DNA of 64,000 nt. Origin: Rhodospirillaceae bacterium. GTDB lineage: Bacteria; Pseudomonadota; Alphaproteobacteria; TMED109. Location of the stretch: positions 1 through 64,000 of the forward strand of contig CACGBM010000004.1 of assembly GCA_902571315.1 (NCBI GenBank), read 5' to 3'. Shown in pieces: positions 1 through 64,000 of this stretch. Under the pieces are notes generated by a model. The model worked only from the letters and a program-made list of their open reading frames with translations. It was not told where the DNA came from and searched no databases. Made by a program: the position numbers and the translations under genes. The stretch's first letter is position 1, and each line of letters begins with the position of its first letter.

Positions 1-612
1 ATCTTTAGATATTTTTATTTTTTCTAATTCAACTATTTTTTCCAAATAGTTAGTAAGTTCTATTGCAATAACTCTATTCAAATTATATTTTTGACACCTT
101 GATACTATGGTAATAGGAATTTTTTGCATTTCAGTAGTACAAAATATAAATTTAACAAAGCTGGGTGGTTCTTCTATGGTCTTCAATAATGCGTTGAATG
201 CTGAATTTGAGAGCATATGAACTTCGTCTATGATAAAAACTTTATAATTACCTTTGGACGGTCTATATTTTAATGAACTTATTATTTCTCTTACGTCATC
301 TATTCCAGTATTAGAAGCAGCATCTATTTCTAAAACATCTTCGTATCTATCTTTAAGAATTGCCTTGCAATTAGAACAAACACCACAGGGATTAGCTATT
401 GGTTTATTTTCTTTTTCACAATTCAATCCCATTGCTATTATTCGCGCAATCGTAGTTTTGCCTACACCTCTGATGCCCGTGAATAAAAAAGCATGAGCTA
501 ATTTTTCTTGCACAAATGCATTAGTTAAAGTTTTTATAGTAAAATCCTGCCCAACAACATCTTCTAACTTTTTTGGTCTATATTTTCTTGATAATACTTT
601 ATATTCTATCAT
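1..612 (-). CDS. dnaX: DNA polymerase III subunit gamma/tau (3' end outside window)
   Basis: This is the clamp-loader ATPase of the replicative polymerase. The 204 N-terminal residues lie in the window and the gene runs off its left edge. Visible are the N-terminal motif SRKYRPKKLEDVVGQ, Walker A GIRGVGKT (about residues 46-53), a zinc module with Cys65, Cys76, Cys79 and Cys82, Walker B VFIIDEVHML (about 125-134), and a sensor-1 stretch CTTEMQKIP followed by SRCQ. The ATG at 612 has GGA about eight bases upstream. It lies 12 bases after the SRP RNA, a usual alphaproteobacterial pairing. The part that might carry a gamma/tau slippery site is not in the window. Confidence 0.95.
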   Translation of the reverse strand, partial: MIEYKVLSRKYRPKKLEDVVGQDFTIKTLTNAFVQEKLAHAFLFTGIRGVGKTTIARIIAMGLNCEKENKPIANPCGVCSNCKAILKDRYEDVLEIDAASNTGIDDVREIISSLKYRPSKGNYKVFIIDEVHMLSNSAFNALLKTIEEPPSFVKFIFCTTEMQKIPITIVSRCQKYNLNRVIAIELTNYLEKIVELEKIKISKD

Positions 613-624
613 TTTTTTTCCTAA

Positions 625-716
625 GGAAAGCTTAGCTGACCTATCTTAAAATACCTCAGCTGCTTCTTTTCAGACCTGACTGGTTAAGTATTTGAAAATA
701 TCCAACTAAACCTTCC
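625..716 (-). ncRNA. ffs: Small signal recognition particle RNA (4.5S type)
   Basis: Read on the minus strand, this stretch carries the conserved SRP domain IV: CCAGUCAGGUC, a GAAA tetraloop closed by UCU/AGA, then GAAGCAGCUGAGGU. This corresponds to the E. coli core with GGAA changed to GAAA and a compensating closing pair. The ends form a helix of about 15 pairs, GGAAGGUUUAGUUGG (716 to 702) with UCAGCUAAGCUUUCC (ending at 625), allowing G-U pairs. Length is about 92 nt. The exact ends are inferred from this helix. There is no terminator between it and dnaX. Confidence 0.9.
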
Positions 717-765
717 AATTAAAATAATATCATGTAAATTAATTAAATAATAGTTAGTATTAAAA

Positions 766-1644
766 ATGCAGAATTTGCACTTATTTTCAGTTAAAAACAG
801 GATTGATTTTGAAAGCAATCTAAATTTTTTCAAATCCAGCTTGTTTTACAAATGCTCTTTTATATTGGATAATAAAATAGTTTTATTCAACAATAAAGAT
901 TGCTTTTTAAGGTTTAAAGGATTTAAGAATTTACAAATAAAGAAAGAAAACCTTTATCTTCTAGGAAAAAAAGGGAATACTATTTTTGTAGGGGCATCTA
1001 TATCATTAACAAAACTCAAGAGTTTATCTAAGGATAAGAGTTTCTCTTTAGTAAATCTGAGAGACTGTATAAATTTAGTTGCTGATGATCAAATATCTTA
1101 TTTGTCTTCTTTATTTTTCTTAGAAAAATGGAGAGGAGAAAATAAATTTTGTTCTAAATGTGGAGCAAAAAATAAGTTTAAAAATTTGAAAAATGTCATA
1201 GAGTGCTCGAATAATAATTGTTTAAAAAAAATATTTCCTAAAATAGATCCTACAGTAATTATATTAATTAAAAATAATAATAGAATCTTATTAGCTAGAA
1301 ATAAAAACTGGAAACAAGACCTATATTCATGCATTGCAGGATTTTGTGAACCAAATGAGTCTTTAGAAGAAACCGTAATGAGAGAAGCTTATGAAGAAGT
1401 TGGACTGAAATTAAAAAATTTAAATTATCTTTTCTCTCAATTTTGGCCTTTTGCTAATAATCTTATGGTAGGCTTTGAAGCAATGAGTTCTTCAATAAGG
1501 CTAAGAATAAATAAATTTGAGATTGAAGATGCTATTTGGGTTACTAAACAAGAACTTTTAAGTTTGAAAAAAAGAAGAAAAATTATACTTCCTAGAAAAT
1601 ATGCTATAGCTTACAGCTTAATATCAAATTGGCAAAAAAATTAG
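766..1644 (+). CDS. nudC: NAD(H) pyrophosphatase / RNA deNADding Nudix hydrolase NudC
   Basis: NudC hydrolyses NADH to NMNH and AMP, and in some bacteria removes NAD caps from RNA. The protein has 292 residues, close to the family size of about 260-310. A zinc ribbon is visible with Cys129, Cys132, Cys147 and Cys152. The Nudix box starts at GFCEPNESLEE (from about residue 192) and continues to REAYEEVG (about 206-213). The NudC-specific SQPWPFP motif appears as SQFWPFA (about 224-230). The N-terminal domain is divergent, as usual. It is divergent from ffs-dnaX and ends one base short of convergent pheA. Confidence 0.9.
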   Translation: MQNLHLFSVKNRIDFESNLNFFKSSLFYKCSFILDNKIVLFNNKDCFLRFKGFKNLQIKKENLYLLGKKGNTIFVGASISLTKLKSLSKDKSFSLVNLRDCINLVADDQISYLSSLFFLEKWRGENKFCSKCGAKNKFKNLKNVIECSNNNCLKKIFPKIDPTVIILIKNNNRILLARNKNWKQDLYSCIAGFCEPNESLEETVMREAYEEVGLKLKNLNYLFSQFWPFANNLMVGFEAMSSSIRLRINKFEIEDAIWVTKQELLSLKKRRKIILPRKYAIAYSLISNWQKN

Positions 1645-1645
1645 A

Positions 1646-2482
1646 CTAATCTTTTCTGTATTCTGAAGCAGGATAATAACCCAAAATTTTTACTTCTTTT
1701 GAAAAAAAACCTAGCTCTTCAAATGCTTGTTTTACATTATCATCTTCAGGGTGTCCTTCTATATCAACATAAAATTGAGTAGCTTTAAATGAACCTTTAA
1801 GCATATAACTTTCCAGCTTTAACATATTTATTTTGTTAGTAGAAAAACCTCCTAATGCTTTAAATAATGCAGAAGGTATATTCCTTACTTGAAAAATAAA
1901 ACTAGTAATATAGTCAGTATTCCTTAGTCTCTCTTCTTCAAAGTTTTCTTTCATAATTAGAAACCTTGTAGTGTTATGAGTAGCATCTTCTATATTATTA
2001 CTTATGATATTTAAATCATATATTTTAGCTGCTAACTCTGACGCTATTGCAGCCCTGCTTTTATCTTTAGTTTTAGATATTTCTTCTGCAGCTCCTGCAG
2101 TATCTGCACTTATTATTGGTTTAATTTTATTTTTAACTAAAAAATCTTTACATTGTGCTAAAGCATGTAAATGACTCTCAGCAGTTTTAATCGAAATTAA
2201 AGAACTTCCTTTACACCCTAATAAATAATGGCTCACTTTATGAAAATATTCTCCAGTAATTACTAAATTTGACATTGGCAATAAATTATGAATGTCAGCA
2301 ACTCTGCCTGCCTGAGAATTTTCTATTGGGATCAAAGATATTTCAGTTTCATTATTTTCAGTTTTTTTAAAAACTTCTTCAAACGATTCACATGATACTG
2401 GTTCATAATTAGGAAAGCCTTTTATACATACTAAATGAGAGTAAGCTCCTGGTCTGCCTTGGTATGCTATTTTTTTTTTCAT
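1646..2482 (-). CDS. pheA: Prephenate dehydratase
   Basis: Converts prephenate to phenylpyruvate in phenylalanine synthesis. The 278-residue protein has the stand-alone dehydratase-plus-ACT layout found in Alphaproteobacteria. It begins KKIAYQGRPGAYSH, carries the catalytic T-R-F motif in HNTTRFLIM (about residue 172), and has a C-terminal ACT domain (about 190-270) with the KLESYM version of the ESRP allosteric motif. The ATG overlaps the kdsB stop by four bases, so translation is probably coupled. Feedback control by phenylalanine is inferred from the ACT domain. Confidence 0.93.
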   Translation of the reverse strand: MKKKIAYQGRPGAYSHLVCIKGFPNYEPVSCESFEEVFKKTENNETEISLIPIENSQAGRVADIHNLLPMSNLVITGEYFHKVSHYLLGCKGSSLISIKTAESHLHALAQCKDFLVKNKIKPIISADTAGAAEEISKTKDKSRAAIASELAAKIYDLNIISNNIEDATHNTTRFLIMKENFEEERLRNTDYITSFIFQVRNIPSALFKALGGFSTNKINMLKLESYMLKGSFKATQFYVDIEGHPEDDNVKQAFEELGFFSKEVKILGYYPASEYRKD

Positions 2483-3210
2483 TTGTTAACTCGTTTTAAA
2501 AAAAATTTTAAATCTTCAATAGTATCTATACTATATGGAGCTTTACTAACTTTGCCTACAATAATTTCTATGCCGTTTTCTAATGCTCTTAATTGTTCTA
2601 AAGATTCTGTTATTTCTAGTTTACCAATTTTCAAATTTACAAAATTCTTTAAAGTATCAATTTTATAAGCATATATTCCTATGTGTTCAAAAGCCTCTTT
2701 AGCGTTATAGGGAATAGGAGCCCTTGAAAAATAAAGTGCTTTGTTTAATTCAGAATTTTTAGCAATAACAGCCTTTACAATATTTTTGTCATTAACAGAC
2801 TTAGAATCTTTAATTTTGGACACTAAAGTAGCCATACGCACAGATTTTTTTTTGATAATCGAAACTAATTTCTTAATACTATTCGGAGAAATATCTGGAA
2901 TATCTCCTTGTAGATTAATAATGTACTTGTAATAGTTTTTTTTTGATGAAACATAAACTGCCTCATATACCCTATCAGTGCCGCTATTAAGTTTTTTTTT
3001 AGTCATCACAAAAGGTATATTATTTTTTTTAAGGTAATCTTTAACTTCCTTATCGCAGCAAGCAACTATTACATCTCCGCTTCTAGATAATCTTGCCCTT
3101 TCCCACACATGAGCGACCATGGCTTTACCATTTATTTCAATTAATGGTTTTCCCGGCAACCTTTTAGACGCCATTCTAACAGGGATTACTATTAAAGTAT
3201 CATTTTTCAT
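2479..3210 (-). CDS. kdsB: 3-deoxy-manno-octulosonate cytidylyltransferase (CMP-Kdo synthetase)
   Basis: Activates Kdo with CTP for the lipopolysaccharide inner core. The 243-residue protein has the nucleotide-binding start VIPVRMASKRLPGKPL (about residues 8-23), then VAHVWERA, the INLQGDIPDI metal/sugar region (about 97-106; most homologues have QGDEP) and YFSRAPIPY. Length is typical (245-250). It precedes pheA with a four-base overlap and is divergent from the cytochrome c gene, a conserved alphaproteobacterial arrangement. It shows that the cell makes Kdo-containing lipopolysaccharide. Confidence 0.93.
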   Translation of the reverse strand: MKNDTLIVIPVRMASKRLPGKPLIEINGKAMVAHVWERARLSRSGDVIVACCDKEVKDYLKKNNIPFVMTKKKLNSGTDRVYEAVYVSSKKNYYKYIINLQGDIPDISPNSIKKLVSIIKKKSVRMATLVSKIKDSKSVNDKNIVKAVIAKNSELNKALYFSRAPIPYNAKEAFEHIGIYAYKIDTLKNFVNLKIGKLEITESLEQLRALENGIEIIVGKVSKAPYSIDTIEDLKFFLKRVNK

Positions 3211-3290
3211 AAATTTATTTTAATCTTTACCTTAATATAAAATAAATATAAAAATAATAATATAGTTATAAACTTATAATTGGAATAAAC

Positions 3291-3848
3291 ATGTCATCTG
3301 AGTCAAACAAACTATTGTGCGCAATTTTATCTTCTTTATTAGTATACTTATTAGCTTCATTTTTAAGTGAGTTACTCTATGATTTGGAAAAAAAAAAAAA
3401 TATTAAGCTTTCTTATAATTTGGAAGAAGTAGATGATAAAAATGATAAAAGCCTAACTAAAATAGAAACAGACTCAGAATTACAAACAATTACAGCATCA
3501 GAACTAGATCAACTATTAGAAAAAGCAGATTTTGACGCAGGGAAGAGTTTTGTTAATAAAAACTGCGCATCTTGTCATGATTTCAATTTACCAATTAAGA
3601 ATAAAATAGGTCCATCTTTAGCTAACATCATAAATAGAAAAATAGGTAGTTTGTCAGATTATAAATATTCGAAAACCCTACTCAAAATGGATAAAGATTG
3701 GGATTTAAAAAACTTATATTACTTTTTAGAAAAACCTAAAGATTGGGCTCCCGGAACAAAAATGTCTTATAGAGGTATCTCAGACACAACTAAATTAATT
3801 AATACAATAAAATATCTAAGAGAAAATTCACTGAGCAATGAAAATTAA
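3291..3848 (+). CDS. cycM: Membrane-anchored class I cytochrome c (CycM/c552-like)
   Basis: An electron carrier tethered to the cytoplasmic membrane with its haem domain in the periplasm. Residues about 8-28 form one hydrophobic helix that acts as an uncleaved anchor, followed by an acidic linker (about 43-70). The haem site is CASCH (Cys92, Cys95, His96), and the distal ligand is probably Met158 in GTKMSY. In related alphaproteobacteria such proteins pass electrons from the bc1 complex to cytochrome oxidase. Haem attachment would need the ccm genes at 49.5-55.6 kb. Its last 11 bases overlap manC. The symbol is assigned by resemblance and position. Confidence 0.8.
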   Translation: MSSESNKLLCAILSSLLVYLLASFLSELLYDLEKKKNIKLSYNLEEVDDKNDKSLTKIETDSELQTITASELDQLLEKADFDAGKSFVNKNCASCHDFNLPIKNKIGPSLANIINRKIGSLSDYKYSKTLLKMDKDWDLKNLYYFLEKPKDWAPGTKMSYRGISDTTKLINTIKYLRENSLSNEN

Positions 3849-5217
3849 GCCTATTATTCTTTCAGGCGGATCTGGTACTAGACTTTGGCCTTTATCCACA
3901 AAAAATAAACCTAAACAATTCTTTGATATCTTTAATAAAAAAACAAATTTATTTGAGGATACCTTACACAGAATTGATAACACAAATTTTGCAAACCCTA
4001 TTATAATTTCAAATAAAAATCAGAGATTTAATATTTTAAAAAGTATCAGAAACTGTAAAACAAAATATGATAAAATTTTATTGGAAGAATCTCCGAAAAA
4101 CACCGCACCGGCTTTTGCCATATCTAGTTTTTTTTGTAAAAATAATGAAATACTCTGTTTTCTTCCGTCTGATCATCATATAAAAAATAAGAAAAAATTT
4201 ATTAATGCCTTGTCAAAGGCTTATAAGATTGCATTAGATGATAAATTAGTAATTCTTGGTTTAAAGAGCAAAGAACCTAACGAAAATTACGGTTATATTA
4301 AATATAAAAAAAATCATAGATATAAAAACTGCTTTGAAGTTGAATCTTTTATAGAAAAACCTAAAAAGGTAAGAGCAATAAAGTTACATAAAATAGACGC
4401 GCTATGGAACTCTGGTATAGTGATAGTTAAAAATAGTTATTTGAAATCACTTTTTAATCAATTTGATAAAAAACTTTTTTTATTAGCAAGAAAAAGCTTT
4501 AAATGCTCACGTAAAGAAATGGAATTTATACTCCTAGGAAAAAAAGGATGGGATCAAATCTCTTCAATTTCTTTCGACTATGCCATACTCGAAAGAGAGT
4601 TTAAAAAAATAGTAGTCAAATTAGATGTAATGTGGAGCGATTTAGGTACTTTTGAGTCAATTTATAAAATTAAAAAATCTATAGGTAATGTTAAAAACGT
4701 GAATACTGAAAACTGCTTTACATTTTCTAATCACAAAATTCTTATTACGCATAGTGTAAAAGATTTAAATATAATCAATACTAAAGATATAACCTTAGTA
4801 TCAAAAAAAGGCGAAGTTAGTGCTATTAAAGAGCTTGTAAAAAAAATACATAATCCAGACAATAAAATACTTCTTAATGAATCAGAGTCAAATAGACCTT
4901 GGGGAAGTTTTATTAATTTAGATCAAGGTAATGGATATAAAGTAAAGAAATTACATATTTTACCTGGCCAGAAAATTTCATTACAAAAGCACCTTAAGCG
5001 CTCTGAACACTGGGTTGTTATTCAAGGATCTGCCTTTATCATCAAAGGAAAAAAACAATTTAAATTAAATGCTAATCAATCAACCTTTATAAAAAAAGGA
5101 GAAATTCATAGAATAGAAAATAAGTCAAAAAAAGATCTTATTATGATAGAAGTTCAAACTGGTGAGTATTTAGAAGAAGATGATATAATAAGATATAAAG
5201 ATATATATAAAAGGTAA
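3838..5217 (+). CDS. manC: Mannose-1-phosphate guanylyltransferase, probably bifunctional with mannose-6-phosphate isomerase
   Basis: Makes GDP-mannose from mannose-1-phosphate and GTP. The type II PMI domain could also interconvert fructose-6-P and mannose-6-P. Residues about 4-25 contain ILSGGSGTRLWPLS followed by KPKQF, the pyrophosphorylase signature. Further on are PSDHHI, the FIEKP sugar site, WNSGIVI, and a C-terminal cupin (about 350-455) with RPWGSF and QKISLQKHLKRSEHWVV. Length 459 is close to the usual 470. It supplies the substrate for Gmd at 10.4 kb. No phosphomannomutase is in the window. The start overlaps the cytochrome gene by 11 bases. Confidence 0.92.
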   Translation: MKIKPIILSGGSGTRLWPLSTKNKPKQFFDIFNKKTNLFEDTLHRIDNTNFANPIIISNKNQRFNILKSIRNCKTKYDKILLEESPKNTAPAFAISSFFCKNNEILCFLPSDHHIKNKKKFINALSKAYKIALDDKLVILGLKSKEPNENYGYIKYKKNHRYKNCFEVESFIEKPKKVRAIKLHKIDALWNSGIVIVKNSYLKSLFNQFDKKLFLLARKSFKCSRKEMEFILLGKKGWDQISSISFDYAILEREFKKIVVKLDVMWSDLGTFESIYKIKKSIGNVKNVNTENCFTFSNHKILITHSVKDLNIINTKDITLVSKKGEVSAIKELVKKIHNPDNKILLNESESNRPWGSFINLDQGNGYKVKKLHILPGQKISLQKHLKRSEHWVVIQGSAFIIKGKKQFKLNANQSTFIKKGEIHRIENKSKKDLIMIEVQTGEYLEEDDIIRYKDIYKR

Positions 5218-5223
5218 TTAAAT

Positions 5224-6756
5224 ATGCCTATATTCAAAATGGCTTATTTACCACCCTTATTAATTTATGCCTCAGCAGGAATATCTGGACTAACAAGTAT
5301 AGTTGGTATTTTTTTTATAAAAGATTTCTTAAGCTTATCAGCTACTTTTATTGCCTCTATAGGGTTCTGGGCAGGAATACCATGGGCCTTAAAAATGCCC
5401 ATAGGTTTTTTAATTGATAAATATTGGAACCTAAAACAATATTTTGTATATTTAGGAGCCATACTTGTATCAGTAAGCTTGTTAATAATGTACGGCATAT
5501 TGGTTCACAAAAACTCCATGCTAATATATTTGGATATTAAAATTTGGTTTATTTTTAGCTCTATATTAACTCCAATAGGTTATGTATTACAAGACGTTGT
5601 AGCAGATGCTATGACTGTTGAAGCTGTAGAGCCAGACTTTAAAAATGAACCTAAGAATATAGAAAGTAAAATTTCTAAAAAAGAGCACACTGTTGTCCAA
5701 TTATATGGCAGATTTGCCATTATACTAGGTTCTCTAATCGTAGGTTTGATAAATTTTTTAATATTTAAAGACGTTGATACTAACAACCCACAAATAAACT
5801 TACTTTATGGAAAAGTTTATCTGTTTGCACTAATAATTCCTATAATATCAGTGTCTGGTATAATATTATTCAATTATTTAAATAAAATTGAAAAAAAAGC
5901 TATAAAATTTAATACGACCAAATTAGACTACCAAATTTTTATAGGTAGCTGTATTTTTGTTATATTTACAATTTTTTTAGGCTCTTTAAACCTATTATTT
6001 TCTAAAGAAATTATTTTATTAAGTTCATTATTATTAATTGCTATATTAATGCGACTACTGATAAAAGATTTAAAAAAAGCAGATCAACACACTATTGTAG
6101 GAACAGCTATAATAATATTTGTATTTAGAGCTATGCCCAGTCCTGGAGCAGGCTTGAATTGGTTTGAAATTGATATTCTTGGATTTAATCAAAGTTTTTT
6201 TTCCGTATTATCAATCACTTCAGCTTCAATTACTTTAATAGGAATGATTATTTTAAGAAAGGTAATGATGAATACTACTATTGCTAAACTTTTTATTATT
6301 CTTAGTATACTTTCAACTGTGCTATATTTTCCCAGTTTGTTTATGTATTATGAATTGCATGAATATACAAGTATAATTACCAACGGCGTAGTTGATGCTA
6401 AATTCATAGCGATCTTAAATACTGCAGTTGAGTCGCCTTTAGCCCAAGTTGCTATGATACCCTTATTGGCATGGATTGCGAAAAATGCTCCTTCCAAATA
6501 TAAAGCTACTTTTTTTGCTGTGTTTGCCTCTTTTACAAATATAGCCCTATCTGCAAGAGAGTTGTTTACTAGCTATTTAAATAAGATTTTTGTTATTAGT
6601 AGAGAAGTTTTGGATACCGATTCCAATGAAGTTTTAATTAAAGCTAATTATGATAACTTGGATAATCTACTAATTAGTCTCATGGTAATTACATTAGTAA
6701 TACCCTTAACAACTATATATTGTATTCAAAAAACAAAGTTTAAATCAACTGAATAA
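5224..6756 (+). CDS. Major facilitator transporter, folate/biopterin (BT1/FBT)-like
   Basis: An inner-membrane transporter of 510 residues with about 12 hydrophobic segments. The conserved N-terminal half reads PWALKMPIGFLIDKY, with a second-loop signature QDVVADAMTVEAVEP, and the C-terminal half has FRAMPSPGAGLNWF. The AMPSPGAG and QDVVADA motifs recall the folate-biopterin transporter branch of the MFS. The substrate is not readable from sequence. It lies six bases after manC and may be co-transcribed with it, but nothing ties it to mannose metabolism. It ends at a bidirectional hairpin shared with the convergent outer-membrane protein gene. Confidence 0.65.
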   Translation: MPIFKMAYLPPLLIYASAGISGLTSIVGIFFIKDFLSLSATFIASIGFWAGIPWALKMPIGFLIDKYWNLKQYFVYLGAILVSVSLLIMYGILVHKNSMLIYLDIKIWFIFSSILTPIGYVLQDVVADAMTVEAVEPDFKNEPKNIESKISKKEHTVVQLYGRFAIILGSLIVGLINFLIFKDVDTNNPQINLLYGKVYLFALIIPIISVSGIILFNYLNKIEKKAIKFNTTKLDYQIFIGSCIFVIFTIFLGSLNLLFSKEIILLSSLLLIAILMRLLIKDLKKADQHTIVGTAIIIFVFRAMPSPGAGLNWFEIDILGFNQSFFSVLSITSASITLIGMIILRKVMMNTTIAKLFIILSILSTVLYFPSLFMYYELHEYTSIITNGVVDAKFIAILNTAVESPLAQVAMIPLLAWIAKNAPSKYKATFFAVFASFTNIALSARELFTSYLNKIFVISREVLDTDSNEVLIKANYDNLDNLLISLMVITLVIPLTTIYCIQKTKFKSTE

Positions 6757-6760
6757 AAAA

Positions 6761-6788
6761 AATCCTTCCCTAATTCTAGGGAAGGATT
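6761..6788 (-). terminator. Intrinsic terminator shared by convergent genes
   Basis: A perfect 12-bp inverted repeat (AATCCTTCCCTA and TAGGGAAGGATT) surrounds a four-base loop. On the minus strand it is followed by seven or more T residues, so it is a canonical rho-independent terminator for the outer-membrane protein gene at 6811-8061. On the plus strand the tail is only TTTAAAT, weaker but possibly usable by the transporter gene. It is the only clear intrinsic terminator I found in the window. Confidence 0.85.
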
Positions 6789-6810
6789 TAAATCAACAAT
6801 TATTTAGATT

Positions 6811-8061
6811 TTAAAACTTAAGTTTTAAAGAACCAGAAACAGTAGTTTCTGAATAATCATCTCTATTTGTGACTTCATTCACTGCAAGATAACCTGAAAT
6901 CTTACTCTGTAAGTTTATCATCAGTCCTGCACCGTAAGTTACATAACCGTCAGGAGCAGATGCTGCTAAATCAGCACCAGAGTCATTCACTGCTTCATTG
7001 TTATAAGCTGCTGATGTAGTATCTTCACTCACATAAGATAAGTCAACGAAAGGTGTAATCTTAGCACTTGTAGATAAAGCAATGCCCAGACCTACTTCAG
7101 TCATATCAGAGCTGTAAGTTTTTCCTGCTATTGAGTCATCTCTTGTAGTAAATCCAGCACCATCTATAGAGTTACCGTCGTTTGGTACAACGTCAGTAAA
7201 AGCAGGCACGTCTAAGTCGAAGTTTCTGTAAGCTACTCTTGGTCTAAATGATAGTTTACCTCTGTTCATTTCACCTGATACTCCTAGATGATAGTACATT
7301 ACGTCTGCTGTAATATCACTAGCTGAAATGGTCGTACCACTTCCTAGATCTTCTCTAGTAGTGTCGATTTCATATTCACCTTGCCCGGCACCAGCTGAGA
7401 TCGTAACCGCTCCAGTATTTAAACCAACATAAAGACCTATAGTTTCACCTTCAGTTTTTATGTTTCCTTTGTTAACACTTGTGTCAATATCTGAGTCAAA
7501 TGCTGTGTATGATAATCCAACAATTAGATTTCCTAATCTTTTATCAACACCTACTGTTACTGCAGATGCATCACCATCATAATTGTTACTGTCTAATTGG
7601 ACGTTAGTGAAGGTTTGATCATTCTCAAAGTTAGAATTAGCAAAATTAGTCCAAACACTTAATCCACCAACAATATGGTTGGCTGCCATTCCAATCCCGT
7701 TTCCGTTTGAAGAATATGACATATGTGCAGCTGTATCACTACTGTGAGACATTGCAGCAGATAATCTTCCTGAAACCGCACCTATAACTGAGTTTGCAGC
7801 CATACGAGCAATATCACCACCTACAATAGCAGAACTGTTAGTTCTTCCTCCTCCAGCATAGGCACAATTAAGACCAGTATAAACCCCGTAATCTCCAGTG
7901 CCTTGGGTCACAAAGTCTCCTGAAGCAGCATATAAGTGAATACCATATACATCGTTAGTACAACTTAAACCATAATCTCCATAAGCATAAGCTCTACTAT
8001 TAAGTACCAGTGCTGACAAGGTTAGCAAACTTAGTACCAAAAAGTTTTTAAAAAAATTCAT
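6811..8061 (-). CDS. Outer-membrane beta-barrel protein (autotransporter-barrel-like), probably abundant
   Basis: I place the start at the ATG at 8061, preceded by GGAG at six-base spacing, rather than the upstream in-frame ATG at 8109. This leaves 416 residues starting with a signal peptide, MNFFKNFLVLSLLTLSAL, with a probable cut after SRAYA. The mature part has a Gly/Ser/Ala-rich N-terminus with two Cys (LSC, LNC), then alternating amphipathic strands from about residue 150. It ends SGSLKLKF, a terminal Phe as BamA substrates have. It resembles an autotransporter translocator barrel with a very short passenger. G+C is about 40% in a sampled line against about 22-30% in neighbours. With a strong ribosome site and its own terminator this suggests high expression; recent acquisition is the alternative. 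Confidence 0.75.
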   Translation of the reverse strand: MNFFKNFLVLSLLTLSALVLNSRAYAYGDYGLSCTNDVYGIHLYAASGDFVTQGTGDYGVYTGLNCAYAGGGRTNSSAIVGGDIARMAANSVIGAVSGRLSAAMSHSSDTAAHMSYSSNGNGIGMAANHIVGGLSVWTNFANSNFENDQTFTNVQLDSNNYDGDASAVTVGVDKRLGNLIVGLSYTAFDSDIDTSVNKGNIKTEGETIGLYVGLNTGAVTISAGAGQGEYEIDTTREDLGSGTTISASDITADVMYYHLGVSGEMNRGKLSFRPRVAYRNFDLDVPAFTDVVPNDGNSIDGAGFTTRDDSIAGKTYSSDMTEVGLGIALSTSAKITPFVDLSYVSEDTTSAAYNNEAVNDSGADLAASAPDGYVTYGAGLMINLQSKISGYLAVNEVTNRDDYSETTVSGSLKLKF

Positions 8062-8076
8062 AATTTTCTCCATTAA

Positions 8077-8104
8077 TAAACAATTGTTTAACAAAATAAG
8101 TATA
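8077..8104 (-). promoter_or_regulatory. Putative promoter and palindromic operator of the outer-membrane protein gene
   Basis: A perfect 14-bp palindrome, TAAACAATTGTTTA, lies at 8077-8090, just upstream of the ribosome site (GGAG, 8071-8068). Eight bases further upstream on the minus strand is TATACT (8104-8099), one mismatch from the sigma-70 -10 consensus. I see no convincing -35 for it. The palindrome would sit at about the transcription start, where a repressor could act. Both calls are by eye. Confidence 0.35.
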
Positions 8105-8180
8105 CGCATAAATTCATAATTTAAAATAAGTTTTTATATATTTTAAAAATATCTAAAAATGTTGCAAATATGCCACAGTC

Positions 8181-10301
8181 TTATTTAATAATACTTTCTA
8201 ATCTTTCCTTTTCTTTGTCTGATATAAGAAAAATAATATCGGCTGATAAAGGTATTCCTTTTAAGCCATAAGCACAAAAACGTTCATTAGGAAATTCACA
8301 ACTTCCAAACCAAAAACCGTAAGTTAATTCATTAAATAGTCCTTTTTCTATAGCTTTCTTAAGCAAATTTATACTCTTTTTTATTGCTAAGTCATCAAGA
8401 GAAGAATTAGCTAAAATACTATTAACTTGTATAAGAGAGCAAAATGATTCTATTCCAACTATTTTTTTCTGACATATTTCAACTGCATCATTTAATTTAT
8501 TTTTAATCACAGCGTAGGATAAAAATGGTAAGAGCAAATCGCCCCTTTTAGGCATTTTTTCAGCTACAAGAAGAGCTTTATGAAACCATTTATCATAATC
8601 AATAGTTATTGAATCTCTTTTATAGCCACTATTTACAAATTTATAATAGTATTCAGCATCCATTTTCATAGCTGTAGCTAACAAAGAAGAACTAAATTTT
8701 TTTGATTCAATAATCTTTTCAGCTTTACATTTTAAGACATTCATTACATCTAGTTCTTGATCATTAATATCTTCATTATTTCTTGACATAACACTAGATG
8801 TAAATATAAAAATATATCTATTTAGAACAAAATCTCCTCTTTGATAATCCTTATAGAAACCTAGACATTCATTTTTATTAGCATTTTCATTACTTTTTAT
8901 GCTCTCTGATATAGCTGTATAATTTAATAAATTATTAATTTTTGTAGAGTGATAAGTTAAAAATGCACCATAAAAAAGAAAAAAACCTATACATGCGGTG
9001 CATAATGATAAAAAAAGTCTGCTGAATTTATTATTATCATATATTTTTGGTTTTTTAATAGAACTAAATTCATACGTAATAAAACAACTTACTACTACTG
9101 CAAATATTGTAAAAGTACCTGTCCACAAAAACCAAAAGCAATTAATTTTAAAAAATAACAACCAACCTAACTTTGCAGAAAAACCTAGTTTATTGGATTC
9201 TCTGAAAATAAAATATACGTATGCTAAATATAATATTCCTCCTACTAAACCCAATGATACCAAATGTTCAGCAATTTCATTATGGGTATGAAAATGAAGA
9301 TTATAGCCTAGTCTTAGTTCATCATACTGCCAATTCTTCATATTCTCTAAAAGCAGTTCAGGAACTACACCCCATCCGTTACCAATAATTAAAGTCTTAA
9401 AATTAAGTAAACTATATAGACTAGTTTCAATTATTTTTCCTCTTACTACTGGAGCATCTAATATAGTACCTTTAATATTCTCTGGAAGATTAAAGTCTCC
9501 TGACCAGAAAAAGATAGAACAAAAAAGAATTAAAAATGAAATTAAACAAATTAAAAATACGAACATTCCATTTGAAAATAAAAATATCTTTAATTGATTG
9601 AATGTTTGATTTCTTTTAAATGAATTAATACCATAATACAATAAACCAGTAATAAGTGTTGTCATCCAAAATAGAACTGCCGCTCTATTGTCTAACAATA
9701 ATAAATATAGGCCTAAAATTAAAAAAACTAAAATATTAAGATAGATTTTATTAGAAAATGTAGTAAATAAAATAAAGCATAACACTCCATAAAAACACAA
9801 ATAATCTGTAAAAAAATAAAAGCTAATTGGAAGACCTTGCCAACGAGGAAAAAATGTAAAAAAGCTTACGAATGCGGTTAAAAATAATAAATTTATGAAT
9901 ATAGAAAATCTTATTTTTTTAATTAGCATTGTTTGAGAAAAAATAATACACATTATAGTTAAATCAAAATACCAAAAAACTCCTTGGCCTATTTGAGGTG
10001 AACCTGAAAAAGAAACATTCGGATTTTTATTAAATAAACTTGTAATTAATCCAAAAATAGCTAGCAAAAATGGTATAACTATTAAAGGATGTTTAAGCTG
10101 CCCTAGGTTATATTTGTTAAAATATAATAATATTGAAAAATAAAAAAACATAATTCCACACAACGAATGTAAGAAAATTACTTGTGTGTCAATTTGAGGG
10201 AAAGTACCACTTAGCATAAAATATGGCATTGCCGCAAATATTACCCAAGTTGCAAGAAGAGAAAATAAAGTGGATATAATAGTATTGTATTTTAAATGCA
10301 A
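8181..10301 (-). CDS. O-antigen ligase / polymerase family membrane protein (WaaL/Wzy_C type)
   Basis: A 706-residue inner-membrane protein. The first roughly 440 residues form about 12 hydrophobic helices. The large periplasmic loop holds the Wzy_C hallmark: a GNGWGVVPE region followed by HFHTHNEIAEHLVSLGLVGG (about 340-359). In this family, conserved His/Arg residues join glycan from undecaprenyl diphosphate to a lipid or protein acceptor. The C-terminal roughly 240 residues are soluble, helical and TPR-like, as in Wzy_C_2/PglL-like members. It could be an O-antigen ligase, a polymerase or a protein O-oligosaccharyltransferase; these cannot be separated by motif alone. It is divergent from gmd. 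Confidence 0.75.
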   Translation of the reverse strand: MHLKYNTIISTLFSLLATWVIFAAMPYFMLSGTFPQIDTQVIFLHSLCGIMFFYFSILLYFNKYNLGQLKHPLIVIPFLLAIFGLITSLFNKNPNVSFSGSPQIGQGVFWYFDLTIMCIIFSQTMLIKKIRFSIFINLLFLTAFVSFFTFFPRWQGLPISFYFFTDYLCFYGVLCFILFTTFSNKIYLNILVFLILGLYLLLLDNRAAVLFWMTTLITGLLYYGINSFKRNQTFNQLKIFLFSNGMFVFLICLISFLILFCSIFFWSGDFNLPENIKGTILDAPVVRGKIIETSLYSLLNFKTLIIGNGWGVVPELLLENMKNWQYDELRLGYNLHFHTHNEIAEHLVSLGLVGGILYLAYVYFIFRESNKLGFSAKLGWLLFFKINCFWFLWTGTFTIFAVVVSCFITYEFSSIKKPKIYDNNKFSRLFLSLCTACIGFFLFYGAFLTYHSTKINNLLNYTAISESIKSNENANKNECLGFYKDYQRGDFVLNRYIFIFTSSVMSRNNEDINDQELDVMNVLKCKAEKIIESKKFSSSLLATAMKMDAEYYYKFVNSGYKRDSITIDYDKWFHKALLVAEKMPKRGDLLLPFLSYAVIKNKLNDAVEICQKKIVGIESFCSLIQVNSILANSSLDDLAIKKSINLLKKAIEKGLFNELTYGFWFGSCEFPNERFCAYGLKGIPLSADIIFLISDKEKERLESIIK

Positions 10302-10376
10302 TATAACCTTAACTAGATTTGTTTCATATAATATTGTAATATAAACTAATTATATAGAAAAAATAAGAGATTTTTA

Positions 10377-11414
10377 TTGACTAAGAAAACTGCCTTAATC
10401 ACTGGAGTGACCGGACAAGATGGTGCTTATCTTGCTAGATTTTTATTAAATAAAAATTATCAAGTTCATGGAATTAAAAGAAGGTCATCGTCATTTAATA
10501 CTGGAAGGTTAGAGAATATATATGTGGACCCGCACGAAAAAAGCCAAAAATTTTTTTTACATTATGGTGATTTAACCGACTCTTCAAACTTAATCCGAAT
10601 TATACAAAGTACGAAACCTGACGAAATTTATAATTTAGGTGCACAAAGCCATGTACAAGTCAGTTTTGAAACACCGGAGTACACAGCAAATTCTGACGCA
10701 CTTGGAACAATCAGACTGTTAGAGGCTATAAGAACCCTAAATTTTACAAAAAAAGTAAAATTTTATCAAGCTTCTACCTCAGAAATGTTTGGAAAGTCTT
10801 TACCGCCACAAAATGAAAATACTAAATTTCAGCCAAGGAGTCCTTACGCAGCAGCTAAACTTTATTCCTATTGGGTTACTGTAAATTATAGGGAGGCCTA
10901 CGGATTATTCGCTAGTAATGGAATTTTATTTAATCACGAAAGCCCGCTAAGAGGTGAAACATTTGTTACAAGAAAAATTACTAGAGCAGTAGCAGCTATT
11001 CTAAAAGGAAAACAAGATAAATTATACCTTGGAAACCTTAATGCCAAAAGAGATTGGGGACATGCAAAAGACTATGTAGAAGGAATGTGGAAAATCTTAC
11101 AATATAGTCAACCAGAAGATTTTGTTCTAGCAACAGGTAAAAGCTATACAGTTAGAGATTTTTGTGAAATAGCCTTCAAAGAAATTGGTATTAATTTATC
11201 TTGGTCTGGAGAGGGAATCAAAGAAAAAGGCATAGATACTATTAATAACAAAGTCTTAATTGAAATTGATAAAAGATATTTTAGACCGACAGAAGTAGAT
11301 TATCTAGAAGGGGATGCTAAAAAAGCAAAACAGAAATTAAATTGGTTTCCTAAAATTTCCTTTAAAAGCATGGTATCTGAAATGGTTCAGAGTGATATTA
11401 AAGCTTTGGATTGA
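10377..11414 (+). CDS. gmd: GDP-mannose 4,6-dehydratase
   Basis: Converts GDP-mannose to GDP-4-keto-6-deoxymannose, the first step to GDP-L-fucose. The extended-SDR NADP site [11 protein letters not shown] is at about residues 10-20. The active site includes Ser133/Thr134 and Glu136 in ASTSEMFG, and Tyr157/Lys161 in [24 protein letters not shown] is characteristic of Gmd. Translation appears to start at TTG (10377); no ATG lies in the conserved N-terminus. Length 345 is normal. It is followed three bases later by fcl, with which it surely works. Confidence 0.95.
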
Positions 11415-11417
11415 ATT

Positions 11418-12368
11418 GTGAAAAAAAATTATCAATTCGATCTTAAATATAAAAAAATTTGGGTTGCGGGACATAACGGAATGGTTGGAAAAGCAATCTT
11501 AAAAAATCTTACTAAAAATAAACTTAAAGTAATAACTGTTGATAAAAAATCTTTAGACCTAACTAATCAAAGTGAAACATTTAAATGGATAAAAAAAAAT
11601 TCTCCTGAAGTAATTTTTTTAGCGGCTGCCAAAGTAGGTGGGATCCTTGCAAATAAGACTAATCAAACAAGTTTTTTATATGAAAACTTGATGATACAAA
11701 ATAATATAATAAAAGCCGCAGCAGAAAATAATATAAAAAAGTTAATATTTTTAGGTTCATCATGTATTTATCCCAGAGAAGCAGAACAACCTATCAAAGA
11801 AGAATGTTTGCTAAGTAAGCCTTTAGAAAAAACTAATGAAGGTTATGCTATAGCAAAAATCGCTGGTTTGAAATTATGTAGCTACTACTTTCAAGAACAT
11901 AATAAAGACTTTATAACGGTAATGCCTACTAACTTATATGGAACTAATGATAATTATAACTTAGAAAACTCACATGTATTAGCCGCCTTAATAAATAAAA
12001 TAGTCAATGCTAAAAAATTTGAAAAAAAAAGTATAGAAATATGGGGAAGTGGTAAGCCCAAAAGAGATTTTCTTCACGTAAATGATTTAGCCGATGCTGT
12101 ATATTTTTTAGCGGAAAACTACTCTTCTTCAGAACCAATTAACGTTGGTTCCTCAAAAGAAATTTCCATCATAGAATTAGCTAAACTGATAGCTAGCATA
12201 GTAAATTGGGAAGGAAAACTAGTATTAAATAATAAAATGCCTGATGGCACAATGCTTAAAAAACTTGATTGCAGCAAAATCATGCAAATGGGTTGGTCAC
12301 CCAAAATAGATTTAGAAACTGGTTTGAAAAAAACAATAGATGAGTATATCAATCTTTTAAAGAATTAA
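11418..12368 (+). CDS. fcl: GDP-L-fucose synthase
   Basis: Epimerises and reduces the Gmd product to GDP-L-fucose. The 316-residue protein has the NADP motif GHNGMVG (about 18-24), the catalytic SSC in LGSSCIYPR (about 112-120) and Tyr143/Lys147 in EGYAIAK, plus PTNLYG. A GTG start at 11418 follows gmd by three bases, so gmd-fcl is a two-gene unit. The final 20 bases overlap the convergent glycosyltransferase gene at 12349. Product use is inferred: fucose, or a related 6-deoxy sugar, in the surface glycan. Confidence 0.94.
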   Translation: MKKNYQFDLKYKKIWVAGHNGMVGKAILKNLTKNKLKVITVDKKSLDLTNQSETFKWIKKNSPEVIFLAAAKVGGILANKTNQTSFLYENLMIQNNIIKAAAENNIKKLIFLGSSCIYPREAEQPIKEECLLSKPLEKTNEGYAIAKIAGLKLCSYYFQEHNKDFITVMPTNLYGTNDNYNLENSHVLAALINKIVNAKKFEKKSIEIWGSGKPKRDFLHVNDLADAVYFLAENYSSSEPINVGSSKEISIIELAKLIASIVNWEGKLVLNNKMPDGTMLKKLDCSKIMQMGWSPKIDLETGLKKTIDEYINLLKN

Positions 12369-13671
12369 AATATTTTAAATGTTTCAATTTATCTGAAATT
12401 TTGTAAATAGTAATTCCTTGGTATAAAAAAATGCAGGGTAGAATTGGAAAAATATATTTTGGTGATAATACAGGTCCAGTTATCAATAAAAAATATAAAA
12501 GGTAAAGCAAAGTTAAAAAAAATAAGACTTTGTTTTCTTTAAAAATAAATAAAGGTCCAATTATGAGTGAGGCTATAGTAAATAAAGACGTAATGGAAGA
12601 TAGAATAATAATAATAAAATAATTAAAATATTCAGATTTTGTTGCCAGTAACCTTAACCACTCTAATAGATTTCCTGTTTCATAAAATGAAGGATGTGGT
12701 AATGCTCTCAAATCCTTATTCAAAAAAATAGACGGAGCAGTTAAATTAATTATTGCTCCTTTACACCATTGTATAAATATATCAGTTTTTTCTATATTAG
12801 ATAATACTTCATAACTAACTTTCCTTAATAGTTTGTCATTTTTATAAGGATCATTCGTAAAGATATACTTGTTTCTCTCTTTATTAACTATTTCTAAAGC
12901 TTCTTTTCTACTAATGTTTAATGTTTCCGTAAGCATTGTTGGTATTACCCAATATGCTAAGTGAATTCCTGTTTGATTGGTTAAAGAATAAGAATTATGG
13001 TTTTGTATATTATTAAATAACCTCAATGAAATAGGTAAAATAGAGAAAAATAAAAATACTATGCAAACAAATGATATTTTATATCTAAAAATTTTTTTCC
13101 TAACCAGAATAACTACAAATGGTAATAAAGATAAAAAAATTAAAGGATAAGTAATAGATCTTATTGAGGTAGATAAGCCTAATAATAAACCTGATAATGC
13201 TATGTTAAAAAATAATTTATTATTACTTAAAATCACCTTCAAAGAAAAGTAAAGAAAGAGACTAAAAAAAAATAGAAAAATAGTATCAGATAATACCTGG
13301 GCAGAAATGATAATCATAAGTGGTGAAAATATTGCTGATAAACCTATGTAAAATTGTTGTTTAGGAAAAATCATTTTACCAGTTTTATAAATGACTACAC
13401 AAGTTAAAGCATCTATTATTGATTGTAGTATTAATAAAGCCTTTAAATTTTTAAAACTTATTAACAATAATATTTTTAAGTAAATAAAAACTCCGGACAT
13501 TCTCTCTGTTTTAATTGAATTTTCTAAATAACCTTTTTCTAAATAACTGAGAGCTCCCTGCCAATAAAGTAATTCATCCTCAATTAAATTTTCCGGCAGA
13601 GGGTTTTGTAATAATAAAAATAATATTCGTATAAATACTGCAAAGAAAAAAAAAGAGAAGCTATTAAGCAT
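12349..13671 (-). CDS. Membrane glycosyltransferase, GT39 / ArnT-like
   Basis: Probably transfers a sugar from a polyprenyl phosphate on the periplasmic face of the inner membrane. The first periplasmic loop has the acidic motif EDELLYWQG, matching the catalytic Asp/Glu motif of the PMT/ArnT fold, and there are about ten further hydrophobic helices. I prefer the ATG at 13671, which overlaps the upstream stop by eight bases after AAGAGA, over the upstream in-frame ATG at 13704. That gives 440 residues. It is the last gene of the minus-strand run and overlaps fcl by 20 bases. Donor and acceptor are unknown. Confidence 0.7.
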   Translation of the reverse strand: MLNSFSFFFFAVFIRILFLLLQNPLPENLIEDELLYWQGALSYLEKGYLENSIKTERMSGVFIYLKILLLISFKNLKALLILQSIIDALTCVVIYKTGKMIFPKQQFYIGLSAIFSPLMIIISAQVLSDTIFLFFFSLFLYFSLKVILSNNKLFFNIALSGLLLGLSTSIRSITYPLIFLSLLPFVVILVRKKIFRYKISFVCIVFLFFSILPISLRLFNNIQNHNSYSLTNQTGIHLAYWVIPTMLTETLNISRKEALEIVNKERNKYIFTNDPYKNDKLLRKVSYEVLSNIEKTDIFIQWCKGAIINLTAPSIFLNKDLRALPHPSFYETGNLLEWLRLLATKSEYFNYFIIIILSSITSLFTIASLIIGPLFIFKENKVLFFLTLLYLLYFLLITGPVLSPKYIFPILPCIFLYQGITIYKISDKLKHLKYFNSLKD

Positions 13672-14383
13672 TATATTCTCTTTTGTTAATATAAATATAT
13701 TCAAATGTTTTTCTAAAAGGCATTTTAAATTTATATTGAATTTGAAAATTTCTTTTAATTAAATATTTATTTATATCCTTAAACTTATATTCTTTTTTTA
13801 TCATAAGGTCATAGTGATGTTCAAATAATATTACTTTTACCTTTCTTAAATCTTTCCCAAAGCCTTTTATAACATTATATTCATATCCCTCAGTATCAAT
13901 TTTTAATAAATCAACTTTTTTTATTTTAAATTTTTTTATAATATTAGTTGCCTTATCAATTGTTATTTTTCTTTCCTTATACATGCTTTCATTTTTTTTA
14001 AGCCCTAATAAAAACTTTTTTCTCTTATAATAATCAGAGTTCTCATTAATTTCGTTGAGAGTAGATGATGATGTTTCTGTCATCTCTTTTATATTTCTTT
14101 GCTCTTTTTTGCACCCCAGAGCAAAATTACAGTAGGTTATATATATTTTTAAATTTTTAGTATTTTTTTTTAAAAAATAAAAATTACTTTTTAATGGTTC
14201 AAAAGAGAATATTCTAGATATACCTAATTTTTTCTTAAAAAAAAATATACTTTCTCCATGATGAGCACCAACATCAAAGATAACATTATTGTCATTTTTA
14301 AGTATAGATTTCAGTCCATAAATTACTTTTTTTTTGTGAAAAAAGTCAAAAAATGATAATAGTTTTAAAACAATAAATTTCAT
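13664..14383 (-). CDS. FkbM-family methyltransferase
   Basis: An SAM-dependent O-methyltransferase of the FkbM family, often found in glycan loci, where it may methylate a sugar hydroxyl. The SAM-binding loop is VIFDVGAHHGES and the FkbM signature is LLKIDTEGYEYNVIKGF. I choose the ATG at 14383 over the TTG at 14392, which directly follows the previous stop; this gives 239 residues, normal for the family. Lys/Ile content is high, as in the neighbouring polysaccharide genes. The substrate is unknown. Confidence 0.8.
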   Translation of the reverse strand: MKFIVLKLLSFFDFFHKKKVIYGLKSILKNDNNVIFDVGAHHGESIFFFKKKLGISRIFSFEPLKSNFYFLKKNTKNLKIYITYCNFALGCKKEQRNIKEMTETSSSTLNEINENSDYYKRKKFLLGLKKNESMYKERKITIDKATNIIKKFKIKKVDLLKIDTEGYEYNVIKGFGKDLRKVKVILFEHHYDLMIKKEYKFKDINKYLIKRNFQIQYKFKMPFRKTFEYIYINKREYNA

Positions 14384-14392
14384 AATATACAA

Positions 14393-15832
14393 CTATATTG
14401 CTTTAATTTTTAAAAAAGCAAAAATCAACATTCTTATCAATAAAACACCATGAGTAAATCTTGAAATTTGCGTTTCTCCATATACTCTAGCTCTGTATCT
14501 TATAGGTACTTCATTAATTTTTAAGCATAGCCTTGAGGCACCAAATATTAAAAAAAAATCTCCAAATGGATCAAAGTTTCCTAAATCTTTATTTTTCTTT
14601 TTTGCTCTTAAATAATTTTTTTTACTCATAACTTTTGTACCACATAATGTATCTGTGAATCTTTGTCCCAAAAGCCAGGTGAATAATATAGAAAATAATT
14701 TATTAGCTATATAATTTAAAAATCTCATTGCATTATTATCCATAGGATAAATCAATCTAGATCCATTAATGTATTCAGCTTCTCCTGTAGAAATTTTTTC
14801 CCAAAACTTTTTTAATGTCTCAGGTGCTACTGTTAAATCTCCGTCTAAAATAATTAGTATGTCATTAGATGCTTTATCAAAAGCATAAAAAACAGCATCT
14901 GCTTTTCCTTCAGTTGGCTGCTTAAAAGCTTTAATTATAATTTTATTGCACTCTTTTTTATTAACTTTAATTACCTTTTGTATTTCCTCCCAAGTACCGT
15001 CGCTAGAATTACCTTCAACAAAAATTACCTCTATTTTATCAGTAAATTTAGGTAATCTTTGTATAGCATTGCTAATATTACCTCTTTCATTTTTGCATGG
15101 TATAATTACACTTGCAGATTTTTTTTTGGTCTTATCAATCACCTTTAATGATCTAGAGATATTATAATGCCTCAGACAAAAACTTGAAAATATAGGTAGC
15201 GCAGCAATATACCTATTAATTAGTCTTTCTAACCCAAATAAACCAAAAGGTATTAAAATTTTTCTGTCTATACGAACTGTTTGAAATTTAGAGCTTTCAA
15301 GAAAATTAAAAATATCAGACGTACCAAGTAAGGTTGAATTTATATTGGACATTTTAAGTTTAAACAAAGTAGCCAAATTCAATAATGGTGCCCACAAAGG
15401 AGAATAGTATGATACTATCAATCTAGTGTCCTCATTAAAAAAATTATGCAAATTGTTTAAGGTTTCTGTTATATCTTCTAAATATCCAACAGTGTCACAT
15501 ATAATTACAAAATCGAGTTTAATTTTACTATTTAAATTAACTGATAATTTTTCTATATCAGCTTCAATGAAATTTAATTCGCTATATTTTTCTTTGGCTT
15601 CCTTAATGAGCTTTCTGCTGAAATCTATGCCTAGGCCGTAATTAGGCTTTAAGGAAGATAGTAAATGACCATTTCCACAACCTAATTCTAAAATATTACT
15701 TTTTTCAGGAATAATTTCCTTTAAAAACCTAATATCTTCGGCATGAAAAGTTTTACCTTTTTTAAGCCATTTTTGTCTATTCATTTTAGGTGAGTTGAAG
15801 AAATTCTTTATATTTTTTTTTCTAATAGACAT
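14393..15832 (-). CDS. Fused class I SAM methyltransferase and family 2 glycosyltransferase
   Basis: A two-domain protein of 479 residues counted from the ATG at 15832, two bases after the preceding stop. The N-terminal half is a methyltransferase with motif I ILELGCGNGHLLSSL and an acidic motif FIEADIEKL. The C-terminal half (from about residue 236) is a GT-A transferase resembling polyprenyl-phosphate mannosyl transferases: SVIIPCKNERGN, the DXD-like ILDGDLTVAP, and GSRLIYPMDNNAMRFLNYIA; a TLCGTK motif follows. Such fusions are known in polysaccharide loci. The two activities probably act on one lipid-linked sugar; this is inferred. Confidence 0.75.
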   Translation of the reverse strand: MSIRKKNIKNFFNSPKMNRQKWLKKGKTFHAEDIRFLKEIIPEKSNILELGCGNGHLLSSLKPNYGLGIDFSRKLIKEAKEKYSELNFIEADIEKLSVNLNSKIKLDFVIICDTVGYLEDITETLNNLHNFFNEDTRLIVSYYSPLWAPLLNLATLFKLKMSNINSTLLGTSDIFNFLESSKFQTVRIDRKILIPFGLFGLERLINRYIAALPIFSSFCLRHYNISRSLKVIDKTKKKSASVIIPCKNERGNISNAIQRLPKFTDKIEVIFVEGNSSDGTWEEIQKVIKVNKKECNKIIIKAFKQPTEGKADAVFYAFDKASNDILIILDGDLTVAPETLKKFWEKISTGEAEYINGSRLIYPMDNNAMRFLNYIANKLFSILFTWLLGQRFTDTLCGTKVMSKKNYLRAKKKNKDLGNFDPFGDFFLIFGASRLCLKINEVPIRYRARVYGETQISRFTHGVLLIRMLIFAFLKIKAI

Positions 15833-15834
15833 AA

Positions 15835-16032
15835 CTAAAGACACCAATAATTTTGTAATTCATTTGAAATTTTTTTATTCCATATAGCTTTTATATCCAC
15901 AATATAAGAGTTATTATTTTTAATTAATTCTGATATTTTTTTCTTACTCATTTTCTTAAATTCTTTATGAGCTACTGCAACAATTATGCAATCATATTTT
16001 CCTTTAGGCTTATTCATTATTAAATTATAATC
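15835..16032 (-). CDS. tviB: C-terminal segment of the TviB-like nucleotide-sugar dehydrogenase, -1 frame
   Basis: This is the missing third-domain end of the dehydrogenase encoded just upstream, in the -1 frame. It begins DYNLIMNKPKGKYDCIIVAV, which lines up with the TviB/WbpO C-terminus (EYGI...YDAIIVAVGHQQF). Joined at Lys356 of the upstream frame it gives a protein of about 421 residues, the usual length. The first in-frame ATG (16071) is upstream of the junction and would add 13 unrelated residues. It is unlikely to be translated on its own; it is either reached by frameshifting or marks a broken gene. Confidence 0.75.
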   Translation of the reverse strand, partial: DYNLIMNKPKGKYDCIIVAVAHKEFKKMSKKKISELIKNNNSYIVDIKAIWNKKISNELQNYWCL

Positions 16033-17099
16033 TTTTTTAATTCTTCTTGATTTACTCTCGGATCGAAACAATCAATAACAAATTTTTCCTTTTTAATTTT
16101 CTTTACTAGCTCTATAGATTTAGAATTTCTAATATCACCTACATCCTCTTTGAATGACAACCCAAGTACTAAGATTCTAGAGTTTTTTTTTATCTTTCTG
16201 CTAATGTTATTCAATAGATAATCTGGCATACTATCATTTAAATTTCTGCCAGCTAAGATTATCTTAGTATTGAAATTTACCTTTTTTCCTGCTTCAGCTA
16301 AATAATATGGGTCAACTCCTATACAATGTCCTCCTACTAATCCTGGTTTAAAGTCCAAAAAATTCCATTTAGTTTTTGCTGCCTCTAATACTTCATAAGA
16401 ATTAATATTTAATGCTTCACTAAGCATCATTACCTCATTCACAAAAGCAATATTAATATCTCTCTGAGCATTTTCTATTGCCTTCGATGCCTCTGCTACC
16501 TTTATGCTACTTACTTTATGTATACCAACTTTAATTATTTTTTCATAAATTTTACTTACTTTTGAAAGCGTTTTTTTACTATCTGCTCCTACTACTTTTT
16601 TTATATTTATAAGTTTATACTTTGTTTCTCCAGGATTAATTCTTTCTGGACTATATGCTACAAAAAAGTTTTTTTTATGTTTAAACTTTGAATATTTTTC
16701 TAAAATTGGAACTAAATAATTTTCTGTAATACCAGGGTATACTGTACTTTCTAAAATTATGATAGCTCCATTTTTCATTACTTTAGCTACCGTTAAAGCT
16801 GCTTTTTTTATGATAGATAAATCAGGTTTTTTATTTTTTTTTATTGGTGTTGGAACAGTTAATATAAAAAAATCAGAATTCCTCATATCATTTGAGTCAT
16901 ATGTAAAATTCAAATTATTGTTTATTAGTAATTTCTTGTACCTAATCTCTTTAGTTCTATCTATTCCTTTCTTTAGTTCTATTACTCTTGATATATCAAT
17001 ATCATAACCTACTACTTTATATTTTTTTGCAAATTCAGTTGCAAGTGGTAACCCCACATATCCTAAACCTATAACTGCAATTCTCTCATTAAATACCAT
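16020..17099 (-). CDS. tviB: UDP-N-acetylhexosamine 6-dehydrogenase (TviB/WbpO-like), zero-frame N-terminal portion
   Basis: An NAD-dependent four-electron oxidation of UDP-GlcNAc or UDP-GalNAc to the uronic acid. Visible are the Rossmann motif VIGLGYVGLPLATEF (about 9-23), VPTPIKKNKKPD, ESTVYPG, YSPERINPG, ENAQRDINIAFVNE and the catalytic Cys in GGHCIGVDPYYLAEAG. Close likeness to TviB (KWNFL..FRPGLVGGHCIGVDPYYL) supports the HexNAc branch rather than UDP-glucose dehydrogenase. The zero frame ends at residue 359, about 60 residues short, because of a -1 shift at 16032-16038. No TviC-type epimerase is in the window. Confidence 0.85.
   Translation of the reverse strand: MVFNERIAVIGLGYVGLPLATEFAKKYKVVGYDIDISRVIELKKGIDRTKEIRYKKLLINNNLNFTYDSNDMRNSDFFILTVPTPIKKNKKPDLSIIKKAALTVAKVMKNGAIIILESTVYPGITENYLVPILEKYSKFKHKKNFFVAYSPERINPGETKYKLINIKKVVGADSKKTLSKVSKIYEKIIKVGIHKVSSIKVAEASKAIENAQRDINIAFVNEVMMLSEALNINSYEVLEAAKTKWNFLDFKPGLVGGHCIGVDPYYLAEAGKKVNFNTKIILAGRNLNDSMPDYLLNNISRKIKKNSRILVLGLSFKEDVGDIRNSKSIELVKKIKKEKFVIDCFDPRVNQEELKKIII
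16032..16038 (-). other. In-phase A AAA AAG slippery heptamer at the tviB frame switch
   Basis: The minus strand reads A AAA AAG from 16038 to 16032, with the zero frame as TTA AAA AAG ATT. This is the classic X XXY YYZ heptamer used for -1 ribosomal frameshifting in E. coli dnaX, in the correct phase. A slip of -1 makes the next codon GAT and restores the conserved sequence EELKK-DYN. The zero frame stops four codons after the heptamer. I see no strong downstream hairpin and only a weak purine run (AAGAAGAA) upstream, so stimulatory elements are not evident. Confidence 0.6.
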
Positions 17100-17112
17100 T
17101 ATTTTCCTCTAA

Positions 17113-18234
17113 TTATATTATATCTCTGTACAGTCTAAAGTATTGGCTATTGACCTGTTCAAGAGCCATATCACCTTCTACAAGTTTTCTACTATTTTTA
17201 CCATATTTTTCTCTTAGTTTTTTATTTTTAATTAATTTTAATATCGCATTACTACATTCTTCCACACTACCTTCTTTAATGTTAATAGAATTGTAATTAT
17301 TTATAGCTATCTCCCTACTACCAGTCACGTCCGTTGATATTATCGGACGACCAGTAGCTGCCGCCTCAAGCAAACTTAGAGGAAGTCCCTCTCTTTTACT
17401 TAATAAAATAGCAATATCTGCTTGTTGCCAGAATTTTTTTATATTCTTTACATTGCCAAGATAGAATATATCTTTAAAATCCGTAAGCTTTTTAAAGTAG
17501 TTTTTAGAAATACTAGAAGGGTTTTTTTCGTCTAAATCTCCCGCTATGTGTAGTTCTAAATTAGGATGTTTATCTTTAGCTATTTTATATGCTGCTATTA
17601 ACGATAATACACCTTTATCCTTTATGATTCTTCCAGCATAACAAAGTCTGATATTTTCTTTAGCAATTTGCTCAGAATATTTAAAATAATTAATGTCTAT
17701 TCCTGATCCTCTTATAATTCTAAGTTTATTTTTATTTAAACTAAATACACGCTTAAAAAAAATATTATCATCTTTATTCTGAACAATAAAAAATAAATTT
17801 TTAAATTTAAGAAAAATCTTGAGATAAATAATTATTATTTTTCTCAAGAAATATATTTTTAAATTTTTTTTTATAAATAAAAAACCCATACCAGTAAAAG
17901 TTGCACAAAATTTACTATTAATAAAAAAAGCCGATAATAGACCAATCATAATTGGCCTCATTGATATTAAATGAACTATTTCAGGTTTAGCTTTCTTTAA
18001 AATTCTAATAATATTTAAACTTTCCCTAAAAAACTTTATCAAAGAGAATGATTTTCTATCAATACTTAAAGGAAAATAAAATATTCCATTTTCAATTATT
18101 TCAGTTGCTTTTCCAGTATCTTTACAGCAAACAGAAACATCAAATCCTTTTTTAATTAAATATCTAGCTAACTTTAGTCTATGCGATATGAAATACCAAT
18201 CCTCAGTAACTATAAACATAACTTTTTTTTTCAT
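17113..18234 (-). CDS. Glycosyltransferase family 4
   Basis: A GT-B transferase of 373 residues that probably adds a sugar to the lipid-linked glycan at the cytoplasmic face. The N-terminal domain has the GT4 subtype opening FIVTEDWYFISHRLKLARYL, and the C-terminal donor domain has LCYAGRIIKDKGVLSL and the EX7E region SKREGLPLSLLEAAATGRP. The opening resembles WbpH/PglA-like HexNAc transferases, which would suit a neighbour of a HexNAc dehydrogenase; this is only a hint. It lies 13 bases before the dehydrogenase and nine after asnB. Confidence 0.82.
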   Translation of the reverse strand: MKKKVMFIVTEDWYFISHRLKLARYLIKKGFDVSVCCKDTGKATEIIENGIFYFPLSIDRKSFSLIKFFRESLNIIRILKKAKPEIVHLISMRPIMIGLLSAFFINSKFCATFTGMGFLFIKKNLKIYFLRKIIIIYLKIFLKFKNLFFIVQNKDDNIFFKRVFSLNKNKLRIIRGSGIDINYFKYSEQIAKENIRLCYAGRIIKDKGVLSLIAAYKIAKDKHPNLELHIAGDLDEKNPSSISKNYFKKLTDFKDIFYLGNVKNIKKFWQQADIAILLSKREGLPLSLLEAAATGRPIISTDVTGSREIAINNYNSINIKEGSVEECSNAILKLIKNKKLREKYGKNSRKLVEGDMALEQVNSQYFRLYRDII

Positions 18235-18242
18235 AATAGATG

Positions 18243-20096
18243 CTAAATAATGTTACTACTTTTTGCCCAATGATAATAAGATATTAATACCCATAATTTC
18301 CAAGAATTATCTCTATTTCCTTGAAAAAAATCTTCTTTCCAGCTATGAATAATATTTTTATTCTTTATATGAAGACTCTCTAATACATTAGAAGACGTAG
18401 ACTCTTCTACCAAATACTTCAAATCACTTTTAAGCCAATTATTTAGTGGTACTTCAAAACCTTTTTTCTTCATTTTAAGGTACCAACTCGGAAAACTGCT
18501 TTTGTAACATTGTTTTAATATAAGTTTCCCATTTAAAAGACCTATTTTTTTTTTATCCGGTATATCAAAAGATAAACTTACTAAATCTTTATCTAAAAAT
18601 GGTGATCTTAATTCAATACTATTTGCCATAGAGTGTCTATCTAGTTTAACTAACATATCACCCAGTAAAGAGAACCTAAAATCTCTAAATAATATTTTAT
18701 TTAATCCTTTAAGTTCTTGACCACCTAGAAATAAATGACAAGGTAATTTCTTTTTTTTTATACCAAAAAGGCTAACGTATTCAGTATTGTTTAATTGATC
18801 AAGATAATTTATTTGCATATTATCTGAGTTTTCTTCATAATTTTCTAAAAATCTTTTAAACTTTCTCATAAAATTTAAAAAACTATTTTCTTTATTGTCT
18901 GATAAACATGCAATTAATGCATATTTAAGTTTATTTGGTAAAAATAACATCAAGTTTTTCCATTTATAAGAAATATATTTGCTATAACCTCCAAATAATT
19001 CGTCTCCTCCGTCGCCTGTTAAAGCAACTTTTATTTCATCCTTAACTAAATGAGATATCATATGCATAGCAATAGCACTAGAGTCTGCAAAAGGTTCGTC
19101 ATTTGCATCTAATATTTCATCAATGCTATTGAGAATTTTTTTTTCGTCTAAAAAAATAGTTTTATTTTCAAATCCAAAATACTTTGATATTTTCTTTGCA
19201 CTTACAGACTCATCATAATATTTATTCTGATTACTAAACCCTACAGTAAAAGTAGGTACTTTTTTGCCAGATTGGGCAACGGAATGCATAATTATCGCGG
19301 AATCAATTCCACCTGATAAAAAAATTCCTAAAGGAACATCGGATACTAGTCTTTTGCTTACTGCACTATTTACTAAGAAATTTATTTGTTTAATGCTATG
19401 AAATCTTGATTGATGATTAATTGAATCTTTATAATACCAGTTTTCCACCTTAGGCCCATAATTATTGAAACTCATGAAAGTGCCAGGAGATAATTTGGTA
19501 AATTTTTTATAGATAGTCATAGGTTCATATATGAACCTAAATCTAAATAAGCTATGAATAGCTTCTTTATTTACTCCGCCTCCTTCAGCTATGCATGCTA
19601 AACTTTTAACATCTGAGGCAAAAAAAATGCAGTTTTCTTGTATACAATAAACTAAAGGCTTTTTTCCAAATCTATCTCTAGCTATGAATAAACTTTTTTT
19701 TTTTATATCCCATATAACAAAAGAAAACATTCCATCTAGTTTTTCTAACATAGATACCCCCCACTCTTTCCAAGCAGAAATCAAAACTTCTGTATCTCCA
19801 TTAGAGACAAAACGATGACCTTTCTTAATTAACTCTAATTTTAACTCCTTAAAATTATAAATTTCACCATTAAAACAAATTACATGATTATCTTTATGCA
19901 TAGGTTGAGAAGAAACCTTGCTTAAATCCAATATTTTAAGTCTTGTGTGTAAAAGATAAATATTATTATCTACCCAAATACCTTTATCATCTGGTCCCCT
20001 TGCCCTTAGTCTTTTATAAGCTTTATGAAATTGCTTATCCAAATATGAAGTTCTCTGTAGACCATTAATATCCATCTTCCCAGCAAAACCGCACAT
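18243..20096 (-). CDS. asnB: Asparagine-synthase-like glutamine amidotransferase (first of two)
   Basis: 617 residues with an N-terminal Ntn glutaminase domain (MCGFAGKM, nucleophile Cys2; later CFNGEIYN and SNGDTEVLISAW) and a C-terminal AMP-forming synthetase domain with the PP-loop IFLSGGIDSAI and LTGDGGDELFGGY. Family members either make asparagine or, in glycan loci such as wbpS or wbmI, amidate sugar uronic acids. Placement one gene from a HexNAc uronate-forming enzyme and among transferases favours glycan amidation; sequence alone cannot exclude asparagine synthesis. It lies one base after the gene at 20098. Confidence 0.85.
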   Translation of the reverse strand: MCGFAGKMDINGLQRTSYLDKQFHKAYKRLRARGPDDKGIWVDNNIYLLHTRLKILDLSKVSSQPMHKDNHVICFNGEIYNFKELKLELIKKGHRFVSNGDTEVLISAWKEWGVSMLEKLDGMFSFVIWDIKKKSLFIARDRFGKKPLVYCIQENCIFFASDVKSLACIAEGGGVNKEAIHSLFRFRFIYEPMTIYKKFTKLSPGTFMSFNNYGPKVENWYYKDSINHQSRFHSIKQINFLVNSAVSKRLVSDVPLGIFLSGGIDSAIIMHSVAQSGKKVPTFTVGFSNQNKYYDESVSAKKISKYFGFENKTIFLDEKKILNSIDEILDANDEPFADSSAIAMHMISHLVKDEIKVALTGDGGDELFGGYSKYISYKWKNLMLFLPNKLKYALIACLSDNKENSFLNFMRKFKRFLENYEENSDNMQINYLDQLNNTEYVSLFGIKKKKLPCHLFLGGQELKGLNKILFRDFRFSLLGDMLVKLDRHSMANSIELRSPFLDKDLVSLSFDIPDKKKIGLLNGKLILKQCYKSSFPSWYLKMKKKGFEVPLNNWLKSDLKYLVEESTSSNVLESLHIKNKNIIHSWKEDFFQGNRDNSWKLWVLISYYHWAKSSNII

Positions 20097-20097
20097 T

Positions 20098-21198
20098 TTA
20101 CAATTTCACCTTTGAAAAAATACTATTATATGATTTGATCATTTTTTCTACTGTAAATAACTTTTCTGCTCTACTTCTTGCCTCATTACCCATGTTTTTA
20201 ATAACTGTTTTTTTTATTTTTATAATTCTTGATAATTCATTTTTTAAAATTTCTTCATTAGAGCCACTTATTACAAAACCAGTGCCTCCAATAATATTTC
20301 TTGAATCTCCTACCTCAGTGGCAATTGGTAATAAATTCGTTAACATACCCTCAACTAAAACATTTGAGAATCCTTCTCCAAAAACTGACGGTACTATTAC
20401 TATATCAGCAATATTGTAATAAAACTCTATATTTTTTTTCATACCTAAAGCAATACAATTATATGGCAAATCTAATTTATCAGTTCCTTTTCCCGCTAAT
20501 ACTAATTTAATTTTTTTATTACAAGTGTTTTCTAAACCTCTGTATGCCTTTAAAAAGTTGCTATAATTTTTCATAGGATCTACTCTAGCAACACATATTA
20601 AAACCAAATCATTTGCACCAATATTATATTTTTTTCTTAAATTTTTTCTGTGCTTTAAAATTGAATTAAATTTTTTAGAGTCAATTCCATTATAAATTAC
20701 TCGCGTTGACTTTTGGCTAAAACCTATTTTTTCATGATAAGCTTTTCCAGCATGGGAATTATATATTATTTTATCTGCATTTTTAGATAAGATAATACAA
20801 GCATGAATAACTAATTTCATAGACACAGAATAATACTTCGAAAGCATATTAGAGCACCTTATATTCCAAATTAATGGTATGTTATGTACCTTAATTATTT
20901 TACAAAGCAAGCAAAAAAAACAAGCATTGTACATCCAAGATTGAATAACATCAGGTTTATAATCCTTAATTACTTTTCTTAAAAAAAATATTTTTAGAAA
21001 TATTAGTAATTTATTTTTTACTCCCATTTCCCAATATTCTATATTTAGTTTATCAAGTGTCTCTTTATATATATCAGCGTGAGATAATAGTAATACACCA
21101 TGGTTTCTGTTATACTTAAGTATTTCTACAAGTTGCCTTTCTGCTCCTCCATTTCCTAAACTAGCTATAACATGTAATACTTTTATATTTTTTTTCAT
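20098..21198 (-). CDS. Glycosyltransferase family 4
   Basis: 366 residues, GT-B fold. The acceptor domain begins KVLHVIASLGNGGAERQLVE, a common GT4 start. The donor domain has LICVARVDPMKNYSNFLKAY and VVPSVFGEGFSNVLVEGML, which carries the EX7E motif. It overlaps the upstream transferase gene by four bases (ATGA) and abuts asnB, so the three genes are surely one transcript. The sugar specificity is not readable. Confidence 0.84.
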   Translation of the reverse strand: MKKNIKVLHVIASLGNGGAERQLVEILKYNRNHGVLLLSHADIYKETLDKLNIEYWEMGVKNKLLIFLKIFFLRKVIKDYKPDVIQSWMYNACFFCLLCKIIKVHNIPLIWNIRCSNMLSKYYSVSMKLVIHACIILSKNADKIIYNSHAGKAYHEKIGFSQKSTRVIYNGIDSKKFNSILKHRKNLRKKYNIGANDLVLICVARVDPMKNYSNFLKAYRGLENTCNKKIKLVLAGKGTDKLDLPYNCIALGMKKNIEFYYNIADIVIVPSVFGEGFSNVLVEGMLTNLLPIATEVGDSRNIIGGTGFVISGSNEEILKNELSRIIKIKKTVIKNMGNEARSRAEKLFTVEKMIKSYNSIFSKVKL

Positions 21199-22271
21199 AC
21201 TATTTTTAAAATAATTTCATTTATTTTATTATTAAAATTTATCGGAGAGATATGATCTATCAAAAGAGATTTTCTAAGTTTTGGATTCTTATAATCTTTT
21301 CTCCTCTCTAAAGTATAGATTTTTTTAGAAAGATCACAAATGTCATTAAATAGTATGATGCTTTTATTTGATATATTTTTTTTAAAGTCATTTAAACTGA
21401 ATATTTGTTTTGTTGAAAGAACTGGTGTTCCCAATGCTAACGATTCTAAAACAGAATTTGGTAATCCTTCCCACCTTGAAGGTAAAATGAAATAGTCAGA
21501 CCCTGCTATCAAGCTATAAGGGTTTATAATTTCTCCTAAAAATTTAATTTTATTTTCTACATTTAAATTTTTAACTTTCTTAAGCAACTCATTTTTAAAA
21601 CTTCCCTTACCCACAACAATTAACTCTATATTATGACTGCTCTTAAATAAATGTAAAATTCTGTCTATGCCTTTTTGGTAAACTAACCTTCCCACAAAAA
21701 TTAATTTAATTTTGTCTGCTTCAGTTCTAATAGGAATTATACCTCTCCTGATCTTTTGGATACTAATAGGATTTCTAATTAAAAAAATTTTTTCACTATT
21801 TAAATTATAATTTAATATTTCTTCTTTCATATATTCTGATGTAACAATTACTGCATCAGTAAATTTGATAAAGTATTTGTATATGAGTTTTAAAATATAT
21901 AATTTTAAACTTCCATTCAAAGATTTTTCTATTATGTTAGGTTGCCTTACTATTATTTTAATTTTAATTAAATTTAAGTATTTCAAAAATAATAATAATG
22001 CTGATGTATTTGGAAATGTAGAGATAACCACATTAAAGTTTTCCTTTTTTATTATACTTATAATCTTAGGAATAGCATAAATAAATCTAGAAAAATCTAA
22101 ATTAATAATGTCCTTATTCTTATATCTACTTTGAGGGTCTTTAGCATTAATTACCAATAATTTAAGTGAAATATTTGAGTTTTTAAAATTATTAAAATAT
22201 GACCATATAACTTTCTCTGCTCCTCCTATGGCATATGAAGGAAGAATAATCAAAGCTTTTTTCTTGTTCAT
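21195..22271 (-). CDS. Glycosyltransferase family 4
   Basis: 358 residues. The opening is LIILPSYAIGGAEKVIWSYF, and the donor-binding domain shows LIFVGRLVYQKGIDRILHLF and LPSRWEGLPNSVLESLALGTP, with the EX7E pair in the last motif. It begins one base after lepA ends, so the polysaccharide genes may be transcribed together with lepA from upstream. No signal peptide or membrane helix is present, so it acts in the cytoplasm or at the inner face of the membrane. Confidence 0.84.
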   Translation of the reverse strand: MNKKKALIILPSYAIGGAEKVIWSYFNNFKNSNISLKLLVINAKDPQSRYKNKDIINLDFSRFIYAIPKIISIIKKENFNVVISTFPNTSALLLFLKYLNLIKIKIIVRQPNIIEKSLNGSLKLYILKLIYKYFIKFTDAVIVTSEYMKEEILNYNLNSEKIFLIRNPISIQKIRRGIIPIRTEADKIKLIFVGRLVYQKGIDRILHLFKSSHNIELIVVGKGSFKNELLKKVKNLNVENKIKFLGEIINPYSLIAGSDYFILPSRWEGLPNSVLESLALGTPVLSTKQIFSLNDFKKNISNKSIILFNDICDLSKKIYTLERRKDYKNPKLRKSLLIDHISPINFNNKINEIILKIV

Positions 22272-22272
22272 T

Positions 22273-24072
22273 TTAATTATCTAACTTAATTGCAGCCAAA
22301 AAGGCTTCTTGCGGAATATTTACATTTCCGACTTGCTTCATTTTCTTTTTTCCAGCTTTTTGTTTCTCTAACAATTTTCTTTTTCTTGTCACATCACCTC
22401 CGTAACATTTTGCTATTACATCTTTTCTCATTGAGCCTAATGTTTCTCTTGCTATAACCTTAGATCCAATAGCTGCCTGTATTGCGATTTTAAAAAGTTG
22501 CTTGGGTATGCTATCTTTTAATTTACTGCATATAGCCCTTCCTCTGCTAACTGCTTTTTCTTTATGAGTAATAAATGCTAAACTCTCCACATTTTCCCCA
22601 TTAACTAATATATTTACTTTTTCTAATTTTCCTGATTGGTAATCAATAATTTCATAGTCAAAACTAGCATAACCTTGACTTATTGATTTAATTCTATCAT
22701 GAAAATCAAAAATAACTTCATTTAAAGGCAAATGAAAATTAATCATTACTCTATTTCCAGAAAAATTAATATCTTTTTGTATTCCTCTTTTTTCAATACA
22801 TAGTTTTAATATACCCCCTAGATAACTTTCTGGAGAAAATATTGTTGCATTTATCCAAGGTTCTCTTACTTCTTTTATTTTTGTTTGCTCCGGCCAGTCC
22901 GCCGGATTATGTATTTCCAAAACTTCTTCATTAGTTTTTAATACTTTGTATACTACGCTAGGCGGCGTTACAACTAAATCTAGAGAAAATTCTCTTTTGA
23001 GTCTTTCCTGAATAATTTCTAAATGTAGAAGACCTAAAAAACCACATCTGAACCCTAATCCTAATGCTACACTCGACTCATTTTCAAATGTAAAAGAACT
23101 ATCATTTAATTTTAATTTGTTTAGTGACTCTTTTAAATGATCATAGTCAGAAGCATCTATAGGATATAAACCACAAAATACTACCGGTGTACTTGGTTTA
23201 AACCCTGGTAAAGGTGCTATCTTATGAATATTTTTGCTATCTACTATAGTGTCTCCAACCCATGCTTGAGATGTTTCTTTGATATTTGCGGTTATAAACC
23301 CAACTTCTCCAGCTTTTAGTTCATTAACTTCTTCTGGCTTTGGTCTAAATACACCAACCTTATCTATTTGATATTCACTTTCTGATAATAATAGTTTTAT
23401 TTTATCACCTTTTTTTAAAACTCCATCTACTACCTTTACCAAAACCATAACTCCAAGATAAGTATCGTACCAAGAGTCCACCAATAAAACTCGTAAAGGT
23501 TTGCTATCGCTTCCTCTTGGAGGAGGTAATAAATTAACTAGGTTCTCAATAACTCCCTCTACTCCTTTACCTGTTTTAGCTGAAACAGAAACACTATTAG
23601 TCGTATCTATACCAATCATATCTTCTATCTGCTTTTTTATTCTTTCTGGTTCAGAAGAAGGTAGATCTATTTTATTAAGTACCGGTATTATTTCTAAGTC
23701 TGCTTCAATTGCTAGCCATGAGTTAGCTAAAGTTTGAGCTTCTACACCTTGGCTTGCATCAACTAATAGCAATGCACCCTCACAAGCAGCCATAGACCTT
23801 GAAACTTCATAACTAAAATCCACATGCCCTGGTGTGTCAATAAGATTTAAAATAAAAGTTTTTTTATTATGATCAGTATATTCTAATCTCACAGACTGAG
23901 CCTTAATTGTAATACCTCTTTCTCTTTCTATTTCCATAGAGTCTAAAACTTGTTGTTTCATTTCTCTACTAGAAAGTCCTCCACAAAACTCTATTAATCT
24001 GTCTGCTAGAGTTGATTTACCATGATCTATGTGCGCAATAATAGCAAAGTTTCTAATATTTTTTGTTGTCAA
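22273..24072 (-). CDS. lepA: Elongation factor 4 (LepA) GTPase
   Basis: A ribosome-associated translational GTPase affecting initiation and back-translocation. The full-length 599-residue protein has the G motifs AHIDHGKST (13-21), DTPGHVDF and NKIDLP, the PSVVYK region of domain III, and the LepA-specific C-terminus [20 protein letters not shown] with [12 protein letters not shown]. The start is TTG at 24072, preceded by AAGAG. It is a housekeeping gene lying inside a glycan locus, 18 bases after the second asnB-like gene, with no sign of disruption. Confidence 0.96.
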
Positions 24073-24090
24073 AATATACTCTTAAACATT

Positions 24091-25986
24091 TTATTTTCTA
24101 ATATTACAATATTTCTTCTGCCAAGCCATAAACATTATTATAGTCCAAATTTTGTAAGTCAATTTTTTTTCCCCTTTTTCAAACCTTGAAAATAACTTTT
24201 TAATATCAGATATGTCAAAAAAATTATTATTACTTAGTAATAAGTCCTCTGCCCATTGACTTAAAGGTCCTTTTAACCAGTTATATAATGGTGGTTCAAA
24301 GCCCTGTTTTTTTCTACTAACAAATTTTTTCCCTAACTTCTCTTCAAGAATTTCTTTTAATATAATCTTTTCATTTTTGTAAAATATAAAATCGTCTGGG
24401 AGGCTCCATATTAAGTTTACTAAGTCATTATCTAAATACGGACTTCTAATTTCTAAACTATTATACATTGATGCTCTATCTGTTTTAACTAACAAGTTAC
24501 TAGGTAAATACGTAATTATATCCCTCATCATAAGATACCTAGGTTTAGAAAATGTATTATTGAAATTTTCAATATTTTTTTCAAAAAAGCTACCTTTAAA
24601 ACTTCTGTTAATTAAAATTTTTTCATCAGGTCGCCACCGAGACATTTCATCGTTATATAAGCTATCTATAGTACTATGACTATATTTACGAAACTTCTTT
24701 CCTAAAGACCTCATATATGAGTATTTTGAAGAGCTAAATCTTTCAGAAAAAACTTCCATTAATTGAGAAAATGCCTTAGGTTGCCTTTTAATTTTTTCCC
24801 AAAAAGAAGTTATATTTTTATATCTAGGATATCCACCAAATAATTCATCTGCTCCTTCTCCAGAAATAGCAACTGTTATTTTTTTTTTTACAAATTTACA
24901 TAACATATATGTGGGAATTTGGGATGGGTCTGAAAAAGGTTCGTCATAAGCATTAACCACACTTTGTATATTTTCTATACAATCTTTTTCATTTATATAT
25001 TTTGACGAATGATTAGTTTTAAGAGTTTTAGCAACCTCATTAGCAAAATTTAATTCATTAGCTTTATCATCATGAAATCCAACTGAAAAAGTATTGGACA
25101 TTATATTTTGTCTGTATAATGATAAGACTAAGTTAGAACTATCTATGCCACCTGATAAAAATATGCCTAAAGGAACATCAGAAACCAATCTATTTTTAGT
25201 TGAAATATCGATCTGTTTTTTTACTTCTTCTTTTGCTTCTTCAAAAGTACCTTGAAATTTGTTATATTTTGCTTTTGCAAAACTTGTTATGCTATCCCAA
25301 TATTGTTTCTTTACTATTTGATTTTTCTTATTAAATTTTATTATATATCCTGGTTCAAGTTTATAAGTATTTTTGTAAATACTTAATGGCTCAGGTACGT
25401 AACCATACCTTAAATATTGTGATAACGCATCTTGACAGATTTCTTTTTTAAATTCAGGAAAATAAGAAAATGCTCTTAATTCAGAGGCGAAACTAAAACC
25501 ATGAGTTGTATTATAATTATAGTATAATGGTTTTTCTCCAAATTTATCTCTTGCTAACCACAATGTTTTTTCTGAAACACAGTATGCTGCTATTGCAAAC
25601 ATGCCATTAAATTTTTTTATTGAGTTATAAAATCCATACTCAGCTATGCATTCTAAAACTACCTCAGAGTCTGAAGCACTTTTCCAATAATCTTTTTTTC
25701 TATTTAGATTATCTTTTAAAGACTTATAATTATAAATTTCACCATTAAAGATTAATACCCAATCATTATTTTTAGAGATCATCGGTTGATTAGCTGATCT
25801 ATCTAAGTCTATGATACTTAATCTTTGAAATCCAAAAGCTAATTTTTCTTTTTCATTAATATAAATATTTTTATGGTCGGGACCTCTATGATAAAGAATA
25901 TCTGTCATATTATTTAAAATTGAAATAAATTTTCTTGTTTCGAGATTAAAATCGTTATTTAAATATAAACCTACGAAGCCACACAT
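24091..25986 (-). CDS. asnB: Asparagine-synthase-like glutamine amidotransferase (second of two)
   Basis: 631 residues with the same two-domain plan as the gene at 18243 but clearly divergent from it: MCGFVGLYLNN (Cys2 nucleophile), IFNGEIYNYKSL, IFLSGGIDSSNLV (PP-loop) and ISGEGADELFGGY. ISGEGADE is the form more usual in WbmI/WbpS-like and true AsnB enzymes, whereas the other copy has TGDGGDE. One copy may be the cell's asparagine synthetase and the other a sugar amidotransferase; which is which cannot be settled here. It follows the GT2 gene at 25989 by two bases. Confidence 0.85.
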   Translation of the reverse strand: MCGFVGLYLNNDFNLETRKFISILNNMTDILYHRGPDHKNIYINEKEKLAFGFQRLSIIDLDRSANQPMISKNNDWVLIFNGEIYNYKSLKDNLNRKKDYWKSASDSEVVLECIAEYGFYNSIKKFNGMFAIAAYCVSEKTLWLARDKFGEKPLYYNYNTTHGFSFASELRAFSYFPEFKKEICQDALSQYLRYGYVPEPLSIYKNTYKLEPGYIIKFNKKNQIVKKQYWDSITSFAKAKYNKFQGTFEEAKEEVKKQIDISTKNRLVSDVPLGIFLSGGIDSSNLVLSLYRQNIMSNTFSVGFHDDKANELNFANEVAKTLKTNHSSKYINEKDCIENIQSVVNAYDEPFSDPSQIPTYMLCKFVKKKITVAISGEGADELFGGYPRYKNITSFWEKIKRQPKAFSQLMEVFSERFSSSKYSYMRSLGKKFRKYSHSTIDSLYNDEMSRWRPDEKILINRSFKGSFFEKNIENFNNTFSKPRYLMMRDIITYLPSNLLVKTDRASMYNSLEIRSPYLDNDLVNLIWSLPDDFIFYKNEKIILKEILEEKLGKKFVSRKKQGFEPPLYNWLKGPLSQWAEDLLLSNNNFFDISDIKKLFSRFEKGEKKLTYKIWTIIMFMAWQKKYCNIRK

Positions 25987-25988
25987 AT

Positions 25989-26993
25989 TTATTTTTTAAT
26001 AAAATTATTTGAAATATAAATCTTATCAGCTCTGGTTTTCCATTCCTTAGGTCTTTCAATATTGTTACCAGAAAAAACTTTTAGTGCATGTTGCATGAAT
26101 TTTTTATAATGCCTGGGAAAAAAAAGCTTCGATAGTATGTAATTAAATAAGTGAGAGGAAAAATATGTATTATTTAGTCTTTTATTATAAGTATTTGCTC
26201 TAGATAAAGCTCTCTTGAATGCTAATTTGACATAAATTTTTTCTAGATTAGGATTCTCATCGCATAAATTTATTAAAGCTAATATAGATTCATATCTACT
26301 TCTTCTTGTTTGACTGGAAAGCCTATCAATTGATTGATTACTTGGTAATACTGCAACTATTTGATTTAAAAGTACAGCTGAGCCTACGCAGAAAAGTCTT
26401 AAGAATAAAACCTGATCAGGAGATATAAAATTTTCATTACAACCTCCAGATAATAAATATCTATTTTTTGAAACTAGTATTGAACTAGAGTTTGCTGGAC
26501 AATTTTTTATAAACTTTTTCAGACCTTCCTCTTTATTTTGCTTTACATGTTTGAAGGGCATAGTATTAATACTTTCTTTTTTTTCACCAATCAATCCATA
26601 TACAAAATTTACTTTATATCTATGAGCTAAGTATAACATCTTTGAAGTAGATTTATATGTAACCTTGTCATCTCCATCTAAGAGTCTTAGCCAATATCCT
26701 GTAGCCCTAGTTACAGCTTCATTTGTTGAATAAGACGCTCCTAGGTTTCCCCTTTTTATAACAGTCAATCTGCCAGGTAGCTTTGTAGAAAATTTTTTTA
26801 AAATGATACTGGTATTATCATTAGAACCGTCATCAACAACTATATATTCTCTCTTATGACTGCCCCCTTCTAAAGCAAGAGCATTAAATACACCTTCTAG
26901 ATATTTTCTTTTATTGTACGCAGTAATAATATAGCTTACAAAATCTAGATTTTTTTTTTCTAAATTTAAATTATATGATACTTTGTAATACAT
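25989..26993 (-). CDS. Glycosyltransferase family 2
   Basis: 334 residues with a GT-A domain: VSYIITAYNKRKYLEGVF, YIVVDDGSNDNTSIIL and the metal-binding LRLLDGDDKVTYK (DGDD as DXD). GNLGASYSTNEAVTRATGYW is the usual acceptor-side region. The C-terminal roughly 110 residues are basic and helical without clear membrane segments. It is the first gene of the minus-strand polysaccharide/lepA run and is divergent from the radical SAM gene by 12 bases, so the promoters must overlap the coding sequences. Confidence 0.82.
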   Translation of the reverse strand: MYYKVSYNLNLEKKNLDFVSYIITAYNKRKYLEGVFNALALEGGSHKREYIVVDDGSNDNTSIILKKFSTKLPGRLTVIKRGNLGASYSTNEAVTRATGYWLRLLDGDDKVTYKSTSKMLYLAHRYKVNFVYGLIGEKKESINTMPFKHVKQNKEEGLKKFIKNCPANSSSILVSKNRYLLSGGCNENFISPDQVLFLRLFCVGSAVLLNQIVAVLPSNQSIDRLSSQTRRSRYESILALINLCDENPNLEKIYVKLAFKRALSRANTYNKRLNNTYFSSHLFNYILSKLFFPRHYKKFMQHALKVFSGNNIERPKEWKTRADKIYISNNFIKK

Positions 26994-27005
26994 ATTATTT
27001 TAATT

Positions 27006-27923
27006 ATGATGAATAAAAAACTATTTTTAAACAAAAATTTTACTAGTAATGGTAAACCAAGAGCCTACATAGAACTTAAGAAAATTGAAACCCTCTGGTT
27101 TAATACTGGAACTCTTTGTAATCTTCATTGCAATGATTGTTATATTGAATCATCTCCTACCAATAAAAGCTTGCAATATATCAACCTTATAGAAGTTAAA
27201 AAGTATATAAAAGAAATTAAAAAAAATAATATTGGTACAAAACTGATTGGTTTAACTGGTGGAGAACCATTTATGAATCCTTACATTATGGATATACTAA
27301 AATATTTATTAAAAAATAACTTTAAAGTTTTAGTATTATCCAATGGAATGAGACCCATAGAATTGAAATTTAAAAAATTACTCACTTTATCTAATTTGAA
27401 TAATTTAACTATAAGAATATCCATTGATCATTTTAAAAAAAAATATCATGAAAATATAAGAGGTTATAATACATGGGAAAAAGTGATGAAAAACATAATC
27501 TGGTTGAATAATAATGGTTTTAACTTAAACATAGCGTCAAAAGTAAAGTTTGATGAGTCAGAAAAAAGTATAAGAGATGGCTTTCATAAACTTTTCAAAA
27601 AAATTAAATTAAATATTGATTCTTATAATAAGAATGACTTAATTATTTTTCCGGTAATGAATTATGAAAAAGCCTCAACTGAAATAACTCAAGATTGTTG
27701 GAAAATTTTAAATAAAAATCCAGAAAGCATTATGTGCTCCAATTCACGTATGATAATAAAAAGAAAAAATGAAAAAAATACTAAAGTATACCCTTGCACT
27801 TTAATAACAAAAGATAAAGAATTTGAATTAGGTAGTGATTTAGTTACAGCAAATAAAAAAGTTTTTTTAAACCATCCTTTTTGTTCACAATTTTGTGTTT
27901 TAGGTAATTCTAGTTGTAGTTAA
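27006..27923 (+). CDS. Radical SAM protein with extra C-terminal cysteines
   Basis: 305 residues. The SAM-cluster motif is CNLHCNDC (Cys38, Cys42, Cys45), followed by the GGEPF motif in GLTGGEPFMNP (SAM binding). The C-terminal third holds further Cys residues (MCSNS, YPCTLI, FCSQFC, SSCS), the layout of a twitch/SPASM-type auxiliary cluster domain. Such enzymes modify peptides, proteins or small molecules. No peptide-precursor gene is visible nearby. The gene abuts trkH with no gap. The substrate is unknown. Confidence 0.75.
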   Translation: MMNKKLFLNKNFTSNGKPRAYIELKKIETLWFNTGTLCNLHCNDCYIESSPTNKSLQYINLIEVKKYIKEIKKNNIGTKLIGLTGGEPFMNPYIMDILKYLLKNNFKVLVLSNGMRPIELKFKKLLTLSNLNNLTIRISIDHFKKKYHENIRGYNTWEKVMKNIIWLNNNGFNLNIASKVKFDESEKSIRDGFHKLFKKIKLNIDSYNKNDLIIFPVMNYEKASTEITQDCWKILNKNPESIMCSNSRMIIKRKNEKNTKVYPCTLITKDKEFELGSDLVTANKKVFLNHPFCSQFCVLGNSSCS

Positions 27924-29369
27924 ATGATTAACTTAAGAATAGTTCTATTCTTTTTAGGTATCTTAATTACTTCATTAGGTTTAGCTATGATACTACCTTT
28001 ACTAGTAGAAATTAAATTTTCTAAAATTAATACATCAAACTTTTTAATTTCTACTTTAATAACACTATTTTTAGGAATAACCTTAATTCTTGCTTTTAAT
28101 AAGAAAGAAAAAATAGTTAATGTAAAAGATACTATATTAATTACTACTCTTTCATGGCCATTAATGATCATTTTATCAAGTTTACCATTTTATTTAGATG
28201 TCAATTGCGAGCACTTTATTGATGCTATTTTTGAGGCTACTTCTGGTTTAACTACCACTGGAGCAACTGTATTTAAAAATGTGGAAAATTTATCCTCTGG
28301 AGTTTTGATATGGAGAGCCTTACTGCAATGGTTAGGAGGGTTAGGTATAATTATTTTCGCTATAGCAATTATTCCCATATTCAATATTGGCGGCATAAAA
28401 CTATTTACACAAGATTGGAGTGAAAAACCAAAAGATCTTCATTATAGGCCTAAAGAGATTGCTAAATTATTAGGAGGCATTTATGTATCTTTTACTTTTA
28501 TTATTTTAATTTTTTTATATATAAGTGGAATGAGTTTTTTTGATGCCTTTAATCATGCATTAACAACTGTGGCAACAGGAGGCTTCTCTACAAAATCATC
28601 TTCTGTTGGATACTACAATAATTTTTTTACTGAAATAATAATAATAATTGGAATGCTAACAGCTAGTCTGCCCTTTACACTGTATATATCATGTTTCAGA
28701 AAAAATATTTCAATTCTTTTTGATAGTCAGGTATTGTTATTTCTTTTCCTAATAATATTTTTTGTTTTGTCTATGACACTTTGGCTTCACCTTACTAATA
28801 GTATAAATATATTTTTAGCATTAAGATTGTCGTTATTTAACAGTATATCTATTATGACAGGCACTGGATATTCAACAGAAAATTTTTCAGATTGGGGATA
28901 TTTTGCAAATACTTTGTTTTTAATAATGATGTTAATAGGAGGCTGCTCGGGCTCTACTACTGGAGGTTTGAAAATATTTAGAATTCAAATACTTTGGGCA
29001 CTGGTTATCAAAGAATTTAAAACTATAAGATCCCCAAGAGCAATTAGTAATATAAATTTAAAAAATATAACTATTAATGAAAACATTATAAATTCTGTAA
29101 TGATAATTTTTTTTTGTTTCATCTTTAGTGTATTTTTTATTTCGAGTGTTTTTATGTTTTATGATTATGATTTTATTACCTCTATATCAGCTGCTATTAC
29201 CTCAGTTTCTGTGGTTGGTCCAGGTCTAGGGAATATAATTGGTCCAGAAGAAAGCTTTGCTCAGTTACCTCATGTTTTAAAACTATTATTATCTTTTGGA
29301 ATGATTTTGGGTAGATTAGAGTACTTAGCATTTTTGATCATTTTAGCCCCAAAATTTTGGCATAAATAA
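27924..29369 (+). CDS. trkH: Potassium uptake protein TrkH
   Basis: The potassium-conducting membrane subunit of the Trk system, with four pore-like repeats. The 481-residue protein has the filter-like segments ATSGLTTTGATVF, TTVATGGFSTKS, IMTGTGYST and, in the fourth repeat, SAAITSVSVVGPGLGN; the RALLQWLGGLGIIIFAIAI and GGCSGSTTGGLKIFR regions are typical. The start codon directly follows the radical SAM stop, so translation is coupled. The regulatory partner TrkA is not in the window. Its last 27 bases overlap the convergent RND gene. Confidence 0.93.
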   Translation: MINLRIVLFFLGILITSLGLAMILPLLVEIKFSKINTSNFLISTLITLFLGITLILAFNKKEKIVNVKDTILITTLSWPLMIILSSLPFYLDVNCEHFIDAIFEATSGLTTTGATVFKNVENLSSGVLIWRALLQWLGGLGIIIFAIAIIPIFNIGGIKLFTQDWSEKPKDLHYRPKEIAKLLGGIYVSFTFIILIFLYISGMSFFDAFNHALTTVATGGFSTKSSSVGYYNNFFTEIIIIIGMLTASLPFTLYISCFRKNISILFDSQVLLFLFLIIFFVLSMTLWLHLTNSINIFLALRLSLFNSISIMTGTGYSTENFSDWGYFANTLFLIMMLIGGCSGSTTGGLKIFRIQILWALVIKEFKTIRSPRAISNINLKNITINENIINSVMIIFFCFIFSVFFISSVFMFYDYDFITSISAAITSVSVVGPGLGNIIGPEESFAQLPHVLKLLLSFGMILGRLEYLAFLIILAPKFWHK

Positions 29370-32300
29370 AATTTTTTTCAAATCTAATCCAATTTTTAAA
29401 ATTACTGGAATAAATATTAAAACCAATAATGTTGAGGAAAGCAAACCGAACACTAAAGTAATCGCCATTGGCTTGAGAAATTGAGCTTGTACACTTCCTT
29501 CAAATAATAATGGTGTTAATCCACCTATAGTAGTTAAAGACGTTAACATAACCGCTCTTAATCTTTCTTGAGCACCAGTTATTATTGCACTATCTATCTC
29601 AATTCCTTTTTCTATTTTTTCATAAATATTAGCTACCATAATAATAGAATCATTAATTACAATTCCTGATAAACCAAAAATTGCTACTAAAGATAGTATT
29701 GTAATATCAAATCCTGTAATCCAATGTCCTCCTATCACTCCAATCAAAGTAAATGGAATAATTGACATAATTGAAAATGGTAAAAAATAGGATTGAAAAA
29801 TAAATGCTAATATTATGTATATTACGCCTATTGCCAACAACCCTCCCCTTTTCATGTCATCAAAAGTTTCTTTTTGCTCTTCAGCTCTTCCAGCTAAGTA
29901 CCACTCTAAATTAAATTTATTATCTAATTTTTTCAAAATATTTACTTTAATTTCTTTCATAATGTCGTCAGGATTAACAATTCTTTCATTTATTTCTCCA
30001 GTAATCGAAACCTCTCTATAGCCATTATTTCTTTTTATGGTAGAAAAGCTCTGATTTTTTTTCATATTAATTATTTCTGAAATAGGGATAAGTTTTCCAT
30101 TAGGTGATAAAACAAGGTGCGTATTAAAAGTATTCATATTCATAGCATTAAGATCATTTCTTACTATAATTTCTATTTCATCTTTACCTCTAAAAAATTT
30201 AGTAACCGATACTCCATCAAATATAGCTTTAATTTTTTTTGCCAAATAATTACTATTAAAATCTAAACTCTCTCCTTTTTCTGTTAAGGTAAACTCAATT
30301 TCTCTTTTTCCAATTGGAAGATTATCTTTTATGTCAGAAACACCTTTTAACTTTAATAGCTCACTTTGAACAAAACTAGAGGCTTGTTTTAATTTATCAA
30401 GACTAGCATTTTGTGATCTTATTCTTATATCAATATCTAGACCAGGAGGTCCACCTTTTCTTTCTAAAATTGTGAAATTATTTAAACCTGTGGGCAAATC
30501 GATATGTTCTTTCCACTCTTTTATTAATTCATTAGTTTTTTTTTCTCTTTTTTCAGGACTAACTAATTCTACTATCATTCCTCCTACATGATCTCCGAAC
30601 TCTTTAGTAGAAATTCTACTCCCCCACATAGGCTTTCCTACAATAGCATAGGTTGTTTTGACAATTTTGGTTTTATCTATTTCTTTTAATGCCATTTCCA
30701 AATTTTTTGTAAACTCTATTGTATTACTTTTTAAAGTTCCTGGTGAAAAACTAAAATTTACAAGTATAATTTGACTTTCTGGAGTAGGAAAAAAATAAAA
30801 TTTAACGTGTGATAATTTCAATAATGAAAAAGATATTATAAGTAGGCATATTGTGGCAAATAATGTTTTATATTTATGTTTCATAGAAATTATTAAAAGA
30901 TTTAGAAAAGTTTTTGTTTTAAATCTTTCAAGATATTTATTAAGATTTATTCTTTTTCTTCTGTTTTTTGCCTCTTCAATCAATGCCATTTTTATATGAC
31001 CAGGAAGAACAAAAAAGCATTCGAACAGGCTTGCTATTATTACACTTATTACTACTAAAGGAATAGCCTCTATTACCTGACCTATGACTCCTGAAATTAA
31101 AAAAACTGGTGCAAACCCCGCTATAGTTGTTAAAGAAGCAGCAGTTACGGGACCTAGCATTCTTGTTGCCCCAACATAAGCTGCCTCAGATGCGCTTTTC
31201 CCTAACTCACTTTGAAATTCTATATGCTCTGCTACCACTATTGAGTCATCAACAATAATACCAAGCATCATGATAAGAGCAAATAAACTAATCATATTTA
31301 TAGACTGTCCAGTTAGTAACATGATTGCTAATGTAACAGAAATTGCTGCTGGTATACCTATTGCAACCCAGATAACAACTCTTAATTTTAAAAATAAAAA
31401 TAATATTAATAACACTAATACCAACCCACCTAATCCATTCTTTAGAAGTAAATTAATTCTATCTCTAATTAATTGCGATGATAGGTCATATATTTGAATA
31501 TTAATGTTAGTGTTAAGTTCAGCCTTAAATGCATCTACAGTTCTCTCTAAAATTTTTGTATTCTCAAGAACATCACTTCCAAGAGATCTAAATATTTTTA
31601 ACGTTATAGCTTTTTGTCCATTACTGAACCCTTGACTGTCTTTTTCATTGAAGTTTTCATATACCTTAGCTATATCTTTAATTTTTACCTTTCCACCCTC
31701 TTTATTAATTATCTCTATATTTTCTATATCTAAAACTTTATCTTTCTTACTAAATGTTCTTAGTTGTAGTGTAGTACCATTTTGAAATATTCCAGACGGA
31801 ATGTTTTTAATTTCTGGTTTTACTCTTAAAGCGACTTCTTCTGGATCTAATTTATTAGACAAAAGAGAAATAGGGTCCAAATCAATATAAATAATTTGCT
31901 TTCTAAAACCGTCTATTTCTATTTTATCTATTCCTTTATTAAGTAATTTGTCTCTTAAATCGCTAGCAATTTTTTTTAATTGAATTTCGTTAGAAGTTCC
32001 ATTAATTAGAACTAAACCTATTTGTTCGTAAGGAGTTATAAGTTTAATAACTGGTGTTTCTGAGTCTTGAGGAAAAGTACTAATAGCATTAATTTCTCTT
32101 TCAACTTCGATTAAAGCATTTTTCATGTCAGTATTAGTTACATATTCTAAGATCACATTCGCTTGTCCTTGTCTAGCAGTAGACCTAGTACTTTTAACCT
32201 TATCTAAATATCTTACCTTACTTTCTAGAGGTTTAATTATGGAGTCCTCTATGTCTTTAGTACTGGCTCCTGTCCACTTTATGGTAATAGATATATAGTC

Positions 32301-32432
32301 TATTGAGTAGTTAGGAAAAAACTGAGTATTTAATTGTTTAGCAGCAAAAAGACCTAAAAATATCATTAACATTAAAAATAAGTTAGGAGCTGTTTTATGC
32401 TTAAGTATACTTGATATTATATTTGAGTCCAT
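29343..32432 (-). CDS. RND-family efflux transporter permease (AcrB/HAE1-like)
   Basis: An inner-membrane proton antiporter of 1029 residues, the usual size, with 12 helices and two large periplasmic loops. Motifs include LDKVKSTRSTARQGQANVIL in the porter domain, MLGIIVDDSIVVAEHIE in helix 4 (the proton-relay Asp pair) and the mirrored IFGLSGIVINDSIIMVANIY in helix 10. It resembles the less-characterised RND branch with shorter porter loops. It works with the adaptor at 32435, two bases upstream. No outer-membrane channel gene is adjacent. Its cargo is unknown. Confidence 0.9.
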   Translation of the reverse strand: MDSNIISSILKHKTAPNLFLMLMIFLGLFAAKQLNTQFFPNYSIDYISITIKWTGASTKDIEDSIIKPLESKVRYLDKVKSTRSTARQGQANVILEYVTNTDMKNALIEVEREINAISTFPQDSETPVIKLITPYEQIGLVLINGTSNEIQLKKIASDLRDKLLNKGIDKIEIDGFRKQIIYIDLDPISLLSNKLDPEEVALRVKPEIKNIPSGIFQNGTTLQLRTFSKKDKVLDIENIEIINKEGGKVKIKDIAKVYENFNEKDSQGFSNGQKAITLKIFRSLGSDVLENTKILERTVDAFKAELNTNINIQIYDLSSQLIRDRINLLLKNGLGGLVLVLLILFLFLKLRVVIWVAIGIPAAISVTLAIMLLTGQSINMISLFALIMMLGIIVDDSIVVAEHIEFQSELGKSASEAAYVGATRMLGPVTAASLTTIAGFAPVFLISGVIGQVIEAIPLVVISVIIASLFECFFVLPGHIKMALIEEAKNRRKRINLNKYLERFKTKTFLNLLIISMKHKYKTLFATICLLIISFSLLKLSHVKFYFFPTPESQIILVNFSFSPGTLKSNTIEFTKNLEMALKEIDKTKIVKTTYAIVGKPMWGSRISTKEFGDHVGGMIVELVSPEKREKKTNELIKEWKEHIDLPTGLNNFTILERKGGPPGLDIDIRIRSQNASLDKLKQASSFVQSELLKLKGVSDIKDNLPIGKREIEFTLTEKGESLDFNSNYLAKKIKAIFDGVSVTKFFRGKDEIEIIVRNDLNAMNMNTFNTHLVLSPNGKLIPISEIINMKKNQSFSTIKRNNGYREVSITGEINERIVNPDDIMKEIKVNILKKLDNKFNLEWYLAGRAEEQKETFDDMKRGGLLAIGVIYIILAFIFQSYFLPFSIMSIIPFTLIGVIGGHWITGFDITILSLVAIFGLSGIVINDSIIMVANIYEKIEKGIEIDSAIITGAQERLRAVMLTSLTTIGGLTPLLFEGSVQAQFLKPMAITLVFGLLSSTLLVLIFIPVILKIGLDLKKILFMPKFWG

Positions 32433-32434
32433 TT

Positions 32435-33634
32435 TCAGTTTTTAGAAATTATTTTTTTGAAAAAATTTAAGTTATTTATTCTAGTTAAAATTATATTTTT
32501 ATTGTTTAAATTTTCCCCTGTAATAATGACTTTTTCCTTATAAAAGCCCTCTACATTTATTTTTTTTCTTACAGCTGAATTATTTTCTAAAACATATATA
32601 AATGTATCTTCATAAATACTATTTTCATCAACTAAAAATGATTTTTGAATAGTAATGCCTTGAATAACAACCTCTACAAATACTCCTGGTTTTATGGGAT
32701 CACTCTCAGAAATTTTTTCAAGCTTAGCCTTAATATTTAGGCCTGCCCTCTCTTTATTGATAGCACTGTCTATGTAAAAAACCTTTGCTAAGTAGTTTTT
32801 TTTAAAATTAGATTTTTTCCATAACACTCTGGCATCTTGGCCCAATATATTGCTAATATGTGTATAAGTGTTTTCTCCTACAAAAAACTGTACATTCAGT
32901 GCTGCAGTATTCATAAACTTTCCTAATACTTTTCCAGCAACTAACTCTAAACCAATTTCTATAAGATTATTATCTAGTTTACCAGAAAAGGGTGCTCTAT
33001 AAATAGTATCTCTGAGATTACGCTTGGCTAGCTTTACTTGAGTTTCGGCTATTTTTATGTTCGAAATTATAGTCTGTATATTTGATTCAAGATCCAAAAC
33101 CTTAGCGTTGTTAATTGATAATTCTGTAGCTGCGTCCTCTAAGTTTTTTTTTGTTACTATATCTCCTACTAGCTTACTCTTTCTTTCATAATTTTTTTTG
33201 CTAAGAGTTTTTTGCTTTTTAATTTCGTTAAATATTAAATTTTTAGACTGTAACTCATTTCTTAACTCTTCGAGTTCAGATTTTTTTTTTATTAATTCTT
33301 GTTGATAATTAAATGGATCAAGTTCAAAAATTTTTTCTCCTTCCTCAAAATAGTCATTTGACAAAACCTTTGGAGAGACATTTACGATTTTACCCGATAG
33401 TTTAGATATAACATCTACCTGATTTTGCGCTTGGATATTACCATAAAATAAATATTCAGGACTATGATTTTTTAAAATTATTTTTTCTGTTTTTACCAAA
33501 AAAGAATCAATATTATCTTCTTGTAAAGCTTTATCTTTGCTTGTAATTTTCAAAATTAATAAAGAAAAAAAAGCGATAAAAAATATAATTAAAAATCCTT
33601 TTACATTTGGTATTTTATTTTTCATAAAACTCAT
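32435..33634 (-). CDS. RND efflux periplasmic adaptor (membrane fusion protein)
   Basis: A 399-residue adaptor linking the RND pump to an outer-membrane channel. An N-terminal hydrophobic segment (about 11-29) anchors or exports it. Two lipoyl half-motifs follow: GNIQAQNQVDVISKLSGKIV and YRAPFSGKLDNNLIEIGLEL. They flank a predicted coiled-coil hairpin (about 110-205) rich in Lys, Glu and Leu. The C-terminal part forms the beta-barrel and membrane-proximal domains. It starts six bases after plsC. An efflux role is supported by the adjacent permease. Confidence 0.87.
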   Translation of the reverse strand: MSFMKNKIPNVKGFLIIFFIAFFSLLILKITSKDKALQEDNIDSFLVKTEKIILKNHSPEYLFYGNIQAQNQVDVISKLSGKIVNVSPKVLSNDYFEEGEKIFELDPFNYQQELIKKKSELEELRNELQSKNLIFNEIKKQKTLSKKNYERKSKLVGDIVTKKNLEDAATELSINNAKVLDLESNIQTIISNIKIAETQVKLAKRNLRDTIYRAPFSGKLDNNLIEIGLELVAGKVLGKFMNTAALNVQFFVGENTYTHISNILGQDARVLWKKSNFKKNYLAKVFYIDSAINKERAGLNIKAKLEKISESDPIKPGVFVEVVIQGITIQKSFLVDENSIYEDTFIYVLENNSAVRKKINVEGFYKEKVIITGENLNNKNIILTRINNLNFFKKIISKN

Positions 33635-33640
33635 TATTTT

Positions 33641-34324
33641 TTAAATACTATCTTCTAAACATTTCTTAAGTAATTCTTTAAATTTTTTTTTTGTAAATCC
33701 ATATGGTATTGGTTTTAAAGATTTAATAAAAATATTTTTTTTTTTTATTTTAAAACTATTTTTGGGCCAGGTACCACCAGAATTTATGTAAACAGGATAT
33801 ACAGGTTTTTTTAAATAATCTTGAATTAAGAAAACCCCAGGTTTCATATCTCCTATTTTATTAGCCGGTTGTCTTGTACCTTCAGGAAAAATTACAACTT
33901 TATAGTTTTTTTTAATAAGATGTTTAATATTTTTTGAAATTTTTCTGACTGATTCTATTTTTTTTTTTCTATTTATATAAATATTACCTAATCTAACAGC
34001 ATACCAGCCATAAATAGGAATAAAAATTAATTCTTTCTTTATTACATATATCGTTTTATCAAAAGCAGCTAAAAAAAAAATGGTATCAAATGCTGATTGA
34101 TGATTGGCAGCTATTACCTGCCCTTTATTATCCTTCAAAAAATTATTTTCAAAAACTATTTTTATGTTCAAAATTTTTTTAAGAAAAAAAATTATACTTT
34201 TAGACCAAGCACGTACAGTTCTTCTTGTAAGGTTTCTGGAAATCAAAACTGGTAATAAAAATAACCCAAAAAATAAGATTGAAAAATAAAAAATAAAATT
34301 GAATAAAAAAACTTTCAGCAACAT
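33641..34324 (-). CDS. plsC: 1-acyl-sn-glycerol-3-phosphate acyltransferase
   Basis: Acylates lysophosphatidic acid to phosphatidic acid at the inner membrane. The 227-residue protein has an N-terminal hydrophobic helix, the catalytic NHQSAFD (HX4D), the second-block RLGNIYINR and the substrate motif VVIFPEGTRQ. The order ftsE, ftsX, DUF218, plsC recurs in Alphaproteobacteria and is seen here with gaps of ten, minus four and five bases, suggesting a single transcript. Confidence 0.9.
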   Translation of the reverse strand: MLLKVFLFNFIFYFSILFFGLFLLPVLISRNLTRRTVRAWSKSIIFFLKKILNIKIVFENNFLKDNKGQVIAANHQSAFDTIFFLAAFDKTIYVIKKELIFIPIYGWYAVRLGNIYINRKKKIESVRKISKNIKHLIKKNYKVVIFPEGTRQPANKIGDMKPGVFLIQDYLKKPVYPVYINSGGTWPKNSFKIKKKNIFIKSLKPIPYGFTKKKFKELLKKCLEDSI

Positions 34325-34329
34325 AGTGA

Positions 34330-34890
34330 TTATTTAAGTAATAAAATTAAATGTGATAACAAGTATTTAATATATTCCTCTACTAAAAAAAAGTAATAAA
34401 ATATATTTTCTTTAAAAGAATTCTTGTTTGATAAAATTTTTTTTACTGGATATGGATAGAAATTAACAGCTGGTGTCAATGATTGTATTAAAAGCATACT
34501 TCTGGGTATGTGGTAATATGAGGTAATAATTGATACATTTTTTAAATTATTTTTTCTTATCCACTTATTTATTAGTTTGGCATTTTGATATGTGCTTTCT
34601 GACTCTTTATCTATTGTAATGTTATACGAGTTTTTTAAATCATCAGGTACTATACTTTTGTCAGATACCTTTTTATCAACTCCAGAAATTATCAATTGTA
34701 AACCATTGTTTTTATAAAATAACTGTAAACCTAGGTTTATTCTTCCTTTTCCTCCTGTAAGTACTGCTATACCGTCAGAGATTTCGTTGAAAGATATCTC
34801 TTGATATTGAATCTTTTTAATAAAAATAAAAAAACCGTAGATTTTAAATATAATAATTATTGAAAATGTGTAAAGTACCAAGCTTCTCAT
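34330..34890 (-). CDS. YdcF/ElyC-like DUF218 membrane-anchored protein
   Basis: 186 residues. An N-terminal helix (about 3-25) anchors a DUF218 domain starting AVLTGGKGRINLGLQLF, with YQNAKLINKWIRKN and TSYYHIPRSMLLI further on. Relatives such as SanA and ElyC affect envelope integrity and peptidoglycan precursor use; their chemistry is unsettled. It overlaps ftsX by four bases. A role in envelope biogenesis is inferred from the family and the neighbours. Confidence 0.8.
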   Translation of the reverse strand: MRSLVLYTFSIIIIFKIYGFFIFIKKIQYQEISFNEISDGIAVLTGGKGRINLGLQLFYKNNGLQLIISGVDKKVSDKSIVPDDLKNSYNITIDKESESTYQNAKLINKWIRKNNLKNVSIITSYYHIPRSMLLIQSLTPAVNFYPYPVKKILSNKNSFKENIFYYFFLVEEYIKYLLSHLILLLK

Positions 34891-35693
34891 AATACATTTA
34901 ATTTCTTCATATACATTTTACATTGTATACATAAAACAAATAAAAAAATAAAATTATATATGAAATATATCACCATATAAATTTTGGAAAAGTCATCTAA
35001 CAAAAAAAGGTTAAAATAAGACTTTAGCAATATTTTAATTATAGGATAACTTGTCAAAAATACTAAATTTAATAAAAAAAAGAAACTTATATTTTGGTTT
35101 CTAATAATTATTGAGTCGTTGACTCCGAAGTATCGACTTATATTGATATAATTTTTTATTTTAGATAGGTAAATTTTAATTAGAAAAAAATTATTTAGTA
35201 AAACTATAGAAATTAAAACAGAAAAACTAAAAAAAAACAAAATAACCGTATTTGTTTTTTTATACCTTAGTTCCTTTATTAATGCTCCTCTAATAATTTT
35301 GGTAATTTTATTATTTATTAAAGCAAAATTAAACTGTTTTGACTGCTTAACTTGGACATCATAAACTTCTGGAATAACTTCATCAGATAATTTTACATTT
35401 ATTAAAAAATCAGATAATAGTTTTTTTATTTCTCTATCTTCTAATTTATTTACAGAAATTATTGAACTGTTAGCACTTAACTGGTTAAAAATAAGATCTC
35501 TTTTTTCTTCAAAGTCATCTCCTATTTTAGGTATAAAGAGCATAATTTCACTCATATTTTCATTCTTGTTTTTTTCATCAATTCTATATTGGATCAGACT
35601 AATTAATAAAACGAGAAATAAGGTATTACTAATTAAAAAATATAAATAATCTACTATTTTGTTAGGAAAAAATTTAATTTTTAAAAAGTTCAT
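34887..35693 (-). CDS. ftsX: FtsX-like cell-division permease
   Basis: 268 residues with the FtsX topology. The first helix (about 15-38) is followed by a periplasmic domain of about 130 residues and then three helices clustered in the C-terminal 110 residues. FtsX normally couples to FtsE and activates septal amidases through the periplasmic loop. Overall similarity to textbook FtsX is weak; topology and the adjacent ftsE carry the call. It is AT-rich with many Ile, Asn and Phe residues. Confidence 0.75.
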   Translation of the reverse strand: MNFLKIKFFPNKIVDYLYFLISNTLFLVLLISLIQYRIDEKNKNENMSEIMLFIPKIGDDFEEKRDLIFNQLSANSSIISVNKLEDREIKKLLSDFLINVKLSDEVIPEVYDVQVKQSKQFNFALINNKITKIIRGALIKELRYKKTNTVILFFFSFSVLISIVLLNNFFLIKIYLSKIKNYINISRYFGVNDSIIIRNQNISFFFLLNLVFLTSYPIIKILLKSYFNLFLLDDFSKIYMVIYFIYNFIFLFVLCIQCKMYMKKLNVL

Positions 35694-35703
35694 TCTCTAA
35701 AAA

Positions 35704-36360
35704 CTACCTCTCTAATAAACCTTTATTATAGATAATATATTTTTTATTAAAATTAATAGCCATATCATCAGGAGGATCACCGAAAACAATAATAGTTGTT
35801 CCTATTTTTTTTAAAGCCAGAATAAGATAATTAATTTTTTTTTGAATATTTTTGTCTATATCTTTAAAAAAGCTATCTAACAATAATATTCTTGGCCGTC
35901 CAATAATAGCTCTGGCAAACTGTGCTAATTTTAATTCTGCTATGCTTAAGTTATAAACTTTTTCCTTAATTATATTTTCTAAACTCAGCCAGGGCAAAAG
36001 TTCTTTTAGTGCCTGAGATATATCTTTATTTCTTTCGTTTTTAAGAATTAAAGGGAAAATAATATTTGTTTCTAAATCAAATTCATTAATGAAATAATTT
36101 TCCTGAAAAACAATTCCAATCTCATTATGAATACTAGATAATTCAGATCTATTTAATTTACTTATACTTTTACCTAATAAATATAAATTTCCATATGCAG
36201 GTTTGTCTAATAAGCCGATAGCTCTAGCCAGCATTGTCTTTCCTATAGAGTGCTTCCCATATATTAATACTGTACTGCCAGAAGGAATAAAAAGATTTAC
36301 ATCCTTAATTAATTTTCTTCCATTACTGCTTTCTAATGAAAAGTTTTCTAACCTAATCAA
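35704..36360 (-). CDS. ftsE: FtsE-like ATP-binding protein with degenerate catalytic motifs
   Basis: 218 residues with an ABC ATPase fold next to ftsX. Walker A is present (GKHSIGKT, about 36-43) and the Q-loop is VFQENYF. The signature LSGGE reads LSIAE, Walker B ends LLLDS where family members have LLADE, and the switch region FGDPPDD lacks the usual His. ATP binding thus seems possible, but loss of the catalytic Glu and His suggests slow or no hydrolysis. Alphaproteobacterial FtsE can be divergent, so this may be lineage-wide. It may still serve as a structural partner of FtsX. Confidence 0.8.
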   Translation of the reverse strand: MIRLENFSLESSNGRKLIKDVNLFIPSGSTVLIYGKHSIGKTMLARAIGLLDKPAYGNLYLLGKSISKLNRSELSSIHNEIGIVFQENYFINEFDLETNIIFPLILKNERNKDISQALKELLPWLSLENIIKEKVYNLSIAELKLAQFARAIIGRPRILLLDSFFKDIDKNIQKKINYLILALKKIGTTIIVFGDPPDDMAINFNKKYIIYNKGLLER

Positions 36361-36425
36361 TTATATACCTTTTTTTAAAATTAAGTATATTAATTGTAAT
36401 ATTAAAATTTATAATAGTAAAATGT

Positions 36426-36725
36426 ATGAACATACAATGCCCAAATTGTGAAACGATATTTGATCTTCCTGAACAAGTTAGCTCAAACAAAAAGTATAAA
36501 TGTAGTGTATGTAATCATATCTGGATAGAAAAAACTTATGAACATAAAGCGTTAAGTCCAAATGGGTCAGAAAAGTCTGATTTGAATAAGATAATTATAC
36601 TAAATATAACAATTTTTCTATTAGTTATAATAGTTTTTGTGTTTTTTAGAAATTATCTAGAAGATATTGACAGTAACTGGAAAAGTTTGTATCTCTTTTT
36701 CGACATGCTAATACCAATCCAATAA
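36426..36725 (+). CDS. Short zinc-ribbon (MJ0042-type) membrane protein
   Basis: 99 residues. The N-terminus is an MJ0042-type zinc ribbon, MNIQCPNCETIFDLP with a second pair in YKCSVCNHIW (Cys5, Cys8, Cys26, Cys29), followed by a polar linker and one hydrophobic helix (about 56-76). Alphaproteobacterial homologues beside ftsE are usually longer with a DUF3426-like C-terminal domain, so this is a reduced form. The role is unknown. It is divergent from ftsE and its last 18 bases overlap the convergent TIGR02302 gene. Confidence 0.7.
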   Translation: MNIQCPNCETIFDLPEQVSSNKKYKCSVCNHIWIEKTYEHKALSPNGSEKSDLNKIIILNITIFLLVIIVFVFFRNYLEDIDSNWKSLYLFFDMLIPIQ

Positions 36726-39095
36726 ATTTTTTATATGCTGTTTGTCTTTTAAGCTTCTATCTTCCTCATTATATCTATAATAAAGTTCTTCAGCAATTTT
36801 ACTCGCATTTTTAATCCTTTTCTTGCTGGAAAGCTCTATAGTTCCTCCAGCAGATGTTCCCTGATATTCAATATTTTGATTATCTGATAAGTACTCTTTT
36901 TCTTTATTATTCTGATTTTCTTTACCTTTGTTTGCAATCTGAGGTTTTTTTGACATATATTCTCTTGAATTTATCTTATTAATTGAACGTTGTATCATTT
37001 CTACAGCTCTTCCTTGAGCGTTAGAGGCTTCGTCTGGCCTGCCGTTTTCTAAGTCTCTAGAAGCTTGTCTCATAGCTCTGTCTGCTCTACCTAAATCCTG
37101 AGGTATTTCATTCTCCGAAGCACCAATTTCTCTAATAACATTACCCAATGTATTTCTTAAGTCTTCTTGCTTCTCTTTGGGACTTTTACCTCCACTTCCT
37201 TCAGAACTCTGTTCAAATTTACCTCTTTCAGCTGCTCTATTAAATGTTTCCTCCATAACTTTTTCCTGTTCATTCAGTAATTTTGACAATTTATTTATAA
37301 AATCTTGTTTTTGTTTGTCCTCTGATTGTTTGTTATTGTTTGGATTTTTGATATTTTCAGATAATTGTTTTAACTTTTGTATTTTTTCTTCAACACCTTC
37401 CTTAGTTCCCGTTTTTAGTAAGTCCTCAATTTGTTGTGTTAATTCTTCAATTTTATCTTTTATGTTTTTACTATTTAAATTATTAAGATTTTTGTTATTT
37501 TCATTTTCGAGATCTAAAAGACTTTTTATTTTTTCCTTCAAATTTTTTACGTTAGTACTTACTTTATCAGTATCATTATGTTTAAAACTATCAAATAAGT
37601 TCTGCTCTACTTGTTCTAGATTTCTTTTTGCAAAATAAAAATCTCCTTCATCAATTATTTCAGCAAGAAAATATAGTTTTTTAAATAACTTATTTTCTGT
37701 TGAATAATTAAGATTACCAAACTCACTTAGCAGATAAGTAATTTCTTTATAGGCTTCATTTACGTTAGTATCATCCATTAAATATTGATTTTCATTAAAA
37801 ATTTCAATTAATTTGTTTTTCCCTTCACTTTTCTTTATTTTATCTTTTGCTAATTTCTTTCTAATTTCTATTATATTATTAGAAACTTTATTATTAAAAT
37901 TTTTTTCTGGAATTTTTATACGGGTAGAATATTTTGCAACCTGATTAACATAATCTGAGGCTATGATTTCTATGGAAGTATCACTACCAGCCCATATTAT
38001 ATCCGCTAAGTGTTTATGAAAATAATTTTCAACTGATCTAGTATCGTTCTGCTGTACATCATTGAAAAATAAATTATATTCGATATACTCTTCTTCAAAG
38101 TGCTTATATTCAAAAGGTCTACTTATATTTAAAATAATTTTTTTAATGCCATAATCGTCAATTGCTCTAGACACAAATGACAGTGAGGTATCGTTTACTA
38201 CATTAGGTGCAGAAAGTATTTTAATTTGCGGTTTTTTATCTTCAACAACAGATAAATCAAGAAGCAAATAATCCTTATCAGCATAATTTGTTATTATTTT
38301 TTTATCTTCTTCTAATAATAAAGTTGTTTCATAATTATCTTTATTATTTTTTTTTAACTCTAAGAATTCACCATTTTCTTTTAAGAAAAAATCTTTACTG
38401 TTGGTTCTAATAAAAATTTTTATTTCTGATTTTATGGGAATATATTCTTTAATTTTAATATTACCTTGTTTATTAGGAGTGGCTATGAGTTTTTCTTTTA
38501 ATTTTGTATATTCAGGAGGTTTATACCAAACCTTTAAATCAAAATAATTTTCTTGATTATTATAATTACTAAAATTTGTCCAACCAATAATATTTTCATA
38601 CATTTTATTGTTTTTATAAGACCAAAATATAGCTATAGATAAAAATAATAGTAATAAGTACCTTACATACAAAGGATCATATTTCGTAAAGTCTATTCTA
38701 GGTAAAATATAATTTAAATTTTTTAAATCTTGTCTTATGCTGCTTTTGTGCAAATACCATATATACTTATTATAATCATTGGTTGCTGGCTTATCTTCTA
38801 AAGCCGTAAGTGGTGTAACTAACTTAAAATTATTACTTTCAATCCATAATAAGGTTTTTTTTCTATTATAAAATTTAATATTTTTTATGAATTGGTTCAA
38901 AAAAATTATTAACACTACTGTATATAATAAAATTATTAAGATGTGCCAAAATAAACCATAGAAACTCCACACACCAAATAACATAGTTATTATTATCAGT
39001 TGAGCATATAGTAATACAAAAAATAAATATTTAGCATTTGCATTTAAATTTAATAAATACTGAGTGAGATAAATAAAAAATATTCTTTTTATCAT
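36708..39095 (-). CDS. TIGR02302/DUF4175-family membrane protein
   Basis: A large protein (795 residues from the ATG at 39095, two bases after the lysA stop; an in-frame ATG at 39116 overlaps lysA and is less likely). Two or three N-terminal helices (about 20-70) and one near residue 150 are followed by a long periplasmic region with coiled-coil, Lys/Glu/Gln/Asn-rich stretches (about 540-640) and the conserved IREIGASENEIPQDLGRADR-type segment. The family is restricted mostly to Alphaproteobacteria and its function is unknown. It is conserved downstream of lysA, as here. Confidence 0.8.
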   Translation of the reverse strand: MIKRIFFIYLTQYLLNLNANAKYLFFVLLYAQLIIITMLFGVWSFYGLFWHILIILLYTVVLIIFLNQFIKNIKFYNRKKTLLWIESNNFKLVTPLTALEDKPATNDYNKYIWYLHKSSIRQDLKNLNYILPRIDFTKYDPLYVRYLLLLFLSIAIFWSYKNNKMYENIIGWTNFSNYNNQENYFDLKVWYKPPEYTKLKEKLIATPNKQGNIKIKEYIPIKSEIKIFIRTNSKDFFLKENGEFLELKKNNKDNYETTLLLEEDKKIITNYADKDYLLLDLSVVEDKKPQIKILSAPNVVNDTSLSFVSRAIDDYGIKKIILNISRPFEYKHFEEEYIEYNLFFNDVQQNDTRSVENYFHKHLADIIWAGSDTSIEIIASDYVNQVAKYSTRIKIPEKNFNNKVSNNIIEIRKKLAKDKIKKSEGKNKLIEIFNENQYLMDDTNVNEAYKEITYLLSEFGNLNYSTENKLFKKLYFLAEIIDEGDFYFAKRNLEQVEQNLFDSFKHNDTDKVSTNVKNLKEKIKSLLDLENENNKNLNNLNSKNIKDKIEELTQQIEDLLKTGTKEGVEEKIQKLKQLSENIKNPNNNKQSEDKQKQDFINKLSKLLNEQEKVMEETFNRAAERGKFEQSSEGSGGKSPKEKQEDLRNTLGNVIREIGASENEIPQDLGRADRAMRQASRDLENGRPDEASNAQGRAVEMIQRSINKINSREYMSKKPQIANKGKENQNNKEKEYLSDNQNIEYQGTSAGGTIELSSKKRIKNASKIAEELYYRYNEEDRSLKDKQHIKNLLDWY

Positions 39096-39097
39096 AT

Positions 39098-40375
39098 TTA
39101 GTTTTTCTTTAACCATGGTGCAATTTTTTCAAATTTTAATAAATCTTCAGGGTCTATCTTTTTTTTTATTACATGATAATTATTATTATTTACCATAATT
39201 TCACTAGCTATACTTTTGCTATTATAACTAGAGGACATGACATGACCATATGCACCAGCCTTATCTATAAAGTAATAGTCTCCCTGCTCAACTGATTTAT
39301 ATATTTTTGCATTCTTTACCATGATGTCCGCTGTTTCACAAACAGTGCCAACAACTTCAAACTTTTTTGTAGTTTTATTTTTAGTTTTTTTTGCTAAGGG
39401 CCTTATTATATGTTTAGCATCATATAATGCAGGTCTCATTAGATCATTCATTCCAGCATCTATTATTAAAAAACTTTTATTCTCTATAGTTTTTTTGTAT
39501 AGAACACTTGTTACCAAAATTCCAGCATTAGCAACAAGAAATCTTCCTGGTTCTATAATAATTTTTTTATTAGTTTTTTTAAAAATACTTTTAATAAGTT
39601 TTGCGTAATCATTTAAAAATTTTAAGTCTTGTTTTTCAGACTCATAATCGATGCCAATTCCTCCTCCTAAATCTATGTTTTTTATATTGAAACCTAATTT
39701 ATCTAATTCAATGCAAAAATCTAAAACCTTCTTAAATGCTTTTTTAAATGGTGTTAAACTTCGAATTTGTGAACCTATATGAATATCGATACCTTTAATA
39801 TTTAAATTTTTAAATTTTTTCGCTATGTAATAAATATTTTTAGCTTCAGAAATAGGAATACCAAATTTATCTGTTTTTTTTCCTGTCGATATTTTAGGAT
39901 GTCCTCCCGCAGAAATATCTGGGTTTACTCTCAATGCAATGTTTGCAGAAGTTTTTGTCTGTTCTGTGATTTTTGCAATAGTTTTTAATTCTTCAACAGA
40001 TTCTACATTAAATTGTTCTATTTTATTTTTTACAGCAAAATATATTTCATCCCTAGTTTTTCCTACTCCTGAATAAACAATTTTATCACTAGAAATACCT
40101 GCCTTAAGTACTTTTTTTAATTCCCCAATTGACACTACATCTGCACCTGAACCGCATTCAGCAAAAGTTTTTAAAACAGAAAGATTAGAGTTTGCTTTTA
40201 CAGAGTAAGCTATTAGGAGATTGATACCGCCGAGTAACTTTTGTAATAATCTGTAATTAGCAATTAGTGCGTTACTAGAATATAAATAAAAAGGTGTTTT
40301 AAGTTTTTTACAAATTTCTGATACTTGAATGTCTTCACAAAACAAATTATTTTTTTTATATTTAAAATAAATCAT
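39098..40375 (-). CDS. lysA: Diaminopimelate decarboxylase
   Basis: Last step of lysine synthesis, meso-diaminopimelate to lysine. A PLP enzyme of 425 residues. The Schiff-base Lys is in LIAYSVKANSNLSVL (about residue 60), then HPKISTGKKTDKFGI, GIDIHIGSQI, LGGGIGIDY, EPGRFLVANAGILV and the C-terminal catalytic VCETADI and DKAGAYG. The start ATG overlaps the lptM stop by one base (TAATG). Part of the conserved argH-lptM-lysA-TIGR02302 string. Confidence 0.95.
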   Translation of the reverse strand: MIYFKYKKNNLFCEDIQVSEICKKLKTPFYLYSSNALIANYRLLQKLLGGINLLIAYSVKANSNLSVLKTFAECGSGADVVSIGELKKVLKAGISSDKIVYSGVGKTRDEIYFAVKNKIEQFNVESVEELKTIAKITEQTKTSANIALRVNPDISAGGHPKISTGKKTDKFGIPISEAKNIYYIAKKFKNLNIKGIDIHIGSQIRSLTPFKKAFKKVLDFCIELDKLGFNIKNIDLGGGIGIDYESEKQDLKFLNDYAKLIKSIFKKTNKKIIIEPGRFLVANAGILVTSVLYKKTIENKSFLIIDAGMNDLMRPALYDAKHIIRPLAKKTKNKTTKKFEVVGTVCETADIMVKNAKIYKSVEQGDYYFIDKAGAYGHVMSSSYNSKSIASEIMVNNNNYHVIKKKIDPEDLLKFEKIAPWLKKN

Positions 40376-40503
40376 TAGAATTTATAGATTCTATCTTCAT
40401 TTATTTCAATAATACTATTAGATCCTGCATCATCTAAATACAACTCTCCTTTTTTTCCACAATTGTTTAAAATAATTGAGACTAATATTAGTGTTCTAAT
40501 CAT
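40375..40503 (-). CDS. lptM: LptM-like small lipoprotein
   Basis: A 42-residue protein, MIRTLILVSIILNNCGKKGE onward. The short hydrophobic signal ends in the lipobox LNNC, so Cys15 would be lipidated, followed by GKKGELYL matching the LptM (YifL) motif CGQKGPLYLP. LptM assists maturation of the outer-membrane translocon LptD. It overlaps argH by eight bases (ATGATTAG) and lysA by one, in the argH-lptM-lysA order common in Proteobacteria. Confidence 0.85.
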   Translation of the reverse strand: MIRTLILVSIILNNCGKKGELYLDDAGSNSIIEINEDRIYKF

Positions 40504-41905
40504 TACACCACTTTTCTTTAGAGAATATTATTTCTTTTTTAATATTTTCAGGACTAGTACCTCCATAACTGTCTCTATTTTTAACCGACTCTTCTAAAGA
40601 AACTTTATCTATAATATTTTTATTTATTCGCTTATCAATTTTTTTAAAGTCCTTAATGCTTAATTCATGTATTTGCATTTCTTTTTTGTCTGCTAAAGCA
40701 ACTAGTTTTCCAGTTATCATATGTGCATCCCTGAAAGGCACATCCAATTCAGCGACTAAAGCATCAGCTATATCAGTAGCATTGATATGTCCCTTATTGC
40801 ACATTTTCAACATTTTATCACGATTAAAGGTAATTTCTTTTATCATTTCAGACATTACATTAATAGTATCTTTAATTGTTTGGATACTATCAAACAAAGG
40901 TTCTTTATCCTCTTGCATATCCTTAGAATATGCTAATGGTAATGCTTTCATTATATTAAATAAGGCAACATAGTTTCCTATTACTCTTCCACTTTTGCCT
41001 CTTATGAGTTCTGCAGCATCCGGATTCCTTTTTTGAGGCATTATTGATGAACCAGTTGAAAAAGTATCAGGCAAATTAATGAAGCCAAAACCAGGAGAAC
41101 TCCATAATATTATTTCTTCAGATAACCTCGATAGATGTATTGATATAGAACAACACAAATTTAATGAATCTAAAATAAAATCTCTATCAGAGACAGCATC
41201 TATTGAATTACTCATTGGTGATTTAAATCCTAAATTATTTGATGTTTCATCTCTATTTATATTAAACGCCGTGCCAGCTAAAGCTGCACTACCTAATGGT
41301 GAATAATTATGTCTTTCAATTAAGCTTTTATTGTTTTCTCTATCTCTTCCGAACATATTTACATAAGCTAATAAATGATGAGCAAGAGTAATAGGTTGTG
41401 CTACTTGTAAATGCGTAAATCCCGGCATATAAGTAAAAATGTTAGCTTCTGCTTTTTCAATTATAGACAATTGCAAATTCTTTAAATATTTATCTATAGT
41501 TTTACTTTGCTCTATAAGCCATATTTTAGTATCTGTAGCAACTTGATCATTTCTAGACCTTGCCGTATGAAGTTTTTTTCCTAATGTTCCTGTTAATTCA
41601 ATTAATCTTGATTCTATATGAGTATGTATATCTTCAAGTTTGTCATTAAATTGCATTTTATTTTCTTTTATTTCTTTTTCTATTTTTGTAAGACCAATTA
41701 AAATTTTTTTTAACTCATGTTTAGTTATGATGTTCTGGTTACTTAACATTGTGGCGTGTACTTTTGATACAATAATGTCTTTTTCATAAAGTTTCTTATC
41801 AAAATTGATTGATGAGTTTATTCTCACCATAGTATCTGAGGGTTTTTCAATAAACCTTCCCCCCCAAAGATTTTTATTATTTTTTTTGTTTATTTTTTTT
41901 TTCAT
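40496..41905 (-). CDS. argH: Argininosuccinate lyase
   Basis: Splits argininosuccinate into arginine and fumarate. The 469-residue protein carries the fumarase-superfamily signature GSSIMPQKRNPD, the N-terminal LWGGRF start, HTARSRNDQVATD, and the catalytic-loop HLQVAQPITLAHHL. Length is normal (about 460). Divergent from tlpA by 29 bases, the same neighbour relationship as in Bradyrhizobium. It starts the argH-lptM-lysA operon. Confidence 0.96.
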   Translation of the reverse strand: MKKKINKKNNKNLWGGRFIEKPSDTMVRINSSINFDKKLYEKDIIVSKVHATMLSNQNIITKHELKKILIGLTKIEKEIKENKMQFNDKLEDIHTHIESRLIELTGTLGKKLHTARSRNDQVATDTKIWLIEQSKTIDKYLKNLQLSIIEKAEANIFTYMPGFTHLQVAQPITLAHHLLAYVNMFGRDRENNKSLIERHNYSPLGSAALAGTAFNINRDETSNNLGFKSPMSNSIDAVSDRDFILDSLNLCCSISIHLSRLSEEIILWSSPGFGFINLPDTFSTGSSIMPQKRNPDAAELIRGKSGRVIGNYVALFNIMKALPLAYSKDMQEDKEPLFDSIQTIKDTINVMSEMIKEITFNRDKMLKMCNKGHINATDIADALVAELDVPFRDAHMITGKLVALADKKEMQIHELSIKDFKKIDKRINKNIIDKVSLEESVKNRDSYGGTSPENIKKEIIFSKEKWCND

Positions 41906-41934
41906 ATAATTAATATATCCTTTAATATTATATT

Positions 41935-42447
41935 ATGATCCAAAAAAATCTAATAGCTTTAATTACTTTTTTATTTTTATTCCATTTTACTTTTTATTTA
42001 GTATCAAATGATATAGAAAAAATACAAATAATTAAAGAACCTTATAAAATAGACACTTTAGAATTAATAAATTATCAAGAAAAATCTATTTTCATTAATG
42101 AACAGCCCGCTAATTATTTTATAATAAACTTTTGGGCCTCATGGTGCGCTCCCTGCATAAAAGAAATGAAAAGTTTAAATACATTGCAGGAAAAAGCTCC
42201 TTCCTTAAGAGTTATTACTATAAGTCAGGATAAAAATCTAAATAAAGCTAAAGATTTTTTTAAAAAAAATAAGCATGAATCTTTAGAAAAATATTTTGAT
42301 AAAAATAAAAAAATATTAACTAAGTTTTCTATTAGAGGATTGCCTACAACCTTTATAGTAAATAAAGATTATGAAGTATTTGCTAAAGTAGAAGGAATAA
42401 TTGAATGGGACTCTGAGTCATTTATAAATTGGCTAAATAAAAACTAA
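41935..42447 (+). CDS. tlpA: TlpA-like thioredoxin-fold protein
   Basis: 170 residues with an N-terminal hydrophobic signal anchor (about 5-24) and a periplasmic thioredoxin fold. The redox site is WASWCAPC (Cys66 and Cys69 approximately), with the cis-Pro in RGLPTTFIV. TlpA-family proteins reduce copper sites of cytochrome oxidase assembly factors or other periplasmic disulphides. Position divergent from argH supports TlpA rather than CcmG, whose own copy is at 50608. Its stop overlaps the convergent nicotinamidase gene by four bases. Confidence 0.82.
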   Translation: MIQKNLIALITFLFLFHFTFYLVSNDIEKIQIIKEPYKIDTLELINYQEKSIFINEQPANYFIINFWASWCAPCIKEMKSLNTLQEKAPSLRVITISQDKNLNKAKDFFKKNKHESLEKYFDKNKKILTKFSIRGLPTTFIVNKDYEVFAKVEGIIEWDSESFINWLNKN

Positions 42448-43196
42448 ATGAATTGAGTTAATTTTCCATAATGAATTCCTTTATTTTTAAACCCATTTAG
42501 AGTGTTCTTAACTGAGTCTCCTATATCTACAGGAAGAGTAGCTCCCTCAATTACTATTGTCTCAAAGCCTAAATTTTTTGCATCTAACGCTGTATAGTTT
42601 ACGCAAAAATCTAATGCAAGACCACAGATAAATACTCTTTTAATCTTCAAAGTTTTTAATAACCCTTCTAATCCTGTAGGCGTTACTTTATCATTTTCAA
42701 AAAAACCAGAATAAGAATCAATTTCTTTTCTAAATCCTTTTCTAATGATTGCATTAGCATATTTTACTTCTAATTCTTCGTGAAACTCAGCTCCCTTAGT
42801 ATTAAAAATACAATGAGGAGGCCAAATAACTTGTTCACCATAAGGTGCTTCTATAGTTGAAAAAACTTTCTTACCTATGTTATTGGTTGAAAATGATATG
42901 TGATCAATAGGATGCCAATCTTGAGTATAAAATACATAATTAAATTTTTTCTGTATTTCGTTTATCTCACTGATAATAGTATTACCGTCCTTAACAGCTA
43001 AACTGCCTCCAGGACAAAAATCATTCTGTACATCAACTACTATTAAGGCATCAGTATCTTGACCAAAATTAGATTTTTTATAATCGTCTTTTTTATCGCT
43101 ATGAGCTAGCAAATTATCACTCTTTCCTGAAAGAAATGAGCTTAAAGCCATAAAGGCAAGGCCTTTAAAAAGATTCCTTTTTGTTATATTTTTCAT
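42444..43196 (-). CDS. pncA: Nicotinamidase (isochorismatase family) with an N-terminal export signal
   Basis: Deamidates nicotinamide to nicotinate. The triad Asp (VVDVQNDF), Lys (IRKGFRKE) and Cys (ALDFCVNY) is complete, and the metal site DWHPIDH is present. Unlike cytoplasmic PncA, about 45 residues precede the domain. They begin MKNITKRNLFKGLAFMALSS, a basic region plus hydrophobic core resembling a Tat/Sec signal (KR rather than RR), and then a polar stretch. AGGA precedes the ATG, supporting this start. A periplasmic location is inferred. It lies 13 bases after thrH. Confidence 0.85.
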   Translation of the reverse strand: MKNITKRNLFKGLAFMALSSFLSGKSDNLLAHSDKKDDYKKSNFGQDTDALIVVDVQNDFCPGGSLAVKDGNTIISEINEIQKKFNYVFYTQDWHPIDHISFSTNNIGKKVFSTIEAPYGEQVIWPPHCIFNTKGAEFHEELEVKYANAIIRKGFRKEIDSYSGFFENDKVTPTGLEGLLKTLKIKRVFICGLALDFCVNYTALDAKNLGFETIVIEGATLPVDIGDSVKNTLNGFKNKGIHYGKLTQFI

Positions 43197-43209
43197 TTTT
43201 CTATCCTTA

Positions 43210-43815
43210 TTATTTGTTAAAAGATTTATGAATTTTTTTTAAAAGATCACTATAAGTGTCACAGCTAAAATACTGACTATATGTACTTTTAATAGAGTTT
43301 GAAGACCTAAACAAAATACCTGTATCAGCTGCTTGTAACATGCCTAGGTCATTTAAACTGTCTCCTATAGCAATTGTATTAAAATTTAAAGAATTCATAT
43401 AATTAAGAGTATGCTTTTTATGCTCTTCAATACACATCTCTATACCACTAATCATATTACTTTCATCTATCAATAATTTATGACAAAAAACTGTGGGATA
43501 ATTTAATTTCTTAAAGACTGGTGCAGATAAATTAAAAAACGTATCTGATAAAATAATAACTTGATACGTTTTTCTTACCTCAGACAAAAAATCTAATGCA
43601 CCCTGATATGGTTTGATTTCTTCCGCTATTTTAAATAATAAATTCGATTGTATTTTATTTTTTTTTAATATGTCTATTCTCATTTTCATAAGCTCTTTGT
43701 AATCACTTATGTCTTTGGTAGTTAACTTTAATTCATTAATTCCTGTTTTTTCTGATAAAGACTCCCATATCTCTGGTATTAATACCCCTTCTAAATCTAT
43801 TCCAATAAAATTCAT
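43210..43815 (-). CDS. thrH: ThrH-type phosphoserine phosphatase / homoserine phosphotransferase
   Basis: A HAD-superfamily enzyme of 201 residues. The start IDLEGVLIPEIWESLSEKTG matches ThrH of Pseudomonas, whose nucleophile Asp lies in DLEGVLVPEIW. Ser/Thr of motif II is in IILSDTFF, and motif IV is AIGDSLNDLGML. ThrH can dephosphorylate phosphoserine and transfer the phosphate to homoserine. It would contribute to serine or threonine synthesis. It lies 13 bases after etfA, and serine- or threonine-related genes are absent nearby. Confidence 0.88.
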   Translation of the reverse strand: MNFIGIDLEGVLIPEIWESLSEKTGINELKLTTKDISDYKELMKMRIDILKKNKIQSNLLFKIAEEIKPYQGALDFLSEVRKTYQVIILSDTFFNLSAPVFKKLNYPTVFCHKLLIDESNMISGIEMCIEEHKKHTLNYMNSLNFNTIAIGDSLNDLGMLQAADTGILFRSSNSIKSTYSQYFSCDTYSDLLKKIHKSFNK

Positions 43816-43828
43816 TACAAAATCATTA

Positions 43829-44746
43829 TTAAATTTCTTTAGTAATTTCAGGTATCATTTTAAATAAATCACCAACTAAACCGTAATCAGCCACCTGAAA
43901 TATAGGAGCGTCTTCATCTTTATTTATTGCTACTATGATTTTGCTATCTTTCATTCCTGCTAAATGTTGTATAGCACCTGAAATACCAACTGCTATATAA
44001 AGTTCTGGAGCCACAACCTTTCCAGTCTGTCCTACCTGATAATCATTAGAAATATATCCAGCATCAACTGCTGCCCTACTTGCACCAATTGCAGCGTTAA
44101 GTTTATCTGCTAACTCTTCAATAATCTTAAAATTATCTTTGGAACCTACTCCTCTACCTCCTGATACTATTATTTTCGCTGAGGATAATTCTGGCCTTTC
44201 CGTTTTAGTAATTTCTTTATTTATGAATTTTGCTTTATCTCCTTCTAATATCTCCGGTAACAACTCTATTTCAGCCGAACCTCCATTCTGATTATACGGC
44301 TGAAATGCAGTACCTCTTATTGTCAGCATTATAATTTTGTCATTTGATCGAACTGTTGCAATTGCATTGCCTGCATAAATAGGTCTATCAAAAGTATTCT
44401 TGTCATGTATTTTTATAACATCAGTTACTGGTTGTAAGTCTAAACCAGCAGCTAACCTAGGTATAAAATTTTTAGAGAATGTTCCTGAAGGTGCTATTAT
44501 ATATTTATAGTTTTCTGCCAGCTTATATACACATGTTACCAGATCTTCTGCTATTAAGTTAGCTGTTTTATTTTTAAATGAATACACTTTTTTAACATTT
44601 TTGATTTGCTTAATTTCGTCAATTTTCTCTGGATTAAGAATTAAAAGATCTATCTCTTTTTCTAATTCTAAAGATGCTGAAATAGTTGCAAGACTTGGTC
44701 TATTTGGCATTCCATTTTCTAATTCAACAATTACTAAACAAGTCAT
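43829..44746 (-). CDS. etfA: Electron transfer flavoprotein alpha subunit
   Basis: Forms, with EtfB, the FAD carrier that passes electrons from acyl-CoA and other dehydrogenases to ETF-quinone oxidoreductase. The 305-residue protein has the FAD-binding C-terminus: SGGRGVGSKDNFKIIEELAD, AVDAGYISNDYQVGQTGKVV and YIAVGISGAIQHLAGMKDS. Its ATG overlaps the etfB stop by four bases. Length is normal for the group I ETF used in beta-oxidation and amino acid breakdown. Confidence 0.95.
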   Translation of the reverse strand: MTCLVIVELENGMPNRPSLATISASLELEKEIDLLILNPEKIDEIKQIKNVKKVYSFKNKTANLIAEDLVTCVYKLAENYKYIIAPSGTFSKNFIPRLAAGLDLQPVTDVIKIHDKNTFDRPIYAGNAIATVRSNDKIIMLTIRGTAFQPYNQNGGSAEIELLPEILEGDKAKFINKEITKTERPELSSAKIIVSGGRGVGSKDNFKIIEELADKLNAAIGASRAAVDAGYISNDYQVGQTGKVVAPELYIAVGISGAIQHLAGMKDSKIIVAINKDEDAPIFQVADYGLVGDLFKMIPEITKEI

Positions 44747-45495
44747 AAAATTCCCTCTTTATTTTTTAAAACATCTATCAGATCACCGTGATTATCTAAC
44801 ATCTTAACAGAACCTCCTCGTTCAGGGGGAGCTTTAACTTCTAAAATTTCTAACCTGTTAGTTAAATCTAGATTTAATTCCTTTAGCTCAATTGTATCAA
44901 GAGGTTTACTCTTAGCTTTCATGATATTAGGCAGTGAAGCATACCTAGGTTCATTTAATCTGAGGTCAGTTGTTATAATGCAAGGCAGATTTATTTTTAA
45001 TGTCTCTAAACCTCCGTCTATTTCTCTAGTAACTAACATAGTATTATCTTGTTTTACTACTTTAGAAGCAAAGGTAGCTTGAGGATAATTTAATAACCCT
45101 GCTAAGATTTGTCCTGTTTGATTATAATCATCATCTATTGCCTGCTTGCCTAAAATTGTTATATTGCTTTTCTCTTTTTCTACAAAATGTTTTAAAATCT
45201 TCGCAACAGAAAGAGGTTCTAGCTCAATATCCGTTTTAACCAAAATTCCTCTATCAGCTCCCATAGCTAGCGCCGACCTAATAGTTTCCTGAACACTCTC
45301 CATTCCTATTGAAACTATTACCACTTCATCAACAATATTTTTCTCTTTAAGTCTAATAGCTTCTTCTACAGCAATTTCATCGAAAGGATTCATGGACATT
45401 TTAACATTTTCTTTTTCCACTCCTGAGTTATCTTGCTTAACTCTAATTTTTACGTTATAATCAATTACTCTTTTAACCGCTACTAATACCTTCAT
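44743..45495 (-). CDS. etfB: Electron transfer flavoprotein beta subunit
   Basis: 250 residues. Starts KVLVAVKRVIDYNVKIRVKQ and contains MNPFDEIAVEEAIRLKEK and the AMP-binding LGKQAIDDDYNQTGQILAGL, then the recognition-loop region around KAKSKPLDTIEL. It pairs with EtfA and is translationally coupled to it. The small HIG1-like gene lies seven bases upstream, a frequent alphaproteobacterial neighbour. Confidence 0.95.
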   Translation of the reverse strand: MKVLVAVKRVIDYNVKIRVKQDNSGVEKENVKMSMNPFDEIAVEEAIRLKEKNIVDEVVIVSIGMESVQETIRSALAMGADRGILVKTDIELEPLSVAKILKHFVEKEKSNITILGKQAIDDDYNQTGQILAGLLNYPQATFASKVVKQDNTMLVTREIDGGLETLKINLPCIITTDLRLNEPRYASLPNIMKAKSKPLDTIELKELNLDLTNRLEILEVKAPPERGGSVKMLDNHGDLIDVLKNKEGIL

Positions 45496-45502
45496 GATTT
45501 CC

Positions 45503-45700
45503 TTAATTTTTAATTAAACCAAAAATAATTACAATAAATAACACTGCTATTGCTTGAAATAATACTCTCATTCTCATTAATCTTTGTGACCAATTTTTAT
45601 TAAAATTATCACCTCTAGCCATGGCTACAATTCCTGCTGTAAGAACTAAGAAAACAGCAATAGAAAAGAAAATCACTCCAAAATTTAATATAAAACTCAT
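45503..45700 (-). CDS. Twin-transmembrane small protein (HIG1-like)
   Basis: A 65-residue membrane protein with two hydrophobic helices (about 6-27 and 44-62) joined by a positively charged loop, RGDNFNKNWSQRLMRMRV. NKxSQxLMRxRV is the conserved HIG1_N core. Mitochondrial HIG1 proteins associate with respiratory supercomplexes; the bacterial role is unknown. It is the first gene of the etfBA-thrH-pncA run. Confidence 0.85.
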   Translation of the reverse strand: MSFILNFGVIFFSIAVFLVLTAGIVAMARGDNFNKNWSQRLMRMRVLFQAIAVLFIVIIFGLIKN

Positions 45701-45724
45701 TTCACAACATAATCTTTATAATTT

Positions 45725-45748
45725 ATAATAATATATATATATTATTAT
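45725..45748. repeat. 24-bp perfect AT palindrome in a divergent promoter region
   Basis: A perfect inverted repeat made only of A and T (ATAATAATATAT and its complement) lies centrally between the divergent HIG1-like and esterase genes. In such an AT-rich genome it may be no more than a melting-prone promoter segment; an operator is possible. Confidence 0.3.
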
Positions 45749-45766
45749 TAAAAATTGTATACTTAA

Positions 45767-46411
45767 ATGATTATGTCTAACACAAGAAAATTAATTGGTC
45801 CTATCATAGATAAAGCTAGTGAAACTAAATTTTTAGTATTTTTTCTACATGGGTGGGGTTCTGATGGAAACGATCTGATTCAAATTGGTGAAATATGGAA
45901 GTCAAAACTTCCTAATGTAACTTTTATAGCACCTAATGGTCCAGAAGTTTGTGGAGGTAATCCTCATGGCAGACAATGGTTTGATATACTTAGTAACGAC
46001 AACGAACATTCACTCTATGGATTACATCAATCTTACCTAGATTTAAAGAATTTTATAGAAATACATTTAAAAAAATATAATCTTGCTCATGATAAATATT
46101 TTTTGGTTGGCTTTAGTCAGGGTACGATGCTAGCGATATATACTTCTTTAAGAGAGAAACTTCTAGGAGTAGTCGGTTATTCGGGTGCACTTATGGGAAA
46201 TTTGCCTAGTAAAGAAATTAAAAAAAATGATTATTTATTGCTTCATGGTCAAAATGATACAATTGTTCCTATAGCTAAAATGCATAATGCTGTTGAACAG
46301 TTAAAGCCAGTTGCCAAAAAACTTCTAGAAAAAATTTATGATGAATTGGAGCATTCAATAAATGAGGAAGGTATATTAGAAGGGCTAAATTTTATTAAAG
46401 AAAGAATATAA
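45767..46411 (+). CDS. Alpha/beta hydrolase, phospholipase/carboxylesterase family
   Basis: 214 residues of the compact esterase type related to YpfH and acyl-protein thioesterase. The oxyanion region is FFLHGWGSDGNDLI, the nucleophile Ser is in LVGFSQGTM, the Asp is in LLHGQNDTIVP and the His in DELEHSINEEG. No signal peptide, so cytoplasmic. An alternative start two codons later (45773) is possible. It is followed 36 bases later by the HNH gene. The natural ester substrate is unknown. Confidence 0.85.
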   Translation: MIMSNTRKLIGPIIDKASETKFLVFFLHGWGSDGNDLIQIGEIWKSKLPNVTFIAPNGPEVCGGNPHGRQWFDILSNDNEHSLYGLHQSYLDLKNFIEIHLKKYNLAHDKYFLVGFSQGTMLAIYTSLREKLLGVVGYSGALMGNLPSKEIKKNDYLLLHGQNDTIVPIAKMHNAVEQLKPVAKKLLEKIYDELEHSINEEGILEGLNFIKERI

Positions 46412-46435
46412 ATATAAAAATTTTACAAAGAAAAT

Positions 46436-46450
46436 TAGGAGAAAAAAATT
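46436..46450 (+). promoter_or_regulatory. Shine-Dalgarno site and apparent ATT start codon of the HNH gene
   Basis: TAGGAG (46436-46441), six A residues, then ATT (46448-46450). The in-frame TAG at 46436 means that GAG, AAA, AAA and ATT are the only codons before the conserved protein sequence starts, so ATT is the sole plausible initiator. ATT is the natural start of infC. Confidence 0.6.
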
Positions 46451-47008
46451 AGTTATTTAGATAATAGTCCTTGCTTAGTTTTAAATGCTGACTATCAACC
46501 GCTTAATTACTTCCCCTTATCCTTATGGGGTTGGCAAGATACAATTAAGGCTGTATTTTTAAATAGAGTAAATATAGTAGCAGAATATGAAAGAAGTGTT
46601 AGTTCCTCTAGTTTCTCTATGAAATTACCAAGTGTAATTTCATTAAAAAAATATATTCCACTTAATAAAAAAATACCTTTTACAAGATTTAATTTATTTC
46701 TCAGGGATCACTTTAAATGTCAATATTGTAATGTCAAATTTAAAGCATCAGAACTTACTTTTGATCATGTCGTATCTAGAGCTAAAGGAGGATCAACTAA
46801 TTGGAACAATGTTGTATCTGCTTGCTTTAAATGTAACAATAAAAAAGGAAGCTTAAATTTTAAAGATGCCAATATGAAATTGGTAAAAATACCTAAAAAG
46901 CCAACTTTCAATGAATTGAGAGAGGCAGGAAAATTATTTCCACCTAACTATTTACATCACACCTGGCATGATTTTCTATACTGGGATACCGTTTTAGAAA
47001 AAAATTAA
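46448..47008 (+). CDS. HNH endonuclease-like protein with probable ATT start
   Basis: 186 residues if read from ATT at 46448; reading from the first ATG (46619) would discard a conserved half-domain. The N-terminal part, SPCLVLNADYQPLNYFPLSL then WGWQDTIKAVFLNRVNIVAE, is the hallmark of a widespread alphaproteobacterial HNH family. The nuclease motif is CQYCNVKFKASELTFDHVVS followed by GGSTNWNNVVSACFKCNNKK, with the DH, N and four zinc Cys. Its biological role is not established; it is chromosomal, with no phage genes nearby. Another in-frame start (TTG or GTG) does not occur before the conserved region. Confidence 0.8.
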   Translation: MSYLDNSPCLVLNADYQPLNYFPLSLWGWQDTIKAVFLNRVNIVAEYERSVSSSSFSMKLPSVISLKKYIPLNKKIPFTRFNLFLRDHFKCQYCNVKFKASELTFDHVVSRAKGGSTNWNNVVSACFKCNNKKGSLNFKDANMKLVKIPKKPTFNELREAGKLFPPNYLHHTWHDFLYWDTVLEKN

Positions 47009-47018
47009 TTTAAAGTTT

Positions 47019-48458
47019 ATGTTAAATCCATTAAAGGCATTTTCCTATTTAAATTATTTTATATTTTTTTCTTTTACTATTACTTTTTTAAGAATAATAT
47101 TAAATGTAAAAATTAATCTTCCCTTACACTTTGATGAAGCTCAATACTGGGATTGGTCACAAAATTTAGATTGGGGATATTTTTCAAAGCCACCTCTATT
47201 AGCATTTTTAATTAGAATGATAACTGAGTTGTGTGGTAACGGCGAAAGTTGTATAAGATCACTATCTCCTGTTTTACATTTCTCAACATCAATAATTATA
47301 TTTTACTCTGTTTACTTACTAACTATGAGTATTAAAAAAGCATTTTTTGGATCTTTTTTATACTTATTGATGCCTGGTATTTCATTTTCATCTTTTTTAG
47401 TATCTACAGATGTTCCTCTATTATTTTTTTCATCTTTAATAGCTTTATTTATTATAAAGATATTTAATTCACAAAGAAATAATTTCCTATTTTTTGTCTT
47501 ACTAGGGATTTTTTTTGCTTTAGGTTTTCTTTCTAAATATGCTATTTTTTACCTACTATTAAGTTTTTTTTTTAGTATTGTTGTGGATAAAGAGTGCAGG
47601 TATTTTTTTTTAAATAAAAGCTTTTTATTAAGCATATATATTTCAATAATATTAATATTGCCAAATTTGATATGGAATTATAATAATGAATTTGCAACCT
47701 TATCGCATACTGCATCTAACGCAAACCTTTCTCATATAAACATAAACATTATTCAGGGCATAATATTTTTATTATCTCAAAGCATTATATTTGGTGTAGT
47801 TCCTTTTTTATACCTATCAAAAAAAGCCTTTTATTTCTTCGGTTTTAGTACAATACAAAAAATATTTTTTATTACTTTTATCCTACCTATTTTTATGGTT
47901 TGTTTTTTAGCTATTTTTTCTAGAGCAAACGCAAATTGGGCAGTTGTAGGCTTTCCATTTGCTTGTGTAATATTGCCAACTTTAATTAATAACAAGAAGA
48001 GTTTTATAAATTATATGTTTTTATTAAATCAAATTATTTTCTCGAGTATTATCATAGTATCTGTTTTTTTTCTTCCAATATTTAAATTGGATCCTTTTGC
48101 AAATATTAAGCATATCAAGCCTTTATCTAAGATAATAAAAAATGAAATTTCTAATAGAGAGAATATTGCATTGATGACTGATGATAGAGAGGATTATGCT
48201 CATTTATTATATTATTTAAGAAACCTAAACATAAAAAAAGCAAAGTGGAATGGTGATATGAAAATTGATGACCACTATGAACTGATTACAGATCATAACG
48301 ATTTAAAAGGCTACGATATACTATTTATTACAAGGACAAAGCCTACTCCAGCAATGGAAAGAAAAGCTTCCTCTATTAAAAAAGTTAATAATTTTTATTT
48401 TAAAACGAATAAAAGAAAGAAAATATTTAATATTTATATTTTAAAAAACTGGCAATAA
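47019..48458 (+). CDS. ArnT-like membrane glycosyltransferase (GT39/GT83)
   Basis: 479 residues with about 11 membrane helices. The first periplasmic loop holds FDEAQYWDWSQNLDWGYFSK followed by PPLLAFLIR, the conserved acidic and PPL motif of the family, and the C-terminal roughly 110 residues are periplasmic. These enzymes move a sugar from undecaprenyl phosphate, in ArnT to lipid A. The convergent neighbours (LAB_N and GT2 genes) often accompany such transferases, so lipid A glycosylation is likely here. Its stop abuts the LAB_N gene. Confidence 0.78.
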   Translation: MLNPLKAFSYLNYFIFFSFTITFLRIILNVKINLPLHFDEAQYWDWSQNLDWGYFSKPPLLAFLIRMITELCGNGESCIRSLSPVLHFSTSIIIFYSVYLLTMSIKKAFFGSFLYLLMPGISFSSFLVSTDVPLLFFSSLIALFIIKIFNSQRNNFLFFVLLGIFFALGFLSKYAIFYLLLSFFFSIVVDKECRYFFLNKSFLLSIYISIILILPNLIWNYNNEFATLSHTASNANLSHININIIQGIIFLLSQSIIFGVVPFLYLSKKAFYFFGFSTIQKIFFITFILPIFMVCFLAIFSRANANWAVVGFPFACVILPTLINNKKSFINYMFLLNQIIFSSIIIVSVFFLPIFKLDPFANIKHIKPLSKIIKNEISNRENIALMTDDREDYAHLLYYLRNLNIKKAKWNGDMKIDDHYELITDHNDLKGYDILFITRTKPTPAMERKASSIKKVNNFYFKTNKRKKIFNIYILKNWQ

Positions 48459-48803
48459 TTACTTCTTATTAGTAATTAAATTTATAAAATCTTTAAAAAA
48501 TACTTTTGTGCTTTTTAATATATTTCCAAAATCTAAATCAATCTTATGCTGTTTATTTATAAAGTATAAATTTCTGGCATAAATAAATAACCCTGTGGCT
48601 TGTCCCATTATAAAAACTGGGTCTTTTCTATGTATAGCATAGATCAATAAAGTGAGTCCGCCTAAAATACTAAAAAACCAAAAACCTAATGGGATAATGC
48701 TTTTTTTATTTATCTCACTGTAAATCCATTGTAATATAAATCTAGCTGAGAAAAAAAGTTGTCCTAAAAACCCTATAATTAACCAATGTAAACTTATCTC
48801 CAT
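48459..48803 (-). CDS. LAB_N-domain (lipid A biosynthesis N-terminal) membrane protein
   Basis: 114 residues with three or four hydrophobic helices. The conserved LAB_N pattern is GFLGQLFFSARFILQWIYSE, then SIIPLGFWFFSILGGLTLLI and GQATGLFIYARNLYFI. Family members are small membrane proteins next to lipid A sugar-transfer genes and have been suggested to move a lipid-linked sugar; this is not proven. It overlaps the GT2 gene by one base (TAATG). Confidence 0.85.
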   Translation of the reverse strand: MEISLHWLIIGFLGQLFFSARFILQWIYSEINKKSIIPLGFWFFSILGGLTLLIYAIHRKDPVFIMGQATGLFIYARNLYFINKQHKIDLDFGNILKSTKVFFKDFINLITNKK

Positions 48804-49549
48804 TATTTTGTCTCCTTGCTTTTTAAATTTTTATTTGTTTTAGTTAATTCAGGCAAAACGCATCTTTTGCGAAGCCAAATCACTCCATATAAGTCAGTAA
48901 TACCTACTAAAAACCTTTGAAAATTAGAATATTTAGATATTCCATTGCTCCTAGATCTATGATTTACGGGAATAGATAATATTTTCCCTCCAAAAGTGTT
49001 AAATAAGAAAGGAAGAAATCTATGTATATGATTAAAAAAAGGTAATTGTAGAAAATCTTTTTTTCTAAATAATTTTATTGCACAGCCTGTATCAGGAGTA
49101 ATATCTTTTAATAGTAACTTTCTAATTTGAAAGGCTAACCTTGAAGCTACCTTTTTAGCTAAACTATCTATTCGATTGACTCTATTACCTATAACCATCA
49201 TAAATGCAACTTTTATATCAAAAGCTCTAATTAAATTAAGTATATCTTTAGGGTCATTTTGGCCGTCTCCGTCTAATGTCACTATATGTTTATTATTAGC
49301 TGCAATTATCCCTGTTTGTAAACCGATACTTTGTCCATAATTTTTTTTATGTCTAATAATAATTACATTTTTTTTATCTTTTTTAATTTTATTCAGCACC
49401 TCAAAAGTATTATCATCTGAACCGTCGTCTACGATTATAATTTCATAATTTATTTTTTTTTCTAATGCAACTCGTATCTCTTCAATTAATTGTTTTATAT
49501 TATCTTGTTCATTATAAATTGGTATTACTATAGATATATTACGAATCAT
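48803..49549 (-). CDS. Polyprenyl-phosphate glycosyltransferase (GT2, ArnC/DPM1-like)
   Basis: 248 residues with a GT-A domain: SIVIPIYNEQDNIKQLIEEI, IVDDGSDDNTFEVL, the metal site TLDGDGQNDP, and PDTGCAIKLFRKKDF followed by FLPFLFNTFGG and VNHRSRSNGISKYS. It would load a sugar onto undecaprenyl phosphate for the ArnT-like transferase at 47019. It lacks the two C-terminal helices of ArnC, so membrane attachment would be peripheral. It overlaps ccmI by four bases, placing it on the ccm transcript. Confidence 0.84.
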   Translation of the reverse strand: MIRNISIVIPIYNEQDNIKQLIEEIRVALEKKINYEIIIVDDGSDDNTFEVLNKIKKDKKNVIIIRHKKNYGQSIGLQTGIIAANNKHIVTLDGDGQNDPKDILNLIRAFDIKVAFMMVIGNRVNRIDSLAKKVASRLAFQIRKLLLKDITPDTGCAIKLFRKKDFLQLPFFNHIHRFLPFLFNTFGGKILSIPVNHRSRSNGISKYSNFQRFLVGITDLYGVIWLRKRCVLPELTKTNKNLKSKETK

Positions 49550-50217
49550 TTAAAACTCTCTATTTCATCTAATCTATTCTTTATATCTAAATATTCTAAG
49601 CTATTTTCATCAATTAGGCTTAGTAATTTTTGATAATAATTTTTTGATAGGCTATAATTTCCAGAATAAAAGCTATAATCTCCTAAGACTGAAAGAGCTG
49701 TTATATCGTTAGGGATTTCAGATAGCACCTCTGCAAACAGTTCAATTGTTTTTTTGCTGATATTTTCTTTTTCTAATATCAATCTAGTATTTGCTTCACC
49801 TATTAAAAAATCTATATTATTAGAATCTAGCCTTCTTCCTTTTTCAAAAGCTTCTAGTGCCCCTTTAAAGTCTGATAAAAAATATTTCAGTTGTGCCAAT
49901 TTCTTTATTAATTCAATTTGATTAGGATTATCATTCAATTGTTCCTCTAACTTATTAACAAGCTTAGATACAGTCTCCGGATTGATGTTATTAATTTCTT
50001 TAATATTCAAATTATTATAAACTTTTTTTAATATATTATCTCCTATCCAAAAATTGCTATTTTGTAAGTAAATAGAAATTACTGGAATAAAAATAAAAAA
50101 CAAAAATAGAGCATACACTGTTTTTCTTTTTTTACCTTGCTCACCAACACGTTTTTTTAATATTATAAATGTTAATATTATAGACAAAAGAAAAGTGAAT
50201 AAAAATAAATATAACAT
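49546..50217 (-). CDS. ccmI: Cytochrome c maturation TPR protein CcmI (short form)
   Basis: 223 residues. One helix spans about 1-19 and a second about 35-52, as in the CcmI membrane domain, followed by a periplasmic TPR region (ANTRLILE, AEVLSEIPNDITALSVLGDY). It presents apocytochrome c to the CcmFH complex. It is shorter than the roughly 400-residue forms of larger genomes. Directly after ccmH and with no other role fitting, the call rests on position plus TPRs. Confidence 0.78.
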   Translation of the reverse strand: MLYLFLFTFLLSIILTFIILKKRVGEQGKKRKTVYALFLFFIFIPVISIYLQNSNFWIGDNILKKVYNNLNIKEINNINPETVSKLVNKLEEQLNDNPNQIELIKKLAQLKYFLSDFKGALEAFEKGRRLDSNNIDFLIGEANTRLILEKENISKKTIELFAEVLSEIPNDITALSVLGDYSFYSGNYSLSKNYYQKLLSLIDENSLEYLDIKNRLDEIESFK

Positions 50218-50598
50218 TCACTTCTCTTTATAATTAATCTTTCTCATTGCAATAAATACTATCAGAATAAATGAGATTAGTGGAGCAGCCCATAAAAGTA
50301 AATTAGACTTATTAAATAAAGGTTTAAATAAAATAAACTCTCCATACCTTTTCACAAGAAAATTTTTAATTTGATAATTACTTTGTCCTTCATTTATTTT
50401 TTCGTATATTATTTCTTTTAAATCATTGGCTAAGTCAGAGTCCGATTCTAAGAGAGACTGATTTTGACAAACCAAACACCTAAGTTCCGAAGATAGTTCT
50501 ATAAATCTTTTCTCATAATTAATATTTTTTTGATCAGATAAGATATTTTTTGTATAAACACAAATAATAAAGGCCATAAAAATTTTTAAAAGATTCAT
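50218..50598 (-). CDS. ccmH: Cytochrome c maturation protein CcmH
   Basis: A 126-residue thiol oxidoreductase that reduces the apocytochrome haem-binding cysteines. An N-terminal signal, then the conserved LRCLVCQNQSLLESDSDLA (Cys41 and Cys44), KRYGEFILFKP, and a C-terminal membrane helix (about 99-118). It corresponds to the short CcmH of Alphaproteobacteria, with CcmI as a separate gene. The stop is immediately followed by ccmI. Confidence 0.93.
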   Translation of the reverse strand: MNLLKIFMAFIICVYTKNILSDQKNINYEKRFIELSSELRCLVCQNQSLLESDSDLANDLKEIIYEKINEGQSNYQIKNFLVKRYGEFILFKPLFNKSNLLLWAAPLISFILIVFIAMRKINYKEK

Positions 50599-50607
50599 AA
50601 TACTTAC

Positions 50608-51120
50608 TTAATTTACTTTTAATGATTTTATAATATTTTGAAACTTTTTTACTGTTAAAGGGCCAACTTGTCTATACTTAATTTTACCCTTATTATTTAT
50701 AAAATATGTTTCAGGAACTCCATACAATCCTAAATCTATTGCAGCCCTTCCATTTAAATCAAGCATTAAAATATCATATGGGTTACCTAAATCCTTTAAG
50801 AATTTTTTCACACTGTTAATGTCATCTTTATAAGCAACTCCAATTATTATGTGATCTTTACTATATTTTTGTAAAACTGCATGTTCTACCCTACATGGTG
50901 CACACCAAGAAGCAAAAAAATTAATAATAAATGCCTTTTTACCTAACAAATTATTCAGTGTAAATTTTCCAGTTACATATTCTAATTTTAAATTTGGTAA
51001 ATCTTGATTTAATAGTACTGATTGTAATTCCTTTGTATTTTGAATATTAGTAATTTTCCAAAATAAAAAGTAAGACAAAATAAAAAAAAAAATAATTGGA
51101 AATAATTTTAAATATTTCAA
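50608..51120 (-). CDS. ccmG: Thiol:disulphide interchange protein CcmG/DsbE
   Basis: 170 residues, membrane-anchored (helix about 6-24) with a periplasmic thioredoxin fold. The active site is FFASWCAPCRVEH, with the CcmG groove motif LLGKKAFIINF before it, and GVPETYFINNKG holds the cis-Pro. The GVPE motif is typical of CcmG and distinguishes it from the TlpA-like protein at 41935. It keeps CcmH or the apocytochrome reduced. Six bases after ccmF, nine before ccmH. Confidence 0.92.
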   Translation of the reverse strand: MKYLKLFPIIFFFILSYFLFWKITNIQNTKELQSVLLNQDLPNLKLEYVTGKFTLNNLLGKKAFIINFFASWCAPCRVEHAVLQKYSKDHIIIGVAYKDDINSVKKFLKDLGNPYDILMLDLNGRAAIDLGLYGVPETYFINNKGKIKYRQVGPLTVKKFQNIIKSLKVN

Positions 51121-51125
51121 AAAAG

Positions 51126-53063
51126 CTACCTATTTCTTTTCTTATCACAAATGGATATTAGTCCACCAAAAGCCATCAAAAATGCTCCACTCCATATTAA
51201 AATTATAAATGGATTATAGTATATTCTTACTATTCTTTGTCCTGAATTAAGCGGTTGCTCTTGTCCCATCACAATGTACAGGTGACTAAAAAAATTCCTA
51301 AATATAGCTGCCTCTGTACTGGGCATGCCTGTATCTAAATAAAGCCTTCTTTCCGCAAACATTTTAATATTTTCCTTAAATCCTACTACATTAAAAGCTC
51401 CAGTTTCTGAAATCCAATTTTTTTCTTTTTTTTCTATAATTTTTTTTAATTGAATATTAAATCTGTCTACTTTTACAATTTCTTGTTCTTTCATAACCCC
51501 TTCAAAGTATACTTTTTTAGAATCAGATATTGCTACTCCTAAAATAAATACTGCCAGTCCTAGATGAGCCAGATACATTCCATATGTAGAAAAAGGTATA
51601 GAAATTGCTTTTCCTAACTTAACACCTGAAATACTTTTTTTTATTCTTATTTTTTCGTAAAAGTCATTAACTATAGAAATAAGTAGCCAGGTTGATAATA
51701 TGATACCTGCAAAAAATATAATAGGACCATCTAATAAAAATAAAATTATAGTAACTAAAAAAACTAAAATTATTATAGCTTTATAAAGCTTTTTTAATAG
51801 ATGCTCTACAGTATTTCTTTTCCAATTTATATTTATTATTATACCACTTACAAAAATAGCTGGCATAATAATTGGTAAAAAAACTAAATTAAAATATGGC
51901 GCTCCCACTGATATATCTTTACCGGTCATAACTTCCACAAAAAGTGGCCATAATGTGCCCAATAAAATAGTTACTGTAGAAGCACACAAGAATACATTGT
52001 TTAATAAAAGACCTCCCTCTTTAGAGAGAATATTAAGCTTTTCATCATTTTCAATTTTGTCATATTTAATTACATATAAAATTAATGATGCAGCAGTTAT
52101 TAAGAATAAAAAACTTAAAATGTATATTCCTCTAGCTGGATCAGAGGCAAATGCGTGAACAGATGTTAATAAGCCTGATCTTACAATAAAAGTACCTAAT
52201 AAGGTAAGAGAGAATGCAATTATTGATAATAGGATTGTCCATGATTTTAAATTATCTCTTTTTTCTGTTACTCTGTTAGAATGCAATAAAGCAGTTAGCA
52301 ACAACCACGGAAGCAAAGATACATTTTCTACTGGATCCCAAAACCACCATCCTCCCCAGCCTAACTCATAATATGCCCAAAATGAACCCAGAGTAATTCC
52401 TAATGTTAAAAAAATCCAGGATATTAGTATCCAAGGCCTAATTTCATTTGCCCACCTTCTATCGATTTTTCCTTCAAGTAGAGCTGCAACAGAATATGCA
52501 AAAGGAATTGTTAACCCTACGTAGCCTAAATATAGAAGTGGTGGATGAAAAGCTAAACCCGGATCTTGCAAAACTGGGTTAAGTCCATTCCCTTCATCCG
52601 GTATAGGGCTAATCCTGAGGAAAGGATTTGAGGTAAATATAGTAAACCCTATAAAACCAATATTTACTATATTTGATGTAAAAAAAACTTTTGAAGTAAA
52701 TTTTTTATTATTGTTTCTTGTAAATAGTGTAAGAAAAAAACCATACACACCCAAAAAAGCTAGCCACATTAATAATGATCCTTCATGATTGCCCCAAGTA
52801 CCGGAAATCTTGTAAAGAATAGGTTTATTAGTATGAGAATTATTATAAATATTTAATACGCTAAAATCAGACAGCACGTAACTTATTATCAAAAATAAAA
52901 AAGAGAGTATTAAAAATAAACAAATAGAGAAGTTAATTTTCCTAAGAATATAGAAATTTATTTCTGAAAAATTAATAAAGCATACTTTTGTTGAAACAAT
53001 TAAGTGTATTACTGATAAAACAAAAGCAAAAACCAAAAAAATAAAGCCAAACTCTGCTAACAA
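51126..53063 (-). CDS. ccmF: Haem lyase CcmF
   Basis: A 645-residue membrane protein that attaches haem to apocytochrome c. Visible are ISGTWGNHEGSLLMWLAFLG, FHPPLLYLGYVGLTIPFAYS and the WWD motif WGGWWFWDPVENVSLLPWLL, plus conserved His positions, about 14 helices and a large C-terminal periplasmic loop (about 505-610). Its length is normal (640-660). One base separates it from ccmE. Confidence 0.96.
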   Translation of the reverse strand: MLAEFGFIFLVFAFVLSVIHLIVSTKVCFINFSEINFYILRKINFSICLFLILSFLFLIISYVLSDFSVLNIYNNSHTNKPILYKISGTWGNHEGSLLMWLAFLGVYGFFLTLFTRNNNKKFTSKVFFTSNIVNIGFIGFTIFTSNPFLRISPIPDEGNGLNPVLQDPGLAFHPPLLYLGYVGLTIPFAYSVAALLEGKIDRRWANEIRPWILISWIFLTLGITLGSFWAYYELGWGGWWFWDPVENVSLLPWLLLTALLHSNRVTEKRDNLKSWTILLSIIAFSLTLLGTFIVRSGLLTSVHAFASDPARGIYILSFLFLITAASLILYVIKYDKIENDEKLNILSKEGGLLLNNVFLCASTVTILLGTLWPLFVEVMTGKDISVGAPYFNLVFLPIIMPAIFVSGIIININWKRNTVEHLLKKLYKAIIILVFLVTIILFLLDGPIIFFAGIILSTWLLISIVNDFYEKIRIKKSISGVKLGKAISIPFSTYGMYLAHLGLAVFILGVAISDSKKVYFEGVMKEQEIVKVDRFNIQLKKIIEKKEKNWISETGAFNVVGFKENIKMFAERRLYLDTGMPSTEAAIFRNFFSHLYIVMGQEQPLNSGQRIVRIYYNPFIILIWSGAFLMAFGGLISICDKKRNR

Positions 53064-53064
53064 T

Positions 53065-53499
53065 TTATTTCTCCTCCTCTAGAGCTTTATGAATTTCTGG
53101 TGGCATATAATTTTCGTCGTGCTTTGCTAATACTTTATTAGCAAAAAATATTTTTTTTTCTCTATTAAATTTTCCTTCAACAACTACGCCTTGATTTTCT
53201 CTGAATAGATCGGGTAATATGCCTCTAAACATAACATTTACAAATTTTTTATTATCAGTTATCATAAAATTTACATTTAAACCGTCATCACTGTAGCTAA
53301 TACTTTTTTCTTTAACTAATCCACCAACTCTAATATATTCGAGTTTATCGTCTTTTTTTTCAAGAAGCTTAGATGGTGTGTAAAAAAAAACAATTTTCTC
53401 ATCTAACGCCTTTAAAACAAAAAATGTAGCCAATGAAATACTTAAACATGCTACTACTAGAAAACTAAACCTTTTCAATTTTTTATTCTTTAAAAACAT
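53065..53499 (-). CDS. ccmE: Haem chaperone CcmE
   Basis: 144 residues with an N-terminal anchor helix (about 11-30) and an OB-fold. Haem binds covalently to His127 in LAKHDENYMPPE, with Tyr131 as ligand. The RVGGLV and LPDLFRENQGVVVEGKF segments are typical. It carries haem from CcmCD to CcmF. The start overlaps the ccmD stop by one base (TAATG). Confidence 0.95.
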   Translation of the reverse strand: MFLKNKKLKRFSFLVVACLSISLATFFVLKALDEKIVFFYTPSKLLEKKDDKLEYIRVGGLVKEKSISYSDDGLNVNFMITDNKKFVNVMFRGILPDLFRENQGVVVEGKFNREKKIFFANKVLAKHDENYMPPEIHKALEEEK

Positions 53500-53660
53500 T
53501 ACTTTTCTTTATTCAGATGCTCTAATTTTCTCTCGATTTCTCTCTTTCTTAAAAAAACTTTTATAATTAATAATATTATTAATACGAACCATACTCCATA
53601 AGCAGACCAAATAAAAAAACCATGTCCTTTCATTTCAAGTGCTATTAAAAACTTATCCAT
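53499..53660 (-). CDS. ccmD: Haem exporter protein CcmD
   Basis: A 53-residue small membrane protein starting MDKFLIALEMKGHGFFIWSA, followed by YGVW and a single hydrophobic helix (about 22-36) and a basic, helical tail (RKREIERK). The HGxFIWxAYG motif is characteristic of CcmD, which stabilises CcmE with CcmC and is needed for release of holo-CcmE. It sits between ccmC and ccmE with one-base and five-base junctions. Confidence 0.9.
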   Translation of the reverse strand: MDKFLIALEMKGHGFFIWSAYGVWFVLIILLIIKVFLRKREIERKLEHLNKEK

Positions 53661-53665
53661 GCTGA

Positions 53666-54394
53666 CTAATCCTTTGAACTTAAAAATAAGAATTTTCTTT
53701 CATCTATTGCAGACTGAATATTAGTTAAAACTAAATAAATAAATAATAGAAAAATACCGAAAGACATAATCATTAATGGAATAAGCATCTCAACACTAAT
53801 TGACGGACCACCAGCTCTAATTACACTAGCAGGTTGGTGTAAAGTATTCCACCAGTCCACTGAAAATTTGATAATAGGTATATTTATAGCTCCCACTATT
53901 GATAAATAGGAAAAAGACAAATCTCCATTTGCATTATACTTAAATGTTTTATCAATAAATATTAAACCCAAATATATAAATAATAAAATCAAAAAAGAGG
54001 TAAGCCTAGCATCCCAGACCCAATATGTTCCCCATGTAGGCTTTCCCCAAAGTGAGCCTGTAATTAAAGTTATTAAAGTAAATATTATTGCTACAAATGG
54101 TATTTCTTTAGCAATTAAAACAAATAATGGAAATTTCCAAATTAGGTAAGATACACTGAGAAAAAAAATTAAAACATATGCAAATAAACTCATCCAGGCT
54201 GAGGAGACATGGATATACATTATTCTGACTGTTTCTCCTTGCTGATAATCAGGCGGAGAAAAGAACAGTCCTAACACTAATCCTAAAGCGATTAAAAAAA
54301 CTGCAGCATAAATACAAATATTCTTGATAGGCATTACAACCAGAATGAATTTATTTGGGTTAGCGTATTTATGTAGTTTTTTTAGCATATTCAA
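53666..54394 (-). CDS. ccmC: Haem transporter/loader CcmC
   Basis: 242 residues with six helices and the WWD motif WGTYWVWDARLTSFLILLFI, plus the haem-ligand His in IMYIHVSSAWMS and WWNTLHQPASVI. It loads haem onto CcmE. Its ATG overlaps the ccmB stop by four bases. The initial MNMLKKLHKYANPNKF is soluble, as usual. Confidence 0.95.
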   Translation of the reverse strand: MNMLKKLHKYANPNKFILVVMPIKNICIYAAVFLIALGLVLGLFFSPPDYQQGETVRIMYIHVSSAWMSLFAYVLIFFLSVSYLIWKFPLFVLIAKEIPFVAIIFTLITLITGSLWGKPTWGTYWVWDARLTSFLILLFIYLGLIFIDKTFKYNANGDLSFSYLSIVGAINIPIIKFSVDWWNTLHQPASVIRAGGPSISVEMLIPLMIMSFGIFLLFIYLVLTNIQSAIDERKFLFLSSKD

Positions 54395-55038
54395 TTAATC
54401 ATACCTTTTAAAATTTTTACTGTAATCATAGGGAAAAATATTATACCTATACTTAAGATAGCTAATAATAAATAAAATTCAGCATTAATATTACTATTAT
54501 TAATATTAGTTCCCATGACTCCAAAAATTATAATAGGTAAATAAAAAGGCAGAGTAATAAAAGTCAAAGCTGCACCTCTTGAAGAAGAACCTAACATTAA
54601 AGCTGCAATTGGTGATCCTATTAAAGTAAATATTGGTGTAGCTAAAGTTAAACTAATAAATAAGTTTAGATTATTTTCATTATAACCTGAAAATATATAA
54701 GAACATAATGGAGCTATTAAAATTATTGGTAATCCACTAAACAGCCAGTGACTTAGGCACTTAGCATAAACTATGGTTACTAGAGGTACTCTATTAACAA
54801 TATAATAAAGCAAAGTTCCGTCATCATAATCCTCTTTATACATATGATCTAGGGCAATTAAATTTGCAAAAAGTGTAGAAATCCATATAGCCGATATAGA
54901 GACATTTAATTCTAGATATTGATTATTACCAAAGGCAAGAGGAAATATTATCAAACATAATAAAAAAAAGGAAATACTAAACCAGGCTTTATTAGAAAGA
55001 AGGTTATCTTTAAAATCTTTTTTAAAATTATGTAAAAT
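54391..55038 (-). CDS. ccmB: Haem exporter permease CcmB with probable ATT start
   Basis: Permease of the CcmAB ATPase. The first usual start is TTG at 54954, giving 187 residues; but conserved CcmB N-terminal sequence extends upstream in the same frame (LHNFKKDFKDNLLSNKAWFS then ISFFLLCLIIFP) as far as the ccmA stop. Between that TAA (55044-55042) and this sequence the only plausible initiator is ATT at 55038-55036, which yields 215 residues, the normal size. No ribosome site is near, so reinitiation after ccmA is likely. Body motifs include LANLIALDHMYKEDYDDGTL and GSPIAALMLG. Confidence 0.85.
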   Translation of the reverse strand: MLHNFKKDFKDNLLSNKAWFSISFFLLCLIIFPLAFGNNQYLELNVSISAIWISTLFANLIALDHMYKEDYDDGTLLYYIVNRVPLVTIVYAKCLSHWLFSGLPIILIAPLCSYIFSGYNENNLNLFISLTLATPIFTLIGSPIAALMLGSSSRGAALTFITLPFYLPIIIFGVMGTNINNSNINAEFYLLLAILSIGIIFFPMITVKILKGMIN

Positions 55039-55041
55039 AGG

Positions 55042-55635
55042 TTATTCAATTACTAATTCCTTAGTATTTTTAATATTTAAAGTTTTTCCTTTCTCATGTG
55101 TTGATAAAACCGCCATACCTTTATTTGCTATGTGACTTTCTATCATACCACAAATTAATTCTCTATTTTGTTCGTCCATACCTGAAAAGGGTTCATCAAG
55201 TAACCATATATTACTATTTAAAAAGTAAAGTCTTATAAAGCTTAGCTTTTTTTTTTGACCAAATGACAAAGAAGCTATAGGAGAGAATAGTAAATTAAAT
55301 AGTGAAAAAAACTTAACAACTTCATTTATACTAATTTTAGAATTATAAACCTCTTTCCAAAATTTTATGTAATCATAGACTGTATCATGTTCTTTCAAGC
55401 CAAACTTATGTCCTATGTATCCTAATTTACCCTCTACTCCTTCCCATTTTACTATTCCCTCGTAAGACAAAAGACCTGCTAAACAATGCATTAAGCTTGT
55501 CTTTCCCGTACCATTTTTACCTTTTACTATTAATAATTGCCCTTCACGAAGCTTAAATGATAATGGATTAAATATATTTATTAAATTTCTTTTGCAGGTT
55601 AATTTATCAACAGTAAGTGTAAGCTTTTTATTCAT
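55042..55635 (-). CDS. ccmA: Haem exporter ATP-binding protein CcmA
   Basis: 197 residues. Walker A is KGKNGTGKTSL, signature LSFGQKKKLSF, Walker B WLLDEPFSGMD and the switch His is in VLSTHEKG; all catalytic residues are present. CcmAB uses ATP to release holo-CcmE from CcmC. First gene of the ccmABCDEFGHI operon, six bases after the phenylacetate-CoA ligase-like gene. The stop TAA is in frame with ccmB. Confidence 0.93.
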   Translation of the reverse strand: MNKKLTLTVDKLTCKRNLINIFNPLSFKLREGQLLIVKGKNGTGKTSLMHCLAGLLSYEGIVKWEGVEGKLGYIGHKFGLKEHDTVYDYIKFWKEVYNSKISINEVVKFFSLFNLLFSPIASLSFGQKKKLSFIRLYFLNSNIWLLDEPFSGMDEQNRELICGMIESHIANKGMAVLSTHEKGKTLNIKNTKELVIE

Positions 55636-55641
55636 GTAAGC

Positions 55642-56907
55642 TTAATTATTATTTCTCTTATCTTCTATTACCAAGCCATCATTTGCTATGGTACCTTTCT
55701 CAACAAAATTAACTCTAGTATTTAATTTAAATTGACTTTTAAAAAAAGTCTGAATTTCATCTTTTTTGATACTTTTTTCATTTTTTACTTCACATACTAA
55801 AACAGGATAATCCAAAAAATCTTTACTTTCTATAACAAACCTTGCTTTAACTATTTCTGCAAAATTACTGGTTAACTTATGTATTTGTTCTGGCGTAATA
55901 AAAATACCTTTCACCTTTGTAGATTGGTCTGCCCTACCCATCCATCCTTTTATTCTCAGATTAGTCCTACCACATGGACTAGGAACATCTATTATTGCTG
56001 ATAAATCTCCCGTAGCTAATCTAATCATAGGATAAGAACTATTTAGTTTTGTAACTACTATCTCTCCTACCTCACCTTTTTTAACTTGCTGATTAGAGCC
56101 TGGCTTTACAATCTCAAGAATAATATTTTCTTCTACTATCATTCCATTGTTAACTTCATAATTATGATCTTTACTTTCATATGCAATACAACCTACTTCT
56201 GCTGTCCCATACATTTGCAATGGAACAATTTTATATTTTTCTTTAAAATACTTTCTTAAATCGTTTGGGAAAGGTTCTGCTCCAACTAATGCATTTTTTA
56301 AAAAGGATATATCTATATTTTTATCAGCAATTTTATCTAAAATAATTTTTAAAAAAGAGGGAGTCCCTATATAAAAATTTGGCTTAACCGCTCTTATAGT
56401 TTCTATTTGTAAATCGGTATTTCCAATACCTCCAGGCAAAACTGAACAACCAAAATTTATAGCCGAGTTACCAATCATAATACCCGCTGGTCCTAAATGA
56501 TATGAAAAAGTATTATAAACCAGATCTCCTTTTCTCAAACCTGCTGCATACAAACAACTTGACATATTCCAAAAGTCGCCTTTTTCTCCAGGTTCATAAA
56601 TTGGTCCTGGAGAAGCAAACATATAAGCATACTCACTCGTGTCCTTGATATTAAAACCAGCATATGGAAAGTTAGCTTTCTGCATCTCTATAAGACTACT
56701 TTTTCTAGTTATAGGAATATTATTTAAATCTTCTCTGGTATGTATTTTTTCAAGATCAACTTCATTTAACCTTTTTTTCCAGCCAACTGATTTTTCAGTT
56801 ATTTGTTTTAATTTTAAGCCAATATCTTTAAATAAAAATTGCTCTCTTATTGCAGGATCTAGAGTTTCATTTTCATTAAAAAAATTTTTAGCACTAATTT
56901 TTTTCAT
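55642..56907 (-). CDS. Phenylacetate-CoA ligase-like (PaaK family) protein with altered P-loop
   Basis: 421 residues from the ATG at 56907, which overlaps the livF stop as ATGA. The fold is that of PaaK: MQMYGTAEVGCIAYES is the A5 motif region, RLATGDLS and the C-terminal GWMGRADQSTKVKGIFITPE are present. The usual ATP P-loop SSGTTG is replaced by FASPGPIYEPGEKG. This SPGPIYEP form marks a subfamily found beside Liv-type transporter genes. It may form the CoA thioester of the imported acid. The substrate is unknown. Confidence 0.8.
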   Translation of the reverse strand: MKKISAKNFFNENETLDPAIREQFLFKDIGLKLKQITEKSVGWKKRLNEVDLEKIHTREDLNNIPITRKSSLIEMQKANFPYAGFNIKDTSEYAYMFASPGPIYEPGEKGDFWNMSSCLYAAGLRKGDLVYNTFSYHLGPAGIMIGNSAINFGCSVLPGGIGNTDLQIETIRAVKPNFYIGTPSFLKIILDKIADKNIDISFLKNALVGAEPFPNDLRKYFKEKYKIVPLQMYGTAEVGCIAYESKDHNYEVNNGMIVEENIILEIVKPGSNQQVKKGEVGEIVVTKLNSSYPMIRLATGDLSAIIDVPSPCGRTNLRIKGWMGRADQSTKVKGIFITPEQIHKLTSNFAEIVKARFVIESKDFLDYPVLVCEVKNEKSIKKDEIQTFFKSQFKLNTRVNFVEKGTIANDGLVIEDKRNNN

Positions 56908-57689
56908 AACCAACGTTTTCTTCTTTTGTATGATTTTAAATTTTTAAATGATTTTCTTTTGTCATTTCCTCCACCTAAATAAAACTCCTTAACATCTTCA
57001 TTCTCGATTAAATCAGCAGATTTTCCTTCCATAACTATTTTACCATTTTCCATAATATAAGAACGAGAAGATAAAGTAAGTGCTAACCTAGCATTCTGCT
57101 CTACCAATAAAATAGTAATGCCTAATTCTTTATTAAGTTTCCTAATTATATCAAAAACCTCTTTAACAAGCATGGGAGAGAGGCCCATTGACGGTTCATC
57201 CATTAATATAATTTTAGGTTTAGCCATTAAGGCCCTTCCTATTGCAAGCATCTGTTGTTCACCTCCAGAGAGATAACCTGATAAACCTTTTCTTTCTCTT
57301 AGCCTAGGAAAGAAATTCATTACCTCTTCAATATCACTTTTAATCATTTTTCTATCACTTCTAGTATGTGCTCCAAGTCTCAAATTTTCCTCTATAGTCA
57401 TATCTGCAATACATCTTCTTCCTTCCATTACTTGAAAGATTCCATTTTTTACTATTTCAGAAGGGTTAGTTCTTGTAATATTCTTCCCTTCAAAAAGTAT
57501 ATCGCCTTTAGTAGTTTCACCATCCTCAGTTTTTAATAAACCGGATATAGATTTTAATGTAGTTGATTTTCCTGCGCCATTTGCTCCTAGAAGAGAAACT
57601 ATTTCTCCCTTATTAACTTCAAGACTTAGCCCTTTAATAACCAATACAACTTCATTGTATACTACTTCAATATTTTTTATTTTTAGCAT
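56904..57689 (-). CDS. livF: Liv-type ABC transporter ATP-binding protein
   Basis: 261 residues from the ATG at 57689; the upstream in-frame ATG at 57722 would overlap livK with no homology. Walker A LGANGAGKST, signature YLSGGEQQMLAIGRALM, Walker B ILMDEPSMGLSP, VEQNARLAL replaces the usual His with Gln as LivF often does. It pairs with LivG (62847). It powers import of amino acids or other carboxylates. Confidence 0.9.
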   Translation of the reverse strand: MLKIKNIEVVYNEVVLVIKGLSLEVNKGEIVSLLGANGAGKSTTLKSISGLLKTEDGETTKGDILFEGKNITRTNPSEIVKNGIFQVMEGRRCIADMTIEENLRLGAHTRSDRKMIKSDIEEVMNFFPRLRERKGLSGYLSGGEQQMLAIGRALMAKPKIILMDEPSMGLSPMLVKEVFDIIRKLNKELGITILLVEQNARLALTLSSRSYIMENGKIVMEGKSADLIENEDVKEFYLGGGNDKRKSFKNLKSYKRRKRWL

Positions 57690-57706
57690 TACATAAAAAT
57701 AAGTTT

Positions 57707-58996
57707 TTAATAACCTCTCCACTCAGATCTTCTAGGAAGAGAAATTTGATCAGCTTTTACCAATTGAATAGTTTTTTCTTTCATTAGTTTGTCAACACTA
57801 TTCTTATCTGTGGGACCATTTACTTTAACCATATAAATTGGAACTTCCATTAAACCTCTATGATCATCATTTTTCCACGTTGACGGCAAACATACGCCTT
57901 TTAGACCCTCAGGTGACCAATTTTCATTTTTATACATTGCATTTCGGATACTTTCTCCATTTAAGTCTCCTTCTTTCATTGCAACCTTCATTGCTTCAGC
58001 AATATAAAACATTGAACAAACCGCTGAAATATAATGTACTGACCTGTATTGGTCTTTACTTCCAGACATTGAAGAAATATTTTTTATTAACTCCATTCCT
58101 TCGGCCTCATCTCCCCATACGGAACTAGTTCTTACTGCAAAGACAATTCCATCAGCTGCTTTACCAGATGCCTTTATCACTGTTTCATCGACTCCCCACA
58201 CATTCGTCATAAACTGCACCTCAGCTCCAACAGTTTTACATGCCTTTAAAAGTGCTGTTGTAGAGTTAGAGGAGTTAGCTAAATATGCGTAATTAGCTTC
58301 AATCTGCTTTAAAGTAAGGCACTGTGCAGTAAAATCACCGGGAGCTAATGTATAATTTATAACTGATAAAACCTCAAAACCTAATTCTTGAGCGTACTCT
58401 CGACATGCTTGCTTTGGCGCATTAGGATATGGATGGTTGTCGCCCATATGAACAAATTTAGGTTTACCACTTTTTCCTAGGTTGTTCCAATCTTTTAGTG
58501 CCCAAGTTAATAGGCCTCTACATGCATCAGAATATGAAGGACCATAAAAAAAATTATATGGAGCTGCTTTAAAAGAATTGGGCGCTTTACCTGTAGGGTC
58601 AGTTAGTTGTCCAGCATAAGAACCTGAAAAAAAAGGAATTTTGTCTCTTGCAATCGTTTCCATGAGCGCTTCAGTGTCTGCTGTTCCCCAACCTATTACA
58701 GTTATGACCTTAAGTCTAGACTTCCATCTTTTATAGGTAGCTACTGCCCTTGGAGCCTTATAACTATAATCTACAGTGTCTACTCTAATTTTTCTATTAT
58801 TAATTCCACCGTTTTTGTTTATCCACTTTATTGCATCAATATGCCCTTGACCAAAAGGCTTACCTACACTTGAGGTTGGGCCTGTAAAATCAACCAGTTG
58901 TCCGACAGGTATATCGTTAGATATTATATTTTTTGAAAATGAAAACCCTAAAATAAAAATTATAGTAAAAAAAAATTTTAAAAAGTATTTTGACAT
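57707..58996 (-). CDS. livK: Liv-type ABC transporter substrate-binding protein
   Basis: A 429-residue periplasmic protein with a signal peptide (about 1-26, IIFILGFSFSKNIIS). The mature part begins with IPVGQLVDFTGPTSSVGKPF, a Peripla_BP_6 opening, and includes GGINNRKIRVDTVDY, FSGSYAGQLTD and GDNHPYPNAP. The ligand is not readable; this subgroup accompanies PaaK-like ligases and may bind aromatic or aliphatic acids rather than leucine. Confidence 0.88.
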   Translation of the reverse strand: MSKYFLKFFFTIIFILGFSFSKNIISNDIPVGQLVDFTGPTSSVGKPFGQGHIDAIKWINKNGGINNRKIRVDTVDYSYKAPRAVATYKRWKSRLKVITVIGWGTADTEALMETIARDKIPFFSGSYAGQLTDPTGKAPNSFKAAPYNFFYGPSYSDACRGLLTWALKDWNNLGKSGKPKFVHMGDNHPYPNAPKQACREYAQELGFEVLSVINYTLAPGDFTAQCLTLKQIEANYAYLANSSNSTTALLKACKTVGAEVQFMTNVWGVDETVIKASGKAADGIVFAVRTSSVWGDEAEGMELIKNISSMSGSKDQYRSVHYISAVCSMFYIAEAMKVAMKEGDLNGESIRNAMYKNENWSPEGLKGVCLPSTWKNDDHRGLMEVPIYMVKVNGPTDKNSVDKLMKEKTIQLVKADQISLPRRSEWRGY

Positions 58997-59012
58997 AATT
59001 GCCTCCTGTAAC

Positions 59013-60087
59013 CTAATATGAAAAAGGATATAATTTAAACCATGCTCTAATTTGTCCCCAACGATAGGCTAATCCATTAGGCTCAAAAATCAAGAATAAT
59101 ATTATCACTAAACCTATGGAAGCCTCTTTAATAAAAGGTATAGCTTCTGATAAAGATAAAGCACTATCTATTGAGGTACCTGCTAAAGATCTTGTCAACC
59201 AATCCATAATTTCTGGTAATAAAACCATAAATGCAGCGCCCATAATAGATCCTCTAATTGAACCGAGCCCTCCTATTATAATCATAGCTAAAAAAGTAAT
59301 AGACAATTGAATATTAAATTCCTCTATTGATACAAAGTTCAAATAATGACCATAAAGTGCCCCCCCTAAACCAGCAAAAAAAGATGAGATTCCAAATGAA
59401 AGAATTCTATACTTTGTAAGATTAATTCCCATCATTTCTGCTGACAAATAATGGTCTCTAACTGCCAAAAATGCTCTACCGTCCTTAGTTCTTAATATAT
59501 TAGTTGCTAAAATAAAGCTAATCACTACCCAAAATAAAACTATAAAAAAGTATTTAGTATCTGTATCGAAAAAAGTTCCAAAAATTTTAAGAGGCTCAGC
59601 TGAAGCTCCATCTACGCCACCCGTAAACCAAGAAGCTCTTGAAAAAAAATCTTCCATTATAAACTGTGCGGCTAGGGTTGCTATTGCTAAATAAAGTCCT
59701 TTTACTCTTGCAGCAGGAATTCCAAAAAGTAGTCCTATTAATGCAGTTAATATTGCTGCTAAAGGTATACAGAAAAACACGGGAATAGAAAAGTTGTTAT
59801 TTAACCAAGCAGAGGCAAAAGCACCAAAACCAAAAAAAACTGCATGACCCACTGATATTTGTCCAGTAAAACCTACTAAAATATTCAATCCTAAAGCAGC
59901 AATTCCATAAAAACCAATATAGATTAATAAAGAAATAAGATAAGAATCTAAAAATAAGGGAGATAACGCTAAAACAAGAATTCCTAAACATGTTAAATAT
60001 AAGCCCTTTTTTATCATCAAACATAGACATATCTTTATGATAAGAGGTTCTAAAGTCTCCACAAGGTCTGCTGTTTTTCAAATTCAT
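59013..60087 (-). CDS. livM: Liv-type ABC transporter permease LivM, frameshifted near its N-terminus
   Basis: Membrane permease with about nine helices; EAA-type loop GAAFMVLLPEIMD and LNILVGFTGQISVGHAVFFG are clear. From GTG 60062 the open frame has 349 residues, but its first 20 residues match nothing. Translation should begin at ATG 60087, two bases after livH, giving MNLKNSRPCGDFRTSYHKDM, the soluble lead of this LivM subgroup (CGxFxxxYxxDM). That frame is separated from the permease by one extra base in the A6 run at 60007-60012. Removal of one A gives DKKG-LYLTCLG and a 357-residue protein. An internal ATG (60017) could provide a shortened LivM. Confidence 0.8.
60007..60012 (-). other. 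A6 run at the livM frame change
   Basis: On the minus strand GAT-AAAAAA-GGG. With six A residues the frame beginning at 60087 goes on to out-of-frame codons; with five it enters the permease frame. A one-base homopolymer difference, opposite in sign to that in tviB. Confidence 0.6.
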
Positions 60088-60089
60088 TT

Positions 60090-60989
60090 TTATACTCTTT
60101 CAATATCTTTAGTGCCAAAAAAACCATATGGTTTTATCATAAGAATTATGATTAATGCGTAGAATGGTGCTATTCTAATTAAATTACCAATATTAAAAAA
60201 TTGTACATCTAAGTAATGTGCTAAATGTTCCAGTAAACCTATAACTAAACCACCAAGAATTGCTCCTAAAACTGAGTCTAAACCTCCTAAAATTACTGCG
60301 GGAAATACTTTTATGCCCATAAAAGCTATACCAGAAGATATTCCATTTACAATTCCGAATACAACTCCTGCCACTGCAGAAACCATAGCTGATATAGCCC
60401 ATGCAGCCGCAAAAACCTGTTTAATAGATACTCCTAAAGACTGTGCAGCCTGCTGATCAAAAGCAGTCGCTCTCATAGCCAAACCAAGCTTAGATTTTTT
60501 AAAAAATAGAGCAAAACTTATCATAATAAAAATGCTAATCAAACCACTCATTAAATATGCCGTTTGCACATTTAAACCAAATATATTTAAACTCTCAGCA
60601 CTAAAAATTTGTGGAAAAGGCTCAGTGAATACTCCAAACATCCAATTCATAATTGCTTGAAAAAAAATTGATAATCCAATAGTTACCATAATAATTGAAA
60701 TTATTGGTTCGCCTATCAATGGTTTTAAAATTATAACTTGCACTAAGATACCAAACAAAATCATAAATAATAAAGTTAATAAAAAGGCCATATAAAATGG
60801 TAAAGAAAACTTTGCTAGTAACCACCAACAAGCCCAAGCACCAACTAATAAGAATTCACCTTGAGCAAAGTTTACAACTTGGCTAGATTTATAAATTAGA
60901 ACAAATGACATTGCTACTACTCCATATAGCAAACCTATAATAAAACCGTTAACCAATAATTGAATTAAAAAGTCAAATGCCATCAACAT
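60090..60989 (-). CDS. livH: Liv-type ABC transporter permease LivH
   Basis: 299 residues with about eight helices: IYKSSQVVNFAQGEFLLVGA near the N-terminus, LGLAMRATAFDQQAAQSLGV on the coupling loop (EAA-type) and FPAVILGGLDSVLGAILGGL. Pairs with LivM to form the membrane channel. Its start codon overlaps the acyl-CoA ligase gene by 17 bases; MLMAFDF or MAFDF could be the true start. Confidence 0.92.
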   Translation of the reverse strand: MLMAFDFLIQLLVNGFIIGLLYGVVAMSFVLIYKSSQVVNFAQGEFLLVGAWACWWLLAKFSLPFYMAFLLTLLFMILFGILVQVIILKPLIGEPIISIIMVTIGLSIFFQAIMNWMFGVFTEPFPQIFSAESLNIFGLNVQTAYLMSGLISIFIMISFALFFKKSKLGLAMRATAFDQQAAQSLGVSIKQVFAAAWAISAMVSAVAGVVFGIVNGISSGIAFMGIKVFPAVILGGLDSVLGAILGGLVIGLLEHLAHYLDVQFFNIGNLIRIAPFYALIIILMIKPYGFFGTKDIERV

Positions 60990-62847
60990 ACTCCATGTTT
61001 ATAATATTTAGTTTTGTATTGATTTTTTGAGTTCCTCCATCTTGTAATTTTATAGTGGTATTAATATGTATATTTTGCTTATCTCCATATATAGCTCCTA
61101 TTATATCTGAATACTTTTTTATTACAAAATTTCTTCTTAATTTTTTAGTTCTAGTAAGTTCGTCATCATCAGCATCAAACTCTTTATAGAGAAGAACAAA
61201 CTTTTTTATTCTTTGTTTTTCTGGCAATGTAGTATTCACTTTCTTAGTTTCACTTGTTATCAAATTTTCGATTTCTTTCTTATTTGCCAAATCAGAATAC
61301 GTAGTAAAGCCTATTCTTTTGTTTTCTGCCCATTTTGAAAGAACAGAATACCTTATACATATAATTGCTGATAAATAATTTTTACCAGCACCTATAACAG
61401 CAGCCTCAGCGATATAAGAAGAAAACTTTAGCTTATTTTCTATATATTGAGGAGAATATCTAAGATTTTGTGCAGTGTAAGATAAATCAGACATTCTATC
61501 AATTACTACTAAATGACCTTTTTTATTAGTGTAGCCTGCATCTCCAGTAAAAAACCAACCATTAGATAGAAATTCTTCATTAACGTTTAAATACCCTTGC
61601 ATACAGTTTTTATTTTTAACTTTTATTTCTCCTATACCTTCTTTATCTGGTTTGTCTATCTCTACTCTTACTGTATCAAAAGGAAAACCTACAGAATCAT
61701 AATCAATATCATCTTTTCTATGAATTGTATATGCGCCTATTTGTTCAGTTTGCCCATACAATTGCCTTAGGGGTATACCTATATTAACAAAAAATTTAAA
61801 TGTATCAGGACCTAATGCGGCCCCTCCAGTGGCAGCTGACTTTACATAAGATAAACCCAATTGGTCTCTAAGCCATTTATTTATGAGAAATTCACACAAA
61901 AGTTTAATCATAGAATTACTTTTTAATGACATTAATTGCATAGAAAGATTATAAATAGCTCTTTTCAATAATGAAGCATCCATAATCTTAGACCTTATGT
62001 CAGCAGCCATTTGTTCCCATACTCTTGGACCAAATAATATAAATGTTGGACCAATCTCTCTGAGATCATCAAATAATGTTTCAGCCTCTTCAACGAAGTT
62101 TACCTTCATTCTACTAATACACCATTTCGCTACTGCATAGGTTTGTTCCATAATCCAAGGCATGGGTAAAACTGAAACATATTCATCACTACTATTTTTT
62201 GGATCTGCAGATAAATAACTTTTTGCATGATTTAATAAAGACTTGTGGCTTATCATAGCTAATTTAGGGTTAGCCGTAGTTCCAGATGTAGGGCAATATA
62301 TACAAACATCATCTTCATTAATATTTTCAAGTAATCTATTAAAGAAATTAGTTTTATTTTTTTTAAACTCATTACCAACTTTTAATAAGTTTTTATAGGA
62401 GACTAGTCTTTTATCATCATATTTATTCATTCCTTTAGGTTCATCATAAATTATCAAATCTATTTTTGTTTTTGAGTCTGCTATAGACATAATTTTATCT
62501 GCCTGTTCCTCATCTTCTACAAAAACAACACTGCAATTTGAGTGATCAACAAGATAAATAATTTCACTTTCTAAAGCATCAGAATAAATGCCTAAGGGAA
62601 TATTGCCTAAAGATTGAATAGAGATTTCTGCTAGTATCCACCTTGGAGTATTATTACCCAATATAGCTACAGTATTTTTCCCAGTTATTCCTTTAGAGTA
62701 TAAACCTAGTGTAATATTTTCTATTTCTTCTAAACACTGTTTCCAATCTTTAGTTTTCCAAACTCCAAACTTTTTTTCTCTAATAGCAATGTCTTTAGGA
62801 AAATTTTTAGCGTTGCTTTTTATATAATGTGGAATTGTATGAGTCAT
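60973..62847 (-). CDS. AMP-dependent acyl-CoA synthetase (long-chain type)
   Basis: 624 residues, ANL superfamily. The P-loop is YCPTSGTTANPKLAMISHKS (about 188-207), then LRQLYGQTEQIGAY (A5), WFFTGDAGYTNKKGHLVVID (A7/A8) and DMSDLSYTAQNLRYSPQYIE-like hinge (here RMSDLSYTAQ). Ligates a carboxylic acid to CoA. It lies between livG and livH with one-base and 17-base overlaps, so its substrate is probably the imported compound. Length matches long-chain FadD/FAA types in such clusters. Confidence 0.88.
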   Translation of the reverse strand: MTHTIPHYIKSNAKNFPKDIAIREKKFGVWKTKDWKQCLEEIENITLGLYSKGITGKNTVAILGNNTPRWILAEISIQSLGNIPLGIYSDALESEIIYLVDHSNCSVVFVEDEEQADKIMSIADSKTKIDLIIYDEPKGMNKYDDKRLVSYKNLLKVGNEFKKNKTNFFNRLLENINEDDVCIYCPTSGTTANPKLAMISHKSLLNHAKSYLSADPKNSSDEYVSVLPMPWIMEQTYAVAKWCISRMKVNFVEEAETLFDDLREIGPTFILFGPRVWEQMAADIRSKIMDASLLKRAIYNLSMQLMSLKSNSMIKLLCEFLINKWLRDQLGLSYVKSAATGGAALGPDTFKFFVNIGIPLRQLYGQTEQIGAYTIHRKDDIDYDSVGFPFDTVRVEIDKPDKEGIGEIKVKNKNCMQGYLNVNEEFLSNGWFFTGDAGYTNKKGHLVVIDRMSDLSYTAQNLRYSPQYIENKLKFSSYIAEAAVIGAGKNYLSAIICIRYSVLSKWAENKRIGFTTYSDLANKKEIENLITSETKKVNTTLPEKQRIKKFVLLYKEFDADDDELTRTKKLRRNFVIKKYSDIIGAIYGDKQNIHINTTIKLQDGGTQKINTKLNIINMEYVDGI

Positions 62848-63608
62848 TAATTCTCATCTCCCAAATAAGCTTGTTGTACTTTCTTATTTTTAATAACTTC
62901 GTTTGGAGTTCCTTCAGCAATCTTTTCTCCAAAGTCTAGAACCGCTATTCTTTTTGAAATATCCATGACTACTCCCATATCATGCTCAATCATAACTATA
63001 GTAATTTTCCATTCTCTGTTTAGATCAATAATAAATCTTGCCATGTCTTCTTTTTCTTCTTGATTCATACCTGCCATTGGTTCATCTAAGAGAATTAGTT
63101 CAGGTTGTATAGCAATAGCTCTAGCTAACTCAACTCTTTTTCTTAAACCATATGATAGTGTTCCAGCGACAGACTTTCTAACGTTACTAATTTCTAAAAA
63201 GTCTAATATTTTTTCAGCTTCTTTTCTATTATTTACTTCTTCATTCTTAGCTCCTGAAAACCAATACATTGCTCCTGAAAAAAAATTGCTTTTTAATAGA
63301 TGATGCCTACCAATGTATATATTTTCTAGTACAGTCATATGATTAAATAAAGCCAAATTCTGGAAGGTTCTGCCAATTCCTAGACCAGGCCTAGTATTAG
63401 GATGATAATTAGTAATATTTTTACCTTTATAAAATAAATTCCCATTTTTTGGCTTATATCTTCCTGATATGACATTTAAAAGTGATGTTTTTCCTGCCCC
63501 ATTGGGTCCTATGATTGAATATAGTGATTCCTCTTCAATCTTAAAGCTTACGTCATTTAAAGCTTTAATTCCTCCGAACTGGACAGATATATTCTTAAGT
63601 TCTAGCAT
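62847..63608 (-). CDS. livG: Liv-type ABC transporter ATP-binding protein LivG
   Basis: 253 residues. Walker A GPNGAGKTSLLN, Q-loop GRTFQNLALFNHMTVLENI, signature LSYGLRKRVELARAI, Walker B LILLDEPMAGMN and the switch His in MIEHDMGVVMDI, plus the BCA_ABC C-terminal GTPNEVIKNKKVQQAYLG. Partner of LivF. Its start overlaps the end of the ThiE-like gene by seven bases, suggesting one transcript. Confidence 0.93.
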   Translation of the reverse strand: MLELKNISVQFGGIKALNDVSFKIEEESLYSIIGPNGAGKTSLLNVISGRYKPKNGNLFYKGKNITNYHPNTRPGLGIGRTFQNLALFNHMTVLENIYIGRHHLLKSNFFSGAMYWFSGAKNEEVNNRKEAEKILDFLEISNVRKSVAGTLSYGLRKRVELARAIAIQPELILLDEPMAGMNQEEKEDMARFIIDLNREWKITIVMIEHDMGVVMDISKRIAVLDFGEKIAEGTPNEVIKNKKVQQAYLGDEN

Positions 63609-64000
63609 TTACTTTCTATTATATCAAAAATAATATCTAGCCCTGAAATAGACTTAATACCTCTATTCCTTAAAAGCCTAATATTATTTTCTCTTACTCC
63701 TCCTAACACAGAATATTGAGTTTTTAAATAATTTGCAAGGAAACTTATCTTAATTATACCTCTTTCTTTCTTATTTATATCGCTATTTGTAACAAAAACT
63801 GGAGAGATAAAAACCATTTTTGTGTAAAGTTGTTTTATCCTTTTACTATCATTGTATCCATGATAAGAGGAAGTAATTAAAAGCTGATTATCTTTTCTGC
63901 AATGACAAAAAGTATTAGGATAATGAACCCCATCAGCACCTATTGATTTGGCAATAGTATAACTAGAAGAAACTAAGAAGGTAAATTTTTTTTTCCTACA
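63602..64000 (-). CDS. Thiamine-phosphate-synthase-like protein (5' end outside window)
   Basis: The last 132 residues are visible and the frame is open to the window edge. The sequence includes AKSIGADGVHYPN, then ITSSYHGYNDSKRIKQLYTK, MVFISPVFVTNSD and YSVLGGVRENNIRLLRNRGI, the TIM-barrel motifs of ThiE/TenI. Most ThiE have GADGVHLGQ and PTxTKxG; here HYPN and VTNSDINKKE differ, so a TenI-like or other relative is possible. It ends inside the livG start. Confidence 0.75.
   Translation of the reverse strand, partial: CRKKKFTFLVSSSYTIAKSIGADGVHYPNTFCHCRKDNQLLITSSYHGYNDSKRIKQLYTKMVFISPVFVTNSDINKKERGIIKISFLANYLKTQYSVLGGVRENNIRLLRNRGIKSISGLDIIFDIIESKC

Follow-up and report, generated by a model that had tools for sequence, protein, structure and literature searches.

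The outer-membrane barrel gene described here is likely to encode a vertically inherited, lineage-specific minimal autotransporter that ranks with the outer-membrane proteins expressed most heavily in a marine alphaproteobacterial family. It lies in a stretch of 64,000 nucleotides from a Rhodospirillaceae bacterium (contig CACGBM010000004.1, positions 1 to 64,000; the window), and we followed it through codon usage, gene order, structure prediction and the promoters of related genomes. The gene has the strongest codon signature among the sampled genes of its genome, and an 18-bp dyad ahead of its promoter seems to be shared with porin, ribosomal and tRNA genes of these bacteria. What phages, grazers and nutrients encounter on a streamlined marine bacterium is set by its dominant surface proteins, and in uncultured clades most of these are, to our knowledge, unnamed. 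This work nominates one such candidate from sequence alone, together with a concrete and testable control site that would join outer-membrane and translation genes.

A probable minimal autotransporter of a known fold class

The gene and the parts of its product are as follows.

6811–8061, minus strand: coding sequence of the 416-residue autotransporter-type barrel protein (P0001), matching PF03797 at residues 153–394 (E = 3e-16)
8062–8071, minus strand: ribosome-binding site, GGAG plus a 6-nt spacer, from the sequence
7984–8061, minus strand: apparent signal peptide, about residues 1–26, by eye (hydrophobic stretch ending in AYA; model helix at 2–21)
7834–7983, minus strand: N-terminal passenger-like segment, about residues 27–76, with Cys34 and Cys66, from cysteine conservation
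7750–7836, minus strand: predicted helix, residues 76–104, at the place of the autotransporter pore-spanning linker helix, from a low-confidence model
6814–7662, minus strand: predicted 12-strand barrel, residues 134–416, with a C-terminal Phe at its end, from low-confidence models (VIA Z 27.1 to NalP)

Open reading frames (ORFs) were called mechanically, and the longest reading of this one spans 6811–8109 on the minus strand with a start at 8109. The GGAG at 8068–8071 points to the ATG at 8061, immediately preceded by GGAGAAAATT, as the start. A well-spaced GGAG had been part of the original prediction and was borne out, with its 6-nt spacer before this ATG; the motif is seen in 11/11 orthologue leaders. 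At the other end of the gene, a 20-bp perfect palindrome (TTTAAAACTTAAGTTTTAAA, 6810–6829) overlaps the stop codon.

The PF03797 (autotransporter beta-domain) match scores 60.4 bits against a curated cut-off of 26 and is the sole Pfam family in the protein; NCBIfam, and phmmer against the PDB, gave no match at an E value of 1. The source genome (1.03 Mb, 54% complete) holds a single barrel copy and no second PF03797 match at an E value of 1. Two structure models, both made from alignments of five sequences only and both of low confidence (pLDDT 45.6 and 54.3, the second covering residues 71–416), place twelve strands after the helix at residues 76–104. At the head of the VIA-align list stands NalP (Z 27.1, rmsd 3.1, 273 aligned), followed by EspP (26.9), Hbp (25.8) and EstA (25.5), with AIDA-I and BrkA close behind, and the best non-autotransporter among the chains listed reaches Z 19.9. 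Autotransporters likewise rank first in Foldseek with the full-length model, and the structure alignments to the EspP and NalP chains start no later than the helix in the second model. The 12-strand autotransporter-type barrel expected at the outset is supported by the PF03797 match and by these low-confidence models.

The expectation that there is hardly any passenger domain agrees with an N-terminal segment of about 50 residues, in which no Pfam domain was matched. The two cysteines anticipated near the N terminus are Cys34 and Cys66, invariant in 11/11 full-length sequences; the stretch between them varies in length (31 residues here and up to 57 in orthologues, as counted on the alignment), and the helix region is well conserved among orthologues. 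A Cys34–Cys66 disulphide may close a surface loop, the placement of both disulphide and helix being approximate at the low confidence of the two models. In terms of fold, the protein adds a lineage-specific member to a known class, one whose passenger is minimal.

Base composition, distribution and origin

With 38.3% G+C, the barrel gene exceeds all 52 other window ORFs that reach 150 residues, which have 20–36%. The claim that it is unusually G+C-rich held in rank and not in size, about 42% having been given for a sampled coding line. Codons chosen as in the remaining window genes would be expected to give this protein a coding sequence of 36.9% G+C. Because this expectation is so near the observed value and GC3 is 21.6% (GC1/GC2/GC3 of.475/.458/.216), the excess is almost wholly due to amino-acid composition and not to codon choice: Gly, Ser, Ala, Thr and Asp account for 49, 45, 42, 35 and 33 of the 416 residues. 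Across orthologous loci, the gene has 36.1 to 44.6% G+C compared to 26.7 to 30.3% in flanking ORFs, and is raised in 13/13 (3 of them with partial genes).

The barrel protein has matches in 14 of 61 genomes searched, its own included. The barrel profile has matches in 19 of the 28 genomes of its taxonomic family; the family matches comprise 14 orthologues in genera g1 to g6 (3 partial), and in g8, a genus of larger genomes, five weak matches (25–28 bits) to ORFs of roughly 830–920 residues. Among the 21 small-genome assemblies, 7 yielded no barrel gene, and 5 of these belong to a single genus. There was no match at 1e-10 in 189 other genomes drawn from the class, of which at least one (G012) belongs to the family, and no relatives were found among viral contigs. 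Relatives that bear a name are assemblies from single cells or metagenomes, deposited as Rhodospirillaceae or Rickettsiales. In one genome (G013), two contigs (C4 and C9; loci L010 and L015) carry barrel copies of equal score with the same flanks over the stretch compared, a duplication or an assembly artefact. Elsewhere in the window's own genome (G000, contig C2, locus L036, 12511–15921), three adjoining ORFs look flagellin-like by eye from their N-terminal sequences, in what is a small-genome marine bacterium.

As far as contigs extend, g1, g3 and g6 share the order of a wzy-like gene, the barrel gene, a convergent MFS-like gene and a manC-like gene; g2, g4 and g5 have partly different neighbours. 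The names wzy-like, MFS-like and manC were given by eye; in Pfam the wzy-like gene has no match and the MFS-like gene a weak one below cut-off. In the window, the conserved upstream position is held by a 706-residue membrane protein (8181–10301, minus strand) that resembles an O-antigen ligase or polymerase by eye and has no Pfam match at 0.01. Identity of the barrel among orthologues declines with kinship.

The original prediction had offered acquisition as its alternative to high expression, and the top rank in G+C among the 53 window ORFs is what a foreign gene from a more G+C-rich donor would lead one to expect. That idea is contradicted by the conserved synteny and the kin-ordered identity; the small gap between expected and observed G+C, the low GC3 and the 0/189 matches in other class genomes also speak against it, and we regard it as barely credible. 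On this comparative evidence, the barrel gene is very probably inherited vertically and specific to the lineage.

Codon usage and expression

The codon signature was measured against 465 ORFs of at least 100 residues, taken from 458 kb of the 1.03-Mb genome (54% complete), with the window included. In the barrel gene, 43 of 106 codons for N, D, Y, F and H end in C, compared to 16.8% in the background (p = 6.2e-9). For C-ending two-fold codons, the gene ranks first of the 465 ORFs, and the next is a Porin_4 gene (p = 8e-4). Codon context was considered as a cause of this bias and rejected: after correction for the next base, the barrel gene has a z of 6.3, with the Porin_4 gene the highest among 442 other ORFs at 3.66, and correction for the next two bases leaves the barrel gene at 5.9. 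The bias is distributed over the gene (11/34, 15/36 and 17/36). It also extends to orthologues, in which the C-ending fraction exceeds the local background in 13/13 (3 partial) and does so at p < 0.05 in 11/13, the two without significance being G007 and G013.

Pooling the 11 full-length orthologues, GGT (p = 4e-12), AAC (1e-11), TTC, AAG, CGT and TAC are raised, AGG, GGC, GGG, TCC and TCT are lowered, and the rise of GAC is weak (p = 0.03). A bias to U at four-fold codons is clear for GGT alone, and TCT goes the opposite way.

A comparison of codon adaptation index (CAI) with ribosomal protein genes had been suggested as a check. Run against a reference of 26 ORFs from the ribosomal cluster on contig 22, which includes EF-Tu, it gives 0.666 for the barrel gene, a mean of 0.719 for the 52 other window genes and 0.700 for the ribosomal-cluster genes themselves (leave-one-out). 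As a test this fails: the ribosomal-cluster genes of this genome use codons like the remaining genes, and since they carry no bias, a CAI built on them is uninformative here. By log-likelihood ratio, the barrel gene leans slightly toward the ribosomal genes, at 0.0142 per codon, a value that one of the 52 window genes exceeds. A CAI referred to ribosomal genes can thus overlook the gene with the strongest codon bias in its genome.

PMC7374057 describes a preference for C at two-fold codons and for U at four-fold codons that grows with gene ancestry and is more marked again in genes presumed to be highly expressed, a class it equates with ribosomal proteins and tRNA synthetases; where genomes have less than about 35% G+C, it finds that GC3 drops toward this class. 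Set against that pattern, our genome has unbiased ribosomal genes and a barrel gene whose GC3 is slightly above expectation. Of the signs of translational selection, the barrel gene shows the enrichment of C-ending two-fold codons as that paper defines it, and it lacks a high CAI. We read the codon data as pointing to stronger translational selection on the barrel gene than on the ribosomal genes, and the protein is probably among the most heavily made surface proteins of this little-known marine bacterial family. The earlier attribution of the codon bias to high expression is in this respect partly upheld, through the C-ending two-fold codons and GGT, whereas its argument from G+C excess is not.

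A predicted control site ahead of surface and translation genes

The leader and the 3' end of the gene carry four further elements.

8160–8177, minus strand: 18-bp dyad TGTGGCATATTTGCAACA, differing at 1 position from TGTTGYA-N4-TRCAACA and taken as a putative activator site, from 10/11 orthologue upstream regions
8099–8104, minus strand: predicted -10 box TATACT, 55 bp after the dyad, from sequence conservation in the genus
8077–8090, minus strand: 14-bp perfect palindrome TAAACAATTGTTTA, 16–29 bases before the ATG and just downstream of the -10, from the sequence
6760–6789, minus strand: strong intrinsic terminator behind the barrel gene, with a 13-pair stem and T tail

Upstream of barrel orthologues, the dyad has 0 or 1 mismatch in 8/11 regions and 2 in two more, so that 10/11, our own included, carry it at up to 2 mismatches; it is absent from the G007 region (4 mismatches). 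A different perfect 18-bp palindrome (TGTGATATTAATATCACA) stands 103 bp before the barrel start of G007 (L025), at about the distance of the dyad. TATACT or TATAAT follows the dyad by 55–56 bp in 5/5 genomes of the genus with a readable leader (the genus has six genomes, and the contig of G005 ends inside the gene); in two g6 leaders the -10 is less clear, with other or several possible hexamers.

The dyad was first spotted by eye in barrel leaders and then tested on other promoters, and because of this order the porin, rpsL and tRNA sites are the ones independent of its discovery. In our genome sample, with 442 upstream regions, it occurs at up to 1 mismatch only at the barrel gene and in the interval between the Porin_4 gene and its divergent neighbour, a sigma-70-family (rpoH-like) gene (locus L042, contig C9 of G000, 6238–6255). 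The 21 small genomes contain 43 sites compared to 12 for a reversed control, and seven g8 genomes contain 6 compared to 4. Of the 43, 34 precede the barrel gene (8), porin-type genes (14), rpsL (7) or tRNA-Arg-ACG (5), and the remaining nine lie inside ORFs or before other genes.

Eight of the 14 porin-type genes match Porin_4 above cut-off and six have no Pfam porin match above it. Two of these six were compared with the G000 porin by BLASTP (38% and 69% identity), two resemble the 38%-identity one in their start and in lying next to an rpoH-like gene, and the last two look like porins by eye, with a Pfam match below cut-off in one. When Porin_4-type loci of small genomes were read directly, the dyad was present at up to 2 mismatches in 8/14 readable ones and not in the other 6/14. 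Its distance to the porin start is 225 bp in G000 and only 19 bp in G013 and G019, and the g8 porin loci read have no dyad. This reading took in 28 of 30 loci, of which 3/28 were unreadable, two of these (G024 and G013 C7) being covered by other searches.

For rpsL, read without selection, the dyad stands at 96–100 bp in 8 of the 21 family genomes that have the gene: all five of g1 and three of g6 (one at 2 mismatches), and 0/13 others. Outside the family, 0/29 readable alphaproteobacterial rpsL upstream regions bear it at up to 2 mismatches, the best having 3 (46 genomes with a match, 30 loci covered, one start not found). As the dyad is missing before rpsL in 13/21 and in 6/14 Porin_4-type loci, the regulon differs between genera. 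In five genomes (L092 284–301, L095, L098, L101 and L107), the dyad lies upstream of tRNA-Arg (ACG), itself before a gene that looks AMP-ligase-like by eye.

We read the dyad as a putative activator site of the strongest promoters, and as a new element: a predicted control site common to surface and translation genes. A literature search on the protein and on the site, the motif being entered as two half-site strings, found no description in the partial texts it covered. The half-sites have what we take to be FNR-like spacing, and CRP/FNR was considered as the binder. It was looked for and not found: at an E value of 0.001, PF13545 (the CRP/FNR-type HTH) has a match in 0/21 of the small, incomplete genomes, and in g8 5/7 larger genomes match, all below cut-off.

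The 14-bp palindrome noted in the original prediction is present between the predicted -10 and the ribosome-binding site, and it is not rare of itself, the window having 18 such perfect palindromes compared to 13.5 expected from base composition. Looking for it before other genes, as had been proposed, gave none: the exact 15-mer TTAAACAATTGTTTA occurs in 3 of the 6 genomes of the genus and there only before the barrel gene (the leader of a fourth, G005, lies beyond its contig end). It was therefore discarded as a shared operator. Some other species have different palindromic sequences at about the same place in the leader.

At the 3' end, the expected single strong terminator was confirmed as the strongest listed in the window. 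Terminators of that class follow 3 of 452 sampled ORFs of the genome, the barrel gene's being the best, and in the 15 barrel loci inspected by eye, the gene's 3' end shows a hairpin with a T run.

Alternative readings and proposed mechanism

Both leader elements could be explained in other ways. The dyad might be a repressor operator, an architectural site for a nucleoid protein or a weak terminator of the upstream gene, given that it sits close behind the upstream stop in several loci, is followed by T runs in some, stands 19 bp before the porin start in G013 and G019, and has no known regulator. Against this, its letters are conserved rather than their pairing (the arms pair incompletely in G002 and in the window), the same site precedes porin-type genes with other neighbours, rpsL and tRNA-Arg, and the -10 keeps its 55–56 bp in 5/5 genomes of the genus; these alternatives are doubtful, and we prefer the activator site. 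The palindrome, lying just past the -10 and having counterparts at about the same place in some species, could likewise be a 5'-terminal stem-loop that stabilizes the transcript, as one does for ompA mRNA in E. coli. Folding of eight leaders gave -0.1 to -2.7 kcal/mol (z -0.15 to 0.86), no better than shuffles, which leaves an RNA hairpin unsupported and makes a stabilizing role quite improbable.

For the protein, a rival to surface display is a porin-like open channel whose N-terminal segment is a plug or a leftover. The shortness of that segment fits such a channel, as do the predicted control site and codon signature that the barrel has in common with a porin. Yet the genome has a separate Porin_4 gene, both cysteines are invariant, the helix region is well conserved, and the fold in the low-confidence models is that of an autotransporter translocator with its helix; we find the channel unlikely.

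Under the preferred reading of a minimal autotransporter, the barrel would be inserted into the outer membrane with the help of SurA and BAM, and the helix would sit in its pore and keep the N-terminal segment, some 50 residues looped by a disulphide, exposed on the cell surface. From the dyad, a DNA-binding activator would drive the barrel promoter along with those of the main porin, rpsL and tRNA-Arg, such that surface and translation capacity would be set together.

We tentatively advance a broader possibility, for which we claim less than for the minimal autotransporter itself. In these ocean bacteria, which presumably grow slowly, a single undescribed activator (TGTTGYA-N4-TRCAACA) may switch on the cell's strongest promoters, those of the surface barrel, the main porin, the str operon and tRNA-Arg, as a surface-and-translation regulon tied to growth, and codon optimization may have moved from ribosomal to outer-membrane proteins. 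If true, outer-membrane proteins would be the costliest proteins of the cell.

Relation to known systems

The closest known systems are the type Va autotransporters. NalP, EspP, Hbp, BrkA and EstA likewise have a 12-strand C-terminal barrel with a preceding helix, seen here in low-confidence models, and the type likewise has PF03797, a signal peptide (apparent here, by eye) and a C-terminal Phe. The protein differs in that its passenger-like segment is only about 50 residues long and has no Pfam domain, and its sequence identity in structure alignments to the NalP, EspP, Hbp, BrkA, EstA and AIDA-I chains is 8–16%.

Porin_4 proteins (PF13609) of the same genomes are a different family, as the barrel matches PF03797 alone in Pfam, yet their genes likewise have the dyad upstream in 8 of the 14 readable small-genome loci, and that of our own genome has the second strongest codon signature after the barrel. 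For the dyad, the nearest parallel may be Fis, which activates stable-RNA and translation promoters from upstream sites in E. coli. Here a dyad likewise lies upstream of strong tRNA and translation promoters; it differs from the Fis case in being an evenly spaced 18-bp dyad with TGTTGYA arms that also stands before outer-membrane protein genes, and in being found in this family and before rpsL in none of 29 other alphaproteobacteria.
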